NCBI GenBank assembly: GCA_023014365.1
Contig: JAEBUN010000001.1
Coordinates: 2,170,001-2,234,000, forward strand
Length of the DNA: 64,000 nt
Direction of reading: 5' to 3'
Origin: Lepiota brunneoincarnata
Lineage: Eukaryota; Basidiomycota; Agaricomycetes; Agaricales; Agaricaceae
Shown here: piece by piece, positions 1 through 64,000 of the stretch
Numbering within the stretch: position 1 is the stretch's first letter
How the letters are laid out: each line of letters starts with the position of its first letter
The notes under the pieces: model-generated
Told to the model about the DNA's origin: nothing
Seen by the model: the letters and a program-made list of their open reading frames with translations, nothing else
Database searches by the model: none
Position numbers and translations under genes: made by a program

Positions 1-552
1 ACAGCAGTAATTTACCTTGTATCTCGTCTAGATATATATCGACATTTGGAATATATGGCCTAGAGTTGCTTTTACCATTAACTCTCCCGACCTTCCAACC
101 CAACGCCGTGTCATCTCACCATTCCCCGTATTGACCGCTCCCCATTTCAGGCCCTATAGGGCAGGATCTGGCACATTCATGGCTGCAGAATTATTAATAA
201 TCGATGTGGATCTAGATATTTTTGCTTTGGGTACGCCCGCAGCGATAAAAACTGCCCGAGGGCAGCGCTTGAATTCATCCCTCCACTAAGATTGCAACCC
301 TTCCCCATAAAACCCTGAACAACGCCTTGACCTACACGGTGACAGACGGTGGCCAACATCTGGTGGCTAGCCACCGCGGTTGATTGTCGAACCCGGCCTT
401 CGTGATGTTTTATCATTGTTCCATACTTGCCGTTCGGTCACAGTCCACTCTATTTCACGATCATCCTCATCTGCAGTTTCTTGCGTGAGTACCCCCGAAT
501 GCGGTTGAATCCCTCCGAAGCTCAGTGGACATCGGGCTTCTGCTTGACCAGC
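1..552. other. no supported gene
   Basis: I see no supportable gene here. Short open frames on both strands lack recognisable domains and splice structure. The last 100 bases should hold the promoter and 5' leader of the beta-lactamase-like gene that follows. Confidence 0.5.
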
Positions 553-2641
553 ATGTTCTTCCGGGCGCCACTAATCCTAAATCTGATCCCCGCTATCCTG
601 CTTGCCTCCATAGTTCTTGGTGGTCCGAATACTGACACAAGGCTTATTACCCCAGAAATCGACAAATATATTAGAACCATTATTCAACAATGGAACTTGA
701 CAGGAGTCGCTCTCGCCGTCGTCCGTCAAGATCCCCAATATCCAACAGGATGGTATCAGGAAGTTTCAATCCTACGGCATTGCCAAGGCAGACGGGACCC
801 CAGTTACCCCCGACACGTTATTCCCTGTAGCATCAAACAGCAAACTCTTCACTGCTTTGTCCGTCGGCCTCTTGATCTCGAATGAGTCCTTGAAATCGGA
901 ACGGAGAAGGGACTTGACATGGTTCACAAAAGCAAGGGATGTCTTTGGCGACCTGTGGGGACTCACGGATGAAGAAGCCAGTCGCGATACAAGCATCCAA
1001 GACATGCTGTCTCATCGCACAGGCCTACCCCGTCACGATGGGTGTATCGACAGGATCAAGGGGGGACTTGCCGAGAAGGTGAGCACCTGTTGCTCCCTTG
1101 GATTGCCTAACCGGTCCGCGCTATAGATCAGCAAGCTGCGGTACCTTCGACCCTCTGTAGAACTCCGTGCATCGTATTACCAATACAACAACCTGATGTA
1201 CGACTCTCTGGGATATTTGCGGAAATCCTCGTGAATCAATCCATCGCGCGCTACGCCAGTCAACACCTCTTCACACCTTTGGGCATGACATCTTCAACGT
1301 ATTCGATTGCGGAAGCAGAAGAGAGTCTTATGGCCCATGGGTCTCAGATTAGTGGACAGGATCTGAAGCGGGGTCTGGGAGGCTCAAAGAGAGCCATCGT
1401 GCCGTATTATCAGCGTCCCGGAAGGGAGGACATCGACGCTGGCTCAGGTGGTGTGATTTCGTCTGCCAAAGACATGGTACAAACTTGTTATTGTTTCAAC
1501 GTTGCCTACCCTGACACCAATAACTCGCTACAGGCTATGTGGGTTGCCATGCTCATGGCTCTCGGAAGGCATCCTTATAGGGATCAGATGGTTGTAGCCT
1601 CAGACGTTGTGGAACATGTTACAACTGGAGCGTCTATAGTGAATGGTCGTGGTGTTTTCCCAGAAATGGTATTGCCATATCCTCCGCCGTATATCATATC
1701 TCCTTCATATCTACCTTTTTTAGAGTGCGCAAGTTTACGGGGGAGGGCAAACCATATATTCCTACCGAGGTTACGAAATCACTGAACACGGTGGGAACGT
1801 TGCGGGATTCACCTCGAGAGTATCTAGACTGCCGAATAACAACCTTGGCATTGCCCCTCAACAATGACTTTATTGCGAGCATGGCACTGGATGCTATCAA
1901 ATGGCGCATTGTCGATGAGCATGTTGTCAGGGCTGCCATTCCTGGAAGCCCTGTCATTGACTGGAATTCCAGGTAGGCACAATGCACCACGCCGTATCAC
2001 GGACAGTACATTGATCGGTGTGCTCCAATTGACACAGGTACCTAGGACTGGAAAAGGCCCTCTCGGAGACCAAGAACGCTTTCACCTCCCGTACGCAGGA
2101 TGCAGAATTACCTGACCTGCCATTCATCGAGCTTGAATGGAGGACATATAACCACCCCGCGTACGGGGTTCTCCAACCATGCTTAGTTCCGATTCCCTTG
2201 CAGCCCGGTCGATACCTAACTCAAGAAACACTTAAGTCCCCTGCCAATCAATGTTCCTCGATGCTCAGCTCCCTTCCGGTCCAACGGATTCTAAATATGA
2301 CAGATCTCTCGATACCCGCTTTCATCATCCCGCTTACAGGACTAGGGGACACCCACATTCGCTTGTGTCATTTCATGGCCAACATTTTTAATGCCACGGC
2401 AATGTTTACGAACGCTGAGGTGCGTTTGAAAGAGGGGCTTGGAGTGGTTGATGAAGATGGACGGTGGATAGATGACGGGGATGTAGTTGTTCCTTTCCAA
2501 GAATTTCTGGTTGAGTGGGTTACAGATGGAGAGGAAGGTATATCGTTCCGTGGAGATGCGTGGGGCATGGGGGCAGGTGCGATGGAACCGCTGGGGGTGG
2601 GAAAGGACGGGGCGGAAGTGTGGTTCGCTAGGATATCTTGA
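553..2641 (+). pseudogene. secreted serine beta-lactamase-like protein, three frame breaks
   Basis: This matches the class C beta-lactamase / penicillin-binding-like family (Pfam Beta-lactamase), which in fungi is often secreted and of unknown substrate. The start at 553 opens with a hydrophobic signal peptide (MFFRAPLILNLIPAILLAS). The SxxK serine motif reads VASNSKLFTAL near 830-860 and the Tyr-x-Asn motif reads YQYNN near 1180. The C-terminal half (about 2030-2641) is the extra beta-rich domain often found in these proteins. Introns are visible at about 1078-1126, 1480-1533, 1667-1729 and 1974-2037. The frame breaks three times: near 762 (one extra base), near 1222 (one missing base) and near 1858 (one extra C in a C run). 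Between the breaks the protein is well conserved, so it is either a recent pseudogene or an intact gene with consensus indels. Confidence 0.7.
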
Positions 2642-2769
2642 GCCTCCGAAATGGAAAAGATCTCGCCGAAGCCATTACCCGGAAGAAATGATATTTCAAT
2701 TTCACTTCACATTATGAGTAGCCATAGGGAAGTATATCGACGACCGCACACCACATCGCTACGCATCCT

Positions 2770-3654
2770 TCAAAGAGATTCAATCGCGCCCGGAAAGAAT
2801 CCAGGCCCATTCTTGTTCTCATCGTACCAGGGCTTGTCGTGCGCCAAAATCACCCTAACCCTTGGAATTTCCATCAACTTCCTTATACGCTCGATCGTCT
2901 GCTCTGCTAGCTCCTTGCTTTGATGTGCGCAACCACGCTGATGACCCCAAGCAATCGCAGACTTGCCTGTGATTATGTTCCAGTGATGGGCAGAGTCCCC
3001 GGCGAGATAAATCCATCCCCCGTCAGAACTAGTGCGCACGAGGAGGTTGATATGGCCCGGCAGGTGCCCAGGAGCATCGATGACATATACACTCCCATCC
3101 CCATAGAAGTCGTATGCGCGAGGGAAGGGTCCGATCGGCTGCCAGCTCAAATCGTCACCCAGATACCTAGTCCTATCCTTCGGCAGAATGTCGTCTGGAA
3201 AGTGGGCATTCGGGTTCTGGGGATAAAGGCCATTCTCCAGAAGCTTGGTTGTTTCTCCGCCTACAACGATCTCACTTTTGGAGAAGAGAACGGTGTTCCC
3301 GGCGTGGTCGAAATGAATGTGCGATAAACACACTGTGTTGGTGTGGAGGGGAGATAGGCCGCCTTTGAGCAAGGACTCGACCACGTCCTGTGGGATTTCG
3401 ACATTGAATGTTGTTGTTATCGCCTCGATCACACTAGGCGGGAAATTTTCCCAATCCTTGCGTATGCCAAGATCAAACAGGAACTTTTTCCCGTTTGACG
3501 AGTGTTGGAGAAGGAACGAGAGAGACGGGGCTCTCTGACGGTCGTTTGGAGTCGTATTATCGATGAACATCTCGTAGTTCAGGAATATATGCCCCGCCTC
3601 TAGGGCAGAAACGGTGCAGTAAGCTTGGTTCTCGGCGGGAGACGGCAGAGACAT
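2770..3654 (-). CDS. metallo-beta-lactamase fold hydrolase, lactonase-like
   Basis: A single-exon protein of 294 residues. The metal-binding motif HxHxDH is clear (SHIHFDHAGN, about residue 110), followed by PGHLPGHINLL, LAGDSAHH and ILAHDKPWY. These supply the further His and Asp ligands of the two-metal site. N-terminal blocks such as FLFDLGIRKDW are typical of the N-acyl-homoserine-lactonase-like branch found in bacteria and in many plant-associated fungi. The substrate cannot be read from sequence; lactone or ester hydrolysis is the inference. No signal peptide is seen, so it is probably cytosolic. A tandem copy lies 330 bp away on the same strand at 3986-4881. Confidence 0.85.
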   Translation of the reverse strand: MSLPSPAENQAYCTVSALEAGHIFLNYEMFIDNTTPNDRQRAPSLSFLLQHSSNGKKFLFDLGIRKDWENFPPSVIEAITTTFNVEIPQDVVESLLKGGLSPLHTNTVCLSHIHFDHAGNTVLFSKSEIVVGGETTKLLENGLYPQNPNAHFPDDILPKDRTRYLGDDLSWQPIGPFPRAYDFYGDGSVYVIDAPGHLPGHINLLVRTSSDGGWIYLAGDSAHHWNIITGKSAIAWGHQRGCAHQSKELAEQTIERIRKLMEIPRVRVILAHDKPWYDENKNGPGFFPGAIESL

Positions 3655-3985
3655 GGTGGGATATTCTTGATCGTTCGATTCACCGTAACACTAAACACTC
3701 CTAAGGAGACTTGAAACACTTGCCCATGATCGTTACCAACGGACCGGGCGCTCATGGGTCACTGGTACATGAATGCCATGACATGCTCCCCCGTGATGCC
3801 GGCCCGAGTGTTGGAGGTGAGACTCCGGCAACTGGGGCGGCAAGCAACCCTGACGCACGGGAGCACAGCGAAGTAAAGCATTGGTTCGAGATGTAAGTCC
3901 GGAGTGACAGAAAGATCACTTGTAGTACATAACGGGGAGCTACAGGTAAGCATACCAAACCCGATTGCACATGTCAGTGCATCCT

Positions 3986-4881
3986 TTAAAGAGATTCAAT
4001 CGTACCCGGAAAGAACGCAGGCCCATCCTTGTTTTCATCATACCAGGGCTTGTCGTGGGCCAAAACTACTCTGACCCTTGGAATTCCTGCTAGCTTCCTT
4101 ATATGCTCAATCGTCTGCTCTGCTAGTTCCTTGTCTTGATGTGCGCAGTCGTGCAGGTGGCCCGGATGGCCACACGCAATCGCGGACTGGCCTGTAATTA
4201 GGTTCCAGTGATGGGCAGAATCCCCAGCGAGGTAGATCCATCCCCCGTCAGGACTTGTGCGCGCAAGGAGATTGACATGGCCCGACAGGTGCCCAGGAGC
4301 ATCGATGATATATATACTCCCATCTCCATAGAAGTCGTAGGCACGAGGGAAACGGTCCGATTGGCTGCCAGTTTAAACCATCATCCAGATACCTCGTCCC
4401 ATCTGTTGGCAAGAGATCGTCTCGGAGGTAGGCATTCGGATTCTGGGGATAAAGGCCATTCTCCAGAAGCTTGGTTGTTTCTCCGCCTACAACGATCTCG
4501 CTTTTGGAGAAAGGAACGGTGTTCCCAATGTGATCGAAATGGACGTGCGATAAACATACTGTGTCGATTTGGAGGGGAGATAGGCCGCCTTTGAGCAAGG
4601 ACTCGACCACGTCCTGTGGAATTTCGACGTTGAATACCGTTTTAATCCACTCGACAACACTCGGCGGAGAGTTTTCCCAATCCTTGCGTATGCCAAGATC
4701 AAACAGGAACTTTTTCCCGTTTGACGAATGCTGGAGAAGAAACGAGAGGGATGGAGCCCTCTGACGATCGTCTGGAGTCGTATTATCGATGAACATCTCA
4801 TAGTTCAAGAATATATGCCCCGCCTCCAGGGCAGAAACGGTGCAATAAGGCTTGATTCTCGGCAGGAGACGGCAAAGACAT
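3986..4881 (-). pseudogene. tandem second copy of lactonase-like hydrolase, frameshifted
   Basis: This is a close duplicate of the gene at 2770-3654, in the same orientation, with an upstream region of similar length. The HxHxDH motif is kept (SHVHFDHIGN), as are LAGDSAHH and the C-terminal LAHDKPWY. Compared with the first copy it carries one extra base near 4850, just after the start, and another near 4352 (GGGAAACGG against GGGAAGGG). The full-length frame is therefore broken twice. It also differs by a short insertion before the CAHQ block (AIACGHPGHLHDCAHQ against AIAWGHQRGCAHQ). This shows independent divergence rather than an assembly echo of copy 1. It may be a decaying paralog, or an expressed gene with sequencing indels. 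Confidence 0.75.
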
Positions 4882-5125
4882 AGCTGGGACGTTCTTGACC
4901 TATTCAATTAGCCAGTAATAACCCTAGGTGGCCATGAAAATACTTGCCGACAGTTACTAGTGGGTCGTGGGTCGCTGAACGACATGGCACAGTAGCTCCC
5001 TATTTATCCTCTGTCCGGATCTTGGGAATCGGACGAATTGATGACCCCCACGGTACCCGAGCTGGGAGGAAAATGATCCTGATGCATGGGAACACAACAG
5101 ATCTTCCCAAGTGATCTGCTTCTAG

Positions 5126-7828
5126 ATGCAAGTCAGAAACCATCTACCGAGATATCATATGATGTCGTGCGTCATCGAAAGGGCCTGTGATCGAGTTGAG
5201 TCGACCCCTCAGAGCGCATATATTCTGAGCAGTTACCTATATCATCGACTATATCCGGCGCAACCGAAATCTATGCTATACTCTCGAGAGCAACTCAATG
5301 ATCTGGATGTACGTGTTAACACCTCGACCCGATCACCAACTTCAGTTACTGACTTCCTGGAGGACTACGATCTTGTCAAGGAGGTTGGGCAAGGTCGTCG
5401 GTGTGTCATTTACGAGGCGGTCTGCAGGAGAGGAAGAATGCGCAATCGACTACTTGCTTTAAAAAAGGTGAACCTGGTGCTCCTCATCCCATCTGTTCTA
5501 CACGACGTGAACTTTCCAAGATCACCCTTCCAGGCCTGCCCGACAGAGCCAATCGCGAAGTAATCGAATATGCAAAGATGCAACAAGAATTGTATCATCC
5601 AAACATACTCTCGTTATACTCGACATTTTTTTCACTAGACGTTTACGTTCAGGTCATGGAGTATTGTCCAGAAGGCAATCTGGCCGAGTACATGAAGTTC
5701 AACAACCTTTCGTCACTCCCAAAATCGATGTTGTTTTCCCTATTCAAGGGCCTCTCAAACGCCCTTGCCTATCTCAAGGATCGTGATATCGTCCACCGGG
5801 CCATACATCCCACAAACATCTACTTGGGCCCAGATCAAAGGCCGGTAAGCTGTTCACTATTGTGTACATAGCCCCAGCCAGCATTAATTCCCGATTCGAA
5901 GAAACTCACTTGCTTTGAAAATGCCATACGACTACCCTCCGCATGGGCGCCTCTACCCCTCTTAACCGAGTATACCTCACCGTGAGTCTTGCGTCCTCAG
6001 AGCCATCGCTAAAAACTGATGTCTTGATCAGCGAAATCACACAGGGATCACCAGGAAGCTTCCCCGCCGACATCTGGTCATTGGCATGTGTAGTCTATTA
6101 TTCACTCACAGGCCAATCCCCACAAATCTGTGTGAGTAACTTTACTTCTAAGGTGTCCTATTCCCGTGTACGACCGGGAGAGTTACAGAGGAAGGTCCCG
6201 GTCAAAACCGCAATGTCAAGTCTGGACTGTGATTCTCAGCTCCGTGACCTCCTTGTTGAAATGCTAAATTGTGTTAGTGCCCTCGGAGTGCTTGTGTCCT
6301 AATAATCACTGATATAGAAAAAAAGTCACCGTCCGATCGATTGTCCATCGGCAACCTGGTAACTCACCAAATTTTCGGACATCCTGCGAGAGCTCCGACG
6401 AACCAAGTGACCATAATGCCTTCACCCGAAGATGATGTAATGGTCAAGCGGCAGACCCTTGTTCCTGTCTCCGGGTTTGGTCGCAATTACGAGCATGCTC
6501 TAGGACAAAAACCACGGGCTTCGGTTATGCGCAGAGTATCCCTTGACGGTGTGGGCGATGTTCGATTGGAGCGTCCGCCTTCCGATTATCCGGCAAAGAA
6601 TGATGGTCTCAGGTTCCATACTACGAAGCGCATTGTGTCCGACCCTATCCCACATCGCGGAACCAGATATGCTGCAGCCCCTGTACAAGACAGCGGCACG
6701 GTAAACTTCGTATCGAGGGGTCTGTCCAAATTACCCTCACCGAAAATTTCAGGTGCAGTGAGTCCTCCCATGGGGATACGGACTGCGTCGAACGCTTTGC
6801 CGGGGGTGTGTTCATCCGCGGGTCACGGAACGGATTCTGGAACCTTGCCAAAGATGGATTCATCCTTTTTGCGGCCGCAGTCGCAGCGCTCCAGGGAGGG
6901 TCAGGTTTCAATCCTTCGTAACCGGCATGTCCTTGTTGACTTTCGAAACTCGTCAATGGCCAATGTAGCAACCAATAACAAGGTTCATGATAATTAACCC
7001 GAAACAGGATCTAGTGAGTTCCTCTGCAAGGCTCGGTGCAATCAAGCTTCATTTTTTCGCAGATCAACATTTACGAGGGGCCAATTCTGCACGATCAGCT
7101 TTCTGATCCAGTGTACCAGTACTCACGAGTAACCTTACCAACCGACTTCTGGTATCAGTATCGAGCAGCCTTCATTGTAATCGATCAGATGAAGCAGAGG
7201 ACATCCAAAGTATGATAGAGATCACGATCATCAACCCCTTCTCACTCAACGGTTCAAGTTCATTATGTTCACAGACGATGGCAAGTATACTCAAATGGCA
7301 AACGGGCCACCCTCGGATGTCGAGGCGACATTCTCGCCAATCCCCGTATCTCAGAAATCAGAACAGGCTCAAGATGATTCAGCGGTGCTTCGCATTCGCT
7401 ACTCCGAGGCACGAAGTCTGCTCGAGTTCAGACGATATGTGGGAGAAATCAATGGGAGATCATGGATGAAGAAAAGCATTGTTTCTATTTCCAACCTAAG
7501 AGCAATACCACAAACCGAATGGGACAAGTTGGACGACATCGAAAAGCACTGCCTTTACCGCCTGATAATATTCGCTGAAACTTGCAAGATGATAGAGGAC
7601 CTGAATTTGGCAACGCGGTCGCTGGCACCCCTGCAGGACACGGGCCTTGAAAACCAGGGAGAGGCATTACCTTCAGCAACGGTCGCAGAACATGTATTCA
7701 ATATTCCATCCGTGGGCCCCTTTCCCGGGCTGCTGATACCCCGACGCCCAAACAAGCTTTTTGAAACTCGTTTGGACACTCCCTCCGAATTTCGGAGTGA
7801 CAAGTTGACGGTCGAGTTGCGAGGGTAG
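5126..7828 (+). CDS. PLK4/SAK-like protein, predicted pseudokinase
   Basis: The N-terminal kinase-fold domain spans about 5360-6400. It shows a degenerate glycine loop (VGQGRRCVIYEA), the ATP-binding lysine region (LALKK), HPNILSLYSTFF, a catalytic loop reading IVHRAIHPTNIYL and, after an intron, the activation segment KLTCFENAIRLP followed by TSPE and DIWSLACVVYYSLTG. HRD is changed to HRA and DFG to CFE, so both catalytic aspartates are missing. The layout with HPNILxLY and the SPE block resembles PLK4/SAK more than other kinases. The C-terminal part (about 7060-7828) has FWYQYRAAF and MANGPPSDVEATF segments that resemble polo-box regions of PLK4. Introns are visible at 5468-5520, about 5845-5899 and about 5971-6030, with more after 6270. 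The start is uncertain: 5126 is the longest, 5273 is possible. A scaffold role is inference. Confidence 0.6.
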
Positions 7829-8290
7829 TATTAGTTGCCGGCTAGCACTCGTTCTTCTTCCAGGAGAGGACCGTGGTGATGGCATCAAGACTATCGGGGT
7901 CGAGTGATATATCAAGAACGAACGATTAATCGTAACATTATCCTAATATCGTGCTCTGCATATGTCGAGTGAGAGTGGAAAGCCCGTTGAGTGACGGGAC
8001 ACTCAGGGTTGACTGAGTAGGAGTGTACCAGAAAGGTGTCGGATAAGTCCAGAGCATTCCACCAGGGTTGGACATTCGTGGAATTGATAAATGGGTTTTT
8101 ATTATGCCATCTGTACCAGTCTACACCCTGAATGGAAGGGTCCACTTCAACAAGGTGTAAGCCCGCGAACCCAACGTTCAACCCTGATATGAACCTCTCG
8201 TTCCCCTTGGTTAGGCAGGAGCAGCTACGACTTTACACTCTCCTCTCTGAACCATATTCACAGCGCGCGCTGACACTTTAATACCTTGGC
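7829..8290. other. intergenic, nothing recognised
   Basis: No gene, repeat or RNA is recognised between the kinase-like gene and the membrane-protein gene. A promoter for the downstream gene is expected near the right end. Confidence 0.5.
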
Positions 8291-10481
8291 ATGAGGATCA
8301 GAAAGCGTTCTGTGACTTTGAATCCCACTCGACAAGAGCTGGAGAAAACTCTCGGTGTGTTCTTTATCGGTATGTCGCAGGCGTTGGTGTTTTGGCAGTT
8401 CTAACCAGGCATTCATTAGGTTATGTGGCTGCCACAGTGATTTTTGGATTTAATTTCTTCCGTGCGGTCTTTCGTTTCTCAGGTCTCTCGTGAGCTAGTG
8501 ATAATGGTCAGACAGAAACTTGGAGATATCCGCCGCGCTATTCATCGGACCCAACAGTACTCAAGGCGTTCGTGAGTGTCCTAGCCGAAGCCCGTAAGAT
8601 TCCAATGATCTTAATCTCACTCGTTCTATGAATAGACTGGAGTAGTGTGGTATGCCCGAATTTCGCATGTAGTCTTCTGGACCTTGGAACGACGGCACTG
8701 GGCAAGTTTTCTAGTGTCAAATGATGGTCCATGTTTGATCATTTCTTTGCCTTGTGTTTCCAGTGTCGCATGCGTGAGTAGCTCTTGGGCTCATTCCACA
8801 TCATCGATCGACTCAAGACGCACCATTTGACAGCCTATACGGCTACCTCATCGATTTGTTTCCAGCAACCGCCGGTGTGTCCAATTTGAATACGTGCGTC
8901 GCCGATTTCCAGTCATGAGATTGTACCAGAGCCTTAGTTCATCTTGACTTTGACGCCCACTGATACACGAATGATTAGGCAGAAACTCTTCTTGCAGTGA
9001 GTTTCTGACCGTCATATTGCTCACAACTTTCTCAATATCGGCAGGTGATAGTTGTCTTTTTCGTCCAGAGGTGACAGCTACTCTCTTGGCGCGGTAACTT
9101 CATCGGACTAACGCGGAGATATAATAGCTATTGCGCACACCAGTTATGGTCTGGTAAGTTATTGTGCGAAGCTCGTTTGGGTGGCCAGCTATACAATGGT
9201 TGTTTCAGCGAGTAAGAGAGCTGGTTTGGCGATTAGTCTTGTAGGTCTTCATTCTGTGTTCTTCGATGCTAACTGGACTCTGATCACACGCTCTCTCCCA
9301 GGAGGTTATCGTATTTATTGCTTTTGGTAAAGTCGCTTGGCTTCATTGGACGGAGAGATGGCTGACAAAGGCACTGCATTTCAGCATTGGGTATCGGTAA
9401 GTACGTTTCTCAACAGGTATGATGTGTGCTTACATCCCATCCAATAGTGAGATCCATGAAGCTGTACGAAGGGTTCTTGCGCTTGTGCTATTTCATACCC
9501 AGATTCAGTTGACCATGACAGATTCCAGCATCGTCAGTTTGAAGTCATGGGTAGTCTATCGCTTCACCTGGGAATTGCTGTTGGCCAGGCATTTACCCTT
9601 CTGGCTGGATTCATTCTATCGGCCGCGCAATACCGCTATTACACGGCCCAGTCACAAGCACTGGATGAGATGTACGTCCCCGCACCCCCATGTATGGCAG
9701 AATTTGACGGTGATATGGATAGCGACTCCAAAGCAAACGATCGGTTTGGCAAAATTGTTCTGCATGCCATAACGAGATTCGGCTTGGCAAATGTAGTCCA
9801 GCTCGGATACTTCATTACTGTAAGCATCTTTTCTCATCATGAGAACGATCTGAGAACAAAACTCAGTTTGTCGCCACGCCAACGAGTACCTATTGGTTGC
9901 CTTTCCATCTCTGCGCTACCAAATGCAAGTGTTTTTATTTCATTGTTATTCACGCTGACCGATGCAAAGTGTATGTCAATGGCTTCTTGAATGGGTGAGT
10001 GATATGTGATCCAGCTCACGCTCTGTGTAGCTCATTCCATACAGGCTGAATGGCCGCCCTACTGTCAACGACGGACATGGTTCCGGCGAGAGAGAAATAT
10101 CCCCAAGGATCACTCTTCCTCGTCAATATTTCACATTTACGGGGTCACGGAGCACTAGTCACGCTCAGGACATTAGAAACAAACCCACCGTTGAAGTTCT
10201 AGAGACACCGGATGGAACGACCCCACAAATAAGTGATGGCAATAGCAAACTGAGTGTACCATTGGGTGAAGAGGATGACATTTCAGATTGTACAGTAAGC
10301 CAATTCTCCGAAATGAAGGCTCCTGGTCCTCATTGTAACTCTTGTCTAGTGGGATCCTTCAAGAATGAGTTGCAGTATAGGAACCTTGCTATACTCTCAC
10401 CTTCCTGAACCTGTCGACAGGATAGAAAGGAAGACAGTTGGATCGTGTGAGGATGCCACAACTTCCGTATCTCATCATTAA
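8291..10481 (+). CDS. DUF6534-type multi-pass membrane protein
   Basis: A gene of many very short exons. The start MRIRKRSVTL leads into KTLGVFFIGYVAATVIFGFNFF, then RYPPRYSSDPTVLKAF. Later come VIVVFFVQR, SLHLGIAVGQAFTLLAGFIL and a C-terminal KVYVNGFLNGLNGRPTVND. This order (ALFIG-like first helix, YYxRY-S-D-P loop, VVFFVQ helix, VYVN-LNxR tail) is the pattern of the large basidiomycete DUF6534 family. Those are about seven-helix membrane proteins of unknown function that are expanded in Agaricomycetes. A hydrophilic cytosolic tail of about 100 residues follows and ends at 10481. Several exons between 8640 and 9550 are only a few dozen bases long, so their borders are tentative. Receptor-like function is speculation from the topology. 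Confidence 0.6.
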
Positions 10482-10580
10482 TCGTGTGGTGGGAGATTGG
10501 GCTTGGGGCTAGCAGGGATAATCACACTCTTATTTTGTACATTTAACCGAGACACTGTAGTGGAATACAGGGAACTAAGA

Positions 10581-12800
10581 TCAACCACAAACAAAAACTT
10601 TGCCAACAGAAGGATCATGATCGCTGATACGAGCACTTAACACCGGAGACCAATTGTTGACATGAATGTGCTCGAATGCAGCCTTGTTTTTATGCTTCTC
10701 AATGCCTGGAGACACGAAGACGTGGTCAAGCTGCTCCGAGTTCTGATCGAATACGTAGCTGTACCGTTCCACGGGGGGGATGCCAACAACTTCATCGAAG
10801 TCAGTCAACATCGATGTAAGTGGGGCGTAAACGGAGCGTGTTTGAATGTACTCGTTGAAGTCACCGGCTACAATAATCTTGGCTTTGGAATCACGGTTCA
10901 GGATGGACCTGACGAACCCCTTTGAAAGAGTCAGCCCCGCAGAGTTCCAATTACATCCAACGACAGACACCCACTGCAACGCTGGCGACCTGCTTGGTCC
11001 GAGCATCAATGGGAAAGTTGACGGGAGGTCTAGCGTCGCCCTGTGTTGAACTGCTACCGCCCTTGGAGCTGAAGTGTACGTTGATGGTATAGAGTTCCTT
11101 TCCGTTGCGGGTTTGCCATGCCGCAACGAGGGGCTTGCGGGTAACGTTCCACGCCTCATTGGTAGGATCAATACGGCCAGGGTTCAAGCTTCATGAATTC
11201 AGCACGGGGCAAAATGCAAGACAAAAAGGAGACCCACTTCAGGGCAAGTTTCTTGGTGTCGGTTCTGACTTGAATAGCGTCTAATGACCCTCCGGCGGGG
11301 GCACCTGGAACGAGTTGAAGTTTCTCTGGGCGGTAACTGATCGGGAGTTAGTTCGCGACGCCACGAGCAAAGGAAAGGAGAGGTACAGGAAGACTGTTCG
11401 GATGTTGCCTCCCGGAACACCACCGTCCTGGCCATCGACGGGATCAATCTGCGTGTAGTTGTATGTCACATTGCTGATCTTCTCAATGGCACCGATGAGA
11501 TTGGCAATGGTGATATTGGCAGAAACGATCCCGTCGATTCTTGTACCCGAGTTGTCCTGAATCTCCTGAAGGAAAAGGAGATCGGGTGTCTTCATGAAAT
11601 CGACGATATGGGAGGCGACATTAGGCATATGAGCGGATGTTGGGCCCATATTCTCGACCTGAGCGCATATATCAAGAAAGACAATCACAAGGGGCTATAG
11701 ATATACTTGCGTTGTAGTCTCCGAACGTAACTGTGCACGGATCGTTGCCCTTTGATGTGATTTTGGTCGGCGGAATCACATTGCTCGGCGTGGAGATGAC
11801 TCGAGGGGCAGTAAGCGGAAGGACATAGAAGAAGCCAAACCTGTTCCGATGTCAAAATGGAACGACCCACAAAGGGCAGCTTGGGCGTACTGATATACAA
11901 CGGGACCGGTTATGTCAGTCAGACCAACCCCAACAGCGACTTGAGGGTTCTTTGTCCCGTCCAGGGGGGAGCCAATGATAACTGTCTCGGGATTTCCATC
12001 AGGAATGCCATCGGGACCTTGAGAGGATGGTAAGCACAATACGTAACGGAATAAAAGAGAGCAAATTTACCAAAAGTAATGGAAATGCCTCCACGGGCAT
12101 TTTTGCCAGTAAGCCGCCAGTCTCCGTATACCCAGAATTCTCTAAAGCCATTCTGAAATGCTGTGGCAGTGGGCTTGGGAATGGTCACAATCTGGCCTTC
12201 CAAACTCTCCCAGAAGTCAAGACCGTAGCGGCCTGGTTGCAACACAGCGTTCTCGGTCTCCACACGACTGACGTTATTTGGGTTGGATAGGAACCCATCT
12301 GGGCCAACATCGAGGGATGAGAGGTGCTGAGTGGGAGGGCTGCGGTCCTTTCCGAGCACGATAATAGGGACTGTGTTGTTGGAGGAAAAAACGACGATAT
12401 TGGATGGGGAAGTTATCTCGGTTGCAAAGAGGTCGTTAGGGGATGTGCTAGAGCGGAATTCTTGAACACGGCCATTAAGTGTGATATGATCACCAACTGC
12501 CACTTGGCTGATAATTGCCGCTGACGAGGTAAAGATTCGAAGGCCGTTGGAGATACGTATATCTTCTGGCCTCTCGCCCAAAAGATAGAACCCGTTGGAA
12601 GCCTGAATGTGATCAAAACGGCTGTGAATAACAAAGATGGAAAAGTTACGTACTTTGGCTGTGACTATCCCAGATACATTCTGGACGAGTTGGCCGTTTA
12701 AGGGGCTCTGGAACCTATTGCCTTGTATCTCGGAGATAGTAGTCGAAGAGGCGGCAGAAATATATGTCGTTGCCACGAGCAGTGAATAAAGGCGGTTCAT
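10581..12800 (-). CDS. secreted endonuclease/exonuclease/phosphatase-family nuclease
   Basis: It starts with a signal peptide (MNRLYSLLVATTYISAASS). An N-terminal beta-rich region follows, with the block VAVGDHITLNGRVQEFRSS, typical of the OB-like/lamin-tail half of large secreted bacterial and fungal nucleases. The C-terminal half is an EEP (exonuclease-endonuclease-phosphatase) domain. PDLLFLQEIQDNSG supplies the metal-binding Glu, then come INVHFSSKGGSS, IIVAGDFNEY (the D-x-N pair), LDHVFVSPG and ISDHDPSV (the terminal SDH). Introns interrupt it near 12020-12070, 11640-11700, 11340-11400, 11190-11240 and 10925-10980. The expected role is extracellular DNA degradation for nutrition, or of host DNA traps; the second is inference. 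The start at 12800 is the first ATG before the signal peptide. Confidence 0.8.
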
Positions 12801-13342
12801 GGTGGACACCAGAGTGCTCCCCAAGGCTTCGCAGGAATAATGAACCGACCAAAGTACCTGGAGAGCATTCTGTATGGTCCCTTAAGTAGCTAAGTTTTCG
12901 ACATGGGAAGGAAAGTCAGTACCGCATGAGCATGGCATGCTGCCATCGACAGCAGTTCCATTATTGGCAGTATATCACCGGTGCTCTACCGGTGAGTCCT
13001 TGAATGTAAGAGTCCTGGGGTAAGAGGGAGAAAGGCACTGCACCTGGCACCAGCACCAGCAGTCTATTGGACTAATCTGGCGTCATGCGGCACACATAAA
13101 CAGATTGTTCTGCAATCTCAATTCGTAAGTCTCCACTTGCTGGTCGGTAATGTGCCCGGCCCATAATCGGTGCCAATCACGCCGTGCCGTGGCCCAGGGA
13201 CTTAGATGGGTGATTTCCTTGTCCGGGGATCTCGTGCACACAGTTTCGAAAATCCCACCACTGGGATATTTAAAGGAGCGACTATTATTACACCGGGGAA
13301 AAGAGGGGTTTCTACGGTATGCTACACAGTGGATATCATATT
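12801..13342. other. intergenic, nothing recognised
   Basis: The upstream region of the nuclease and the downstream region of the next gene. I see no gene or repeat in it. Confidence 0.5.
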
Positions 13343-14679
13343 TCAATTCTGAGCAATGGTAGCGTGGCATTCGTTGTTCTGTTGGTCACACTGGCCGACG
13401 GTGAGACCTGCCGCCTTCCCGGCTTGCGAATTTGCGATGTTTGCACATTTGTTATGTTGGATGTCGCAGGACCGCCCCAGAGCTGCCCCAATGTTGAGGA
13501 AATCACCAGATCCCTCGACGACAAAACCACGTCCACCAGGTGCCACGGGAGGGGCAGTCGCACCTCCAACTAGACCGCGGGTTCAGTTAATTCCTTTTCT
13601 TGCAGGGCATGTGACTCACGAGCGCCAGTGAATTGTTGCAGGTTTTGATTATTAGTCGAGTCGGCTGTGTTGACACTGGATGACCGATTCAGAGAAGGAA
13701 ACAGGGGTGTTATTCAATGAGTCGACGCACCTATCGTCGGAAATTTCTGGATCTCCTGAGGCAGGCTCGTTGGTGCTGACCGTGCCATCGCTCGAGTCAT
13801 CATTTGCGGGACTGTCGTCGCTTGAGCTGTCAGAATCCAATACACCACCTCCAACGGCGGCTAATATCTCGTCCTCGGTAGCATCGAATACGATAAGCTG
13901 CTGGGTGAAAATACATCCCTCGGGATCGTTAGCATCATCACAGGTATTGCCCGCTCCTGTAGGGTCGTTGACATCCCCTGGCGCAAACGTGCCCGAATTC
14001 AGAGCGTCTAGCGGATCTCCACCAACTGCAAATATCTGCCTGGCAAGCTCGAGGGTAATGGCTTTGTTGACAGATGCAGCATCGTCAGAGGCAGGATCCT
14101 AAGATTTGGCATAAGCATTCTAGCGATCCATTCGATACAGTGTATATACGAACCTGGTGTTGTTGAATAGCCGCGATTTCCGGGTTTACTGCCTCGATGC
14201 TTGTGCAGGGCGCGCTAGCAAGACCGACTTTACCGGTATTGCGCTCGAGAGCACGGAATATGAGAGCCGCAACTTGGCCGTCTACGTCACCCGCTTGTTT
14301 GGCATTAGTGAAAGCCTGATCAGCGACGGCTTGCTGGAGGCAGTCAGGGTCCTGGATGGTTCTCTTAAGCCTGGAATCGAATACCTGAAGAGACGCTATG
14401 CGGACCTACATTAATTTTCCCGAGCCCTTGGCTTGCAGCGGCATTTCCAAGGAGTGCAAATACGGGGTCAACTATTTGATCCGGGTTATTGAGGTTGAGA
14501 CTGCTGCGAACGGCAGTGAGGAATTTCTCGTGGGAGTGCTCTGTTAAGAATGAGGGTTTGTCGGATAGGGTCTATGAGTTCAGTGAGAGCTCACCTTGTG
14601 GAACCTCTCGCCGAATGGGAAGGCTGCAAGCGAGGCCAGCCAGGCTCAGGAATGGCAAAAAGTTCGGACGGAATTGCAT
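13343..14679 (-). CDS. small secreted basidiomycete protein with C-terminal Cys motif
   Basis: The gene starts with a clear signal peptide (MQFRPNFLPFLSLAGLACS). Splicing out introns of about 50-60 bp gives ...GLGKINDPDCLQQAVAD..., AALIFRALERNTGKVGLAS, FAPGDVNDPTGAGNTCDD, NDPEGCIFTQQLIVFD, an acidic Ser/Asp-rich linker, and finally a module with AALGRSCDIQHNKCAN and VGQCDQQNNECH. The ending is the regularly spaced Cys motif (SCDIQxNxCAN...GQCDQQNxEC) that I recognise from many secreted proteins of Agaricomycetes. Some databases label these ribosomal protein S17 by mistake. No enzyme activity is known to me. The acidic linker (about 13690-13840) is low complexity. Function unknown; secretion and a disulfide-bonded C-terminal module are inferred. 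Confidence 0.7.
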
Positions 14680-15296
14680 AATAAATCAACGAAGACTGTT
14701 CGTAATGTCAACATTTTGGAATGAACGGAAACAGAATGGTAGGTAATACCCACTGGTGTAAAGGAAAATGTATCAGAGAAAAATGGAATCAAGAACCCGT
14801 CTTGAGTCTGAAGAAATACGGAAGAATCTATAGCGGGTAAAGAATAAACTTAAGGGACCATTCGTGTGGGTGGGGTTTATATCATGGGAGGCTTGGGCCC
14901 CACCATCCGCGGTGGTGCGATGGTTACAGTCAAGAAACAGTGGCAATTTTGCGGCAAAAGAGATTATCAGAAGTTGCCTTGGTTTTTGTTGATCTTGTGC
15001 CTCGGCAAAGGGTAATACAGAGGAGATTTGATATGAGGAAGGACTCCAAAATAGCAGATAAAAAGTCCGATATCAGTCAATGGGGGGAGCGTCATGAGTC
15101 TTGTGGGCCGCATTCGCCGACACCTCAGGGCTACTTGTTCCCCATGGCCTTCAAGGGTTGGTACAGCGACACGAGTGTGAGGTTCAACTCAATGAATTTT
15201 GAAGTTCGTCATTATATGACAATAGTGACAGAATCAGTTTACGTTGACCGAAGAACACTTGGCTAGTAATGTCGGACGGAGAAGGCTTGCGAATTC
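14680..15296. other. intergenic, nothing recognised
   Basis: Promoter region of the secreted protein and 3' flank of the next minus-strand gene. I see no gene in it. Confidence 0.5.
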
Positions 15297-16065
15297 TCAA
15301 GGACATAGCAACAACGACAGCAGCGCGGAAAAATCTATATGCGGACAGATGTGGCTTCCTTTTTGGACTAGGCTATGCAAGTCTTGTTCTGCGACGAGCG
15401 TCTTAGAAACTCGAGTGTCGAGAAACAATAGTAACATCAACTCACGAATACCCCAGACATGTGCGCGTAGGTCCAAGAATTCTACGTAGTTGCTTCAGTT
15501 ATAGGGCACCAGAGCCGATAAGCGTAACGAACTGACCAACATGTAGTCCGTCGTACAACTTCTTGACCTCTGCTCTAACCCGAGAAACGTCTTCTTTTGA
15601 AGCTGACGTATCGGCAAGAGCCTTGAGGTCTTTCTCAACGGCCTCAATTCGCCTAACGTGAGCGGAAACCTGCAACACAGCACCAAGTTGAGACTTGCGT
15701 AAGTCATTCGGAGTTCTCGGATGATACTCGCCTTTTCTGTGCTCAGTCTTAATTCTTCTACACTTGCTTGCAGTGCAGCTGAAGCCTTTTGGTATTCATC
15801 TAAGAGGTGGTATGCAGCATACGAGGATGCTAGAGAAAAGCCAAAGAGGAAACCAACAATTCTGTGTAAAAGTTTCAGAGCTTTGCAAAGCGCATAGCGA
15901 ACCAAACCCGGACCCTCCTCGAATTCCCCCTATGGGCTTCTTCTGGACTTGAATGGTGCCCAGATTGGCCTCATTTCTGAGTGGAGCTGAGCCTGAGAGC
16001 GGACGGTGGGATGAGGCGCGAATAGCCACGCGGAGTGCAGAGGCAAGAAGTGGGTTTGGAGACAT
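15297..16065 (-). CDS. mitochondrial membrane coiled-coil protein, unknown
   Basis: The N-terminus is Arg/Ser/Ala-rich without acidic residues (MSPNPLLASALRVAIRASSH), a likely mitochondrial presequence. One membrane segment follows (IVGFLFGFSLASSYAAYHLL), after an intron at about 15869-15920. Then comes a coiled coil (AALQASVEELRLSTEK, SAHVRRIEAVEKDLKALAD, EEDVSRV-like heptads) and a tail LHVEFLDLRAHVWGIQQDLH reached through two more introns. The stop is at 15297-15299. I do not recognise a named family. The layout resembles small mitochondrial inner-membrane proteins that project a coiled coil. The gene is divergent from POP1, with only 167 bp between the two start codons. Confidence 0.6.
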
Positions 16066-16232
16066 CTGGTGGCCAGGCCAAGCGAGTTGAGTGTTCGATG
16101 TGTGTGCCAGTGGCCAGTGAGTGCTCGCGACTGTTCCCGCCGATCACGTGGCTTCGATAAAGGAGTTGCGGCCAGGATCCGCTTGACGCGTCTCCTTAAC
16201 TGTGGGTTTCACAGGCCTGCGTGACGAACAAC

Positions 16233-19200
16233 ATGAAACGCAAGCAGAACGTGGGAGAAGACGAGGCGACTGGTCGGGAAAAGAAGAAACAGAAAATGAA
16301 TACTGCTCGCATCATCCCTGTCCAATCGGGACCACTGGTTGAGGGGTCCGGCCATGGTGTCGTGAATAGTATGTCCAGCTATCAGGATCTGGAGTCTCGA
16401 TTAACAGATACCTCAGGCATGCACGGTCTGCCAAGTGCTATCGATGTCGAAAATTTTGCCAAAGTTCGTCTCTCTCTTCAACCTCACTGACCCAAGCTCT
16501 GACAGGGGTAGGCAAGAGCATTCGAGATCGATGCCATGGAAAAGGCGATGAAGGCTGCCAGGTATTCTAACTGGCTTCGAATTAAGTTTTGCTCTTAAAG
16601 GGATGCATTAGTGGAGCTTCAACACAAAGGGCATGGCAGGCCCTTCCCAGACATCTACGCCGCAGGGCAGCTAGTCATGATGTCCGCCGAGTACCTGTGA
16701 GACTTCGAGAAAAGGCTCGAGCCGAGGTGAGACATTGTTTTCAGCTTTTTTGAAGGACTGCGTCTCATTAATCTTTTTGAGATGGATACCCCACGTAAAA
16801 AACGCATCGGCCGCAAGCTACTCAAAGCCGGCAAGAATAAGCAAAAGACTCGCCCGTTTTCGGAACGACAAGGTATATTAATGCTATTTGTTGCTTGTTA
16901 AGTGAACACTGACAAGTTGAAAGTGGACAAAACATGGTTGGAGACGCACATATGGCATGTTAAACGCATGAAGATGGCAAATATGTGGGGGTACCGTCTG
17001 GTAAATTATGTTAGGTGAAATCTAAGTCAGCGCTAAACCTGCCATAGGCAGTTCAACCGACCGAAAAGGCTTACCGTCCGTCCCATCGTGCTTCAATTCA
17101 AGGCTCCATTCTGCACGACGCTTCATATTTCTCAACCCTTGAGATGAAGGGTCCGGAGTCGATCTTGGTTTATATTCTAGAACTGGTTTCTGACCTTCAA
17201 GGTCCTGGTCCTGGCGCAGCCAGGTAGCCTTTTATTATATTCACCCATTTGGTTTTATTAACTATGAAAACGATGTAGATGGTTGGCAGGCTCACGGGTT
17301 TTCAGCTCTCATCTGTACAAGTGCGACTCCTATCCTTTTGGTTTGATAGGCCCGGCCATGGTCTTGTGGAAGCCCTCAATTACTCAGAGTCGAGGTTCAT
17401 CCCCCACGGAACGGAGACGGAACGATTTAATTTCCTCTGCGAAGGGCGAGGTAACGGCAGTGCCAACCACACCGGCTGTGCCTGAGGCAATAACTAACAG
17501 GTCAAGGACACTCTGGTTGCGCGTTCACCCAACAATTCATGACGATGTAGCAAGTGAACTGCAAAAGGCGACATCACGTGTTTTGGATCGACCCCGCCAA
17601 TCCACGGCAGAGATCGAGGTTGAGATTGCAGACTTAAGAGGCCAAATCAACGCATTTGAGATCATGGGACCCAAGTCCAACCAAGTTATCAAGGGTGCGT
17701 TGTCACCAATTTTCAAAGACGACAGGGAGGAGTTCAAGAAGGTCGATCGGTTTATTATGATTTATGTGCTTACTGACGGTTCTTCCAGTTTTGGTGTGCT
17801 TTGACCGACCTACAGACCTCGGGCTCAATTCCACGTGGTACGGTAATTGGATTTACCGTCGTCGACCCCAGGCTCAAGTTAGTAAAATACAATGTAGTAT
17901 AACTTTTTTGGCTCACCGAAGGATAGGTTTCCACCAAAAAATGCGGCAGCAACATACAGAGACAAGTCGCCCATGATATTCCCGAGTAGCACGCTCGCTC
18001 AAAGTGATATTTGGGAACAGGATATCCGAAATTTTCTTTCACGGCCTAGATACAAAAAGAAAGATCTAGATGAAAGGCGCTCCAAGGTGCGCGCTTCATT
18101 ATAATCGGTACGGGGAGGAATCGCTCACAACCAACAGAACCTCGTACCAGGTACATCACTCGCCACTCAACGCCAAGACGACCGCGTGCCCGTTCTCCTC
18201 ATTCAACGCTCCCTCGAAACATCCAGCAACGAATCTCAAGCAATTCACGGATGGACACTCCTGGTCCCCGTTGGGTGGTCTATGACCTTTTTTAATTCCC
18301 TCACGTTTACTGGCACCCGGGTTGGGGGCCAGCGTGAGAGACAGACGCAGGCATACGAGGCTGGTACACCTTACTTCCCTCGGGATTACCCCTTCTCACC
18401 CGCATACGAGACTTGGGCCCAACAGCGAGAAGAAGAGGAGAGGGGTACTTGGTTGAGGAAGCCCCCGGCCAAGAGGGTGAATTATCAAAAGTTGGGGATT
18501 CAGGGTCCGTGGCGTGCGGGTTGGGATGTTGTACTCGGGCTGCGAGAGGCAGAGTCCAAAGTTGGACAGGGCGAGGAGGAATCTGGGGCGTTTGTTTCCG
18601 CACAAAGGAATATCGAGGCAAACATGGGTATGGATATGGATGGCGACGCCAATAACGCACAGAGTGTGGACGTCGATGAGATGGGACTCAAGCCGTGGCT
18701 TTTTCGGGGCGCGGATGTCCCTAAGATCATTGCAACCTTGGAGAAGCGGCTTAACATTGGATCCTGCCTGCTTGACGAGGTCAACAAACTCCGCCAGAAG
18801 CGGTCGTTGGAGCCGTTGGATTATAAGATCGGAGCGAATGACTTTCTCAAACATGCACTGGTGAATGTAAAGATCATCATGCCCAGGGGGGGAGTAATGG
18901 GAGATATGGCTGTTATATATTCCATCACTGATGAAGAAATGCCTGCTTGGGAGCGGTCGCTGGATAGTAGGACGGCAGAAGAAGACAGTTCGGTTGTGAG
19001 CGCGTTACAGGTGGGTTGAGATTGTGTTGTCTTCCGATATGGGCAACTAAGTCATTTGCATAGTTGGCCAATCGGAAGACATCTCACGAAAACATTATCG
19101 GCTATGTTACAACTGGGCACTATTCGCTGTCCAGAGGGGAGGGCTTTGCTCTCGGTGCCGTCCCGCTGACTCGCTTAATGGATCTTAAAATGCAACAGAC

Positions 19201-19368
19201 AAGGTTTGTTTATGAAGTACACCAATGTAATGCCCTTGCTCATTGAGCCCGTCTAGGCTTCACCCATATCGGGCCTCTGAAAAACACACGCTACTAGTCA
19301 AAATCAGAAATATCAATGGGCAGCAATGTCGACCAGCGCAGCTGAAAGTTTTGGGATGTAGGGATTAA
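16233..19368 (+). CDS. POP1: RNase P/MRP protein subunit POP1
   Basis: POP1 is the largest protein of RNase P and RNase MRP, which process tRNA 5' ends and pre-rRNA. The conserved N-terminal block is clear after splicing: ARAFEIDAMEKAMKAA, then STQRAWQALPRHLRRRAASH, VRRVPVRLREKARAE, KKRIGRKLLKAGKNK and LETHIWHVKRMKM. The centre reads DASYFSTLEMKGPES; the POPLD region shows PVLLIQRSL and GWTLLVPVGWSM. The C-terminus is VKIRNINGQQCRPAQLKVLG. About a dozen introns of 45-60 bp are present and all frames connect, so the gene is intact. I take ATG 16233 as the start; the preceding in-frame GTG is not a eukaryotic start. POP1 is convergent with Borealin downstream and shares a short divergent promoter with the mitochondrial coiled-coil gene. 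Confidence 0.93.
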
Positions 19369-19607
19369 GTGGAGTTTCTGTGTTACACAGGTTAGAATAA
19401 GATTACAGGGTGACCTGGCAAATGATACAAGACTGAATTGTAGGAGAGCGAGGAAAGTCTCATGAGGAAGTGTTGCTACTACAAAGTATGATGCTTGATC
19501 GACACGAGCCAATAGTCCACTAGAGCAACTTAGAGCAGGTGAGACAGGAATTGAAGGGAATGTATAGTCTTGATATAAGAGGATCTGATCCCCCAGCTGG
19601 ATCCTCT

Positions 19608-21153
19608 TTATCCGATTTTCCACTTATTCACAGCAGCTTGAACGAGCATGCCCATCTCTATCTTGGCCTGTTTTTTCGCACTTTCGGTGATACCCTCCAG
19701 TACATCAATAGCACCGGGCGACGTTTGCAGCGGATCGAACTCTAAAAGATGGCCGTCTTTTGTAGGAATTGCAACAAGGGCCGAAAATGACCGAACATGT
19801 GACGTCGCGGGTTGGGGCGTCTGTTGTTCCTCTGGTGGGATGTAAAGCGGATGTGTTGTCGGTAGCCGTGCCGAAGAGTATAATACATGTGAGTTTTGGG
19901 ACTGAGAAGGGGCACGGGAGTGGGTTGTGGAGGGCGCTCGCGAGGAAGAAGCGGTGTAAAAGCTTGTTTGTGAGGCTGTACGTGAATGACCATTTAGTGT
20001 GACAGGGAACACAACAGAGGGACCCCTGCGGACGATGATACTGCTCCTGGTGTGTTGGGGGTTTTGTGAGCCTCCTCCCTCTGCCGTTACCGTTGTTGCC
20101 GTTGTATCTTCTTCCCCTGTTTGTTCCATGCCCTTGAACCAACCGAGGCCAAACTGATAAGGGTTTGCGAGGGGTGAGCCGTTTAAACTTAGCATACTTT
20201 CATCCTTTCTTGGTAGGCGCATTGAAGGTGGCTCATCACCGTCCTTGCCCATATGATTACCCGGATACATGGGCGCTTTAGGGGGCAGGGAGGGATTAAA
20301 ATTGGAACTTGAAGGTACACGGTGTGTTTGGTGGTTTGACAGCAGGGTTTTTTTCAAGGGGGTGGGTTTGACTGGGGATGCGGGTCGGGATGTGGGACGA
20401 GGGTTGAGGGAGGACAAGTAATTGTTAAATGGGGGTCGAGACTTTTGGGGACTCGGGGATGCGGGGATGCGGGACAAGGAGCGTGACTAGGGAAAAGATG
20501 TTAGCTGGCATCGTGTTAGGAGTGATAGAAACCATGTACGCTGGAAGCAGGGAGAATTTTATTTGTCGCGGCGACTAATCTTTGCCGTTGGGCGGTGCCT
20601 GGCCCTGTCGATGAGCCAGGGATCTTCTTGGGGGAAGGTGAAGGTGCTGTCCGTGCTACATATACATAAGTCAGCACCTGGTACACTGGGAGGAATTTCA
20701 ACATACGAGTCTTTGTTGCCCTCGAAGCTTCTGCATCTTTGCTGTTGTTCTTCTCCATCTCAGCCTCAATTCCTTCAACCCACTTTCTCTTCCGCATACT
20801 CTTGTCTATTTCCCCGAAGCTCGCATCGGCACCCGTAGCCATGAGTCTTTCCTTCTGGTAGCCGCGCAGAGCCGCCTGGATATTGCCCTGATATTTTTCT
20901 CCAAACTCTCGCATTGTCATTGCCCGAACCTGTTTCGGGATCCGGGAAACTTGGCCCTCTTGATGTATAGTAAAATTCTCCAGTCCGTCCGCAAGCCATG
21001 ATTCGAATCGGCGTGTACGATGGGCGACTGCAGGCAAAAGATCAGATTACAGTAGAGGTAAGTTTTTCAAAAGCTACCTTCGATATCGAGGTTAGCAATG
21101 AGCTGGCGCTTTTCCTCCTCTGTATACTTACGCTTCGCCACTGGGAGGTCCAT
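19608..21153 (-). CDS. Borealin/Nbl1, chromosomal passenger complex subunit
   Basis: The N-terminal Nbl1/Borealin domain is very clear: YTEEEKRQLIANLDIE, an intron, then AHRTRRFESWLADGLENF, IPKQVRAMTMREFGEKY and AALRGYQKERL. This helix packs with Survivin and INCENP to target Aurora kinase to centromeres and midzones. A long Ser/Pro-rich disordered region follows (19750-20470) with repeated SRP/SPQK-type sites that look like mitotic kinase targets. The C-terminal block VPTKDGHLLEFDPLQTSP...VLEGITESAKKQ resembles the Borealin C-terminal domain. Introns fall near 21035-21085, 20655-20705 and 20490-20520. The start at 21153 is 184 bp from the ERG26 start on the other strand. Confidence 0.9.
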
Positions 21154-21337
21154 TATGTGCCAGAGGGTTTGTGTTGTTGATTGTTGGCACTGGGCCCCTG
21201 CTTAGACGCGTTCAAGTCAGCATCACGTGAGGCGCGTAGGACCTAAAGGAACTTAGACGCTCGAAATAATTTGTCGTTCGACTCGCTTCACTCCTGTCCT
21301 CATTCTTATCCTCTGCTGTATTACCTTCAAGCTATCG

Positions 21338-22866
21338 ATGTCGAAAGGCAGAGACGTTTACCTTGTCATTGGCGGCAGTGGTTTCCTCGGCCGGCATATT
21401 GTCCAACAGCTCCGGGAGAGAGGGGACACCGTATCGTCATTCGACATAGTTCAGCGCTACTTTGACGTGCCCTTTTACTCCGGCGATATCACAAACTCTG
21501 AAGATGTTTCCAGTGCCCTCAGAAAGGTATTATAGGTTTTGTTGCTAGGGTGAAATAGGTCCTCATTACCTGACTAGAGTGGAACGACCTGTATTATTCA
21601 CACGGCCTCACCTCCTGCTGGACTAAAGGATCAATCACTGTACTACAGAGTGAACGTTGATGGAACCAAGGCTGTGATCGATGCTGCAGTTGCTGTTGGA
21701 GTGCGGAAGCTGGTTTTCACCAGCTCTGCTGGTGTGGTCTTCAACGGTGAAGACATCATTAATGTCGATGAGCGCCTACCGTATCCCGAAGTCCCGCTGG
21801 ATGCTTACAACGATTCAAAAGCCAAAGCTGAGGATGTTGTCCTTCAGGCCAATGGTCAAGGTGGCTTGCTGACTGTAGCCCTGCGACCAGCTGGAATTTT
21901 TGGGTTGGTCCGCTAAGCTAGCCCAAACACACATTGACTTAGTTTTGCCTAGTCCTGGTGACCGACAAGTCATGACCGGTTTATACCAAGTGTACGAGCG
22001 TAATCAAACGCACTTCCAGATCGGCGACAACACCAATTTGTTTGATTGGACATATGTCGGCAATGTTGCGAAAGCCCACCTTCTCGCGGCCGACAAACTT
22101 GACTTCCCCGCCCCTACTCCACCCCTCTCTGAGCTTGAGAAGGTCCCTGACCTGATTGACGAGATGCCGCCCTCTACTGAAGAGGAGGACGAAATGGTCA
22201 ACAAACCTCTCTACTATGTCGACGCAACATTAGGCAAGCGTCGGATTCCAACAAGCGACGCACGACCCCTGGGTCCTTACGTCGAATTACCCCCCAATGG
22301 TAAACAAATAGAAGCTGCTTTTAACAGCCCAGATTCCCCTCCTCCAGTACGGCCAGTCATCCGCACCCGATTCGACCAACTGTCGCAGGCGTCTTTGGTC
22401 AGAGCAAAATTACGCAACCCAGAGCGTAATCCCTTGCAAGTCGCTGGTCAAGTGTTCTTTATCACCAACGGTGAACCATGCTATTTCTGGGACTTCCCTC
22501 GGATGGTCTGGCACCAACTAGACGCATACTTCCCCGGCCATAGAAAGCCCAGGGGCGTGTTCCAGATGCCCAAAACGGTTGGTTTGGCAGCTGCCACTGG
22601 TGCCGAGTGGTTCGGATGGATCATAGGCAAGGAACCCGCGTTTACGAGGTTCAAGGTCACATTCAGCTGCGCTACGAGATGGCATAACATCGAGAAAGCG
22701 AGGCGGGTGCTTGGCTATGAGCCTGATGTTGGGGTGGAGGAAGGCATTGAGCGAATGGTCAAGGTATGTTGATAAGTGATCAAGATGCTGATGACGATGA
22801 TGCTCATATCATTGGCAGTGGTGGTATGAAGAGTATCAGAAGGGCAACCACAAGGAGAAGCACTAG
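21338..22866 (+). CDS. ERG26: sterol-4-alpha-carboxylate 3-dehydrogenase (ERG26)
   Basis: A short-chain dehydrogenase of the 3-beta-HSD family. It acts in the ER and decarboxylates the C4-carboxyl sterol intermediate in ergosterol synthesis, with ERG25 and ERG27. The NAD-binding loop is VIGGSGFLGRHIVQQL, followed by DITNSEDVSSAL, VNVDGTKAVIDAA and LVFTSSAGVVFNGE. The catalytic Tyr-x-x-x-Lys is AYNDSKAKAE. After an intron at about 21897-21943 the frame resumes with PGDRQVMTGLYQ and FDWTYVGNVAKAHLLAA. A hydrophilic insertion (about 22085-22420) is larger than in yeast. The last exon ends in WWYEEYQKGNHKEKH at 22866. Frames are intact. Confidence 0.9.
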
Positions 22867-22998
22867 GTTTCTGTTTCTTTTTTTCTTATATTTTGATGAT
22901 AGTAGTATATGATACATGATAATTGGGACCCTGAGAGAATATGATATGTCTATTTATATTCGAAACGCATTGACGAATAATCTCTCCCACTGCACAAC

Positions 22999-24406
22999 AT
23001 GTCCGAAAATCCCTGCTACTTCCCGCCCCAGACCTGCTCGTACATCCTCTCCTTCCAGTTCTCTTCCTGGTATCCCCGCTTCGCCAAACACTCTATCAAG
23101 TCCACCATCATTCGCCCTGTCCCTGCCGGTTTTCAGGAATACCTTACTTCTGACGGCATCTTTGTACCAGAAGGCTCTGAAGACAAGTCAGTCCCTCGTA
23201 TTTCTATTTTCTACTTACGGTCCCCGTTGATTTCCCTCAGCTTGCTAGACATTCGATTCTCGGACACGGATAGTGACGCTGGCGAGACAAAGATCACATA
23301 CTCGGACGCCAACTCTGACTTTCGAGTGAAGCACTGGGCATTCCCCGACCTCGACAACCGGATAAGAAATTGTGTGGAAGAGTACGGGGGTATCTTTCCG
23401 AAGCTCAACTTTTCTTCGCCCAAGGTGTGTCTCCTGTTTCTTAGCCCTCTTTTGGGACTTACAACTTCCCCCTTCCTTCCCTCCTTCCCCTTTGCAAGGA
23501 TGCGTACTGGGTCCTTTTTAACGCTTCCCCCCTGCGGTGCACCTCCCCCTCAGACGTCTACATCCTCCTCAAATCATCCGACTTTGCCACACATGACACC
23601 GACCCCACCAATGTCTTCAGCGGATGCGATGAGCCCAAACCCGGCGAAGAACGCCCAAAGTACGAGCTCGAGCTCGTGCTACGCAAATGGTATCCCATCG
23701 AACGGAATCGCGAACTGAGGTGTTTCGTGCGGAATAAACGGCTGATTGGTGAGTTGGTTGACGGATACCATCGCCGGTCCTTCCGTTCTGTTGGGTTGGT
23801 TATCTCACCCGCGTCCTTCCCGGATGCTTTTCTGGTCTTATAGGGATCTCGCAGAGGGACTTGAATCATTACGAATTTTTGACTGAGGATGCGACGCAGA
23901 AAAAGATTGTTGGTTCGGTGACGGACTTTCTGGGAGACGGAGATCAAGGACGAGTGGGACGGGAATGATTGTACGTTTACATCACCCAACCTGTCTCTCA
24001 GAATTCGTTCACTGAGCGTCTACAGATATCTTCGACTTTCTATTAACTCGGAACTTGTTGGGAGGCCACATCATCGACCTCAATCCGTACTCACCACGTA
24101 CCGACCCTCTCCTGTTCACCTACGAAGAATTGCAGAGACTGTCAGAAGGTCCTACGTTGAAGCCCGAGTTCAGAATTATTACCTTCCGCCAGTCATCCTG
24201 CCGCGGCTTCGAATATCCCAATCTTCCAGCACAACATGGTCCCACTAGAGGCACTCGCCCTAGGTGCGGGCAGGACAGTTGATGAATTCACAGACATTTT
24301 AAGGGAACAGATCAAGGAGAGCATGTCGGAAGACAACAAAGATGACGAGAAGCACCTGGCGAATGGTAGGGAACCAAATGGAGCCAATGCCACAATTCTT
24401 ATTTAG
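22999..24406 (+). CDS. CDC123: CDC123, eIF2 assembly factor, with two frame breaks
   Basis: CDC123 is an ATP-grasp protein that helps assemble eIF2 alpha and gamma subunits and is essential in yeasts. Seen here are FSSWYPRFAKHSIKSTII, FQEYLTSDGIFVPEG, the block HWAFPDLDNRIRNCVEEYGG, FPKLNFSSPK, DAYWVLFNASPLRC, KYELELVLRKWYPIERNREL, IGISQRDLNHYEFL, YIFDFLLTRNLLGGHIIDLN and QHNMVPLEALALGAG. Introns are near 23425-23498, 23749-23842 and 23970-24026. The frame breaks at about 23923 (one extra T in a TTT run, before WETEIKDEWDG) and again between 24170 and 24200. Everything on both sides is conserved, so an indel in the consensus is more likely than a dead gene. The stop is the TAG at about 24404. 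Confidence 0.88.
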
Positions 24407-24525
24407 TTGTAGACAGGCTCCCGCAGGAGCGGTAATGATATGTATTATCTATTAATCTGTTGTGATCCTCTAAAACAAGTATATATAACGTAGGACAATG
24501 GTCAGGTTGTCCAGATTGCGATCAT

Positions 24526-26291
24526 CTATTTGCTGTCAAGTTCAATACCAGAATCACTGGCAGTCGAATCAGCGAAGACAGGTTTCATCTTGGCAACACC
24601 GCATGCGTTCTTGAAAAACACAACATCCCCTTCATCCTCAACAAACTACAAGGCCCGTAAGCCCAAAGACCCACAAGCACGATTACAAGGACATACCTTG
24701 CATTCCCCGAAGACGCGAACAACCTCAGCCCAGCCACCAGGAGCACCTTCAAGGTGTATGCCACGGCCAGCAAGGAACTTTTTCAAAGCACGACTCGCTT
24801 CCCAGCTGTAACAAGTCATTGATGAACAAATTGATGGTTTGTATCAGATATCGAATACATACGCATGGTAGTGGGGAATCTTGCTGGAGACATGGTGAAG
24901 CACGTGGGTCTCGGAGATACCATTGGTGGCATGTGCACCGATCCAACCCATAATCTTGCCACAGTCACCGAGCAGATTACGATCAAGGGTGGCAAGGGCT
25001 CCACGAGGGAAGGTGAACTCGGGAGCACGGTAGTGAGGGAGAAGAGGGTCCGTGTGTTGGAGGAAGGTGATTAGGACGAGCCAGTGATTAACCCTTCAAC
25101 TTGTGAGCCAGAAGAATGTCCATCCATGAAAGATGACATACCAGAGGTAGGGAGTGAGATAGAGTGTAAGGACTTCCCAGGCACCCCTGTAGTAAGACCA
25201 AGTCGCGAGAGCACTGATCCAGAAGAAAATCCCAATGTTGGACCAGACGACTTGCCAGTATTGATGGGGAGCGAACATCACAGCATGAGGATTGAAGTCT
25301 GTACGGAAGCGGGTTCAAGATATATGTATGGAGAAAAATTTTGCCAGTTCCTACGGTTAGTGCCCTTAGGATAACGCGACTGGCCAGAGGCGTTCCTCAG
25401 CAGGTAGGCAGGCCACCCTCCGAGCTATTATTATTAAAGATCATCAGCACACAAATTATCGCCCATAGAGTGATCAAGTACCAGGTATGTAGCTGAGCCG
25501 CAAATAGCACCAATGGGAGAATCACCAAGAGCTTCCCAGAGCTCCTTCATGACTTCCTCAGAGACACGCGCACCAAGAATATCTTCCTTAGCAGGATCGC
25601 AACGAGGAAGACCGAGTTCAGAGCGAGTGTGAGGAACAAAGACCTGGTCTTGTGTCATATGCCCAGTAGAGGCATGGTGCTTGGCATGAGTAATACGCCA
25701 GGCATGGTAGGGGACACCGAGACTAAACAAGTATATTATCACATGTCAGTTGTAACGCCCAAAAAAAATTTGCATGACGAACGCCGAATGAAGAGTCCAG
25801 CCAACAGCATTGTTAATAAACTTGGACTCTGAGAATGCCTGATGCCCGCATTCATGACCAATGACCCAGATACCCGTCGCAAAAAGACCAGCCCAGAAAC
25901 CGTACAATGACCAGAGGGCGAAGCGCGCGAACCTATAGAGGTACGGGTGCGGCAGCTCGATGATTGCGGGGTCAATGAACGTGTCAAGGTAGCTTGCGAC
26001 CTTGTAAATGCACCCAATCACGAAAAGATCCCAGAAGCTACAAGCAAAAAATTAGTAACAGCCGAAGTTTATGCGCTGGCAACGAAGAAACGTACATATA
26101 GACAGAGGATCTGAGGGCAGAGCGTTGAAAACAATGTGTACTGCATATTCTCGAGCATAAACGGTAGAAAAACAGGTATTTCAAGGCTGGACCTACGGAA
26201 TGGCCCCTAGGAGCTCCTTGATGGTGATGTCGGGGACAACAAAAGTGCCTTGCTGGACGGTCAAACCATCCGTTTTTTCCTTTGGAGCCAT
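24526..26291 (-). CDS. delta-12 fatty acid desaturase (oleate to linoleate)
   Basis: A membrane di-iron desaturase of the FAD2/Ole2-like type, acting in the ER on oleoyl lipids. All three histidine boxes are present: HECGHQAF (about 25855), HAKHH in WRITHAKHHASTGHMT (about 25690) and HVLHHVSSKIPHYHA (about 24880-24910). Hydrophobic segments flank them, for example WSLYGFWAGLFATGIWVIG. The start MAPKEKTDGLTVQQGTFVV at 26291 leads into IKELLGAIP. Introns at about 26040-26100, 25745-25735, 25430-25490, 25325-25370 and 25095-25145 splice in frame, so the gene is intact. The C-terminus FADSTASDSGIELDSK is charged and cytosolic. Delta-15 specificity cannot be excluded by eye; delta-12 is the most common fungal form with this length. 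Confidence 0.88.
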
Positions 26292-26486
26292 CGTGAAAAA
26301 AAGGAGGAAAAACTTGATGGCAGTCTAGGAGAGAAGGGAAAGGAGGGGAAGACGGCTGACCAAGAGACAGGAGGAAGAAAAGCCTGGCGAGAATTTGATG
26401 GGACACTCTTATTTTATGGGGAGTCGGCACGACCCCGGCTAATGCCGTACAACTGTATTTTGGGGATCGTCTACTTATATACAGCC

Positions 26487-28554
26487 TCATTGGAGAACCT
26501 TGAGTCTCTCAGCCAGCCCCTCCAGAAACGCAAAGCCGTCCTACGCGACAAATTAGTCACAATTGGCGGTGGAGAGCCCCTCGGTTTACCTTGCTTACGG
26601 TCCGCCCAGTACTCCGATTCGTTACCCGCGCAAAATCCGCCACCATTTTCCCTAGCTCCCCATTGTTTCGCGCTGCCCCAACCTCCCGCCTCAGACGGGC
26701 TACAACACCTAGCTTGACGCGTGATGGTTGCTTTTCTGCTTCTGGAACTGGCTCGTTGAACGACCGCGCCCTGCTTAGGGTTGAATTATTTTTGGAACCG
26801 AGGCTGCATATCAACTCACTTTGCTGGCTGGACAAATACAGAAGGGTTGTCCAACTGCTTATGGAGCATATCGAGGAACTGGAAGGCCGGTCGTGTAAGG
26901 GTTCGTCCACTGTTGGACTGCATAACCCGTACAAAGTCCGACACAAGCTTCGAGAGTTCCTCGTTGGATGTCGCTGACGGCGTCCTGCTAGCCAGTTGCT
27001 CAAGTTGCCGTGCCTTTTGTAGAGCAAATCGGGGAGGAAACACCTGATCCGGGGAGGGATCACTAGTGATCTCAGTGACTTCCTTCTCTTCCTTTACTTT
27101 CAAATCCGATTCCTTGACCTCTTCCCGTGCTTGTTGCGAGCTCGCGTCGTTCAGGTTTGTACGATTGGCGAATACTGGACGGCTTCCAAGGTCGAGTTTT
27201 GTTAGACCATTGAGGATGCCTACCATATCATCCGGTTTCATCGCAGGGGCCAGAATACGGCGGGGGGTATTAACCGTCTTATGCCCCATGTTCTACCCTT
27301 ACGAATCAGACATAAAGTAGGACCACTGTAGATAGGAAACTGACCACAGGCAACGGCGGAGGCCAAATAAAATCATCACTTGATGAATATCCTTCATCTA
27401 CCACCAGTACCCTAAACTTGTCGACCCACTCTTTGTAGTTGGGGCATTGATCAAACTTCAATCGTCTGCAATACCGCAAAAACTCCTCGAAAACTGTTGG
27501 GAGCCCTTTGCAGAGATCTTCTGGGAGAGCATTCCGCTTCTCCCTGATGAGCAGGTCATGAGCTTCGTCAGTCTTTGGCACACCGTTACGCGTCCATGAT
27601 AGACCACGAGGTGTCAGCACATGAATGAGCATGAGTGCTAAGGCTTCCAGATCGTCGCGACGGGATGGTACTGGGTCCGCTCTGAGTCTCGAACTTCCAT
27701 ATGGAAAAGACCCGACATACCTTTCCCCCGACAATGGACATTCACAGAGCTAGGATTATTAAAGTCAGAACGCACACATCTCGAACTAGCTTCGCGCACC
27801 TAAACCAGTAGTTCCCAATGAAGTCCCGCTTAGCATTACTATTTGGAATATGCCGGTTTGTGTATGGATCAATGTACCGCTTCGAGAAACCGAAATCGAT
27901 CATGTAAATGGTTTTGTCGCTAGGAGGTAATCCAAGGACGCAATTCCCTAACTGAATGTCCCGATGCAACACCCCACGGCCATGCATGAATTCGAGTCGC
28001 TGGATCTGTAACAAAGTATTACGAATATTGACACAGTAACTCGGTTCCCACCCCACGTACCACTTGCATTGCTATACAACAAACGCTCCCGAGGCTCATC
28101 ACGTCCTTCCCACTCTTTCTATAAATATTATCCAAACTCTGACCGAGTAGATCAATAGCCAGATAATCCCACTCTCCTTGTACTCCGGCAGCCCAGAGCC
28201 GAGGTATACCCTTTCCGCCTTGAATTAGGGGGTATAAGGCTCTTTCGTAGCGATTTGTGGGACAGGGATGGTGGACCCATTGTAGTTTAAGTGCGACCGC
28301 CTGATTATTATAGATATTCGTGGCACGAAAGATTGAACCTTGCCGACCAAGAGGTAAAACGTATGGACCACGAGATTTATCGAAGCATAGGCAATACCTG
28401 AGTAACCAGAACCTAGACTCTCGTTCAACCACCAATTATGAACCATCGGAGGAACCGGAGGCTTCTTCTGTATTTCCTCCTCGCTGGACGTTCGGTCATC
28501 GGAATTACAGGAGTCAGAGCTCACGTAGCTTGATTCTGATTCCGATATAGTCAT
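26487..28554 (-). CDS. divergent CK1-family protein kinase with duplicated C-terminal module
   Basis: After an acidic Ser-rich start (MTISESESSYVSSDS), the kinase domain shows LGSGYSGSIFRATN, VALKLQW and YLAIDLLGQSLD, then GVLHRDIQLGNCVLG, YMIDFGFSKRY and RRDDLEALALMLIHVL. This is the CK1 layout, with LGxSL and RRDDLE marks. The usual catalytic-loop lysine is Gln here (HRDIQ instead of HRDIK); HRD Asp, the loop Asn and DFG are kept. An intron at about 27293-27344, chosen to remove an in-frame TAG, joins the kinase to a tail starting MGHKTVNTPRRILAP. The tail ends in two similar modules: ELSKLVSDFVRVMQSNSGRT (27290-26820) and ELGKMVADFARVTNRSTGRT (26760-26487). No CK1 tail like this is known to me. 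Kinase activity is likely but unproven. Confidence 0.75.
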
Positions 28555-30818
28555 CCTAGAGTGATGAAGAGGAGTAGGAGTGATCTAGAGGTCCAGAAGG
28601 AATTACGCGAGCTGCTATTGGTGAGTCTATTGTCGATGAAGCTGATCTTTGTAGATGGTGGAAGAAGGCCAGTTCTCGATGAAGGACTAGTTTGGAGGGT
28701 TCATGTGCAAGGGTACAATGTTGGATGTCTCAAGCTCAGGCGCTCAAGGCTAGGCACAATGGTAATAAGGTGGTGGGACTGATCATATCGTGTTGAAAAC
28801 GCGTCAATCGGGCCTATCACGTGTTCCATTCATTTCGTATGCGTCAGGCTGTCTTGAAGAGTGGCGTACTGTAGAAAGCTGGCCAGAGCTGGCCCATATC
28901 CCCTCTTGAGATCCTGTAATCTCTCCGCTCGTTTATTATTTCCTATATACACTGCCACGAGAGGTGAATGCAGGCAAACACCCTGCATATCTCTGGATAC
29001 ATGTACCGGTGCCTAGAACAAAAAAAGAAAGTCACGATGAGTGATATGATAGAGGCTCCTGGTGCTTCGCGCATGCGGTTTTCTATACCTAATGTACGTA
29101 CTTCGAGATTCCCTTCCTTGTCAAGAACGAGTACAGCAAGGAACTGTCAAGCTCTCGCTTGCCCGCAGTCTACGGCTGAAATACCAACGTTATTCGAACA
29201 ACTTTTCTCTTCGGCCCAGCGAGTCGTGAATCGACCAGTTACAGTAAGTGGTCAATTTCCCTCCTTCTGATTACAATTCTCTCACTACGGTCGTAATATC
29301 GTCCGGATCTCGTTCTCTCTGCCTCGGTGGGCACCACGACTCTCAGGCCACGGGTTGTGAGTACATGCTGTGTCTCACAAGAGCTACCTACCTCGAGGTG
29401 GGCTTCAGGTCAACACATTGCCGGGTTGTGCGGCTATGAATGCTATGAAATTGAAATTTCAAAAGTGAGGAATTCCAAAAGCGAGGAGCCTCAGAAGTAG
29501 GTACTCGACGCAGTTGACTTGGTTGCGAGCCCGATGCTTTTGGACCAAAGGAACAAAGAATCCCCATCTCCAATCACGGAACGTGAACTTATCACTGATG
29601 AAAGGGTGCCCACTTGGGGGCATCCTTCACTAAGGACGAGGGTGCCTTGCGGGAGCACAAGTGAACAGAACCAACGTCTATTCGAGGGGGGACCAAGGAA
29701 CTCGACCCCTCCTAGCTACTATATAGATGAGGTAGCTGATTCTAATAGATGTCACATCAAAGAAGTGCGAATCCTGGTGTAAGCCAGGTCCGCGGGCTTA
29801 CGATTGGCACACTTCCACTCCACGATTGCTTCCACTTATCCACCCCGTTGCGGGACCCGCCAGGCGCAGTCTTTACAGTAATTTTTTGGTTGGTGCCGCC
29901 CACTTTATGCAGTTGATAATGCGTGCTAAGTATGTCCCAGGTATCGGGGTCCTGTTAAACCTACGTATGCAAACCTGAGGCTGTGATTAATAATGCAGAA
30001 CTTTTGGTGAGAGCTGGCCGATGCATTTTAATCCGCCTGATCCTAGTAAACGCAGTTGCAAACGCCCTCGGACTCCCGGGACAATCAGTCGCAGTTGGGT
30101 AGCCGCGGTGATGGACCTCACCCCTCTTATCTGTGAACTACTTTTGTGTCAGGGTGGCAGATATATGCATCTACTAGGACCCCCTACGTATAGAACGCGG
30201 CTGATACTCACTATGTATGGGACAACGGCAATCTTATAGAGAGTCTGTACATTGTGTTTCGAGAACCAAACTCAAGCGGGATAACTGTCGAGTGAACACT
30301 GAAACACCATCGCAATAAATATTTTCTATTGATTCTCAACGGAGATAGCGGAACGAACAGTCCGAGCCACCCCACCAAGCGTTCTGAACCTTGCAGGGCG
30401 TTTTGGAAGTGCCAGTCCAACGATACGACTCGTTGCAAAACCCAACAAACCTCGTATCGTACCGGGTGCAAGGTACTGTACTCATTTCATTTTTGTTCGG
30501 CTCAGCTACCCCCCTTACCGCGCGCAGCAAGTCTCCCGAGTGATAAGCACGGGGTTGTTACCGTGATGCCATCAAAGGAATGGAAGGGCTTTTAATTATC
30601 ATCCTTGAACCAGGGTTGAAATATGGACGGTGGGGTAGATATTATAAATGGAACACCAGACGTGTCATGGCTGCTGTCATCCAGTGCAGCCTCGAACGCC
30701 ATACCGAGACAGTCTAGATTCTGTCTAATGAGACCTCCAGGGAAAGATATAAACTCTGTTCCACCACGGTAATCACCCCAATCGCACTTTCTCTCTCCAG
30801 GTCGCTGCTTGCCACAAA
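28555..30818. other. gene-poor stretch, nothing firmly recognised
   Basis: About 2.2 kb without a recognisable gene. Short open frames near 28560-28780, 29040-29440 and 29520-29780 have no known motif. A possible two-exon remnant at 29037-29250 (MSDMIEAPGASRMRF...) is too weak to call. The last 200 bases should contain the pyruvate decarboxylase promoter. Confidence 0.45.
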
Positions 30819-33256
30819 ATGTCTTCCAAACAGACCGTAGATGCCCTTCAAGGCGAGGTTGATCGCTTGCGCTTGGAGCTTCACAATGTACGATCTGACC
30901 AAGGATTGGGGAAAGTAACTGTCGCAAACTATCTCCTCACCCGCCTCGCGCAACTTGGCATAACGGTGTGCATTGGGTCAAAGTAGCTTTCCACCGAAAC
31001 TGATTCCTTTTAAAAGAAAATATTTGGTGTTCCCGGTGACTATAATCTGGGTTTCCTAGTGGGTGCTTCGTTGATGTCCTGAATGTACCATTTACGCGAG
31101 GTTTCAGGATTTCATCGAAGACCACCCAACCATCGATTGGGTTGGAAATTGGTATGTTACTGAACACATTTGGATTATGGTAGTTGACCAACATGAACCA
31201 GTAACGAACTGAATGCGGCGTATGCTGCTGATGGCTATGCTCGAGTGAGACGCAATTCATTGGGTGTTGTTACCACAACGTATTATTTTTCCTTCATCCG
31301 CTGTTTATGTTGGATCGGCTAACCCATGCTGTATACAGATTCGGTGTTGGTGAATTATCAGCGATGAACGGAATTGCAGGGGGTGAGATCTACGCCCCTG
31401 AGCTTGACGTTCAGCCTAATGTGTCCCATCAGCCTTTTCCGAGATGGTTCCTGTGCTTCACCTTGTCGGTGCGCCTAGCACTACTCAGCAGAAGATGCGG
31501 CCACTTCTGCATCACACGCTTGGCGACGGAAGGTGGGCTTTAGGAATAAGTAATTCAATTTTGGCTTACCGGAACTAGATACGACGCATATACTATTGCA
31601 GCAAAGCAATTCACTGTGCATCAAACTACCTTGCTCAACAAGCACGAGGCTGCTCAACAAATTGATCATGCCCTCGTCGAGTGTATTACTAGGGTGCGCG
31701 GCGCTTTTCCTGTTTATGGCCTTCTTTTTGATCTTCAAATAGGCCCGTCCGGTGTACATGACACTCCCGACAGACATAATTCATCAAGAGATCTCCACTG
31801 AACGCCTTAAAACCCCGCTCGCACCCCAACCGGCCCCCAACCACCCTCAGACCGAGGAATTCGTCTTGGAATTGATTACAAATGCGTCCAGGAGGCAAAG
31901 GGGGATGTAGTTGTCCTCGTAGACGCCTGTGTCATCCGGTTTAACGTTCAGGAAGAGGTTTTTGACCTCTTAAAAAAAACGGGTTTCCCTGTTTATTCGG
32001 CACCAATGGGTAAAACCGCAATCGACGAAAAGTATGAACGCTATGGAGGAGTGAGCAGTTATGGGCCGCTTCTTACCCAAGTCCTCACTTTTCTCCCAGA
32101 TTTATATCGGCACCATCACCCAGCCAGATATCAAGGAACGAGTTGAATCTGCCAAGCTGATAATGTCAATTGGGTCCCTTCAGTCCGACTTTAACACTGG
32201 AAATTTCTCGTATAACATACCTATTCGACGCCACATCGAGGTATAGCTTTCGGTATCCATCAGAGAGCAACTGGCTGAACTATCTCTAGCTTCACTCCAA
32301 TCACACTAAAGTACAATACGCTCTCTTTGAAAACGCTGGGATGAAGCAACTTCTCCCCAAGCTGGCAGAGCGTCTCCAGCAATTCTACCCTATCGCTAGC
32401 AAGATTCCAGTCCAGCCCTTTGTCGGTACTATCCCTGCGGTACAAGCTGATGATCAGACTATCCGCCATGCATACTTTTGGCCGCGTATAGGTAAAATTT
32501 TCGTGCCCAAAGATGTCATCGTGACCGAAACTGGTATGGATTGTTAAATTTTTTCTGCGTGGAATGGCTCATGTCCGCCAGGCACCGCAAACTTTGGCAT
32601 TCTCGGTGTTCCGCTTCCAAATGATGTCCAACTCCTGAGCCAAGTTCTTTGGGGAAGTATTGGCTGGTCCGTCGGTAAGTACACGCCAACGGGGACAATG
32701 CAACTCATGCTTAGTTTCCTCACATCAGGAAGTACACTAGGTGCTGCTTTTGCGGCACAAGAAATGGGGAAGGGTCGAGTTATTCTGTTTGTTGGCGATG
32801 GAAGCTTGTATGTAGACAGCACACACCTCGGAGAGCATCTTCTGATATCTACCCTCAGACAGCTCTCTGTCCAAGAACTTTCTCCAATGATTCGCCATGG
32901 TCTGAAACCAATCATTTTCGTTATCAATAACAAGGGGTATTCCATCGAGAGGTATATTCATGGGAAGCGCAGGTTGGTGCCGTTCCCCTCGGTCTTCATT
33001 TTCATGTGCTGAGCGGCTGTGAACCAGACATTACAACGATATTGATAACTGGAAGTGGACAAGCCTCTTGGACACGTTTGGGGCTGACAGTGGCCAGCCT
33101 TTCAGTTCCTGCTCTGTGCGCACTCGTGGAGAGCTAGACGATCTTCTGGCCCAGCCAGCATTTATTAATGCCGATAAGATTCAGCTGGTGGAAGTTATCA
33201 TGCCAGCTCTGGACGCACCAGTGTGCCTTGAACGGCAGGTAGAAATGAGTGGCTAG
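30819..33256 (+). CDS. PDC1: pyruvate decarboxylase, one frame break
   Basis: A thiamine-diphosphate enzyme that converts pyruvate to acetaldehyde in fermentation, in the cytosol. Seen after splicing: [24 protein letters not shown] and [16 protein letters not shown], which holds the catalytic Glu. Then come [37 protein letters not shown] and [17 protein letters not shown]. The ThDP/Mg motif is GDGSLQLSVQEL...[10 protein letters not shown], and IERYIHG follows. An N-terminal extension ([20 protein letters not shown]) of about 30 residues precedes the usual start of the family and looks like a short coiled coil. About 14 introns are visible. The frame breaks near 31885 (one base missing before [12 protein letters not shown]), within otherwise perfect sequence. 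The stop TAG is at 33254-33256. Confidence 0.92.
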
Positions 33257-33551
33257 GACAGTTGTTGTATGTACCTTATCTGATAATGTACCGTAATATT
33301 TGTGTGCCAAACAGAGAGACACGTCGAACGAACGGCGACTCGGAACTTGGAAGAGGATGGCATTGCGGGCGGTGACTGGATGGCTTGGATGGGGAATGCA
33401 GCTTCGGCTAGCTTCAGTAGTGTCCGCGTCCCAATGTCACGTTGGGTATATCACCAGGCCGTTGTTGTGCCTCCCTCGCACAAACCCTCCTCTCTTTCCT
33501 ATCAGGCAATCATCAACTTCCCTCTTCCCTGCGTTCTCTGCCTCATCCAAC

Positions 33552-36304
33552 ATGTCTCTCGTACCGCCCCAGCCACCCCTCGACTGGACCCACTCTGCGG
33601 AGGACATAATTCGTCTGACGAAGGAGGCTATTGACGAGAATCGCGTGTGCTTGGATAAGATCGCCACGCTTGATCACAAAGACTGCAACTTCGAATCGGT
33701 AAGTTGTGTTGTTGTGCGCCGTCATCCTCCTCTCATCCTTTTCGCTGGCAGGTTTTCGTAAGTGAACGCTCCCTCATGATGTCGTGCTTCATGGCATCCG
33801 GGAAGATCTGATCATTGATAATTGGACCTTCAATTGCATTTGCAGTTGGCCCTTGCAGATGCAGAGACAAGGATTGATGTAGTCACCGATCCTCTTGGAT
33901 TTTACCAGAATGTCTCGCCGTCCAAGGAATTGCGTGATGCCTCCAGCGAGGCAGAAGCACTCATACTCAGCTATGGCGTCGAATCTTCGATGCGTCTTGA
34001 TGTCTACAAGGTCAAGATTGCTGCACAGAAGAACATCAAGGAGTCTGGTCAATGGGATAAGTTATTACCCGAGGAACAGCGCCTCGTTGAGAAGATGGTG
34101 AGATCAAAATTGCCTCTGGTGGTGTTGACCTTTGAACCAGTAGATAGATCCTGGAAGGCACCCGTGAGGGTCTTGCCCTTGCCGACGAGCAACGCGAGGA
34201 ATTGAAAGTGTTGAAGAAAGAGCTGTCCCAGATCTGTCTCGATTTCAGGGTACGCTTGTTGTTATGTCCGGCCAGTCAGCCAGACCTGACCTTGTACACA
34301 GAAAAACTTTAACGAAGAGAATGTAAGCCGGAGTTCGGTTGTGCCCTCTAGTCGTGTATTAAACAAAATTGTAGACTGTGATCACTTTCACCCTCGAGGA
34401 ACTCAAGGGTGTCCCGAAGGACGTGGTTTCTGGCTTTATCAAGCGCACGGAGGGTGACAAGGAGATTTACGATGCTACTTACAAGACTCCTGATGTCTTT
34501 CCCATTGTATGTTGGGCAACCTTGCTATCTCAGATCTCATGTTGACCGCAGGTCCAGTTCCAATATGCGGAAAATCCCATTACGCGCAAACGTGCTCTCG
34601 AGGGCTATGAGTCTCGACTTGCCGAAAACGTGCCTTTACTTGCCAAGGCCCTCGATCACCGCCGCAAGGCTTCCAAGCTCCTGGGTTATAATACCTGGTG
34701 CGGTTCTTTCCAGAAAATCGGGTGGCGGATTGCTTATATTCTTGATCAGGGCGGATTATCAGACGGAAGTGAAAATGATCAAGACTGGAGACGGTATCAA
34801 AGATGTGGGTCATTCATAATATTTTTTTTGGTAACTGTATTCTTATCAGTGGCTAGTTTTTGAATGACCTCGAAACCAAGCTTCGCTCAGTCGGTATCAA
34901 GGAACGCGAGACCCTCCTGGCCATGAAAAAAAAGGAACACGAAGAAAAAGGTTTTCCATTTGACGGGAACTTTTACATCTGGGACTACCGCTACTACGAC
35001 ACAAAGTTCATCAGGGAGACTTTAGACCTCGATGACATGCTCGTCAAGGAGTATTTCCCCGTTTCTGTCGTTGTGCCTACGATCCTGGAAATATACCAGA
35101 ATATGCTGGGGGTCAAGTTTGTTGAGATCGAGACTTCGACATGGCATCCTGGTATGCCCACATCCCCTCTTTGCGTTCTGTAATGCTCACAGGTCAATAG
35201 ACGTGCAAAAGTTTGCTGTCTGGGAAAAAGACGCCAAAGATCAGTCTGGCTTCCTCGGGTACTGCTACCTTGACCTCTTCCCTCGTGGTACATTACTTCT
35301 CCGATCTTCTGCTCTCACTCACTAAATCGTACACATACGCCGCAGAATCCAAATACTCACACGCAGCTGTCTGGCCAATCCAACCGGGCTATCAAACGCG
35401 TGACGGCGGACGCAGCTATCCAACCAGCATTATGGTTGCTAATCTCGCCAAACCAACATCTGAGAAACCCGCACTGATGCGGCACGACGACGTCGTCACC
35501 TTTTTCCACGAAATGGGGCACGCTTTCCATGGCTTACTCTCTCGCACCAAGTTTGCCAGGTTCCATGGCACGTCTGTCGCACGCGATTTTGTCGAGGCGC
35601 CCAGCCAGATGTTAGAGAACTGGTGCTGGGAACACAAGGTACTAGAGAAGATATCGAGTCATTATGAGACCAAGAAGCCGCTTACGAGGGAGCTGATTGA
35701 GAAAATTATCAAGAGTCGATATGTGAATGTCGGGTTATATTATTTGAGGCAGGTGTTCTTTGCTAAGTTTGATTACAAAATCCATACTGATCGAGGTGAG
35801 TTGTCTTATCTCGTTCAATTACTATTTGTTAATTTTAATTTTCTGCAGAGACTGGCGATCTCACCCAACTCTGGAATGATTTGAGGGAGCAAGTTTCTCT
35901 CGTCAAGTACGAAGTCGCTGCCCCTGGGCAGGGCACCTTTTCGCACCTCGTGGGCGGGTATGATGCTGGGTATTACGGCTACACCTATTCCCTGGTCTTT
36001 GCAGCGGACATGTATGGTACGTCGATCAGCCACTCTTTTAAGGGGTGCTAATCGCTGTTCTTGTTACAGCTACGGTATTCAAGGCTGATCCACTCAGCCC
36101 TGTTCGAGGCAAGCGCTACCGTGAAGAGATTCTTCTGGTAGGAGGAAGCCGTGAGGAGCTGGATTCGCTCAAGGTTAGACATTTACACAACGCTTGTACT
36201 TGGTATGATTGCTCATACTTACCCAGGCATTCCTTGGTCGTCCGCCTAATAGTGATGCCTTTTTGAAGGAGCTCTTGGGCGAAGTGCCTTCTTCAAACCT
36301 CTAG
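33552..36304 (+). CDS. PRD1: M3 metallopeptidase, saccharolysin/thimet oligopeptidase
   Basis: A zinc oligopeptidase of family M3 that degrades short peptides in the cytosol and mitochondrial intermembrane space. The zinc site is FFHEMGHAFHGLLSRT (HExxH, about 35508), with the third ligand in EAPSQMLENW. Other conserved blocks are YGVESSMRLDVYKV, VPKDVVSGFIKR, WHPDVQKFAVWEKD, PGYQTRDGGRSYPTSIM and HLVGGYDAGYYGYTYSLVF. Introns are numerous, including a 21-nt exon (about 34303-34323, KNFNEEN); all frames join. I chose ATG 33552 (MSLVPPQPPLDW). An open in-frame extension reaches back to ATG 33357 and is Arg/Ser/Leu-rich, so a longer mitochondrial form is possible. Confidence 0.92.
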
Positions 36305-36678
36305 TTAAATTGATCAAGGGACATAACTGACTTGTGATCTTACTTGCACGTCGAATAGCATGCTGCAGAACTATTTGTAGTGTTATTAAACGAATATTTC
36401 GCCCTCGAGTCTAGCTTCCCGCTTTACCGATGCGCATGATCCAATCAAGTAATGGGTCTAATGTATTAACAGTGCTTATGGGACATGCATCGTAAACTGA
36501 ACTGGAAATTAAGAAAACAGAGTGGGGGGGTCGAAATTTGAGTCTCGGGTTGATATAGGCGGGGAGGTGTAACGTATAAAACGATGCATACTGTATGAGC
36601 GGGCCGATGGGACATACGAATAAACAGAAAACATTAAACGCCAAAACCGAGGAGGACTACAAGACAACAGCAAAAAGT
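36305..36678. other. convergent 3' intergenic region
   Basis: The space between two convergent genes. It should hold both 3' UTRs and polyadenylation signals. I see no gene in it. Confidence 0.5.
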
Positions 36679-39238
36679 TCATCCCGTCACCTTGATCAAC
36701 TTCGGCCCATCCTCTTCTCCATTCTCAACTGAGGCATCAGCCTCATCATCTTCTTCCTCTTGCTCCAGCAGCTCTTCTGGTCCGTCAGTAGCGCCCACAA
36801 CCAGTCCTCGTCTGTCATCCCGACTTCCGGGACCTCCATCCCTTCTATTATCCTCCTTTTGAATCTCATCCCACATAACTTTAACATCTTGGTCAACTTT
36901 TGCTGCAACTCTGTCAATGCCAGCTTCGGAGAGTTTGACATGCTGGCGATGGGTGGAGAGGTGGGCGGATTTTTTGGGCGGGCGCTTCAGTCTGCGACGG
37001 GCGACCATGACTGGAACAGAGCATTTCTATTTTACGGTTGAATAACGGAAGCATGTTTAGAAGTTGCACCATAGTGTGAGAGATAGTGTGGTGCTTACTT
37101 GAATGAGGTAATGGGATGTCGATCCGAGCAAGATGCTAACAGAAGAGGGGGCAGGTATATAAGTATCACGAAAGAGTACCACGTAGCTCTACCTACCCAT
37201 TCAACTGGCCCAATCCACGCGAACCTACGATAAGCATCGTCGGTCCTGTGTAATCCACGATGTCTACCCATATGTCAGTTTCGGACATTGAGTGGAGGAG
37301 AGGAAGACGAACCAAGGAGCATATGACGGGCGTTCTTTGCGTGCCATGCCTGGCATATCACGGTTACATTCAACTTTGTTCGTTGGAGAAGACTCGTCAC
37401 TTGGCGGACGAGGATATAGGCCTAAACCTTGGCGCTGGGGGCAGACATCAACCTCTAGAGGGACATACAAGTAATACAAGTAGGCAGTACCTCCTGTTGG
37501 CTCCTCAACTTGAGTGTACGGTCCATCGAGTTGGGTATTTCGGGGTCGACTGGAGATTATGTAGGTCCTCATTTGAATAGTATGACCCCCGGTACTCACC
37601 TTTGCTCTCATTCTCAACCACCGTCACGAGTAGCATCTCATCGCCGTCCCTCAGCACTGTTCCGATACCCCACTCCACGGCATATCTACTCTCCTCACTC
37701 AGATCACTCGCAACGACATACTTTCGCTTTTTCCTATCACCTAGCTTGGCTCCGGGGTCTCCCTGGGTAACGGTGATAGTGCAGCGATCACGCTGGAACA
37801 CAGGGCGCGAGGTGTTGAGAGGCGGGGGTTCATGGTGTTTGAGGGACTTGCGGCGCCGGGGGCCTCGTCTGTTGGGGGGGTTTGAGCTCCCGAGTGCATT
37901 AAGAGACGAGGGAAAGTAGGGTTCGGGGGGAACAACGACATTGACACCTTCACCTAGAGGATCCGGTTCTTCACCGTCGATACCGCCAGCTGCATCAGGG
38001 ATGCACCTACAAGGTTAATAACGGCGTTCTGCTCGGTGTTGCGCTCGGTGAGAGGGTCAAGATAACCGTCAATGCCATCTCCATCTTCGTCGGAATAATC
38101 TGTCTCGCCGACAGTCTCATCGCCGGAGTCCTGGTCATCGGTAAATGCGTTGCGGGGGTGGACGGCAGAGGCGGTATCGGGGAAGGTCAGTCTCAGACTG
38201 AGCCAGGGGGAGGGGCTGGGGCGTGGGGGAAGTTTCCCGCTCGCGCTGGCGATTCCGTCGGAAGAAGAAGGGTGACTGGGAGCGTGCACGAGAGCGGCTG
38301 CGAGAGGCTGCGGGCGTTTCCACCTCTGGTGGGGCTTGCGAGGCCGACTTCGTGTGCTTGGAGGACTTGAACAACGATCGTCCTCTGTCTTTCTCTTTCT
38401 CCCTCCCTTTCTCGGCTTCCCTTTCCCTCTCTTCATGGGCCGCGATGCCATTCCCGTTGGGGCTGTCACGGGTGTTGGTGCGAGAGAGGGAGAGAGAGAG
38501 ACCGCCCATCATCGAGGAGAGGTAGGATTTGCCAAAGGAGCTAGAAGAACTCATTCTAGACTCGTGTGGCTTGAGGGCATGTTCTGCTGGGGGTAGCTTG
38601 GAGTTTGTGCGCTCGATGGCGCTAAGGACGAGTCGGTCAGCTTCATGGTCTAACTCCTGCACAGGAGATTTGGGAGAAAAGGATGACGTCAGCAAGAGTG
38701 ACGAAGACCAGCGTTTCGGGGTTGTTGGTCGTGAGTGCGAAGCAGGGCGCGACGATGACGATGACAAGGGGGGTGATGGCGCTGTATCACCGGCGGACGT
38801 CGATGGTCGCTTCGGCATCCGCAGCAGTGGTGGTTCGGCGACAGGGCTTTTGGGTTGTGTTGGTGGTTGAGGAGTAGGTACGGCGACGAGGGTGGGTGGC
38901 TGGGAGATGTCGAGCTCTTTGCCTTCTTGGGGAGTTGCAAGGTGCGGAACGACAATCTCCTTGATCTTGAAACCGTTACTACTCCCGGGCCGTCTCCCAA
39001 AACTACCCACAAAGCTACTCGGCCTTGGGAGCACAGGCAGACTGGGGGGCCCCCCTTCGTTGGCACTGCTGCTGCTGCCGCCGCTGTGGTTATTGTTGCT
39101 ACTGCTGCTCGCAGTCTTTAATAAGCCACTGCTACTACTGGGCCTGCCACTACTGCTGCCTGGACGGGGGATATAAGCCGTCCAGCTACGCCTTTTGCTC
39201 GTAGAGTTGGTGGTGCCATTGTCATCGCGGACGGCCAT
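36679..39238 (-). CDS. universal-stress-protein domain protein with disordered N-terminus, one frame break
   Basis: A long disordered N-terminal half (39238-38180) is rich in Ser, Pro and Arg and has RSRSRARSQSP and ERERE-type runs. It is followed by an acidic stretch (DDQDSGDETVGETDYSDEDG). The C-terminal UspA domain spans several exons: KYVVASDLSEESRYAVEWGI, EMLLVTVVENESK, AYILVRQVTSLLQR, VTVICQAWHAKNARHMLLD, PTMLIVGSRGLGQLNG, ILLGSTSHYLIQ and KCSVPVMVARRRLKRP. The GSRGLG...GSTS pattern is the ATP-binding motif of ATP-type Usp proteins. An acidic tail ends at 36679. The frame breaks near 38180-38188 by one extra base between SETD and FPDTASAVHPRN. Fungal homologs with this layout are common but their role is unclear; stress signalling is an inference. 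Confidence 0.82.
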
Positions 39239-39601
39239 GAAGGGATTAAGTGGGGAGAGAGAGATAGAGGCGCTCACCTCTGGAGAACGAAGGTACAACT
39301 TGGGAGGAGGACCGCTCTGGGACTAGCAGGACTACCATCAGTCTGGGAAGCGATTTCTGTGTCGGCTTGGCATCGCTGTACGTACACTCATTGTCTGCGG
39401 TGTCCGCTGTTGTGTGCAACCACGGGGGGAAAGGGTTGGTGGGGTCGGCCAATGTCGTACCGAACCTTTGCCAGCGCAAAGTAATCTACTACTCCCGCAA
39501 GACTTGAAGAGAGGGACACGACGGGCTAGGCCTCGCTTCACATGCGAGCGAAGGATATTCATCGCTGCCAAGACATATTGTAAAAATAAAATTAGATAAT
39601 A
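39239..39601. other. intergenic, nothing recognised
   Basis: Promoter of the Usp-domain gene and 3' flank of the Pet127 gene. I see no gene in it. Confidence 0.5.
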
Positions 39602-42307
39602 TCATATCTGTCCAAGCACATGCCGAGGCTTGCCCTCCTCTAACTCTCGCCACCGTTCTGTGTCCCTTCGTCCCTCTCGCGCCAAACGTCGTAACATGGC
39701 CAACTTGCGTTTCACTCCAGTGAACATCTCGGGATTGTACGACGCGCTCTGATCTTCCTGCCCGCTAAAGTTCAGGCTTTCATACCACCCCTCCAAGTCC
39801 TCCGGATCCACGCCGGAAGGCATCGCCCATGCCCGGAACTGCCGCTGTCTTGCCCCAAGCAGTGTCTCCCGCATCTTCTCCGTGTTTGTGCTGAGGTGCG
39901 ATATCGCCCACCGCAGAGACCCTGGCACCTCAGTCAGCTCCATCCTCGGATTCATAAAATTTTTGGTTTTGGATGCAACCACGCACATTTATATTCCATG
40001 TCACAGAGCGCCTCCCAAGGCTTCGCGGGCGACGAATTCGAGTAGCTCCACGTCTGCACTAGCAACTGCTTGATGGGTCTTTCCTCCGACTCTCCGTCCC
40101 ACACTACCGGCTCTATCCACACGTTCATCTTCCCCGTAAATTCCAAAGTCTCGAACGTCACCCTTACTGACTGGTTTCACAGTCAGCATCTGATCTGGGC
40201 ACACAACTGTGATCGGATATAGCAGACCTCTTTCGGGAAACACTGTACAATTTCCTCAGCCACATTTTCCAGTACATCCAGACACGCCACGAACACCCGG
40301 TCACCCACACCTCGGCCGGGTCCAAATAATCGTTCGTCCATTTCTTCTAGTGGAATATACTGGAATCCAAACATCCGCTCCGTGTTGTGGAACGCCACAA
40401 TGACTCCGTCCATGTTACCGATCCGTGCTTGGAATCTATTCGTCATAGCTGTCAATCACTCATTCGGCCACAACGATCGTGACCAACGTACTGATATTTG
40501 AGAAAAGCAGAACGAATTAGGTCATAATACTCTCGCTCAAAACTCTCGTAGGCACCATGCTGTTTCCGGATGAGATACCCCGAGTTTTCTTCGAAATTCA
40601 TGAGGTCCATTCTGATCGACATGCATGCCCGTGTCTTGATGTCAAATACGCCCGTACCTGGGAGCCTAGGGGTCGTGACAGTCCAGTTGCGAGCGCATGA
40701 TGAATTTCTTCGACTAGAAGCATCATCAGTTGTATGAGACCACTTATAGATCAACATTGTACCCCACCGTGGAGAATCGGAACGCCTCGCGCGTCGTTTT
40801 CTCGTCAAAGTGCGGAGGATCAGGATGTGACCGCCGGTAAGAGGTAAACTCTTCCTTGGGCATCGTGATAAACTTTTCCAAGAGCGTGCCCTGAACCCGT
40901 CTTCAGTATTTTCTCCACTCGGACTCACAAATACGGACCAGCCAAGTCAAAATATTCTTGTCTGCAACCCCAATTTTGTCCCCACCTGAATCAATCATAT
41001 ACTGGCCGTCCTTGTAGTTGAACACAACGGAACAGGGCATTCTTTGACCAGGTGTAAAATCCCTCTTCTCGGTTTGGAAATCGCGACTTAGAACCGACGT
41101 GTCTACGAATCGGTCTCCGGATATCAGGAAATATATGTGGGAGAGTATGCCCGAAAGTGATGACGTAGAGCCGGAGAAGGTTCGACTCTGTTGCTTGGCC
41201 AGTATGGCAAGGTCTGGATCCGAAGAGGGCTTGGTAAAACCACCGAGTCGCTCAAAAGCAAAGTCAGTGACACGGGGCAACTCTTGGAGGTAGGGATCAA
41301 AGTTATACACCCGGGAGCGGGGGTCTTGAAGCCAGTGAACACCTGGACTGAGGAACAGATGAGAGCGGGGATAAGAAATATGAGATCAAACGGACCTGAA
41401 GAGAACGCGGTCGAGTCCATGTTTGAGCCGTGCAATAGGGAGCTGAGGGGAGGGTGGAGCAATATCTGTACATGGCAGTGAAATGGTGATCGTATGAGAA
41501 TCTTTTGGACACCTACCTTCAAGCAGAGGTTGGTTGATCCCAACAAGTTCCAAAACGCCTTCGATACGTCTAGTATAGAGCAGGGGGGACGTCCTGTGCT
41601 CGAAGGGTATTTTCGGCAGGTCGGTTCCCTTTTTTCGAACGGGGACGTTTTCTTTTGTGCTAAAGGAAGGCCCGAGAGCTGAGCTCATTGGTTTCAACTC
41701 TGCATCGCCAGCGTTAAGTTTATGCAGAGGACAAAGTAAAAATTGAAAAAATTAAAAACACACGATCTTGACCCCAACCAGTCTTCCAGCTTTCCTCTTG
41801 TCCTTCCAGTTCTTCCTCCTCTACTAGAGTATCGGTCTCTTCCTGTTTCACAGACATTGCCAATACCTCCTGCTCCAGACTGTCTAATTTTTTGGCAGGG
41901 GCCAATAAATCCTCCGTCTTCCATAACCGGTTTCGTGGAGTTGATTCTTCTGTAGATATATGTTCTCTGGGCCTGAACAGATGGGGGCGTGTCGTTCTGA
42001 CCACTTTTGCAGGTCGTCTGGTTGGAGAATACTCTAGTGCAGGTGAAAGTGAAGAGTCTGGCTTTTCTGGCGACGACGTGAACAAAGGAGCAGGAGGCCC
42101 AAGAACATCGGTCAACAAAGGGTGGCCGGGAACAGGAGGCGAGTGTGGTGCGGCGCGCTGTGCGGAGCGAACGAGGGAGAGAAGAAGCTGGTGATCTGGA
42201 TCATCGGAATCGGGTGTGGGTGGCTCGATAAGTGTTGACTTTGTGCGTGCGGCGGGAGGACGGTGTGCACGGAGAAGAGAGGCGGTGAGGATTCTGCAGT
42301 GAACCAT
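39602..42307 (-). CDS. PET127: Pet127-like mitochondrial RNA 5' processing factor, one frame break
   Basis: Pet127 is a mitochondrial membrane-associated protein needed for 5' processing and stability of mitochondrial RNAs in yeast. The conserved block is [20 protein letters not shown], then [79 protein letters not shown] and [11 protein letters not shown]. The start ([20 protein letters not shown]) is a mitochondrial presequence and is joined to the core by an intron near 41700-41750. The frame breaks at 40669-40672, where one extra base sits in a four-base G run (C on the coding strand), between RSQLDCHDP and RLPGTGVFD. All other exons connect. It is divergent from Arl8, with 50 bp between start codons. 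Confidence 0.85.
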
Positions 42308-42357
42308 TGGGGTCGGTCTTGCACAAAGACAAAAGTGACGGCGTCACACAAGCTGGT
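42308..42357. promoter_or_regulatory. shared divergent promoter, Pet127 and Arl8
   Basis: Only 50 bases separate the start codons of two divergent genes. The 5' UTRs and core promoters must therefore overlap each other, or overlap the opposite coding region. No specific element was identified. Confidence 0.5.
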
Positions 42358-43508
42358 ATGGCTAGTTTCTTCTCCTCACTTTTCTTGTGGTTTACTGGGT
42401 CTGTGTGTTCTCCCTCCGCCCCATCTCCATCCTCATTCACTCGTCAACATAGCCTTTTCTTCTCAAAATCAGCAGAAATTGCCGTTGTTGGCCTCCAGGT
42501 ATTCCGCTTTTTCCCTTATCCCGTCCCCGCTCTTTACATACATCTCACCTACCAGGCTTCTGGAAAGACATCCTTTGTGAATGTCATAACCTCCGGCCAA
42601 GTGAGCACATACCTAGCACTCTCAGAACACGCCTGCTCACAGATACCCCAGTGGAGTGAAGATGTCGTGCCCACCGTCGCATTCAACTTTCGGAAAATAC
42701 GCAAGGGAAACGTAACATTGAAGGTTTGGGACGTAGCCGGTATGTCCTCTCACTGATATCCTGCTGCTGTAGAGAGACATGAACATCAAACCTCCAGGCC
42801 AGCCCAAGTTCCGATCAATGTGGGAGCGGTATTGCAGCGGTGTCGACGCTGTAGTGTTGAGTCCCCTTCCCCCCTCCCTTCATCGTCCCACCTGACCTCT
42901 CACCTCATTACAGATTCGTAGTGGACTCGGTTGACGTATGTGGTCTGCATTTAGCCGTCTTTGTTTCTCTGCCCACCCTTCAACTCCCAGTCCGACAAGT
43001 TCAATACCGCACGTTTTGAGCTCCATCAGTTGCTGGCTCAACCCACCCTCACAGGTGTACCTCTGCTCGTGGTATGCCTTCGTGTTACCCAGAAAATGGC
43101 TCTTGACTTAACCGCACGCCCAGTTGGGTAACAAGAACGACCTTGAGGGACATGTTTCTGTAAAGGAGATCATCAGGGACCTGTGTGTCTTGTCGCCGCT
43201 ATCTTTCTTCTGGAAAACTCACTAAGTGTTTCCAGGCAGCTTGACAAGATTTCGGACAGGCCAGTATCAGTGGGTCTATTACCTTGTGCTTCCAACTTCC
43301 TCCGCTCACCTTACATCGTCTTTCAGTGCTATTCGGTAAGACACTATGGAAGCGTACTGTCTGCGACTCATCCATCTCTGCACCAGTGTTCTATGAAGAG
43401 TCAGCACAACCTGTACGCCCAGTATATCCTCCTTCACTTCCGTTCCTTTGCTCACCGTCTCTTTCCAGAGATATCGTCCTTCAGTGGCTCACAGGGAGAA
43501 GTCATTGA
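42358..43508 (+). CDS. Arl8 small GTPase
   Basis: An Arf-like GTPase of the Arl8 type, which links lysosome or vacuole membranes to motors and tethers in animals. Splicing ten or so short exons gives [19 protein letters not shown], an amphipathic start without a myristoylation Gly2, as in Arl8. Then come [14 protein letters not shown] (G1), [10 protein letters not shown] (G2), [19 protein letters not shown] (G3), [11 protein letters not shown] (G4), [11 protein letters not shown] and [13 protein letters not shown]. The FRSMWERYC and IVLQWL blocks are Arl8 signatures. The last introns (43275-43505) are the hardest to place. The downstream neighbour on the other strand is a SCOCO-like coiled-coil protein. 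Confidence 0.9.
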
Positions 43509-43623
43509 TATCTTTCACTTGGGTCTCAAGTTGTTGTACATTGCACGTGTTCGTTTGCCAGGCTGTTGTAGTTGCTTCACTATATCATTATACATTGACG
43601 AGGTTGCAAAAACTAGACCATAT

Positions 43624-43989
43624 TCATCGCCTTTTTGCCATCTGCACCGTCAGGTTGTCAATGTACATCTGTAGCACCTCATTGCTCGACGTAAGTTTAT
43701 CCACCTCCTTCTGGGTGTTCTGGACTTTGGCGAGCATTGCTGGAAGTTATCAACAATCATCTTCTCCGCAACAAGGAAAGAGACCAACCACGAAGACCTT
43801 CTTGATTTGCTTTTATCTCCCTGCCATATATTCAGCAGCAGCAAGAATGGAGGTACTTGAGCGAGAACATTACTTGATGATCTTCTCCTTTCGAATCGCC
43901 TGGCTGACCAGGTCTGTCTCTTCAACCGGCACAGAGATAGCCCCCCACTCTACCGACTCTTCCTCTACATCAAACCCCGAAAAAGACAT
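43624..43989 (-). CDS. short coiled-coil protein, SCOCO/Slo1-like
   Basis: A three-exon gene of about 87 residues. Exon 1 is acidic (MSFSGFDVEEESVEWGAI... then VSQAIRKEKIIK). Two introns of about 52-54 bp lie near 43821-43873 and 43740-43790. The C-terminal part is one helix with heptads: MLAKVQNTQKEVDKLTSSNE, then VLQMYIDNLTVQMAKRR. The ending NEVLQMYIDNL closely follows the SCOCO (DUF2205) motif ENQVLGQYIENLM. SCOCO/UNC-69 and yeast Slo1 bind Arf-like GTPases at Golgi and endosomal membranes. It sits tail-to-tail with Arl8 only 115 bp away. Family assignment rests on this motif and the length; function is inferred. Confidence 0.65.
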
Positions 43990-44084
43990 AAAATAAAACA
44001 ACAGCAAGGGTAGGATGTGATGGTGTGGGTCACAAAAGGAAAGCACTGACGCGTCATGCGCAGCCCTCCCCTTAGATACATACC

Positions 44085-45342
44085 ATGTCCGCTCCAGATA
44101 CTATCCTCGCATTCAAAGCAGGCCGAGCGTTCCGCCGTGGAAGCACCAACACTGTCGAGCCCTCTCGTACCAAGGGTGCCATCTATTTGGTCAGTGGGGG
44201 TGAGGATGGGTTGCTGCGTTTTCAGTGGAAGAATAGGGAATCGGGTCAAGTTGAGGAGGTATGCTTGGGTCGTGATAGCTAGCCGCGGAATGTGCTAATA
44301 GGATTCTCTGTGCGGGCGCTGCGTTATAGGACTTGATTGTCGTCCCCTCAGACGCTAGTCTTGCCAAGGTGACGCAATCCCCTGAGCGAGTCTATGTCCT
44401 CAAGTTCTCGTCCTCGAATGAAAAGCATTTTGTGAGTCTGGCACCCGAGACGACTACTGGTATTCTGACACCAGCCATTATACAGTTCTGGCTGCAGGTT
44501 CGCATTGATATGTTTTCGATAGACGAAAGGTAATAACCTAACCAACTACCCCAGGACGCCTCCACCGCGCGAGATGCAGAATTCATCAACAACTTAAATG
44601 GTCTCCTCGAAGATCCTGAATACCAGGTCCAATGGAACACCAATTCACAACCCCAAGCCTCCTCGTAGGTCCCATCTCGAGCCCCCATCCGCAGCCCCCA
44701 ACGAATCGTCACCCACCCTATAATACCCCCAACCAGATCTTCTTCCACCTCCACCAATCCTTCCACATTCCAAGCTACCCCCGAACAACTCGCCGCTCTT
44801 TCCAATGTCCTTAGTTCTATCAACGTCAACAACGCAGCTGCCAGCTCTGCCACACCCCCAGGTCAACTTCCAGCTTATTCCCCCCCCCCCCCCCCATTTC
44901 TCAATATCGTACTAATGACTGTAGCCATATACAGAACTAGCATTAACCGACATCCTCACACCCACAAACATCACACCTCTCTTCACCTCACACCCCGAAC
45001 TGGTCCCAGCACTCTTTCCTCACCTTCCCCCTGATCTCCCAGCCCCACCTTCGCCCGAGGTCCTCCAACGTATCATTAGGTGCGCTTCTTCGACACAATA
45101 ACGTTTTTCACAATAAAAATAATAAAATGCGATTTAGTTCCCCACATTTTAGAGCTGCGGTGGTTAGCTTCGATCAAGGACTCCGCACAGGACTCTTGGG
45201 TGGATTCGTCAGAAGTCTGGGTCTCCCCGAGGAAGCCGGTACTGATGTCGTATCCTTCCTCCGGGCTATCCAAGAACAGGCTGATAGGGAACATTCGAGT
45301 GCAAGTCGTGGTGGTGGTAGAGATAGGATGGACACTGATTGA
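44085..45342 (+). CDS. RPN13: proteasomal ubiquitin receptor Rpn13/ADRM1
   Basis: Rpn13 sits on the 19S proteasome cap, binds ubiquitin by its Pru domain and recruits the deubiquitinase Uch37 by its DEUBAD domain. The Pru domain reads ILAFKAGRAFRRGSTNTV, KGAIYLVSGGEDGLLRFQWK, RVYVLKFSSSNEKHF, then FWLQ on a 12-nt exon (about 44486-44497), then DASTARDAEFINNLNGLL. A Ser/Thr-rich linker follows. The C-terminal DEUBAD helices are ELALTDILTPTNITPLF and SSPHFRAAVVSFDQGLRTG, then GLLGGFVRSLGLPEEAG. The linker intron holds a long run of C near 44881. The terminal DRMDTD is acidic. Frames are intact. Confidence 0.92.
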
Positions 45343-45649
45343 TCTCGAGCGTCCATACCCATTCGGTGGACTCTCTAGTTCCAGCAGCAGCAAAGTGATG
45401 TAGCGAGAGCTTGTGTGGCGAGTTGCGAACGACACATTCTTTTCTTGAGTTCTTTTCGGAAGATCGAAACCTTGGAGTTTCCGCTAGGAAAGGTTGTCGT
45501 TCGGGTCCTGAGTCTCATGGTCAAAAATACGGACGAAAACACCTTTCCATTAAGTCGCTAGACGCCTCAAGGCCAATAGGTAAATCGCGCATGAAAGTTT
45601 ATCGAGCCCGCGTGTTCTCTGTATTTCTTGTCGGAAATGCGGAAAGTTT
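45343..45649. other. intergenic, nothing recognised
   Basis: The 3' flank of RPN13. An open frame at 45411-45653 has no recognisable feature and is not called. Confidence 0.45.
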
Positions 45650-46078
45650 TTAACACCCCCACCGGTAATGAACACCCACTCCTCTTTTGAGTCCGAACTC
45701 GTGTTGTTTTATTTTGGGTTCTTCATCGACTGCGGGCGTGTCGTTAAGCTCTGAGAAGTTTGGGAAAGGTGCATTATAGACGCGTCCAATAGACCTTTTG
45801 TTTGACATTCTGAGTGTCATCTCTGCTCTCTTTTCCGACCCTGTGACGATGGCATCTTGGGTGTTGAGCGCCCATATGCTTGCGCAGTCGGGCATGGCGT
45901 GTGGCGGTATAGAGACTTCATTTGAGAGGATACATTCATCAGAAGAGCGGCTCCGCGCTCGAATCGATGTCCCAGTGGATCCCATGAGCGTCGAATCTTC
46001 CTCGGTATTGGTCCGGCTAAAGAACACCGTAATGGAGGTTAAAATAATGCCTAGAATATGATTGATTAAACGAAGCAT
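45650..46078 (-). CDS. hypothetical small protein with N-terminal hydrophobic segment
   Basis: A single open frame of 142 residues that starts with a hydrophobic stretch (MLRLINHILGIILTSITVFF), which could be a signal anchor. The rest is hydrophilic and low in recognisable motifs (ECILSNEVSIPPHAMPD, KRSIGRVYNAPFPNFSEL). I do not recognise a family. It lies between two conserved genes and ends 33 bases before the last exon of Nse2, on the same strand. It may be a real orphan gene or a chance frame; GC content does not decide it. Confidence 0.35.
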   Translation of the reverse strand: MLRLINHILGIILTSITVFFSRTNTEEDSTLMGSTGTSIRARSRSSDECILSNEVSIPPHAMPDCASIWALNTQDAIVTGSEKRAEMTLRMSNKRSIGRVYNAPFPNFSELNDTPAVDEEPKIKQHEFGLKRGVGVHYRWGC

Positions 46079-46110
46079 AATGTGTGGGTGAAGAGAATGT
46101 TGGGCTGAGT

Positions 46111-47422
46111 TTAGTCAACAACCTCTTCCGCTTCACTATCTTCTTGAGCACTCTGCAACCGTCGTTTATGGGCCTTGACCTTCTTCGCAAGTGCCTTGTC
46201 CTGCTTGCAATCGGCCAGTCGGAAAGATTTAGTACACCCCGTTGCAGGACATTTGTTGAGTGAACTCGGATTACGAAATGTCACCCTTATGGCAGCACCC
46301 GAGAACGAGTGCCCGCAGACAGAGCTGTGAAGTTCCATCAAGAACCATTTGAGAGAAGGGTCCCATAGCAAGCAGATCGTGTACGTACGATGTATAGGGA
46401 TCTTCAAGCAAGGTGAGTGTAATGGGGCAGAGATAGGTTTGGGTTACACCGCCGATTTCGAGGTCGTCATCATCATCGCTGTTATCCCCATCCTCTATGC
46501 CAGAACAAGCCGGGTCAGACAACACTGCATAGTTCCCATAGAATATTCTTCACCTCGGGGGATGTAGTCCGTAACCGGAGGCATAGGAGTCCCAGGATTC
46601 TGCGCGTCCTACAGACCCACATATGAATTAATTAATGGGCAACTACGAGTGCAGACGTGGTCCTTGCCCATATGCTTGACCTGAACCCGATATAGTCCGT
46701 GTGCTTCGCATATTTCTGGCGCGTGGTTTTGCTTTTGTAGTTTGCAGTATTTGCCTTAACGCCTTTGATATAAGCTTCGAGGACGCCCACCTAGCGGAGT
46801 GTGAGAGTGATTTTAATTTTGTTGACAGGGAGGACATGCAATCTCTTCTCCTTGCAGACCAGCTTGGCGCAGACTCTGAAGAGCATCCGCATGAGCATTC
46901 ATTATACTTCTAATATCAATATTTTCACGCATAAGGGCGTCGATTTCGTTTACGGCCTATCCAAATGACAGCGTGGATTAATGTCACAGCCGGCGATGGA
47001 TTTTTTCGCACCTCTTTGGCATCCTCCTTGTCCTGAAACTCAACCAACGCGGATGCCGTGTCTCCAAAGAACTGGGTGGGCCTCGCGATAACTTGGGAGA
47101 GCTTCTCCCAATCATCCGCCAGTCCGAGGAGTTTACCCAGCTGATCCCGTTTCAGAGGCTGATCGCCGAAATTTCGCACGTCGATAATCTCGTCCTCGTC
47201 CGACTCTGGCTCCTCATCCGCCACTCGTAGGGCACGCTCTTTTCCTTTCTCCTTCCTTGTTCCCCGACTTGGCTCTACCTCGCCCTCTTCGACGTCATCC
47301 CTGGTTGAGTCCAAGGGCACCGTATCATCTTCGATATCTGACTCATGGCGACGAGCGGCTTTCCGACGGGAAGAAAAAGTAGCAGGCATTGCCAGAGGCG
47401 CGTCACAATCTAAATGAGACAT
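46111..47422 (-). CDS. Nse2/Mms21 SUMO E3 ligase of the SMC5/6 complex
   Basis: The C-terminal SP-RING finger is clear: TYLCPITLTLLEDPYTS, then after an intron VCGHSFSGAAIRVTF, and NKCPATGCTKSF with the remaining zinc ligands. This places it with Nse2/Mms21, the SUMO ligase that docks on Smc5 and acts in DNA repair. The N-terminal half is acidic and charged (EGEVEPSRGTRKEKGKERA), then helical (NIDIRSIMNAHADALQSLRQ, VLEAYIKGVKAN), consistent with the Smc5-binding helices. Introns are near 46990-46900, 46800-46830, 46620-46680, 46520-46570 and 46325-46390. I use ATG 47422; a downstream ATG at 47389 is also possible. It is divergent from the uS12 gene, with 96 bp between starts. Confidence 0.78.
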
Positions 47423-47518
47423 AGCCACTGACGCGTTGATGTTTGGTATTGGCATGCAAACCAAATAGAGCATGTCCTTTCCGAATCTCACACACAACCT
47501 GTTTGATCGCCAGCCAAA

Positions 47519-48127
47519 ATGCTCCCAAGTCTTCGTGCATTACTACGGGCACCTACATTCACGCGTAGCCTCGTTCCCTATCAACACACCTCCAATAATA
47601 TCTCCGCCTCATTCCGCTCCTTCCACGCTACACCCTCGACATGGGTCACCATGAATCAAGCCATGCGCCGCAAAAAGCCCAAGAAAGTTGAAAAGTCAAA
47701 GTCCCCGCTTCTTGACGTGTGCCCGCAGAGGAAAGGCGTATGCACACGCATGATCATTGCCACGCCCAAAAAGCCCAACTCGGCTAAGCGGAAAGTCGCC
47801 CGAGTCAAACTATCCAACGGAAACTCTGTACTGGCTTATATTCCAGGAGAGGGCCACAATCTTCAGGAGCACAGCGTAGTCCTTGTCAGAGGTGGTAATA
47901 CGAAGGATTTGCCTGGTGTTGGGTACGTGTTCCCTTCTTCCCTCCTGCAGGAACTTTGTCCACACGTCCGATTATGCAGCTACAAAGTTGTCCGAGGTGC
48001 ACTAGACTTTAACGGTGTCGTGGGTCGACGTACAGCCCGCAGTCAATATGGGTAAGCTCAAGTGTGTCCGGTTCTCGGCCTCTTTGTCTAATACTCCGCT
48101 AGTGTTAAAAAACCCAAAAAGTCATAG
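47519..48127 (+). CDS. mitochondrial ribosomal protein uS12m
   Basis: The bacterial-type S12 of the mitochondrial small subunit, at the decoding centre. A presequence ([20 protein letters not shown]) precedes the conserved core: [67 protein letters not shown] and [19 protein letters not shown]. Then come [16 protein letters not shown] and the stop at 48125-48127. An intron of 57 nt (about 47922-47978) splits GVG|YKV. It is a multiple of three with no stop, so retention would add 19 residues in frame. A second intron at about 48053-48104 precedes the last exon. Confidence 0.93.
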
Positions 48128-48255
48128 TCACTGCACGAACTTGAAGGCTATTTCCCGTCCTTAACTATTACTGCCTTTTATTCTCAATATATATTAACCA
48201 TAACATTGATATGCACTCCGGCCCAAAAACGAAAGCAAGGTAGAACAAAAAAGTA

Positions 48256-51200
48256 TCAATCAAGTTTTCGTAATGTCCCTGTCTGTCGCAGTTTCTCTTC
48301 CCTTTCCCTTTGCTTTCTTGTTAGCTTCTCGATCTCGATATTCAATGCCCAACACCACGCGTCTCTCTCCAGCTTGCTGCGTGTCTTGCACACAAGAACT
48401 CTATGCTTCTCCGAAAGAGGGGGAACCGGCTGTGACTTCGAGCTGCTAGCAGGATTCGCCGCGGCACCAAGTATAGGTCGCGGAGGAACCACCGTGACAT
48501 GTTTTCGATAGGAAATTACAAACAGCATGTCCTCATCACGATCATCTGCTTCAAGTCCGTCCTCGTACCGTCGAGCCAAAGCGGGCGCATTTGGTTTGTA
48601 TTGTCCCTGGGGCAATAGGAGCGCAGCGAGATAACCTGAGCAGACATACGCATCCATGAGGTTAACTTTCTTTTTCATAGCTTTATGCAGGGAGTTCTGA
48701 GGCACAACACGGAAGCAGATCAAATGCCCGTCCACCAGAAACAGCCGCACAAGTCTAGATAGGGGGGGAACAATGGTCAAACAACTCTGCAAAGAAACCA
48801 AACGCCTAAGAAGATCGTACTTGTATTGTCCACGGAGACCTTTCCTCATGTAGAGTTTTCCTTCCTTTACGATAGGCCGGCATCCATCGATAATGCACCA
48901 GTTGAACAGAGCATCCAAAGCGGGATATGGCGCTGAAAGGTCCGGATTCTCCGGAGGAACTTGGTGCTCATCGCAAACCCTGATCTGGGGTGTAACGCGA
49001 GGGTGTCTAGCTTGCGCAAGGTCGATTTCGTCTTTCGCGTCCGTCCTATGCCGTTGCTTCCAATATAGAACAAGAGCCCGCAGTCTCTCCACCCATTCAT
49101 TAGCCACGCGGCGAGAGTGAACCTATGAGCTCAACTCACTTGAAGCTAAGAATACAACAACACGAACAGTCACATACCTCGAATCGCACGATGCACCCTG
49201 TGTTGAGCAACAGCTCAAAGGATCGCTTCATCTTTAAGCGTTGCTTGTCAGCGGTCTTGTCGAGACCTTCTTCACCACCTTCATCTTCATCATCGCTGTC
49301 TGTCCTCCCATCTACGCGGGACCAGGCATTGAACCGGGAGCTATCCTCTGTCAGATGATCATCCTTCTGATCGTGATGTTGCTGCGGAACGGTTTGAAAA
49401 GCTCTTCGTACTGCAATAACGTTCCGCAAGTCACATACTCCGTTGGCGTGCATAATTTGATAGACCCCTCGTTCAATCTCCACCTTCATTATAGTTTGCT
49501 TATATTCATCCATGTTACCTAACATCAGCGCAGAACCAGGTGGTGATGGAGGTTGTGCCTGATGAGTTGCCAGCGTGAAGAGGTTGTCTTGGTAGTTAGC
49601 AAGATACAAGGGTTGCTTGGTTTGTGCACCGGGTCGTATTCGTTCGACATAACCTTCCACTGCTGGAGGCTGGGCAAGAACAGTGCCATCTTTCAGGTGT
49701 AGGAAAGTCGGATAATGTTCGGCAACACGCAATTCAAGCACAGGCGCCTGAGGTGACTTGATACACAAGTCAGTGCATAGTAGTGAACGGTTCGATGTAA
49801 AACCTACATTTCTAAACGCAACTCCGCAGAGGACTGACCATTCCCTCTCCTTGCCATCAGCATCCTGATCCAACCACACCCAATCTACTTGAGTCTCAGC
49901 TCGCCAAGCAAGTTGTAACGTCCTTCCTCTCTGTCTCTCGTATTCGACGAAGTTGGTCCAACCTGGCACCGGTTTGAGCGATCTTATACACAACGCAATA
50001 ATGTTACGCCGACTGAGCATTCTTGCCGCTTTGTCGGTGTCCAGAATAGCCTGCGCTGGGAGGTCGACAGCGACCCTTGTACCGAGGCGTGGGTTCCGGA
50101 CATCAATACTTTTGGGAATTTGGCCACCCAAATGTCGCCTGTGATTCGTCAGTACGTAGACGAGGCAGGGTGATGATTGTGATCGCATACCATAACTGCC
50201 ATGTCCAGTCATAGGCCCTCGATCTGCTCTTAGTCTTGAACACATAGATATTGGTGCCTTCAAGCTCGCTGCTGAATTTCCACTTGTTTTTGTTTGAATT
50301 GAAATACGTCCGCATCGGTTGGCAGGTGATACAAAATGTCATGTCCACGAATGAATATAAGGATAGATGTGTCCGTGCCGATTTCAAGGGTATAATATAG
50401 GCGAGGTGCTTATGTCCAACCACCCACTCTTGCAGGGAGGTAGCCTGATGCAGATTTAACGCAAGCATTCATACCAATGTGCTAAACAAACTCACATAGT
50501 CCTCATAAACTTCAATAATGTCCCCTCGCCATGCAACCACGAACTCTGCCCAATCTTGGTATTGCAAATCCCGCGTGACGCGATTCATCGACTCATCAAA
50601 ATTGGGATGAATATTTTCAGCCTTCGTACGGCTTACTCTAACAAGCATTCTGTCTTTTGGAAGTAGCTATTAGTTGATGATGACAACACCCATTCCAGTA
50701 TGATGCATACCTCTGAGCACAACGTCTCCCCAGACCAGATCCTGAGTGGGCGTGTTGGCGGGCGACTGAACACTCGCTGCAGCGCTTGTGGTACCTTCGA
50801 GGGTGGTCGTGGTCCTTCCAAGTACCTCCGAGGGAGAAACTGGACTCTGGACCATCGAGGCTTCCTCAACTACCTCGCTATAGTGAACCTGCTTCTTCTT
50901 TCCTTTCCCCAGAGAGCCCCCAATATCCGCAGGTGAACTGGATATATGAAACTCCGGCCGTTGTGCAGGATGAAGCGACGAGCCGGCCTTGATAACAGCC
51001 GGCGAGGATGACAATGGTCCAGTACTGGAAGTGATAGGATTGACATCATCTCCAATGGCATTCGGAATTACTGAACGAGGCTGAAGGGACGATGAACTTG
51101 TCGTAAATGTGTCCTTCGCGCTAGCAGAAGCACCTTCGTATGCAGTCGGCTCACTACTGTCCAGTGCTCGAACATCCAGAGGAACGTCATCGTCTTGCGG

Positions 51201-51704
51201 TACAACACCGGGTGCTGCTGGTTCATCCAGGACGTTGACCCCAAGCAAGTGTCCCACCTCGAAGCTACCGCCAATCCATCGACTAGGTGCCGTTTCGCGG
51301 ATATGACCATGCCGTTGCCCGTGCCTCCTGTGCCATACAACCCCCCACTCGCTTTCTCTCCAGTGCCTTAGAAGGTCCTCGGTTCTGTCCCTCTCTTGTT
51401 TGATGCCCCAGTCCTCTGCCCTGCCGCCTTCGCTCATGAAAAAATGAAAAGCATGATCCCTGATGAGCTGGGATACATCTGTGTGGCTATCTGAATCGCC
51501 CTCAGGAGTTGATGTTCTTCCCAGAAAGACACCCTTATGGTGGTGCTTGTGAGCATGGGCTTCCGTCTGAGAAACTATACTCTCCGGCATGGGACCTATG
51601 AACACCCTTCGATGCAAATGAGTTGCGATTGGAACGCCGTCCGGGTTCTCCGAGCCGCCACCACTATCCATACGAGATTGTACTACGGAGGAGCCCGCGG
51701 TCAT
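48256..51704 (-). CDS. Spo71/Mug56-like PH-domain protein
   Basis: A large protein whose N-terminal half is disordered and contains HRRVFIGPMPESIVSQ, a block typical of fungal Spo71/Mug56 proteins. Ordered regions follow: WAEFVVAWRGDIIEVYEDY, THLSLYSFVDMTFCITCQP, GTNIYVFKTKSRSRAYDWTW and GWTNFVEYERQRGRTLQLAW. The C-terminal PH domain contains VKEGKLYMRKGLRGQYK, VRLFLVDGHLICFRVV and RSKLERDAWCWALNIEIEKL. Yeast Spo71 recruits the lipid-transfer protein Vps13 to the growing prospore membrane; that role in this organism is inference. Start ATG 51704 is the first true ATG. Splice joins I checked keep frame. Confidence 0.7.
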
Positions 51705-51973
51705 ACCAAGAGTGGAATCCAAGGGCAGGATATCTGAACAAGCTTAAGCGCCAAAACGTCATTCAAGGATGCAGCACAGCACGTGAACATGATTATACAA
51801 GTAATCTATACAACAAAGTATATAAATGTTAATCTTTCTCCTGATTCCGCCAATTAAGTTGTTGCCTCATGATCTCATGCGAGTCGTGCACATAATGTTC
51901 AGACTCCTGTCGTTCAAACCTGTAAAGGGAAAGTAAATCATTTGTCTTACTGTGCCAACAAATTCAAAACTGC

Positions 51974-53150
51974 TCACTCGACTTTAGCACCCTTGACATG
52001 CATGTCAGGCTCACGAAGGGCGAAGGGGTTGACATCGGTATTTGGGTTGAGATTAGCTAGGCTGTGGTTTACGAAACGGTGCGTGGTTTCGTCAGACCGT
52101 ACTGCGTAAATAACATCAAGTAGTTTAGCGTCCTTTGGAAGACGCCAGTAGTCAATTGCAATCTCCGGTGCTGGCATATCAGTCCTTAACATGATGTGAG
52201 CAAATCGAAAGCCGAAAGGGCCGGAGGACGATCCTACCATTCAGGGATCCGGCCGGCCTCCAAGTCAGCAATGCAACGAGTGCTAGCCATCGGTAAGAGA
52301 CGAATCGGCACAAACAATCACTAAGACACCTTACTATGTCAATACAGCCTCCTCTTCAAGGTGACCAACAAACCGGTGACAGGCGCGAGGAGAAATAAGG
52401 TACGATAAGACTGCAGAGAATTATTGAGCTGCTTATTCACCCAAGATAGCGATTGGACTGACAGAACAGGTTGTAAAAGACACCCTGTGCACCAAGAACT
52501 AATGCTCTGAAGAATAGCGATGGCTTCCGCAAGTGCATGAAAGTCCTGTTTGCAAAATTAAATTCTCTTACAACACACAAAATAGATCGCACATACATGA
52601 GATGCATTCTCTCGTTCTCAGCTTCCTCAAGGCAAGTGTGGATCCTGGATTACCAATAAGTCGTGAGAGCGATCTTCGGAGTTGAAAGCACTGACCATCC
52701 ACTGTCACGACGCTAGGGTACCAGGTTAGCCAGCCGGAAACCAGAGTGATGGACGCACTCACCATAAGCCGGAGACTGGTTAAATGACGTAATGTTGCGG
52801 CAACCATGCCTGGTACTCCAGCGATACTTTCCAGGAACAGGATCCTCTGTAAGCTGGGTTGGCATCATCAACGAGGTTCCGAATGGATAGGCACTTACAT
52901 TTAGCCAAGCTTTGTCATCCAGAAGATAACCGGCTTTACGAAGCTCAGCGATGGTCATTTTTGGATCAGGCGGACCATCGACATGTTTGTAGCCGGAAAC
53001 CCAGTCGAACATTGTACGGGCAAACCTGACAAGGCCATAGGCGAACTTGTCAGAAATTGACTTCCTCTCTCTGAATAGGACCTGGAAATGGTTGGTGATG
53101 TGATCATGTCAAACGTGACTTCCGCATACCTTCACAGCCCTCAACTCATC
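51974..53150 (-). pseudogene. AOX1: alternative oxidase, 3' part (gene split by transposon)
   Basis: This holds the catalytic part of the mitochondrial alternative oxidase, a di-iron ubiquinol oxidase that bypasses complexes III and IV. From the break it reads LRAVK, intron, VLFRERKSISDKFAYGLVRF, TMFDWVSGYKH, RILFLESIAGVPGMVAATLR (first Glu ligand), [19 protein letters not shown] (E..ExxH), HLEEEAVLTYTRCIADLEAG (Glu) and [18 protein letters not shown] (ExxH). All ligands are present and all seven exon joins keep frame, so there is no decay besides the insertion. Without its 5' part it has no presequence or promoter. The 7-bp duplication ACTCATC at 53144-53150 marks the edge of the transposon. 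Confidence 0.92.
53144..53150. repeat. 7-bp target site duplication, left copy
   Basis: ACTCATC directly abuts the left end of the element. An identical copy abuts its right end at 60326-60332. One copy belongs to the original AOX exon. Confidence 0.9.
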
Positions 53151-53185
53151 CCCAGTGAAAAATCCCAGGACCCTGACGGACCAAG
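53151..53185 (+). repeat. left terminal inverted repeat
   Basis: Inward from the edge it reads CCCAGTGA, a 15-base diverged middle, then TGACGGACCAAG. Aligned with the right end without gaps, it matches at the outer 8 and inner 12 positions and differs at about nine positions in between. Confidence 0.85.
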
Positions 53186-53600
53186 AAGGACTGACGCAGA
53201 ACAGTCTGTGGAGGTCCTTGACAGTCGGTATGGAGCCTGGAGGCAGGAATTTCGGGTGGCTCAAACGACTCGTAGGGACTTCCAACGACTTAGTTCTGGC
53301 ACGCTCGGTATCGCTCCCCAATGCCTCCTTTATTCCTCATCCTACATAATAACTAAATTTGGTAATGCCGACCCGACAACCGCCGTGCGCCCCCGCGCCT
53401 CCACCCATCCCCATCTGGCTACCTCCGCCACCCGCCCCTTTGGTACCCACCCACCCTCGCTACCTCTACCGGACTCCTTCCCTCAACCATATACCCTTCG
53501 GATGGACCATGTGTAAAGAGAGAATAATGATATAGTATGCTGTCAGTCGAGCGTAATGAGAATGAGGCTCAAAATCGTGTAAATCACTCACCATGTGGGT

Positions 53601-56600
53601 TCAGTTAGTGTCCTGAGCCTTCTTCTTCCCGCCGCGGCGTGTTGCTTGCTTGGAACGAGCTTGAGATTGTTTTGGGGCACTCTGAGCTTGCTTTCCCGAA
53701 GCTTCAGTGAGCGAAGCGGTCATGGTTGCCACATAACGCTGGCACTAGCATAAATACATGGTCAGTAACAAAGCTGATGACGTGGCAACTGAAACAACTT
53801 ACTCCTTCCTCCCTGAAGGGCTAAAACATGACAGAGAAAGGCGAAAGTCATCGAAAGTCAGAGGATATTTGAGAACTTCAACATTGAAGCATACCTGCCG
53901 CTCAACTGGGGTCAGACCGTGCCACCAAGCTGTGAAGTGCTTGTTCTTGTTCTCTTTGTCATTCGCGTGTTCGAGTGCCCATCGTACACCAGCAATGTGC
54001 CTAAAATGATACAAAAATACATAGAATGATTACAATAGAGTAACACACTCACTCGGTGCGATGACTTTTTGCATTCGGCTTGTATTTATGATTGGGATTG
54101 AGTCGAGAAACTAGTGATGTAGCTTCACCATAGAGCTCGGGCTCGTCCGGGGCAACCCCTGAAGCTGGATCCCATGTTGTGCTGCCAGGATCTGTGACTT
54201 GCCGGCCCACTGCTTGGGGATCGGCTTCACCCAGTTGAGATGAGGGTACAACTTCTCCCCCAGTATGGAGTGAATGGTTAACGACAACAGCATGGGAAGG
54301 ATGGTGATGATGAGCTGAGGTGAGGTCTTGTGATTGGAGGCCGTTGGCGTTAGGTTGTGATGAAGGAACGACACTGGGATGTCGTGCGTGACTATTTGCA
54401 TTGAAGGGGCCATCAGGAACGTCAGGTGGCAGCTGGTGATGGCTAGAATTCAAGCACGTTAATCAAGATATGTTCAAAGTAAATTAATCTCAATGGACAA
54501 CAAACCTGGGAGTGAGATTGGGACGACGAAACTTGCTGAGACTGTGGAATAATACAGTTATGCTGATTATTAACCTGAGACGGTCCGAAAGCTTGTGGTT
54601 GCATTGAAATTGATGGAGAATGCGAAGTAAAAGTGGGATGACATGGGGTCGAAACTGGAGATTGCAATGTGAGAGCTGGAAATGACGGTGGTGATGAATG
54701 AGACTGTGATGCAGGAGCCTGAGAATGCGGTGTGAGAGACTGAGAGTGTGATGCGAGAGACCAAGATTGAAATGTGAGAGGCTGCAATGTAAGAGAGTCT
54801 TGAGAATGTGATGCGAGAGAAGCTTGAGACCGTGATGTGGGAAAACTTTGAGTCTGCGGCACAAGAGACTGAGTGAGTAGAGATTGTCGAGGCTGTGATG
54901 CAAAAGGATCTTCCTGAGACCGCGGAGAAAGAGACTGCGACGACTCTTGAGATTGCGATGTGACGACCTGAGCCAACTTGGGCGGGAGCTTCTGATGTGA
55001 TGGGGGTACCAAGTTGTTCTGCCAATGATTGTCAGATGATAAAGCACCAGTGCACGGAAACACATACTGTCAACACAACTCCAGGTCTCGCTCCCCCAGG
55101 AGCAACAAAGGCTGGGACCTCAGGCATTTTGTGGCCAGGACAAAGGGTAAAGCCTGAGGGATTGGACAGTATATCGTGGTTCATGAAATTGGGGTTTGGG
55201 CCGGACGTTGGCTGAGCATGAGGTGCTAGCAAATGAGCTGGAGCTGGATGAGTCACAGGTGTTGGAGAAGGTTGCGGTGTGTGAACGGGGTGTGTGCTGC
55301 GAAACCCTACCGAGGGAGTTGCAGGTGTTACATACTGACGTTCTGGGTGGGAAGGGGTTGGCTGGTGCAGGGATGGCATCACCTGCGATGGTCCTGGTGT
55401 CTTCAAGGCTCTAGCTGGTGGTGGCATCTAGAGAGATTGGGTTAGAAGAAGGGGCAGGTGAAGGATTAGCAGCTGATGTACCATGGATTTTGACCGCTTC
55501 CAGGTTGGTGAGTCGACTGCACCAGGTATCTCGGTGCTTGCCCGCCTCTTTCCTCGAGTCTTCTCAGACCCACCCTGAGGCGCAGGGATAGGGTCACGGT
55601 TCGCAAAACTTGAGTACTTGAAGTTGTCGAGGAAAATTTCATATGCCTTCCAGTGGTTCTCGCACAGCTGAAGGAGAGGATGTTTCTTTTCCATAACAGC
55701 AAAGTAATGATCCAGAACCGTATCACCAACATCACCTAACTTTTCAGGAAGGACGCCAACACGGTAGAAATCGTTCCAGATGTGACGAGCTGTTGCCCGG
55801 ATTTTGTTGGCTTCGGCCTTTGAAACTGGTTCACCTGTGGGATTGACAATGTAGTAGGCGGTGGCATTATCAATGTTCGCATCAAGGGACTTGTAACTGG
55901 AACCATTGGACTTGAAGCTCAGCCAGGTCGATCGTATCCAGAAGAGTTTGACCTGCTCATGATGTAGTTTTGGGGCTTTGATTTCACGAAGCGGCTTCTC
56001 AAAAATCAAAGGAGGTATACCACCGATGTCATTGATATGTCCAAGGAGGCTCTTATAAAGCGATCTGTCATAAATAGTTAGCAAGGTGCTAAAAATGATA
56101 TGTTTTAACTTACTCAGTTTGGCTCAACTTGGCTGAGAGCTCGATATTCTCTATCCTCAACTTCTCAACCATCTTTGAGAGGCTTCGTCCATCCCTCCTG
56201 CTTTCCTCCAAAGCTTCTACACATTTCCTGACAGCAAGGTTACCAGACTTGATCAATGATTCAATCGAAAGAGTAGGGTTGCGTAGGGATGGCTCAGGCA
56301 GGGCAACAACAGTTGGGGAAGACAGGGATCGGATCTGCGATAGAACGTCAGTATGGGTACTTTGGAGAGCTGGGAGCATTACCTGAGGGGATAATGAGTG
56401 CGGTGAGGGTGACTTGTTGTTGTCTTCTTTGGAAGGCTTGCTGGTGGCTACTCCATGCTCGGCACGGAATTTCTCCTGGAGACGGGGAGGTAGGCCTTCC
56501 CAAGGCTTGTAATTTTGCTCACGATCACGCTCGTACTGTGAGATATTTGTGAAATCAAATGTGTCATTGTCAGGGTCATACCCTGGTGGGAATATATTGG

Positions 56601-56727
56601 CAAAATTGTCGAGCATCCGATAATCTTGCGTTGATAAACCCAGTTGGGACTCGGAATTTTCCTGAGAGAGAATTTGAGTATAATGGTTAGCATCACGCTC
56701 AGCAGATTTGTCATGGCATGATCCCAT
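53601..56727 (-). CDS. second gene of the transposon, unknown accessory protein
   Basis: A gene of several exons, predicted at about 800 residues. The N-terminal part has FDFTNISQYERDREQNYKPW and a coiled coil (KMVEKLRIENIELSAKLSQT). A conserved-looking globular region follows after an intron (SLYKSLLGHINDIGGIPPLI, VKLFWIRSTWLSFKSNGSSY, ARHIWNDFYRVGVLPEKLGD). The middle is Pro/Ser/Gln-rich with degenerate S-Q-S-H repeats (54500-54990). Near the end come HIAGVRWALEHANDKENKNK and FTAWWHGLTPVERQ, then a basic tail (ATRRGGKKKAQD). I recognise no enzyme domain. Its place inside the element and shared strand suggest an accessory protein comparable in role to TNPA of plant CACTA elements; that is inference. 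Splice joins I checked keep frame. Confidence 0.65.
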
Positions 56728-56853
56728 AGCAATAGGAGGAGCAGAAAGCGATATACTGATAATTGTCAAGTAGAATAAGGGACAGTCTTTGTGTATACTA
56801 CTATTCTAGGTTTTCTGATGGTGCATCAATAACTATACAGTTAATTGATCCCA

Positions 56854-59800
56854 CTATTCCCCGGCTTCCTCATTGTCGTAGACATCGGTAAAGGCCCCAT
56901 GGTCTGCATTCACACCTGTATCATGCTCAAGGCCAGCCCCTAACTGTTCAAGAATAGAATAATATCCTTTAAACTTTGGGTGAGGCAGAGCAGCAACAAC
57001 TCCCTGAATATTTTTTGCATGGTATACCCGGTAATTGAATCTCCCTGGATAATAGCAAAGGGTCAGTGCACCATGAGACTGTGCAAGCAATTCTGGGTCG
57101 GGCTGGGAGAGAACTGAAACCATAGCACATGTTTCAATTCCTCCTGGATAGCTACCATGACCAGGAAGTGGTTGGAGTTCGGCAGAGAAGAAATATAAAA
57201 TCTCGGCATAAACAATACTGTTGTTTGAGATGATCTAGAAGGGTATTTGTAAGGACTCATTTAAATCCAATAGATGTGTAACAAATAGCATACCTTGGCA
57301 AACCGGGAACGACGACTGTTTGGCCGTAAGTCCTCCTTCCAAGCAGAACGAACTCGTTGTCCATTTGGGAGCTGCAAGCGGGCCCAGCGAGTGACACCTA
57401 TTTCGGGAGGTGGCTGAAAAGCGAATGCATGAAAAGCATTTGCCTCAATGCCTTCAAGGTAGTATTGGTCTGGACCTTGTGGGTGTAGGAGAATGTAACC
57501 ATGGCCAAGATCCTGTTGTTTTGTGGGTCGCTTTGGTGCCATCTCTAATTCAAGTGATCCAATGACATGAGGGTATCGAACCATGAAACCATTGATGGCA
57601 GTTCGGTCAATCCCCAACTCAGCAAGGTTTGAGTATGGTTCAGAATGGAGTCGAATATCCTGGCCGAGATAACCAATCAAGCGCTCCATCACCCATTGAG
57701 CAAAAGACTGTATTGGTCCCAATGTACGAGTCTCATGGGCCAAATGCCACAGGGTATGAAGACATTGGCGGACAAAATGGATACGACCAGGGTGTCGTTG
57801 TACGTAGAAGTCCTCGAACCCTTCAAGGAATGATATAATGAGCTTGCGACCCTCTTCGATTTCCTCCTCAGTGATAGAGCGTTGACTAAAGATGCGAACA
57901 GCTCGCACCAGACAATAGAAATTGCCCAGATATGGCTGCGGAAGAATACCCTGAAGTAGGACAGGGAGATATCCATAGACATAAGTAAGATACTCAGCAG
58001 CTTTGTAACCACTACTGAGTTTCTCTGCAGGATTTCGGGGGGGACGGTCATACTCGGAAGGAAGATGCTTGCGGAAACTGGCAACTACTTCGCCATGAGC
58101 TTCCCAGACATTGTGGTCCATTAGAACAGCCCAGTCCCAATTATCCTTACTATCACCAGGTCTGACTGCAATGTTCCCTCGCCACAGACTGAGAAGGAGG
58201 TCAGGGATGTTGAGGGCAAGGAGATGCATTGAATCCAGGGGGAAAATGCCTGGTACCCCAAACGCAGTCTGAATTCCGCTAAAAATTGATGGCTTGACGA
58301 TACCATTCAATTTGCGAAGTGCTATGTATTGGGGAACGGTTTGGGTCCGCAGTAAATCCTGGATGTCCTGTTTGTACTGGGCTTGAGAGAACTCGACTGG
58401 CCAAGTGTGTAATGATATGTCATCGTGGTTGGAGTTGGGAACATCATAATTTCTACCAGGGCACTTGCTGAGTGGATAGTATGTTGATTTTTTTGCTTCA
58501 CGACGCCCAGGAAACTTGCACATTTTACGACAGCCTCGTGCACCATTGTGGCCAACATACCCAGAGACTTGGGCCATGCCCAGTGCGTCAGCGCCAGCCA
58601 AGGCAACCAGTGGTCGCTTTTTGATAACCTGGTGAGTGGAGGCATCAAAAACAAGGAGACCTTCATTCTGCAGAGCCGATATGTGATAAAGACCAGGAAA
58701 CAAGAACGAATCAAGGTTCTTGGGTTTTCCAGGTCCTGGAATAAATCCACCAGGAAGAACGTGGTGTTTTTTGTACCGTGTATTGGGAGCAAGGTCAAGA
58801 ATCACCCAAATATATATCCAGCAGTCCGAAGCCTTGTGCTCGTATAGCTGAGCACCATCGATGGAGAACATGAGGAGGATATCATCGTTGTTGATTGAAC
58901 CATGCTCCACACATTTTTGATACCATTCGCCACTGAAAATATCCGTAAAGACCTTAGAACCTGTTGACGACATGATAGGCATGGAGGAAAGGAAATTTTG
59001 TCGGTATTTTATGGTCTCCACGGATGATCGGCTTGCAAAGAGAGACTGAAGTGAGGGACCAATTGGAATAGTGTATGATTGCTGCACCGCAACCTTCTTT
59101 CCCTGTTTCTCTAGAACATCCCAATCCCATCGTGAGGCATTGCACTTTGGCTCAGGACAGGTATCGCGATCTTTGAATGGACCTGTAAAAGCGACGCAAG
59201 AATTTGGACACATGTCTGTCCGGATGGGAAATACACCAGTGACTTTTTGCATCCGCCGCTTAGTCTGGTCAAACGAAAGGAGGCCAGCCTCAGGAGCCCA
59301 TGAATTGATCCATTTCTGAAGCTGGTTAAACAGCCGATTGGGGTATTTTTGCAAAAGGAGGTAGAGTTCAAAGCTTCGCCGAAGCTTTGGGTCCTTGTCG
59401 AGATCGTAAGTTTCTTTTGGTTCACGAAGAAATTCAAGAGCATCCTCAGATAGGCCTGAGTTGTCAAGAGTTGCCTTGTCCAGTAGTTCTATGAACTCCC
59501 TCGCATGCTTTAGCTCATCATGGCTGATAGGAATATCGAAATTTGTGAAGGGGTCGAGGGGATCTACATCGTCAATATCAGGGTTTTCCAGGACATCATC
59601 AACATCCTCCAATTGACGGCTTTCATCGTTGTGTGCTGGTGTAGTCGTAAAAGCCTGGCTATGGCCTGGGCTTGGCTCAAAGATATCCCGGAAATTATCT
59701 GGCGCATCATTGAACTGAGGCTCAATCGGTTCCAATCGCATCTGCGGCTGCAATTCACAATGTTGGCGTGCATTCTTTCAGTGGAAAATAAACACACCTG

Positions 59801-60076
59801 TCCCGGGGCACCTGCAACTGGTGCAGAGCTAGAGGCTGAGGCCGTCTGCTGATTGGGCTCCACAGTGGGCTGGTTTCTCTGTTTCTTCCGGTTCTGCCTC
59901 CTTTCCTCCATTCTGGCTCGAGTGTCGTCTCCAACCGGATTATGAGCATAAAAAGCACTTTGGCTAAGTGTCTTCATCTGCCCCTTGCAGTATTTCCTAC
60001 AGTCACACCAATATTTCGCCGTATTTCGGTCAAATCCTCGCTGTTGTGGCTGGTATGGCTGGTCATTCTCCTTCAT
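56854..60076 (-). CDS. Tnp2-family transposase
   Basis: Three exons, about 1,040 residues. Exon 1 (60076-59800) encodes a Cys-containing motif (KYWCDCRKYCKGQMKTLSQS, then AFYAHNPVGDD), likely a DNA-binding zinc finger, and a basic Gln/Ala linker. The long second exon (59750-57290) has the transposase core: FPIRTDMCPNSCVAFTG, CPEPKCNASRWD and DILLMFSIDGAQLYEHKASD. It continues with ALAGADALGMAQVSGYVGH, ARGCRKMCKFPGRR, FPLDSMHLLALNIPDLLLSL and FVRQCLHTLWHLAHETRTLG. Acidic residues in SIDGAQ and LDSMH fit the RNase H-like DDE fold expected of Tnp2. A 3' exon (57240-56854) adds SIVYAEILYFFSAELQPL and LALTLCYY-like beta strands ending in an acidic tail. No stop or frameshift interrupts it. Confidence 0.88.
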
Positions 60077-60290
60077 TTTAGGATAGTAGTAGTAGAGGGG
60101 AAAGGATATATATAACTTTGTCGCTGTCAACGACGTCGACGAGATCGTCTACGTGGCAAGTTTGACAGCGAGAGTCGATGTGGCTCTGTACAGCTCGATG
60201 GACGCATCATCAATTGATGGTGTCTTCGAAAAGTTCCCTCAGGCTCGACGCGACTTTCCATTTCCATCCATTTAATCCCTCTCGCTCTTC

Positions 60291-60325
60291 CTTGGTCCGT
60301 CAGGTTCTAGCAACTTCTCACTGGG
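60291..60325 (-). repeat. right terminal inverted repeat
   Basis: Read inward on the minus strand it starts CCCAGTGA and reaches TGACGGACCAAG at the same spacing as the left end. It ends TCACTGGG on the plus strand next to the second ACTCATC copy. Confidence 0.85.
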
Positions 60326-60332
60326 ACTCATC
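60326..60332. repeat. 7-bp target site duplication, right copy
   Basis: ACTCATC, identical to 53144-53150. Keeping a single copy restores the AOX codons for Y-S-P-D-E-L-R-A-V-K exactly. Confidence 0.9.
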
Positions 60333-60729
60333 AGGGGAGTAGACGGGGTGGAAGAGCACCCAATCACCACGGACCATAGTCGGCACGGTGCTTACAGCGG
60401 TATGCTTCGTGAGCTCCGACGAATTCTGGGGCGACAGTGGTGGCGTGACTTGGTCCTCTGCGTGATATGAGGAAGACATTGAGAGATTCGAATATAAGAA
60501 AAAACATACGATAATGCCTTCCTGTTGCCTCTTTGTGCGCGGTCGCATCGTTCAGATTAACACGCCGGCTGCTCGAGCTGAGGAAAGTTCGTCGGGGCGA
60601 AGTAACGAACGTATGACCGCAGGGTTGGATAAGACCCAGGATGACCGACGTCGCACCAACATTGCGCATCGGTAGCCCCGCATGGCACAAAACAGAAGGA
60701 CGTATAGCAGAAAAGGTAGTTTTAAGCAT
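60326..60729 (-). pseudogene. AOX1: alternative oxidase, 5' part (gene split by transposon)
   Basis: The first exon starts at 60729 with a mitochondrial presequence (MLKTTFSAIRPSVLCHAGLP, later SPRRTFLSSSSRRV). After an intron at about 60458-60508 the second exon has DQVTPPLSPQNSSELTKH and ends in the AOX-specific block VRGDWVLFHPVYSPDE. The next residues of the family (LRAVK-VLFRERKS) are found 7.2 kb away at 53143 and beyond. Transcription from this promoter would now read straight into the element, giving a truncated oxidase of about 120 residues with no iron ligands, unless the element is removed or spliced out. Confidence 0.92.
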
Positions 60730-63571
60730 TTTTGTGGAGTCTCACATCTTGGGTCTTGCAATGCATATATAGCCTCATACTTGACTAACCCGAGGGAACC
60801 CGATTAACTGAGTCACCATTCCGGTTGGCACCGAGGATGCATGTCGGGGACCAGAGACGGCTTGTGATCTAATCTCGGCAACCCCGACCCCCGACATGCG
60901 ATGATTCGAACTCAGCGAACGTATGTGCCAAAGCGTATTCCAGCACCCATACTGTTGCTCACGGGACGCAGTGAAGGAGGAAGGGGGTATCAACACACCA
61001 AGACATGCCTCATTACCATTGATGTCTATCACCCCGCCCGTCGGATCATAGGATATCCCGTCGACTGAGGCACGTACTCGGGCCTACGTTGATCCGCCTA
61101 GTCTACCCTGGAGGCATATTGGATGTTCCGACGAACTCCGACGGTAAGCAACTCTGGGCGCCGGAGGCGCAATTCCCCACTCAAAGTACTAAGCATATCG
61201 TCACCTCTGACGACAGTGGCACACTATTGAGTACTCTGGCAGTAATAACCCCTGGATGGCACTCTAGGTTGACACCGGCGCGATTAAGTTTAGCCTCTGT
61301 CGAAGGCTCAAGTGGCCGATGTCGGTGACCCTTCGAGTGCCCCCTAGCAAAGAGCCAGGAGACGTTGGGTAGCCGCTAGCCGGGGCCCGGTTGTGCAGCA
61401 AAAGCCCAGGCACGAGGCATAACGATGTTCAGATAATAATAATGTGCAGAGACTTGCGGTACACCCGTTATTCTGATTCAGACGAGCTCCAACTGCACAG
61501 CGAAGGTAGCCCCATTGACTCGGATGAACCCTGCACGCGGAATCACAAAAGGCATTGGCCATAGGTGGTCAAACCTCGCGGCCAATGAAATGTTCTGAAC
61601 TGTCGTTACCGTCTTTCCGGCCTTGCACCAGGGTAGCTGTGACCAAGAATAAGGTGACGACAAGGGCAACAGAAGCCAAGAGATTGTCTAGGAACCCCGA
61701 ACAGTGTAGTGCTTTGTATCTTCATCCTTTCGCGGTTGAATTAGGAACCACATGAAGCACACTGTCTGATACCGGTTATTGATATATTTCGAGCCCGCTC
61801 TGTAGAGATCTATCAAGATTCATCAGAATGGATGACGACGAACATGGCTCTCGTAAGAAATACCAGAACGGAAGTAGTGTGCATTATTTTGTTTGCGCCC
61901 CTACGGACGGTTTGGACCAGTCTAATTCTTATCGTGCTGAAGGAGGAATTCGGTCTTTGGTGGTTCAGGGTATAAACTGTGGGAACGAAGGAAATATCTG
62001 AGAAGTAATGGGATGGGGGCTTCCTCGATGATAACGCTCGTGCCTCAAATAGGTCACCGTTGCAAGAGTCCGGGGAATGTTGGTTTCGCGATCCGTCCAG
62101 GATCGAACTGGCTATGATCTCGATGATGGTTGAAGTCTGCTTGTGGAGAGGTTCGCCTGTCGGGAAGAACCGCGTATTCCGGCGATATGAGTTTGGAGAT
62201 ATTCGGAACCAGCGTCAAGAAGCCATGAGGCTGATGCTAACACGAGGAAGCATTCATCCTGCAAAGGCGCAATGAGTTAGCGATGTGGCACTGCGTTTCA
62301 TGTGCGCAACTCGGGCAACTGTTGAGAGTCGATCGAGCTTCCCAATATCGCAAGCTGAGTGAGAGAAGACCCAAGAGTCGCAGCTTAAACCTAGGCATGG
62401 GAAAATCCAAGCGTATACGGATTAGCTTCGACGATCTGGTTCGCAGTACTGACGTTAGGTGACCATACGGTGGTGTCTGAACGGTAGTAAGTGCGATCAG
62501 AGGCATACACTTTCTCAGCCCGCACGCGTAGTGAGGTTTCGACTGGAAAAAAAGAAAAAAGGTACTGGGTGGCGCAGGGTATGCTCCAACACGACCACCA
62601 AGTGTGGGAAAGGCAAGATCCGTTTCACATGTCCTACGAAGGAAAGGCAAAAGTCCACTTTGTGCGCCAAAGCCCCTCACGAAACCGAAAACGGTACACA
62701 ATTTTCCAGGGAAAAACTGCGTGTTTACGGCCAAGCTTCCAAAAGTCACGAGGGAAAGACACCAGGCGTTGGAATGAGTCTAGCGCCAATATGGAAGGCC
62801 GTTTAAAGGAGGGAATCATCGTTGTACGTTCCGTTTCCACTTGCTTGGTTGACTGACGAAACGTCCAGCGATCCTGAATGTGCGGTAGTCCAAGAAAACA
62901 TTCTGTTCTCGGCATCCACGCCGACTGCGGGGGATAATAAAGCCCCGCATTCTGGTTGGAAGCACCATTCCGCGATGATAAAGTTCATGTGGACAACTTG
63001 CGTGCGGCTCGCCATCGGACAAGAATAATTGACGCCATCCCATCAACGCGTGTCGGTTATGCCGAGGGTCCATAGCATGTATAAGCACCGAGGGTGTACT
63101 TCTACGCCGGTACACATTGTCCAAGTGGAGGGCCCGTTGATCGTTGAGAAGATACGAATCCGAAAGTGCCGAGCCCATCCAGTTGGTGTTAGTTTCTTGT
63201 GGTGTTCGGGCGGTAGAATATAACATGGTAGTACTTGAAAGCAGTGGAGGGTAACAATCCTCTATCATGTTGCACTGACGATGCTGTGCATTGCTAGCCA
63301 GTCCATTGTCGGACGGAAAAAGAAACAAACAAAAAAACAAAACAGAAATGTGGACAGAAATAGTGCTCATCATTCCTTCCGGAAATGGGTGCTATTTACT
63401 ATTTTAGGCAATCCTTTGAGATGAACTCATTGCCCATGAGGTCGGCTCCTTGAACTGCTTGAACTTGTTTTTTCCCCTCTGTTTACTGCTTATAAGTTGA
63501 CAACTCTGAGGCTTCATTCCGTAGGTTTTTCACCTCCCTCTGGGGCTTTATCCTGCTCATATTTTTGTGAA
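60730..63571. other. 2.8 kb without recognisable genes
   Basis: Upstream of AOX up to the partial gene at the window end. Open frames here (for example 62237-62749 and 62816-63373 on the minus strand) carry no known motif and overlap one another. The stretch should contain the AOX promoter near 60730-61000. It could include old repeat remnants, but I cannot identify one by eye. Confidence 0.45.
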
Positions 63572-64000
63572 ATGTTGCCGAAACTCATGCACAGTTATTC
63601 ATTTTCCCCCGACTACTCCCCGTCATGTTCTAGGCAGCCGATACGACGACCGCACCTGCAGACGAGTCATTTAAACACTATTATGAGCGACTCTTCGTGG
63701 AATACAGGTTATACTTGCTCGACTACTCCGTCTTTCGACCAAGTGGATTCTTCCACGATGTTTCCCACCATTAGCTCACGTCAGGCGCACGAGAGCTACC
63801 CTTCGCCTGCATCTTCAATCCCATCGCCTTCACGGACCGCTCATCAAGACACAGTGGTGGCGCAAGAGCAGCCTCTACCTAGTGCTCAGGATCATCCAAC
63901 CACCGATTGCTACTCATCGTCTTATGTCGAATCCAATATTGATGATACCCGGATACCCCCAGGGAGATTGTCACGCCTCGAGTACAGAGGTCAGAGACGT
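63572..64000 (+). CDS. partial Ser/Pro-rich protein, N-terminus only
   Basis: An open frame runs from ATG 63572 to the window end with no stop. Alternative in-frame starts are at 63587 and 63683. It reads MLPKLMHSYSFSPDYSPS, then MSDSSWNTGYTCSTTPSFDQ and later SYPSPASSIPSPSRTAHQD, and is rich in Ser, Pro, Thr and Gln. Such disordered starts are common in fungal transcription factors, but no DNA-binding domain lies inside the window, so I assign no function. Confidence 0.5.
   Translation, partial: MLPKLMHSYSFSPDYSPSCSRQPIRRPHLQTSHLNTIMSDSSWNTGYTCSTTPSFDQVDSSTMFPTISSRQAHESYPSPASSIPSPSRTAHQDTVVAQEQPLPSAQDHPTTDCYSSSYVESNIDDTRIPPGRLSRLEYRGQRR

Follow-up and report, generated by a model that had tools for sequence, protein, structure and literature searches.

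DNA transposons of the CMCT clade are described, in the sections of a 2025 survey that treat them (PMC12730594), as leaving target site duplications of 2-5 bp, usually with CA..TG ends and a C(2)C spacing. The same sections give Plavaka a duplication of 2 or 3 bp with TGT..ACA or CATCA..TGATG ends and EnSpm/CACTA a duplication of 3 bp with CAC..GTG ends, and attribute 7 bp duplications to Kyakuja (KDZ) and hAT7, with Kyakuja ending in CA..TG and lacking inverted repeats. At an Agaricus mating locus, a transposon whose transposase is not intact has 9 bp duplications in the part of the report devoted to it (PMC10051438), where ABR1 is named alongside hAT-type elements, and the passage on transposon mobility in a study of Marasmius oreades describes movement in monokaryons and none in the dikaryon (PMC9674265). 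Alternative oxidase (AOX) genes broken by transposons are not new in fungi, as the portion of an Aspergillus niger study concerned with aoxB, a second AOX gene, records a retrotransposon (Ty1/copia) insertion among six alleles (PMC10219456).

A 64,000-nucleotide stretch of the Lepiota brunneoincarnata assembly (the window) holds an AOX gene split in two. The best explanation, which we hold with high confidence, is that a complete transposon of the RAG1/Transib-fold, CACTA-like clade jumped into an AOX exon, splitting the gene and leaving an allele whose product would lack the catalytic domain.

The interrupted AOX gene

The gene lies on the minus strand in two pieces, one exon being interrupted by a 7,175 bp element (53151-60325), the same length of separator between co-linear parts that had been proposed in the first-pass annotation.

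60326..60729, minus strand: AOX N-terminal piece, with start codon, presequence and the conserved VRGDWVLFHPVYSPDE at its end
60729-60510 and 60457-60326, minus strand: exons of the N-terminal piece, with an intron at 60509-60458 (52 nt)
51829..53143, minus strand: AOX C-terminal piece, with the whole di-iron catalytic domain in ten exon parts and its own stop codon

Both pieces are open reading frames with their GT-AG introns kept, and the nine introns of the C-terminal piece are 48-58 nt long, every one GT-AG. The exons first placed at 60729-60333 and ending in VYSPDE are present, with the correction that the D and E codons lie inside the 7 bp duplication, and those placed at 53143-51974 are likewise present, to which one further exon (51919-51829) must be added. 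The LESIAG, EENERMH, HLEEEAV and SDETTHR motifs all fall within the C-terminal piece together with the six Glu/His di-iron ligands, whose positions we take to be those of structure 3vv9, and a ten-row AOX profile matches 3vv9 among three AOX sequences of solved structure.

In an alignment with intact relatives, the N-terminal piece ends at index 240 and the C-terminal piece begins at 242, the single residue between them being explained by the codon that the insertion cut. Removal of the element had been expected to restore the frame with its ligands, and this agrees with two open pieces, one split codon between them and six ligands in place. When the pieces were aligned as fragments onto 120 relatives, none of the 146 columns with a conservation of at least 95% deviated, while the relatives themselves, each left out of its own count, had a median of 1 deviation at these columns (range 0-11), and 5 of the 120 had more than five gaps at conserved columns. 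In a tree of the C-terminal piece and 30 named relatives picked from the 120, the piece clusters with Leucoagaricus, Leucocoprinus, Macrolepiota and Agaricus, with support of 99/99 and a short end branch of 0.093, which puts the host among the Agaricaceae. These results argue that AOX was sound until it was split by the element. The database entry for the AOX of Leucocoprinus leucothites (P0131) is itself without a 16-residue stretch holding two ligands, apparently through an error in the gene model.

Elsewhere in the window, a Lactamase_B-fold gene (2773-3690) adjoins a similar open reading frame with a diverging end (4248-4907), perhaps a decaying tandem copy of it (window 2773-4907). Scans of the window for tRNA genes, Rfam families and tandem repeats added nothing to the case.

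Anatomy and family of the element

The element has inverted ends, is flanked by an exact duplication and carries two open genes, as expected of a DNA transposon that splits AOX inside an exon; its ends and the 7 bp duplication are borne out by further copies in the genome.

53151..60325, minus strand: DNA transposon in the AOX exon (7,175 bp)
60286..60325, minus strand: terminal inverted repeat beside the transposase gene, CCCAGTGAGAAG...
53151..53190, plus strand: terminal inverted repeat at the opposite end, CCCAGTGAAAAATC...
60326..60332, minus strand: target site duplication GATGAGT, N-terminal side
53144..53150, minus strand: target site duplication GATGAGT, C-terminal side
56854..60076, minus strand: transposase gene, hand-predicted with 3 exons and about 1,037 aa, for a Tnp2-type (PF02992) DDE transposase of RAG1/Transib fold
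53601..56727, minus strand: second gene of the element, hand-predicted with 9 exons and 889 aa, with a Ser/Gln-rich middle

The inverted ends are 40 nt long and imperfect, matching at 31 of 40 positions; of 200,000 random point pairs in the window, none reached 31 matches, the best having 25. The flanking heptamers are identical (7/7), GATGAGT on the AOX strand corresponding to ACTCATC on the plus strand, as initially reported. For the second gene the search for relatives found none, and its repetitive words may have swamped the candidates; 21-24 nt tandem repeats occupy window positions 54699-54837 in its Ser/Gln-rich part.

The fold of the transposase is that of RAG1/Transib and its DDE motif is CACTA/Transib-like; D307, D397, C416/C420, H674/H678 and E698 are invariant in 25 aligned sequences, the assignment of catalytic residues among them being putative. 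Against PF02992 it scores 27.8 bits, for a Pfam cut-off of 28.6 that P0002, P0006 and P0020 exceed. A search of the genome with the protein gave 53 matches, among which the AOX copy alone spans the whole query without a stop, the next-best match being 36% identical; introns may account for some of the stops in the other matches. The transposase is predicted to be active, and the element is apparently autonomous. In the nearest relative of the transposase (36-37% identical, on C55 and C56; L076:6874-6887), an end reading CACTGGG, as in the element, is followed by GTTCAAA, a TSA-centred heptamer. Its other end was absent from the 8 kb stretch read and from a pattern search of C55, so this relative gives no duplication length.

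A DNA search of the genome with the element returned at least 41 matches. Among the matches listed, the AOX copy alone covers element positions 1190-6938 and is the only full-length copy, from which it follows that the others are shorter copies without the transposase; a finer comparison over the same positions gave matches of just 67-203 bases at 68-76%, in three loci (L005-L007) of distant transposase relatives. Four other copies are complete from end to end and internally deleted (1,302, 1,300, 1,307 and 983 bp), with an exact duplication in three of the four and one base off in the copy on C47. The 7 bp duplication is thus found in 5/5 complete copies, the AOX copy included, one with one mismatch, and the ends and duplication length are confirmed independently of the AOX site.

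The target sites read NNTSANN in all 11 distinct cases; the frequency of this pattern across the window is 0.038. These comprise the AOX site, the four complete short copies and six further single ends; the C47 site is counted by its left duplication copy, as the centre of the right copy is TAA, one end is left out of the count as C78 and C28, which share a duplicated stretch, carry a single insertion there, and C21:659749 and the far ends on C78 and C28 are also omitted. Of the 17 ends read (AOX copy included), 16 retain the outer CC/GG, the C78 end having CTC, and for this reason an alternative parse with a shorter duplication and CA..TG ends was rejected.

Where they align, the copies on C10, C28 and C14 have 98.9-99.7% identity, two of the four complete short copies being 99% alike, and this near-identity indicates recent movement within the family. 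Identity between the AOX copy and the shorter ones is lower, about 80-88% in the longer matches, which would make it a relative of theirs without implying parentage. The AOX insertion itself also appears recent, the earlier description of it as fresh fitting the exact duplication and the undecayed exons.

Comparison with described transposons

What is less expected in the finding is the type of transposase and the length of the duplication, the disruption of AOX being a clear event of a familiar kind. The element resembles the CMCT clade in its RAG1/Transib transposase fold and in a DDE whose second D and last E enclose a Cys pair and an H(3)H pair. It is unlike that clade, as characterized in the sections of the survey cited (PMC12730594), in its family duplication of 7 bp rather than 2-5 bp, in its CCCAGTGA..TCACTGGG ends in place of CA..TG, TGT..ACA or CATCA..TGATG, and in a C(3)C rather than C(2)C spacing. 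It works like a CMCT element but departs from the duplication rule printed there for the clade, for which those sections do not give a length of 7 bp. By the same account, it has neither the 3 bp duplication and CAC..GTG ends of EnSpm/CACTA nor the 2-3 bp duplication and end types of Plavaka, and the Plavaka model is absent from its Pfam matches in a scan that drops most matches above E 0.1. The 7 bp duplication of the family is shared with Kyakuja (KDZ) and hAT7, yet the 40 nt inverted repeats and the end sequences do not fit Kyakuja as summarized in those sections.

The closest resemblance in protein sequence is to Tnp2-type transposases (PF02992) of Agaricomycetes, which share the DDE and Cys/His motifs and of which the six top-scoring relatives are 45-51% identical; the best named matches, compared by protein alone, are from Leucocoprinus birnbaumii and Agaricus bisporus. 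The chances are about even that these elements form a distinct mushroom lineage with a RAG1/Transib-type transposase and a 7-nt stagger at TSA-centred sites, in which movement of related non-autonomous copies was recent and no autonomous copy was found other than the one in AOX.

In the open-licence PMC literature searched, a scope outside which Repbase falls, no 7 bp CACTA/Tnp2 element was found among the papers listed, and the same listings yielded no transposon in a mushroom AOX and nothing relevant for Leucoagaricus and AOX. The A. niger aoxB case, in the portion of the study that describes it (PMC10219456), is alike in that a transposon breaks a fungal AOX gene and differs in that a retrotransposon struck a second, acquired paralogue, whereas here a DNA transposon lies in the only AOX gene seen.

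Consequences for the allele and alternative readings

A second AOX gene, for which the first-pass annotation had proposed a search, was sought with PF01786 in the 55.6 Mb, 95-contig assembly; the three matches obtained are all at the split locus and none lies beyond it. Used as DNA queries against the whole assembly, the AOX flanks (575 and 1,651 bases) each matched only themselves, and for this assembly the split locus is the sole AOX place found. By the features of PF01786, the locus has the six Glu/His di-iron ligands and is not one uninterrupted coding gene, being split by the element: translation past the N-terminal piece reads DESQ and then TGA, two codons into the element. As proposed, the allele is very probably null, given this in-frame stop and a catalytic domain that is lost entirely, and it probably provides no working backup respiratory enzyme.

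The favoured course of events is that a complete, apparently autonomous cut-and-paste transposon would have entered the AOX exon at a TSA-centred site, where the host would fill the 7-nt staggered cut and so produce the 7 bp duplication; the same family would also have made the shorter, deleted, recently moved copies. Transcripts from the AOX start would enter the element and meet the stop two codons in, the product being a fragment of no more than 119 residues that lacks the catalytic domain, and AOX protein would be missing. The anatomy, the family duplication rule, the open frames and the occurrence of each tested flank once in the assembly are observed directly.

Mushroom mycelia are often dikaryotic, and the alternative with the most weight, although it is the less probable state of affairs, is that the insertion sits in one nucleus only of a dikaryotic or multinucleate strain, with the other nucleus keeping the fungus AOX-positive. 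The assembly may keep some alternative haplotypes, as near-identical stretches occur on C78 and C28 (C78:43612-43949 and C28:3434-3773, L042 and L043; 99.6% identity across 3,340 bases that take in both flanks) and on C56 and C55 (C56:67161-68384 and C55:90322-91485, L005 and L006; 99.6% identity across 2,690 of about 4,200 bases, with only one of the flanks), which may be haplotype duplicates or segmental duplications. Each AOX flank tested, however, occurs once in the assembly, and the two homeobox-KN places above cut-off, on separate contigs, are unlike a doubled set, though too few to judge by. By analogy with the monokaryon setting described in the mobility passage for M. oreades (PMC9674265), such an insertion could arise in a monokaryon.

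The remaining alternatives fare much worse. That AOX had become dispensable and begun to decay by the time the element arrived is improbable, as nothing was found in favour of it and it is at odds with 0/146 changed conserved columns, intact introns and ligands and the 0.093 end branch. Slimmer still are the chances that the element is spliced from the AOX transcript by sites at the element's own termini, so that the AOX would carry a short in-frame insert where the catalytic part starts: the end beside the transposase reads CCCA|GTGAGA, with a donor-like GTGAGA at 60321, four bases inside, and three of five AGs tested near the other end (ending at 53173, 53191 and 53206) are acceptor-like and keep the AOX frame without a stop, but an intron of about 7.1 kb would be needed, against 48-58 nt for the ten AOX introns, and the insert would land in a conserved AOX stretch. 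An assembly artefact, with the element wrongly joined into AOX, is equally far-fetched given that the exact 7 bp duplication obeys the family rule, both junctions lie in a single 3.97 Mb contig and the flanks are single-copy.

If the strain is homokaryotic, or if both nuclei were hit, transposon insertion into AOX would make it a natural AOX-null mushroom, and such a strain would test the need for AOX in growth, stress and fruiting in Agaricaceae. The AOX locus is also a ready-made excision reporter for a transposon with a RAG1-like fold and an unusual 7 bp duplication, offering a chance to learn how the cut stagger is set in this RAG1-like enzyme group; if the reading as a distinct lineage is true, respiration could serve to select for excision from AOX or to score it. 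The 7 bp, TSA-centred, RAG1-like element is the part worth following.
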